Source: Myxococcota bacterium
GTDB taxonomy: Bacteria; Myxococcota_C; UBA6777
Length of the DNA: 11,950 nt
Direction: 5' to 3'
Assembly (NCBI GenBank): GCA_023150835.1
Contig: JAKLKB010000167.1
Location: 1-11,950 of the forward strand
Each line of letters begins with the position of its first letter. Within the stretch, counting starts at the first letter, position 1. Below, in pieces: positions 1 through 11,950 of this stretch. The translations under genes and the position numbers were made by a program. Below the pieces are notes generated by a model that saw only the letters and a program-made list of their open reading frames with translations, was not told the DNA's origin and searched no databases.

Positions 1-277
1 CGCCCTCCCCCGTGAACAGGGGAGGGAGCGAAAGTCGGAAGCATCGGGGATTTTGTTTTTTCATGACGCACGCTGTATGCACGACGCGCAGACGCTGCCC
101 GTTCCAACTTCCCCCCGTTCACGGGGGGATTGAGGGGGGGAGAACAAAAAAAGGCGATCAAGACCGACTCTACGAGGTTTCCACCTTAACAAGGCGCGTA
201 TGGGGCAGCGCCCCACAAAACCAACCAAATGCGTCAAGCCCCACAGCACCATTCGACTGCATAAAGTCTGAGGGCGT
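1..277. repeat. Gene-free stretch with GC-rich hairpins downstream of cas3
   Basis: No credible gene is seen here. Three inverted repeats stand out. At 3-26 CCCTCCCC pairs with GGGGAGGG around an 8-base loop. At 111-128 CCCCCCGT pairs with ACGGGGGG around a 2-base loop. At 201-215 TGGGGC pairs with GCCCCA around AGC. The first two share the theme of a C-run, GTGAAC or GTTCAC, and a G-run, so they look like members of one dispersed intergenic family. The third resembles the start of the GTGGGG...CCCC elements at 8924 and 10415. The hairpins lie downstream of cas3 on the minus strand and could help end its transcript, but none is followed by a U-run in that direction. Confidence 0.5.
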
Positions 278-2680
278 TCAAGGAAAAATAAGCTGCGTGG
301 AGTCGACTTCTTCGACGACACCCAACAGCGCGTCGTATCGCCCCTGCCAAAGGCACAGATCACCAGCGATCGGCTTGATCAGTTGACGTTGCTGGGCTTG
401 CAAAAAGCTGTGCTGATAAAGCTGCACCACAAAGGGCTGAAACACCCGCATCAACGAAGCAGAAGGCATCTGCGGTGCGTGTTGAAGGATCTGCAATGCC
501 TCTAGCGCGGCTTGAACAGCCCGATCAAACGCCTCGAAAAAAGCCGCGATCGGCTCGGATTCTTGGACCATCTGCTCGCGTTGTGTTTGGAGTACGCGTT
601 GAAGATCCACAGGGTGAACAAAAACAGGCCGCGTATCTTCGGGGATCATCCGATATCTTTCGGAACTGGAAGCAAAGGCAAACTCGCGCTCAAGCCGCCG
701 GATATCGAACGGATCAGTATTCACGGAGTGATAGACTTGGCGGAAATACTGTTGGAAGATGGCGGGATCGTGAAAGTCTGAGGCCCGAAGAGACCGCAAC
801 ATCAACCGCGTCTGATCTGTGGCTGTGGTGTAGATCCCTTGGGGAAGATGCGCTTCTTGAAGCTCGACGATATGGGTTGTTCCCGAGGCGAGGCGAGCTT
901 CGCGATTGCACCGCCCTGCGGCTTGGATCAGGCTATCCAACGGCCCCATCACGCGAAACACCACAGGAAAATCCAGATCCACGCCGGCTTCGACGACTTG
1001 GGTGGCGACAAGACGACAATCCCGCTGCGATCGTCCAAGAACAAACTGAACAGCCTGAAGCACAAAACTCCGATGCAACGGGCACAATCGACTGGACAGG
1101 TGAAAACACCCCTCCATCCCCGAGACTTCTTCGAGCAGCTTCCGTGCGTCTTTGATCGTGTTGAGGATCGCAAGACAACGTGGGGTTTCTGCGATCTCCT
1201 CCGCAAGTTCCTCAAAAGACCAGCGCGGCTCGCCATCTATTGGAAAAGAAAATTCGACTCTTCCCAGCGCTCGGAAATGATCGGCTGGATCACGAACGAT
1301 CTCACGAATACCCGTCAAGGGCGTGAGTTCTTTTGAGGGACGAAGAACCTGATCCGAGAAAGCGGGCTGTGTCGCCGTACAAAAAATCACCGAGCATCCG
1401 AACTCACGGACAAGATAACGCAGCATATCCAAAGTCGGGGCCAACAGCTTGGTGGGTAGCATCTGCACTTCATCAAGGATGATTACGGAGCGCGGGATAT
1501 TGTGCAACTTGCGTAGTTTGCTGTTTCTCGAAGCAAAAAGGCTCTCGAACAATTGGACGTTGGTTGTGACCACGATCGGAGCATCCCAGTTCTCAGCGGC
1601 AAGGCGCTGCCAACGCTCGATGGCGTCGATCACTTCGGCATCGTGAGAGGTTTCGTTGTGTTCGCGGCGGCTGCTGTGATGTTCAAGAACATAGGCCGCC
1701 CCAAAGATCTCCCGATACACCGAGGCATTCTGCTCGATGATGCTGGTGTACGGGATCGCCACGATCACTCGACGCATCCGATGTTTTTGAGCGTGTGCGA
1801 GTGCAAACGCCATCGAAGATCGGGTCTTCCCTCCGCCCGTAGGTACCGTCATTGAAAAAAAGCCGGGGGATTGGTTCGCTGCATCCAGCGCATCTCGATA
1901 GATCTGCTGGCGATGCGCATACAACTCGCCTTGTTGAGGCGTAGCTCCCGAAGGCAACACAAACGCTTGTTGTGCTGCTTGCAAGCGCTGAAAAAGCCAT
2001 GAGACCGCTCCCTCCGTTGGTTCGCCTCGAAGCCGCGCTATTTCGGGGCGATCATGTGCTTGTTCGCTTCGAAGCCGCGATGTTTCGGGGCGATCATGTG
2101 CTTCTGTGTCCAAACAATCCGCATCCACAAGGCACGAATGTAACAAACGCCACGCCAGCGCGACACTCCCTTCCGCATCTTTGCGCATCATATCAAGAGA
2201 CGTCGGTAGCTGCGGAGGCTCTAGGGGAACGTACGCCTCCCACGCTTGGCGCCCCTCTGTTGCGATCTCTCGGATCCAAGTCTGCTCGGCTGCACGGCGC
2301 ACCCGCGAACCCAGATCTGCCTTCACGTCCTGCAATCCGCGATGATGGCAGTCCATCAGATAGGCCAACAGCAGATAGCGCTTGTCTGAAAAGGCATCCA
2401 AAAAAAGCTGCAACGCGACGATCGCATGTTCCAGCTTTTTGCTCGGCTTTCCAGCAACACGCTCCCGAAGATAGTTCTGCCATGCGGGGTTCAACTTCCC
2501 GACATCGTGCCAAAATCCGATCAATCGGGCGGCTTCACTTGCATCGATCGCTTCTGCAAAGCACGCAGCGCGCTCCGAGACCCCAAGAAGATGCTCCAAA
2601 AGACCATGCCATCGCCCTGATGCGTTAGGGCCATGCGCAACGGCCTGCTCGCTATCGATTGAACTCCTCTGTTGTGACAT
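278..2680 (-). CDS. cas3: CRISPR-associated nuclease/helicase Cas3 (HD domain + superfamily 2 helicase)
   Basis: Cas3 is recruited by Cascade in type I CRISPR systems, nicks the displaced strand and degrades DNA 3'-5' while hydrolysing ATP. The 800-residue protein has the fused order HD then helicase. HD residues seen are H30, H58-D59 in FWHDVGK, H85, H112-H113 and D186/D188 in LVDADCLDTE. Helicase motifs are VPTGGGKT (279-286, Walker A), ILDEVQ (401-406, DEAH-type box), CTATQP (434-439), ATQVVEAGVDLD (559-570) and QAAGRCNR (586-593). All key residues are present, so it should be active. The start is set by GGAG six bases before ATG. Length and order fit type I-C-like Cas3, but the subtype is uncertain. 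It is odd that no Cascade or adaptation gene flanks it. A duplicated 14-residue segment lies between the HD and helicase parts. Confidence 0.96.
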   Translation of the reverse strand: MSQQRSSIDSEQAVAHGPNASGRWHGLLEHLLGVSERAACFAEAIDASEAARLIGFWHDVGKLNPAWQNYLRERVAGKPSKKLEHAIVALQLFLDAFSDKRYLLLAYLMDCHHRGLQDVKADLGSRVRRAAEQTWIREIATEGRQAWEAYVPLEPPQLPTSLDMMRKDAEGSVALAWRLLHSCLVDADCLDTEAHDRPETSRLRSEQAHDRPEIARLRGEPTEGAVSWLFQRLQAAQQAFVLPSGATPQQGELYAHRQQIYRDALDAANQSPGFFSMTVPTGGGKTRSSMAFALAHAQKHRMRRVIVAIPYTSIIEQNASVYREIFGAAYVLEHHSSRREHNETSHDAEVIDAIERWQRLAAENWDAPIVVTTNVQLFESLFASRNSKLRKLHNIPRSVIILDEVQMLPTKLLAPTLDMLRYLVREFGCSVIFCTATQPAFSDQVLRPSKELTPLTGIREIVRDPADHFRALGRVEFSFPIDGEPRWSFEELAEEIAETPRCLAILNTIKDARKLLEEVSGMEGCFHLSSRLCPLHRSFVLQAVQFVLGRSQRDCRLVATQVVEAGVDLDFPVVFRVMGPLDSLIQAAGRCNREARLASGTTHIVELQEAHLPQGIYTTATDQTRLMLRSLRASDFHDPAIFQQYFRQVYHSVNTDPFDIRRLEREFAFASSSERYRMIPEDTRPVFVHPVDLQRVLQTQREQMVQESEPIAAFFEAFDRAVQAALEALQILQHAPQMPSASLMRVFQPFVVQLYQHSFLQAQQRQLIKPIAGDLCLWQGRYDALLGVVEEVDSTQLIFP
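2021..2104. repeat. 42-bp tandem duplication inside cas3
   Basis: Two adjacent 42-bp units, 2021-2062 and 2063-2104, differ at only a few positions. In Cas3 they encode AHDRPETSRLRSEQ and AHDRPEIARLRGEP (residues 194-221). They follow directly after the LVDADCLDTE metal-binding segment, in the linker before the helicase. The frame is kept because 42 is a multiple of three. A recent replication-slippage event is the simplest origin. Confidence 0.85.
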
Positions 2681-2722
2681 TGCACACTCCTGCGATGTAT
2701 GAATTCCCGACCGCTGCCGATG

Positions 2723-2851
2723 CCTTCAAACGTACCACCGCCGATGCCTTCAAGCGCACTGCTGTCGACGTTCTCCCCGCCATTTCCTAGGTTCGTATCC
2801 AAACAACGATGGTAGACCTTCAAACGTACCACTGCCAACGCTCTCCTCGCC
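2723..2851. repeat. Degenerate direct repeats upstream of cas3
   Basis: Three related units begin with CCTTCAA on the plus strand. They start at 2723 (24 nt), 2747 (35 nt, to 2781) and 2817 (35 nt, to 2851). The units at 2747 and 2817 match at 27 of 35 positions, and the units at 2723 and 2817 match at 19 of their first 20. Every mismatch among these units is a transition (A/G or C/T). The units at 2723 and 2747 are tandem with a 24-bp period, and a partial unit precedes 2723. The block fills the gap between the small gene and cas3 and supplies the last codons and stop of the small gene. Function is unknown; it may be an old coding repeat or a local expansion. Confidence 0.6.
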
Positions 2852-3122
2852 ATCGGCGTAAACCACGCGGAGGATCGCGCAAGATCGTCGGAATGATCGG
2901 CCACAACCGCCCGGGTTGTTTGCGCAGCGGAACATAAAAAGCTTTATCGTTATAGTCCAACAAGTAGATCGGCTGCGCTTGATGGTCATACATCTGGATG
3001 CCGATGATCTGATGGTGCTTGTTGATCTGCGACTTACAAAACAAGATGATCAGCTCGTCTGGTATATCCGCAACAAATGTCCGAAAACGCTCCATCGCAT
3101 GAGGTGTCACAAAACAGCACAT
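2820..3122 (-). CDS. Small hypothetical protein with a TPHAMERF motif
   Basis: This 100-residue protein is not recognised as a named family. It starts at an ATG with GGAGG about six bases upstream, a stronger site than any start further out. The N-terminus reads MCCFVTPHAMERFRTFV, similar to the TPHA(I/V)ERF opening seen in small phage and bacterial proteins of unknown role. A likely beta-rich core follows (residues 22-65), then KAFYVPLRK and PIIPTIL. The last ten or so residues (WRGERWQWYV) are encoded by the repeat starting at 2817, so the native C-terminus may have been replaced. It lies 139 bases upstream of cas3 on the same strand and could share its transcript. No signal peptide or membrane segment is visible. 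Confidence 0.6.
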   Translation of the reverse strand: MCCFVTPHAMERFRTFVADIPDELIILFCKSQINKHHQIIGIQMYDHQAQPIYLLDYNDKAFYVPLRKQPGRLWPIIPTILRDPPRGLRRWRGERWQWYV

Positions 3123-3350
3123 CCAAACCTCCGCTCGGTTTTGCTCGTTCCGAATTTGTAAGACAGCAACCCAAAGCCTTACTCGCAATCCCTGTAAAAC
3201 AACCGCACCCAGTTTTAGCAAACGTCGCTGAAAAACGACAAGGGGCAAACTTTTCTGACGCTCTTGTTTCTTTTGGCACTTCGGATTACCATCCACCCCA
3301 AAAATGCGCTCCCAGACCTCACCCTCCCCAACCACAACAAGGACGACAAG
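3123..3350. promoter_or_regulatory. Divergent intergenic region between the small gene and the DUF3800 operon
   Basis: These 228 bases separate two genes that start in opposite directions, so they should hold promoters for both. No strong sigma-70 promoter pair is evident. The 8-mer CTGACGCT near 3255-3262 recurs once in the gap after the sigma-factor gene (5400-5407). Both copies are followed by a loosely similar T-rich stretch containing TCTTT. This could be an operator or an element for the locally encoded sigma factor, but two short matches are weak evidence. Confidence 0.4.
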
Positions 3351-4541
3351 ATGACCGAGCAACGGTGGGAACTCTATATCGACGAATCTGGAAACTTCTC
3401 TGATCCAAACGATGAAGTCGTGGTCGCCGGACTGTTGGTTCACACCGAGAAAGCCGGCCTTGACGGGCGTGAGATCGCCCAAGCCATCCACACCACGCTC
3501 CCTCACATCCCCCTGCCACTTCACGCCTCGTTTCTCAAACGCCCCAGCTACGGGATCTTTTGCTACGCTTCTGCCCAACAACCCAAAACAGCCCACCACA
3601 CCCGCCAACTCGACCCCAAGCGCATCAAAACCTACGAACAAGCCCTCCAAATCTTAGGCAAAAAAGCCCAAAAAACGCTCACACAAATGACCGACACGCT
3701 TCGACGCGGAAGAAGTCTTTCTGCCTATTACAACGAACTGCACTCATGGGAGACCCAACTCAAACCCCACCCCGATCTCTATAAACAACTCAAACACGAC
3801 CAAGAACTCGATCTCGCGCACATCGCTCGGATCATCCGCGATCTCAACGAAACAACCGATGCCAACCACGCGCTCTTGCTGTTTGCCGCCGAAGAAACAC
3901 GCGCAAGCGCCGTCCAGCCCAAACAAGATCGCTATCTCCTCCTCCTCCTCGCCCTTATCGAACGTGCGTACCGTGTCCTCCACATACGCACACAAGGACA
4001 CTTCCGCCTCGAAATCAAAGTCGCCACACGCGACGTTTACTACGCTCCCTTCAACATCAACATCCGCCTCTCCAACCCGATCTTCAAAGAACTCGAAGCC
4101 CACCTCCGCGCTTGGCTTGGAGCCTTTACCTCTTCAACCGACCACGGCGTGCCCAAATCTCCAGAATGTCCCTTCTCTTTCCATCCTCCCATGCGGTACG
4201 ACCTAGAGATCCCCACTGCACTCGCGCTCGCCGATATCTTTTCCAACACCGCCTACAGCACCCTCCGCAACGGACTCAAGAAACACAAACAACACCTCTC
4301 CCTCGCTCTCTGGAAAACTGCCATCGCCCAACTCATCGGCCAATGGCCGCTCTCCAGCCTTCCGCCTCACTCTCCTGCGGGCCTTTCTCCGCGTAGCCAC
4401 TTCGCCGCAAGCCCCCATATCGCCGACGCTTTGCGTCAAGCCATCCATACCGAACACACCACACAAACCTTCGAACAAGACCCCCGTACACAGAACATCC
4501 GCCTCTGGGCCAAAGAACAAGCCCTCTCTTGGCTCCCCTAG
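3351..4541 (+). CDS. DUF3800 domain protein (RNase H-like fold)
   Basis: DUF3800 proteins have a predicted RNase H-like fold, turn up often in mobile and defence regions, and have no settled biochemical role. The 396-residue product opens with LYIDESGNF (residues 8-16, D11/E12), the family's signature strand with its acidic pair. Other family-like features are the conserved histidine in LHASF (57-61), the DVYYAPFNI strand (228-236) and the ALALADIFSN helix (290-299, D295), equivalent to the usual LQLADLI motif. The ATG at 3351 is preferred over one at 3264 because AAGGA lies seven bases before it and the family signature follows at once. The gene heads the operon, 88 bases before the sigma-factor gene. 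The catalytic acids appear kept, so a nuclease role is possible but unproven. Confidence 0.8.
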   Translation: MTEQRWELYIDESGNFSDPNDEVVVAGLLVHTEKAGLDGREIAQAIHTTLPHIPLPLHASFLKRPSYGIFCYASAQQPKTAHHTRQLDPKRIKTYEQALQILGKKAQKTLTQMTDTLRRGRSLSAYYNELHSWETQLKPHPDLYKQLKHDQELDLAHIARIIRDLNETTDANHALLLFAAEETRASAVQPKQDRYLLLLLALIERAYRVLHIRTQGHFRLEIKVATRDVYYAPFNINIRLSNPIFKELEAHLRAWLGAFTSSTDHGVPKSPECPFSFHPPMRYDLEIPTALALADIFSNTAYSTLRNGLKKHKQHLSLALWKTAIAQLIGQWPLSSLPPHSPAGLSPRSHFAASPHIADALRQAIHTEHTTQTFEQDPRTQNIRLWAKEQALSWLP

Positions 4542-4629
4542 ATCCGAGACCATCGCTTCGACATCCCCGTCACATCCCTTTGTTGAAACGTTTGCGCCCA
4601 AAACCTCATCCGCTCGGAGAACACACACC

Positions 4630-5373
4630 ATGCCACTTCACCTCGCACTTCTGACCCTACAACGCTGGCAATTGGGACTCCCTTACAACAGCGAAGAACT
4701 ATCCCACGCTTGCAAGACTTTTCAGAAAGCCATTCAAAGTGTATGTCGCCGAAAATCGGCTTTTTCTGCGCTATCTTCTTCCGACAAAGAAGAAGTCGAA
4801 TCTGATCTTTTTTCCGTTCTACTCTCTCGACTGAAGCAAGACAAAGATTTCCCCACCGAAAACAAAGCCTACGGATGGCTGATCCTAAGCATCGGCGGGT
4901 TCTTGAAAGATCGCTACGACAAACAAAAACACTTGACCTTTTTCGCTGACTTCCGAAACGACGAACACTCCGATCAAGAACCCGAGTGGCAAGACGATTC
5001 ATCCCCCAATCCCGAAGAGCTACTCGAACAACTCCAACAAACCACCGCACTCGCTGCTTTCCAAAAACAAAAAGATGCCTTTATTGCGAGTTTCTTACAA
5101 ACACTCAGCGAACAAAAACGCCCACAAAAACGCCAAACCATCAAAGAGATGGAAGACATCCACTTTTACCAGACCTGCACGGCTGAAGAACTCGCACAGC
5201 AAAGCGGAAAGAAGACAAATACGCTCCACCAACGCCACTGTCGCTTGCGCGCCGACCTGCAAGCCCACCTGCACGGCCCCCCATGCCAACAGATACCAGC
5301 GCACGAGAGACAGACGCTCTTTGCTTGGCTCGCACTTCTCGACGGAAAACCCGGCATCAAGTACGACCCCTAA
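4630..5373 (+). CDS. ECF-like RNA polymerase sigma factor (CalpS-like candidate)
   Basis: The 247-residue protein has the two-domain shape of a group IV sigma factor. Residues 55-100 look like region 2: a helix around DLFSVLLSRLKQ, then AYGWLILSIGGFLKDRYDKQ, the usual W-L-x-I...D-x-x-(R/D) core helix. An acidic linker with the typical PEELLEQ follows at 128-134. Residues 160-212 look like region 4: TAEELAQQSGKKTNTLHQRH is the DNA-binding helix-turn-helix, ending in RADLQAHL. The 35 residues after region 4 are an extension that could contact a regulator. A GGAG lies ten bases before the ATG. The gene sits upstream of a SAVED-Lon protease, the arrangement of the CalpS-CalpT-CalpL cascade, where the sigma factor is released by proteolysis. 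The sigma identity is from motif shape; the CalpS role is inference. Confidence 0.75.
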   Translation: MPLHLALLTLQRWQLGLPYNSEELSHACKTFQKAIQSVCRRKSAFSALSSSDKEEVESDLFSVLLSRLKQDKDFPTENKAYGWLILSIGGFLKDRYDKQKHLTFFADFRNDEHSDQEPEWQDDSSPNPEELLEQLQQTTALAAFQKQKDAFIASFLQTLSEQKRPQKRQTIKEMEDIHFYQTCTAEELAQQSGKKTNTLHQRHCRLRADLQAHLHGPPCQQIPAHERQTLFAWLALLDGKPGIKYDP

Positions 5374-5519
5374 ACATTTTTTTGCTTCTTGTCAGAAACC
5401 TGACGCTACTGACGTCTTTGAAATAACTGTTGGATACGCACACGCTAGGACTCTTGTTCATTCAAGCCCACTCCTCCAATCCCGCGTATCTGAAATCTCG
5501 ATCAATAGGATAGAATCGT
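5374..5519 (+). promoter_or_regulatory. Gap between sigma-factor gene and the 570-residue gene, with inverted and direct repeats
   Basis: The sequence holds a short palindrome, GTCAG (5391-5395) with CTGAC (5400-5404). It also holds a direct repeat CTGACG (5400-5405 and 5409-5414). The 8-mer CTGACGCT is shared with the operon's upstream region near 3255. Because the sigma factor is encoded just before it, an internal promoter or operator is plausible. No terminator with a clear stem and U-run is seen, although a T-run follows the stop codon of the sigma-factor gene. The functional reading is inference. Confidence 0.35.
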
Positions 5520-7232
5520 ATGTTTACGCTGCCATCTCTCTTTCCAGATCTCCCTCTCAAAGCTTCCACTTCGCCCTTGGCGTGGGACGATCTACCACAA
5601 ATCCCCGAAAGTCGAACCCTCCAAGCAGCTCTCTCTCTGCACGGCTTCGATGACCCAAAACTCGAACAGTGGACCCAAAAGCTCGCAGAGGCCGACCCCG
5701 ATCATACGCATCTTCGCCGTTCCATCGCCCTTTTGACGGGACTCTCGTGCTTTGTCGACCAAGTCGACGAGACATGGCTGCTCTGTCTCCAAGCCCCCAA
5801 AGGTCGTGCCTTGCAGACGCATATCCTCCACGCCCAAGCAGACGCCGTGTTGCAAAATGACACCCAAGACACGCTCGTCCTCCCCAGCTTCAAACCACCC
5901 CAAGCTCTCTGTGTCCATGATGACCTTGGGATCGGCCTTTTGCTCCAATGTGTAGACGGCGCTCTCCAATTCACGCCCATCGCTCGCACACAGCCACAAC
6001 AGGTCCACACGCAAAAGCTCGATGCGTCCGTTCTTTTTGAAGCATTGCCAGAAATCCGCTCCACTGATCCACAGCTAGGACAATGGGTCGAAGAAAAAAT
6101 CCAACAAGGAGACGATTGGTCCACAGCCGTTGCTGCGGGCATGATCGCACGTCTCCCTCATCCTCCAAAAGGTGCTGCCGCTCGCCAGCTTCTTCAATCA
6201 CTCTTACAGGGCACTCCGCCTCCGCCTGCCTCGTGGCAGCTTTTCGTCCAAAGCTGGACAGACCCACAGATCCGATGGATTCAAGCTCTTTTCCAAACCA
6301 AGCTCGCTTCCCTCGCCGAAGAAATCGACCGCTTGATGCTGGCCGACTTCGAGGAATACACCGATGAATCCGAAGCTTCCGACCGCGATGTACCTGTGGA
6401 CTTGCAAGAACCCCACTCGATCCACCAAACGACCCAAGCATCCGCCTCTTCCGTTCCTGATGATAAAGAGGGTTCGCCGCTCTCGAACAACGATGCTCTC
6501 GATCTGTTGCTGCGCCGCGACGAACTCGCAAGTGTCAGTCTTCTTTTACGCGCTCGCGAATCTTTCTCAACATTTTCCGAGCCTCTCGATCTTCTCGATC
6601 AAACAGGCTCCGCATGGGTCCATAGCCTAGACATGACCTCCGATATCTCGCAACATCCGATGCTTCAGCGCATCCTCCAACACGACCCCACTGCATGGTG
6701 GGCCTATCCCGCCGCCACTCGCATCCTCCCCGATATATCGGCTCTCTTGCCCCAAAAACAGATCACCATTCCCTCCGTCACTCGATCAGCCCGTACTCCC
6801 AAAAAACACCCAAAACAAACCACCCCTCTCACCCCTTCTCCGTTGCTGCTCGACCCCGACGTTCTCACCCCTGATCTTGCCCGCCTCTACTGCATCCCCG
6901 TCGCGGCCCCCTCCCTAACGCAACGCTATCTCGCACCCCACGCACGCTCCGCTCCTCCCGCGATTTTCTCTGATTCTATCGCCTACAACAAGTCGCAGGA
7001 ACTCACCCTCCAATCGACACCACACCCCCGCCTCTTTGTGTTCGAAAGCTTCTCCCCAAAACTCAAGAGTTCCGAGATCATGCGCCTCTTCTTCGCAAAA
7101 CAGATGCTCTACGAAGGCCCCCCACAAGAACGCCTTCTTCTCGACTGTTCCTCATGGCAAATCGACTCCGCTGGATCGTTGAACCTCGATATCTTTTGCA
7201 ACGCCCTCCGCGTCGAATGGAGCACCTCATGA
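5520..7232 (+). CDS. Unrecognised 570-residue modular protein; candidate protease target or anti-sigma partner
   Basis: I do not recognise this protein. It appears to have three parts. Residues 30-270 are folded-looking, with helices and strands such as RRSIALLTGLSCFVDQV and ETWLLCLQ. Residues 275-325 are an acidic, Ser/Asp-rich linker (EEYTDESEASDRD). Residues 326-415 form a second helical part (LDLLLRRDELASVSLLLRA), followed by a basic, Pro/Thr-rich linker (420-445). Residues 446-570 form a C-terminal domain with RLFVFESFSP and RLLLDCSSWQI strands. AGGA lies about ten bases before the ATG. Its stop overlaps the next gene's start as ATGA, implying translational coupling to the SAVED-Lon protease. 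In known Calp loci the gene beside calpL encodes the cleaved sigma-factor inhibitor CalpT. This product is about twice that size and shows no resemblance I can see. The exposed linkers suit a cleavage substrate; the role is inferred. Confidence 0.75.
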   Translation: MFTLPSLFPDLPLKASTSPLAWDDLPQIPESRTLQAALSLHGFDDPKLEQWTQKLAEADPDHTHLRRSIALLTGLSCFVDQVDETWLLCLQAPKGRALQTHILHAQADAVLQNDTQDTLVLPSFKPPQALCVHDDLGIGLLLQCVDGALQFTPIARTQPQQVHTQKLDASVLFEALPEIRSTDPQLGQWVEEKIQQGDDWSTAVAAGMIARLPHPPKGAAARQLLQSLLQGTPPPPASWQLFVQSWTDPQIRWIQALFQTKLASLAEEIDRLMLADFEEYTDESEASDRDVPVDLQEPHSIHQTTQASASSVPDDKEGSPLSNNDALDLLLRRDELASVSLLLRARESFSTFSEPLDLLDQTGSAWVHSLDMTSDISQHPMLQRILQHDPTAWWAYPAATRILPDISALLPQKQITIPSVTRSARTPKKHPKQTTPLTPSPLLLDPDVLTPDLARLYCIPVAAPSLTQRYLAPHARSAPPAIFSDSIAYNKSQELTLQSTPHPRLFVFESFSPKLKSSEIMRLFFAKQMLYEGPPQERLLLDCSSWQIDSAGSLNLDIFCNALRVEWSTS

Positions 7233-8776
7233 TCCTGCACATCATCAAACGCTACCGCGAAACCCAACGCCCCGATCTTCTCGACCAGATACTCGCCACT
7301 CTCCGAGAACCTTGCTCGATAAAAGATTTATGCGAAATATTCGCTTTATTCTCAGAACAAGATATTTATCAAGAGCAGCTTTTTTTTGCTTTATTTCTCC
7401 ATCTCCGACAATTTTCTTTGCATTACCCCCCCCCACAACTCGCCGAACTTTGCGGCCTCGATACGCCCTTTGCGTCACAGATCTTTTCTTCTCCTCCCTC
7501 CATTCTCCGAAAGATCACTTTCCCTATCGCCAACGAACAACAAGCCGACCTCTGCACCGCCTACATCATCCCGCTCCAAGACGACGGACCATCCGTCTTG
7601 TGGGGGCCTGTCTCCACACACACCACCTTACAAAAACGCGACCAAGACCTCCAGCGCATCCAAACCGCCACCCAAAAACGCTTTTTCGTAGCTTTCGACA
7701 AAGACTTCACAGATCGCTCTTTTATGCTCGCCCTCGCTGCGGCTTTGTTGCTAGACCGACCCGATCAATGGGACCCATTCGCTTTTTCCGGTGAGATCGA
7801 CCACGCAGGCCATATCCTCGACGTTGGCTACATGGAAGCCAAACAAGCCGTCTGCAAAAAACACCACAAAAAACTCCTCTCCGCCCAAATCTTCCAACAC
7901 CTCGACGAGATCCGCTTCTGGCTCTCGGGTTCCCCTCTCCCTCTTCCCTCCCTCTTCTTAGCCAAGTCCCTTTCCCACGGGCAAAACGCCCTTCAAACCA
8001 TCGAAAAGACGATCCAACGAAGATATCCTTTCTTTCGGATCGATACGCTTTGCGCTCTCTTTGGCTTTCAACGCCAAGACTTCTTGCTCTGCCACGAAGA
8101 CCGCCTCCCCGACGATCCCGAATATTGGAAGCGCTATCTACAAAACGGCGTGCGTCTGCACTTTGAACGCCTACTTTATACGGCTCCTGATCACTCGTTT
8201 GTCTTGCACGCCGCGTCTTCCATTATCGCTCTTACTGTAGGCATCGGCTCCCTGCTTGGCGCAAAACGACCGATCGTCCTCTACCACTTCCAAAACAACG
8301 ACTACTACCCCGTCATCGACCTTTCACAAAACAACATCCGCGAACTCAAAGCCATCCTCCCCGAAACATCGGATGAATCACGCCTCCTTTGCATCCAGCC
8401 ACAAGCCGACGGCCCAAAGCACATCGTCGGGATCTACCTCGCAAGCCACGATCCCTTCGGTGCTTGCAATACCATGCTGCAACAATACGGAGACGGATGG
8501 GGTTTCACCTTTCTCTCCCCTCCCCAACATCAAGGAAATCTCCCACTCTCCGCCGATTGGCTCCCTTATGTCCGCGAGATCTACTCATTTCTCAACCGCC
8601 TCAGCCGCTCAAGCGTAAGTGAAATGCACCTTGTCCTCAGTGTTCCTATCCCCATCTCCTACGCTTTGGGCATGGCCTGTGGGCATTTTTTTCATGCCTA
8701 TGTCTATAATTTTAACCCGACAACCAAAGAATACACCCGCGTCCTCGCCCTCCACGAACACCCCAGCCCCTTTTAA
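7229..8776 (+). CDS. calpL: SAVED domain protein with Lon-like protease domain (CalpL-like)
   Basis: CalpL proteins bind cyclic oligoadenylate through a C-terminal SAVED domain and use a Lon-type Ser-Lys protease to cut a partner. This 515-residue product fits. Residues 1-95 are helical and unassigned. Residues 150-245 resemble the Lon proteolytic domain: DRSFMLALAAALLL matches the PSAGLALALAL serine helix (S164), AFSGEIDHAGHILDVG matches the AxTGEID-x-x-G-x-V-x-x-V-G block, and YMEAKQAV carries K205. The 41-residue S-K spacing is close to the 43 of E. coli Lon (S679/K722). Residues 315-510 resemble SAVED: HAASSIIALTVGIGSLLG, PIVLYHF, and EMHLVLSVPIPISYALG followed by AYVYNF. The start overlaps the upstream stop (ATGA). 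Codons around 7315-7440 are A/T-richer than the rest, with runs of eight T and nine C. The SAVED call is firmer than the Lon call, because the residues around S164 are divergent. Confidence 0.75.
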   Translation: MILHIIKRYRETQRPDLLDQILATLREPCSIKDLCEIFALFSEQDIYQEQLFFALFLHLRQFSLHYPPPQLAELCGLDTPFASQIFSSPPSILRKITFPIANEQQADLCTAYIIPLQDDGPSVLWGPVSTHTTLQKRDQDLQRIQTATQKRFFVAFDKDFTDRSFMLALAAALLLDRPDQWDPFAFSGEIDHAGHILDVGYMEAKQAVCKKHHKKLLSAQIFQHLDEIRFWLSGSPLPLPSLFLAKSLSHGQNALQTIEKTIQRRYPFFRIDTLCALFGFQRQDFLLCHEDRLPDDPEYWKRYLQNGVRLHFERLLYTAPDHSFVLHAASSIIALTVGIGSLLGAKRPIVLYHFQNNDYYPVIDLSQNNIRELKAILPETSDESRLLCIQPQADGPKHIVGIYLASHDPFGACNTMLQQYGDGWGFTFLSPPQHQGNLPLSADWLPYVREIYSFLNRLSRSSVSEMHLVLSVPIPISYALGMACGHFFHAYVYNFNPTTKEYTRVLALHEHPSPF

Positions 8777-8790
8777 CTTCATAGCGACTT

Positions 8791-8904
8791 ATACGAAATC
8801 CGCCCATTGTGTGATCGTAAAACGTAGGGGCAGACAGGTGTGGCTGCCCAACCGTAGGGCATCTACGCACTATCCTTCGATCACACATCTTGCGGATATC
8901 GTAT
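8791..8904. mobile_element. MITE-like palindromic element, copy 1
   Basis: The ends are 27-base imperfect inverted repeats, 8791-8817 and 8878-8904. They share ATACGA, ATCCGC and GTGTGATCG when one is reverse-complemented. The interior carries GGGGCAG...CTGCCC (8826-8849), which forms its own hairpin. Small size, terminal inverted repeats and lack of coding capacity fit a non-autonomous element. No target-site duplication was identified with confidence. Confidence 0.6.
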
Positions 8905-8923
8905 TATGCAATTCGGTAGATAT

Positions 8924-9047
8924 GTGGGGCATTGCCCCTCGCCCCACAAAGCGTGATGGCCCCCTTGACCCCGTATTGGCGAAAAGACCTATCGTTTTCC
9001 GCCCAACAACTCTGTCGCTTGATGCCGCACGAACACGGCTTTTTTTT
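8924..9047. repeat. Dispersed intergenic repeat, family 2, copy 1
   Basis: It opens with the hairpin GTGGGGC (8924-8930) and GCCCCAC (8941-8947). A 23-base block at 8959-8981 is identical to 10450-10472. A second shared stretch at 9005-9022 (AACAACTCTGTCGCTTGA) matches 10497-10514 with two differences. Spacing between the blocks is the same to within one base in both copies, so they descend from one element of about 120 bp. Confidence 0.65.
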
Positions 9048-9056
9048 CAACTTTTT

Positions 9057-9179
9057 ATACGAAATCTGCTCGTTGTGTGATAAGAATATGTAGGGGCAGC
9101 CCCCTGTGGCTGCCCAACAACAGGACCGCGACAGCAAACCGTGGCGACGTTTCGCATACACCTCTCTCGGATATCGGGC
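9057..9179. mobile_element. MITE-like palindromic element, copy 2 (right end degraded)
   Basis: The first 62 bases align without gaps to copy 1 at about 50 positions, including ATACGAAATC, TTGTGTGAT, GTAGGGGCAG and TGTGGCTGCCCAAC. Here the interior hairpin is better paired: GGGCAGCC with GGCTGCCC. The right arm is recognisable only by GGATATCG (9169-9176), preceded by a loosely matching stretch, so this copy seems older. Confidence 0.5.
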
Positions 9180-9219
9180 GATCTGTGTTTTCGTGTTGGT
9201 GCGAGACTTCCCGACAGCC

Positions 9220-10338
9220 TCAATGTAGCCCTTCGCCAAGCTCCAATAGCACGATCTGAGAGCCCAAGTCTTGACAAAACACTCTTTCCGCAGAACCGTC
9301 CGCCCACGCATCAAACTCATGCGTCGCGGGTGGACGTGGGTTGCCTTGGAGCGATTTGTAGTCCAAACGCCGAATCGATCTCTGACGATTTCCGTAAACA
9401 TAACGCGCCAGATCGTCTATGCGCTCGTTCAACATCACCCTGCGATCTTCCGCCAAGCCTCTTGTACTTCTAAGAAAATGAGATCCAAAGACGATCGTTT
9501 CGAGCGGAGCAGCAAAAACCTCCGTCCGATAAATGGTTTTTTTCGTCTCGTTCCACACCAATTGGCCCCACGCTGAAAGCGTTGCGTCATCGCCTACAAA
9601 CAACAACAACGTTTCCGCGATGCCCTCACAAGACTCTCGCGGATACTGGCCAAATGCCGACAAGCAGCGAAATGCGTTCAGATGTTCCCGAACATGATGC
9701 TCAAAATCCAACCGCACAGGCAGCTTCGGGAGTCGCAAAAGTTCTTGCCCTGATTCGAAAATGTAGATGCTCTCGTCCGCATAAAACATCGCCAAACTTT
9801 GCAAAAATCCTTGAATACTTTTGAATCCACCCGTCAAATTAAACAAGATCCGATAACCATTTTCCCGATAAGCCACCAATTCCGTTGCGCACCATTGCGC
9901 AAGATCCGCCATCCCTGCCTGAAATCCTTCGAGGCTGTCTGTGCGCAAACCACCGATATCTTCTTTGAACACCACTTGATGCCCTTGCGCCTCAAGCCAA
10001 GCCGCCACCACTCGCGCTGATTGCCGACCCAGCCATGTATCCGTGCATAGCAAACAATGGATATCTGGACGGCCTTTGCGACCTGCGACTTTTTCCTCTT
10101 CAAGCCTGTTGAGCGCGTTTAATTCCGCACTCAAGCGGCAAGCATCCCCAACAGTCGCTTCCCGAAATCTCTCCCGCCGCTTTTCGATATGTTCCTCCAA
10201 TCTCCCTCGCACCTCCTCAGATATCTCTTCGCCTGATCTCGCATTGGCATTCGCAAAAATCGCCGAGCGCAATTCATTGGAGACATCATTCGTCAAAGAA
10301 CTCGTCCCACACGGTGAAAGAATAAACTTTGCAAACAT
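9220..10338 (-). CDS. CARF domain protein with RelE-like C-terminus (Cami1-like cOA-activated mRNA interferase)
   Basis: Proteins of this design sense cyclic oligoadenylate made by type III CRISPR complexes; the CARF-RelE protein Cami1 then cleaves mRNA at the ribosome. Residues 1-205 match the APE2256-type CARF family: FILSPCGTSSLTN (5-17), a LLCTDTWLGR strand (96-105) and FNLTGGFKSIQGF (166-178) with FYADESIYIFE after it. Residues 206-280 are a linker region of possible winged-helix type. Residues 284-372 resemble RelE: FGSHFLRS, RSIRRLDYKSL (320-330), THEFDAW (339-345), RVFC (352-355) and a C-terminal LGEGLH. AGGAG lies about seven bases before the ATG. It stands alone on the minus strand, converging on the SAVED-Lon operon. 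CARF is clear; the RelE assignment is probable; the catalytic residues need structural alignment. Confidence 0.82.
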   Translation of the reverse strand: MFAKFILSPCGTSSLTNDVSNELRSAIFANANARSGEEISEEVRGRLEEHIEKRRERFREATVGDACRLSAELNALNRLEEEKVAGRKGRPDIHCLLCTDTWLGRQSARVVAAWLEAQGHQVVFKEDIGGLRTDSLEGFQAGMADLAQWCATELVAYRENGYRILFNLTGGFKSIQGFLQSLAMFYADESIYIFESGQELLRLPKLPVRLDFEHHVREHLNAFRCLSAFGQYPRESCEGIAETLLLFVGDDATLSAWGQLVWNETKKTIYRTEVFAAPLETIVFGSHFLRSTRGLAEDRRVMLNERIDDLARYVYGNRQRSIRRLDYKSLQGNPRPPATHEFDAWADGSAERVFCQDLGSQIVLLELGEGLH

Positions 10339-10575
10339 TTTCCTCTCCTTTTCTTCTTCTTTGTTTCAGTCTTCTTTTGTTTTCTGCTTGGGCGGACGTA
10401 TTTGGGTTTGATCGGTGGGGTTCCACACCACGCCCCGCAAGGGAGCAAAGCCCCCTTGACCCCGTATTGGCGGGACAATCCGACGTGTTTCAAATCAACA
10501 GCTCTGCCGCTTGAACTTCCTCGAACTCGGGGTTCTTGTCAACCACGCAAATCCGACGGCTTATCAAAAAGAGCC
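10339..10575. other. Repeat-containing gap with no gene
   Basis: This gap lies between the start of the Cami1-like gene and the end of the gene upstream on the same strand. Roughly half of it is the family 2 repeat (10415-10536). The bases next to the start (10339-10390) are pyrimidine-rich on the plus strand, that is, purine-rich in the transcript leader, and include the ribosome binding site. No clear sigma-70 promoter is seen. Confidence 0.45.
10415..10536. repeat. Dispersed intergenic repeat, family 2, copy 2
   Basis: The unit has the same orientation as the copy at 8924-9047. It shares the 23-base identical block (10450-10472) and AACAGCTCTGCCGCTTGA (10497-10514). It opens with GTGGGG and CGCCCC. 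The two copies bracket the Cami1-like gene as direct repeats about 1.5 kb apart. Confidence 0.65.
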
Positions 10576-11382
10576 TTACCCGCGCTCAGCCGCCGCCGAT
10601 GTTTGCTGGTTTTCTCTCGGCCTTTTTTGTACACGCCATATCAGCGTCGGTCCATAACGATGCCCCGCAAGGCCCTCACAATCAAACGAGCATCCATACG
10701 CACGAAAAGACTGGACTCTCGCCAACAATGCCTCGTCGCTTTCTCTTTCGCTTCCGTACCTCAGTCGATACCGAATGAATTCTTCGCGATTTTTGTAAGA
10801 ATCGCTATTCGATCCATCCGTCACCAAAAGACCCCCATCCACCAGCTTATTCAACACTTGGTAGATCTTCGGTGGCTTCAACCAACCGATCCCGCTGCCT
10901 CCTTCACCCCAGCTATCCCCCCGATAAAAAAACACATCCACAGCCTCCAAATGATGACGAAAAGTGTACTCTCCCAGCCCTTTTTTGCGGATCACTTTGA
11001 TCTTTCGGCCTGTTTCAACGTGTTGATAGATCTGCTCCAACCAGCGAGGCGAAAAACGCCGACGCATCTGTCCTCGAAACATATACTCCGATCGAGCTTC
11101 CACTCTCTTCTCCACCGAACGGATCAGCCGCATCTTGAGATGCTCCGCCATCCATCGCTCAAATCCTCCCTCAATCCCCGGCACCGTCCCACGATCCACA
11201 AACCAAAACACCTCGCAATCATCCACAAAATACCGCATCGGATCGGCCAGATCATGCCCACAACACGGGTAGTACAACAACTTTGGCCGCTCCCTCTCGC
11301 TTGTTCGCGCTGTCCCTCCTTGCACGCTCTCGCCCCCCACTTCGCTCCCATCAACCGTCCGATGATTCGACTGATTTGGCAT
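10576..11382 (-). CDS. Unrecognised protein with Rossmann-like N-terminal strand
   Basis: I do not recognise a family in these 268 residues. The first about 32 residues are low-complexity. The fold seems to begin at KLLYYPCCGHDLADPMRYF (34-52) and FWFVDRG (59-65), a strand, Gly-loop, helix, strand-Asp pattern like Rossmann or methyltransferase folds. A central basic part follows (RRRFSPRW, RKIKVIRKKG), then VDVFFYRGDSWGEGGSGIGWL (148-168) with LNKLVDGGLLVTDGSNSD (177-194). The strand choice rests on this protein-like pattern, not the long opposite frame. The ATG at 11382 has only a weak AGGG site. A TTG at 11280 (residue 35), with GGGAG nine bases upstream, would remove the low-complexity tail and may be the true start. 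It lies upstream of the Cami1-like gene on the same strand, but the repeat-filled gap makes co-transcription doubtful. Confidence 0.65.
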   Translation of the reverse strand: MPNQSNHRTVDGSEVGGESVQGGTARTSERERPKLLYYPCCGHDLADPMRYFVDDCEVFWFVDRGTVPGIEGGFERWMAEHLKMRLIRSVEKRVEARSEYMFRGQMRRRFSPRWLEQIYQHVETGRKIKVIRKKGLGEYTFRHHLEAVDVFFYRGDSWGEGGSGIGWLKPPKIYQVLNKLVDGGLLVTDGSNSDSYKNREEFIRYRLRYGSERESDEALLARVQSFRAYGCSFDCEGLAGHRYGPTLIWRVQKRPRENQQTSAAAERG

Positions 11383-11530
11383 GGCTCTCGCCCTTTCTCA
11401 CGCAACGCGCTCTTTCTTGGCCGCGACTCTTCCGCTCACCAACAAGCGCCGCTCCTCCCCTCTAAACGCTCTCGCTCTCCCGTCTCTGACAAATTTTTCT
11501 GCCGCGCCCCTTTCTCCCCCAAAAAAACAC
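11383..11530. other. Gap with no feature seen
   Basis: This is a pyrimidine-rich stretch on the plus strand between the DUF3368 remnant and the next minus-strand gene. No hairpin, promoter or small gene can be supported. Confidence 0.4.
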
Positions 11531-11818
11531 CTAGCCCTCTTGGACCAAGTTCAAAAATGTGTCGTAAAGTTCGGAGCTTAAACGAAAACCAGATCGTTGA
11601 ACAAGCTCGTCTAATAACGGTTTTGCCAAAGGAACAAAGCCCTTGTGTTTTGCTTCGATCAATATGCCCAACACCCCGATCACATTCAAATTACATCGTT
11701 TCGCAACCTGTCTTCCCCGCCTTTCATCCATCAACAAAAGTCCCGCGTTTAATTCTGTGGCGAGAACGATCGCTTCCGCTTCGCCTCTGTCCAATTCTCC
11801 TTCGAGTGCTCTTACTGG
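11531..11818 (-). pseudogene. DUF3368 / PIN-like toxin, 5'-truncated
   Basis: DUF3368 proteins are PIN-fold relatives of VapC toxins, usually about 150-165 residues. The remnant keeps the C-terminal half: [38 protein letters not shown] and [15 protein letters not shown] match the family pattern in order. A TTG at 11794 gives an 87-residue frame. In the same frame PVRALEGE precedes it and also looks like family sequence, so homology runs to 11818 and stops at a TAA (11819-11821). That stop falls at the edge of a palindromic element. The N-terminal half with the first catalytic Asp is missing and is not found in the remaining bases to the window's right end. It is probably inactive. Confidence 0.78.
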
Positions 11819-11888
11819 TTAGCCCGTAAAGCCCAAGAGCTTTAGCCTTGGGATATAAGGGGTTTATACGCTTTAGCGGCTTTAGCCC
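11819..11888. mobile_element. Palindromic insertion element interrupting the DUF3368 gene
   Basis: The segment begins and ends with TTAGCCC (11819-11825 and 11882-11888) and contains repeated CTTTAGC units. CCCAAG pairs with CTTGGG around a 9-base loop (near 11837-11857), and TAAAGCCC faces GGGGTTTATA outside it. CGCTTTAGCG and GGCTTTAGCC are further small palindromes. The hairpin-rich build with CTTTAGC loops resembles subterminal ends of IS200/IS605-type elements, but no transposase is visible. Confidence 0.45.
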
Positions 11889-11950
11889 ATGTTCAGGGTT
11901 GACAAATCGAAGTTCATTGCCTAGTCTACCTCGAACAATACGTGACAGTC
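11889..11950 (+). promoter_or_regulatory. Weak promoter-like pair at the right edge
   Basis: TTGACA (11899-11904) is followed 17 bases later by TAGTCT, a poor match to TATAAT. It would read out of the window, so its gene cannot be seen. On the minus strand an open frame without a usable start crosses this stretch and the palindromic element; no family is recognised in it. Confidence 0.2.

Follow-up and report, generated by a model that had tools for sequence, protein, structure and literature searches.

A CalpL protease beside an unrelated-looking 570-residue protein suggests a new target for a CRISPR-associated protease

Which protein does a CalpL protease act upon when the gene directly in front of it does not look like CalpT? 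The question is raised by an 11,950-nucleotide stretch of DNA (the window), which is a complete contig (C114) of a 7.6-Mb Myxococcota genome and carries, in order on its plus strand, genes for an ECF-like sigma factor, for a 570-residue protein that we call the orphan, and for a Lon-SAVED protease (Table 1). To our knowledge, a single family of substrates has been described for CalpL. An earlier note on this DNA had proposed a divergent Calp-type module here, and the three open reading frames were indeed found in that order, the last two being joined by an ATGA at 7229-7232 in which the stop codon of the orphan gene overlaps the calpL start. This arrangement is the Calp gene order, as the sampled CalpL loci show. 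We consider it probable that the locus encodes a Calp-type cascade in which an unrelated-looking protein has either taken the place of CalpT or been remodelled from it. The narrower claim, that CalpL swapped CalpT for a non-homologous substrate and anti-sigma factor, possibly together with its sigma factor, is a serious prospect that we would put somewhat short of even.

Table 1. Features of the window, with positions counted from its first nucleotide.
Feature	Position	Strand	Basis
Cas3 gene, type I-C affinity	278-2680	-	
Possible DUF3800-like gene	3264-4541	+	YIDESGNF motif read by eye; Pfam, E 0.09
Gene for an ECF-like sigma factor (247 aa), in the place of CalpS	4630-5373	+	profile matches, residues 26-214
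Leader of 146 nt separating the sigma and orphan genes; putative regulatory element	5374-5519	+	
Orphan, 570 aa, in the place of CalpT; presumed to hold sigma and to be the substrate of CalpL	5520-7232	+	
Rapidly evolving linker of the orphan (residues about 275-322), candidate zone of cleavage	6342-6485	+	
Proline-rich stretch of the orphan (residues about 404-460), another candidate zone of cleavage	6729-6899	+	read from sequence
CalpL: Lon protease domain and C-terminal SAVED domain, 515 aa	7229-8776	+	
Ser164 codon, catalytic serine (SsCalpL S152)	7718-7720	+	invariant 43/43 relatives
Lys205 codon, catalytic lysine (SsCalpL K193)	7841-7843	+	invariant 43/43 relatives
His407 codon (SsCalpL H392, ring-nuclease/cA4 site)	8447-8449	+	conserved 40/43
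CARF-RelE (Cami1-like) effector gene	9220-10338	-	PADLOC 3e-117
DUF3368 (PIN/VapC-associated) fragment	11531-11794	-	Pfam 3e-17; contig end

The protease matched the PADLOC models SAVED_LON_TM (PDLC02010; 1e-93, residues 30-509) and CRISPR-Lon (7e-77), and its matches in the PDB were CalpL of Sulfurihydrogenibium (7qda, 1.3e-47) and of C. acidaminovorans (9eyi, 2.4e-34). The C-terminal SAVED-like domain that had been read from the letters was recovered by Pfam (SAVED, residues 328-507, E 7e-12). Likewise, the proposed Ser164/Lys205 pair, 41 residues apart, was invariant among the relatives and aligned with the catalytic pair of the solved CalpL, from which alignment the SsCalpL numbering of the pair is taken. 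The alignment with 43 relatives showed that the cA4/ring-nuclease residues H353, R371, K374, S406, H407 and S471 are kept. They are equivalent to H345, R361, K364, S391, H392 and S451 of SsCalpL, several of which were mutated in the ring-nuclease study that is the source for the role of H392 (PMC11417357). Two further SsCalpL positions differ: H474 is replaced by N494, as it is by asparagine in 25/43 relatives, and S325 aligns with I333. Against a profile built from Aquificota CalpL only, the window protease scored 333 bits, the top of the non-Aquificota CalpLs (range 240-333), and in a tree it grouped within the CalpL radiation, with a long branch of 1.41 and at an exact position that is uncertain. 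A scan of genome contigs with CalpL returned a single locus. Judged by profile, solved structure, tree and catalytic and cA4 residues, all of them read at the sequence level, the protease is a true, orthologous CalpL. The protease has been described before; what is new is its partner. Its top score among the non-Aquificota CalpLs places the novelty in the middle gene and, in part, in the sigma gene, and it is to these, not to the protease, that the description of the module as divergent applies.

CalpL loci were gathered from genomes of three or more phyla, the sample being weighted towards a small number of thermophile and Cloacimonadota phyla (the labels Aquificota and Cloacimonadota were read from Sulfurihydrogenibium and Cloacimonas matches). 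A CalpT homologue, 258-319 residues in length where complete, lies directly before calpL in 44/44 loci with enough upstream DNA, a count that leaves out three loci cut by a contig end or broken in frame, and a sigma-like gene precedes CalpT in the sampled loci where longer DNA is present. No CalpL was detected when 195 genomes from another phylum with large genomes were searched. Because CalpT stands before calpL throughout, with a sigma gene ahead of it, the orphan, directly upstream of calpL and overlapping it, occupies the substrate position with the overlap kept. The window is the only exception in this position among the collected CalpL loci.

One explanation for this exception is an orphan descended from a genuine CalpT, altered and lengthened so much that sequence comparison no longer finds it, with the standard Calp fold and mechanism retained. 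Its position and the ATGA overlap agree with such an origin, and its C-terminus, KQMLYEGPPQERLLL, resembles the CalpT ending VFEGxLPKKLIL. However, this likeness scored above about 93-96% of shuffles, which is not significant, and it was rejected. The length of the orphan is also outside the CalpT range and about double it. In a leave-clade-out control, a CalpT profile was built from Aquificota sequences only and tested on other phyla, where it gave 35-78 bits for Cloacimonadota CalpT and 99 bits for CalpT of a further phylum (G100), with no shuffle as high. By contrast, the same profile gave noise only against the orphan, taken whole and by domain and compared with shuffles, which bears out the earlier remark that the middle gene is unlike known CalpT. 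The window CalpL is, if anything, closer than the CalpLs of those phyla. Given that CalpT of other phyla is detectable while the window CalpL is top-scoring, this is an ordinary protease whose presumed substrate is either new or too diverged to be recognised, and we regard a hidden CalpT as a tentative possibility on the unlikely side.

Similarity searches with the orphan returned no match in Pfam, PADLOC and NCBIfam (E <= 1), in PHROGs (E <= 0.1), in plasmids by tblastn (E <= 0.1) or in IMG/VR contigs. One meaningless match was obtained in the PDB, and a search of 386 genomes yielded the copy in a genome of the same genus (L004) and one chance match across a stop codon, with nothing else. CalpT is built of a MazF-like fold, CalpT23, and of CalpT10, which binds CalpL. 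For the orphan, AlphaFold gave no usable model of the full-length protein (pLDDT 34), and a conserved helical fragment (residues 161-279), modelled at 62, had no significant PDB fold match.

Comparison with the same-genus copy indicates, from the pattern of codon changes, that the orphan is a real gene under purifying selection, with dN/dS of 0.11 for residues 166-275 and 0.18 for residues 323-403. Between these conserved blocks, the linker of residues 276-322 has a dN/dS of 0.56 and 53% identity between the two hosts. The proline-rich stretch is a candidate cleavage zone by analogy, its position being similar to that of the linker/cleavage region of Csx30 at residues 377-429 (PMC10028731). 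The leader in front of the orphan gene shows only 2 differences from the same-genus genome in its last ~70 nt before the ATG. TTGAAA-like words were observed upstream of both the sigma gene and the orphan gene, and together with the conserved leader they offer a lead for an autoregulated promoter; promoter and terminator scans of the module found no convincing sigma-70 promoter.

That a conserved leader separates the two genes, and that no anti-sigma domain was detected in the orphan, would also agree with the orphan being a protease-activated effector (a toxin or an enzyme) instead of an anti-sigma factor, with the sigma gene regulated separately. The orphan matches no known effector domain in Pfam, PADLOC, NCBIfam or PHROGs either, however, and all other sampled Calp loci have a gene of the CalpT anti-sigma family at its position, so that we consider an effector unlikely.

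The sigma gene was assigned to the ECF-like class by the earlier note, an assignment that profile matches uphold as real but distant. The protein matched TIGR02937 (sigma70-ECF) at 2.7e-6 over residues 29-213, which counts as sigma-70 family similarity across regions 2 and 4, and, as its best profile, NF041236 (type III-E sigma) at 1e-6, both below the curated cut-offs; a PHROG sigma model gave 8e-4 and the Pfam sigma models none at E <= 1. An Aquificota CalpS profile scored it at 12.5 bits, a value that 0/2000 shuffles reached, compared with 9-59 bits for CalpS of other phyla and -0.2 for E. coli RpoE. The gene may be a CalpS that has diverged, or it may have been swapped along with the substrate. 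Separately, its codons 1-75 (4630-4854) differ from the same-genus copy with a dS of 1.55 and the remainder with a dS of 0.26, which suggests that recombination has replaced a patch of sigma region 2.

The preference of this protein for the III-E sigma model raises the possibility that CalpL acquired a type III-E-like pair, namely an anti-sigma factor of Csx30 type and its CASP-sigma, so that two known protease pathways would share one substrate family. The same model matched other CalpS proteins at 0.002, at 0.02 or not at all, and was absent from the best 25 profiles of E. coli RpoE. In addition, the orphan, at 570 residues, is close in length to the Csx30 model (560 positions) and has a similarly placed linker (PMC10028731). 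By contrast, the sigma match lies far under the cut-off and the same-genus sigma orthologue reached only 0.013. The identification of the orphan as Csx30 was rejected, as it had no Csx30 match in NCBIfam at E <= 1; Csx30 (NF041234, E <= 10) and Csx31 (NF041235) gave no match in the genome. A captured III-E pair is therefore quite improbable in our judgement.

The module is variable within the genus, since L004 has a partial orphan, has lost the DUF3800-like gene and yielded no CalpL. In its orphan copy (4316-5115), residues 6-165 are absent with the frame kept, and the sequence departs from that of the window beyond about residue 403, close to a contig end; these differences may be biological or stem from the assembly. 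The L004 genome without CalpL is 86% complete. With this segment and CalpL both missing, that relative may be able to do without the module or may be losing it. These losses might suggest that the window too holds a degrading remnant without present function, but its three genes are intact, the conserved orphan blocks are constrained as described above and the active-site residues are kept, making a remnant highly doubtful. The DUF3800-like gene is mostly deleted in L004.

We thus return to a Calp-type cascade with a replaced or rebuilt CalpT, and to how it would be switched on. No type III cas genes are present on the window contig. Elsewhere in the genome, two Cas10 genes with GGDD motifs were found, one (YAGGDD, C111) in a Cmr-type, III-B-like locus and one (LLGGDD, C44) with several Csm/III-D-like RAMP genes, the subtypes being assigned by eye. 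The CARF-RelE gene 0.4 kb downstream of calpL encodes a member of a cA4-responsive family (PMC11229360). Given these two Cas10 genes and the adjoining cA4-family effector, supply of cA4 in trans is plausible from the gene content. In the proposed cascade, type III Cas10 complexes, presumably active in view of their intact GGDD motifs, would sense phage RNA and make cA4. By homology to the solved CalpL, cA4 would bind the SAVED domain of the protease, leading to oligomerisation and to activation of the Lon Ser164-Lys205 dyad. The protease would then cut the 570-residue partner, probably at one of its two linkers, and release the ECF-like sigma factor to reprogramme transcription; the binding of sigma by the orphan and its cleavage are inferred, the release of sigma from the gene order. 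Finally, the SAVED domain, whose ring-nuclease residues are kept, would degrade cA4 and reset the system.

Compared with the CalpL-CalpT-CalpS system of Sulfurihydrogenibium (7qda, 8b0r; PMC11417357), the window shares an orthologous Lon-SAVED protease with the catalytic dyad and the main cA4 residues kept, and the order sigma-substrate-protease. It differs in a substrate of 570 instead of about 260-320 residues with no detectable CalpT similarity, in a sigma factor only remotely related to CalpS, and in a contig devoid of type III cas genes. The Cloacimonas acidaminovorans system (9eyi-9eyk) likewise has a Lon-SAVED protease by a sigma gene and a CARF-RelE-type gene nearby, but its locus (L036) has a normal 299-residue CalpT. 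The logic of a sigma factor released by a protease is also that of type III-E CASP (Csx29/Cas7-11, Csx30, CASP-sigma; PMC10028731), in which Csx30, of about 565 residues, has linker-separated domains and whose sigma model tops the profiles of the window sigma. By contrast, the protease of that system is a CHAT protease activated by RNA, whereas that of the window is a Lon-SAVED protease activated, by homology, by cA4, and the window genome has no Csx30 or Csx31 match.

A true CalpL next to an unrelated-looking partner represents a natural experiment on substrate recognition and suggests a protease wired to a new target. It also suggests that CRISPR proteases could be re-plugged into new sigma switches, at which the parallel of type III-E Csx30 and CASP-sigma hints. 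If CalpT has indeed been swapped, the cA4-activated protease would be transferable, as a module, from one transcription switch to another, and the swapped parts could reveal how substrates are chosen. For tools that sense cA4, the orphan also adds a new candidate among cleavable linkers.

Several minor observations concern the neighbouring genes. A CARF-RelE-type gene was also seen, by eye, near CalpL in Cloacimonas (L036, 5492-6583), a hint of recurrent pairing of two cA4 effectors, CalpL and CARF-RelE. In cas3, a 42-nt tandem duplication (93% identical) is found at 2020-2103, and the L004 cas3 has a different repeated peptide at this place, suggesting that the site is a variable linker. The CARF-RelE gene of the window is flanked by repeat pairs of 81% and 73% identity (8789-9118; 8919-8981 / 10410-10472) and has an 81% inverted repeat beside it at 8791-8904; these repeats may be small mobile elements.
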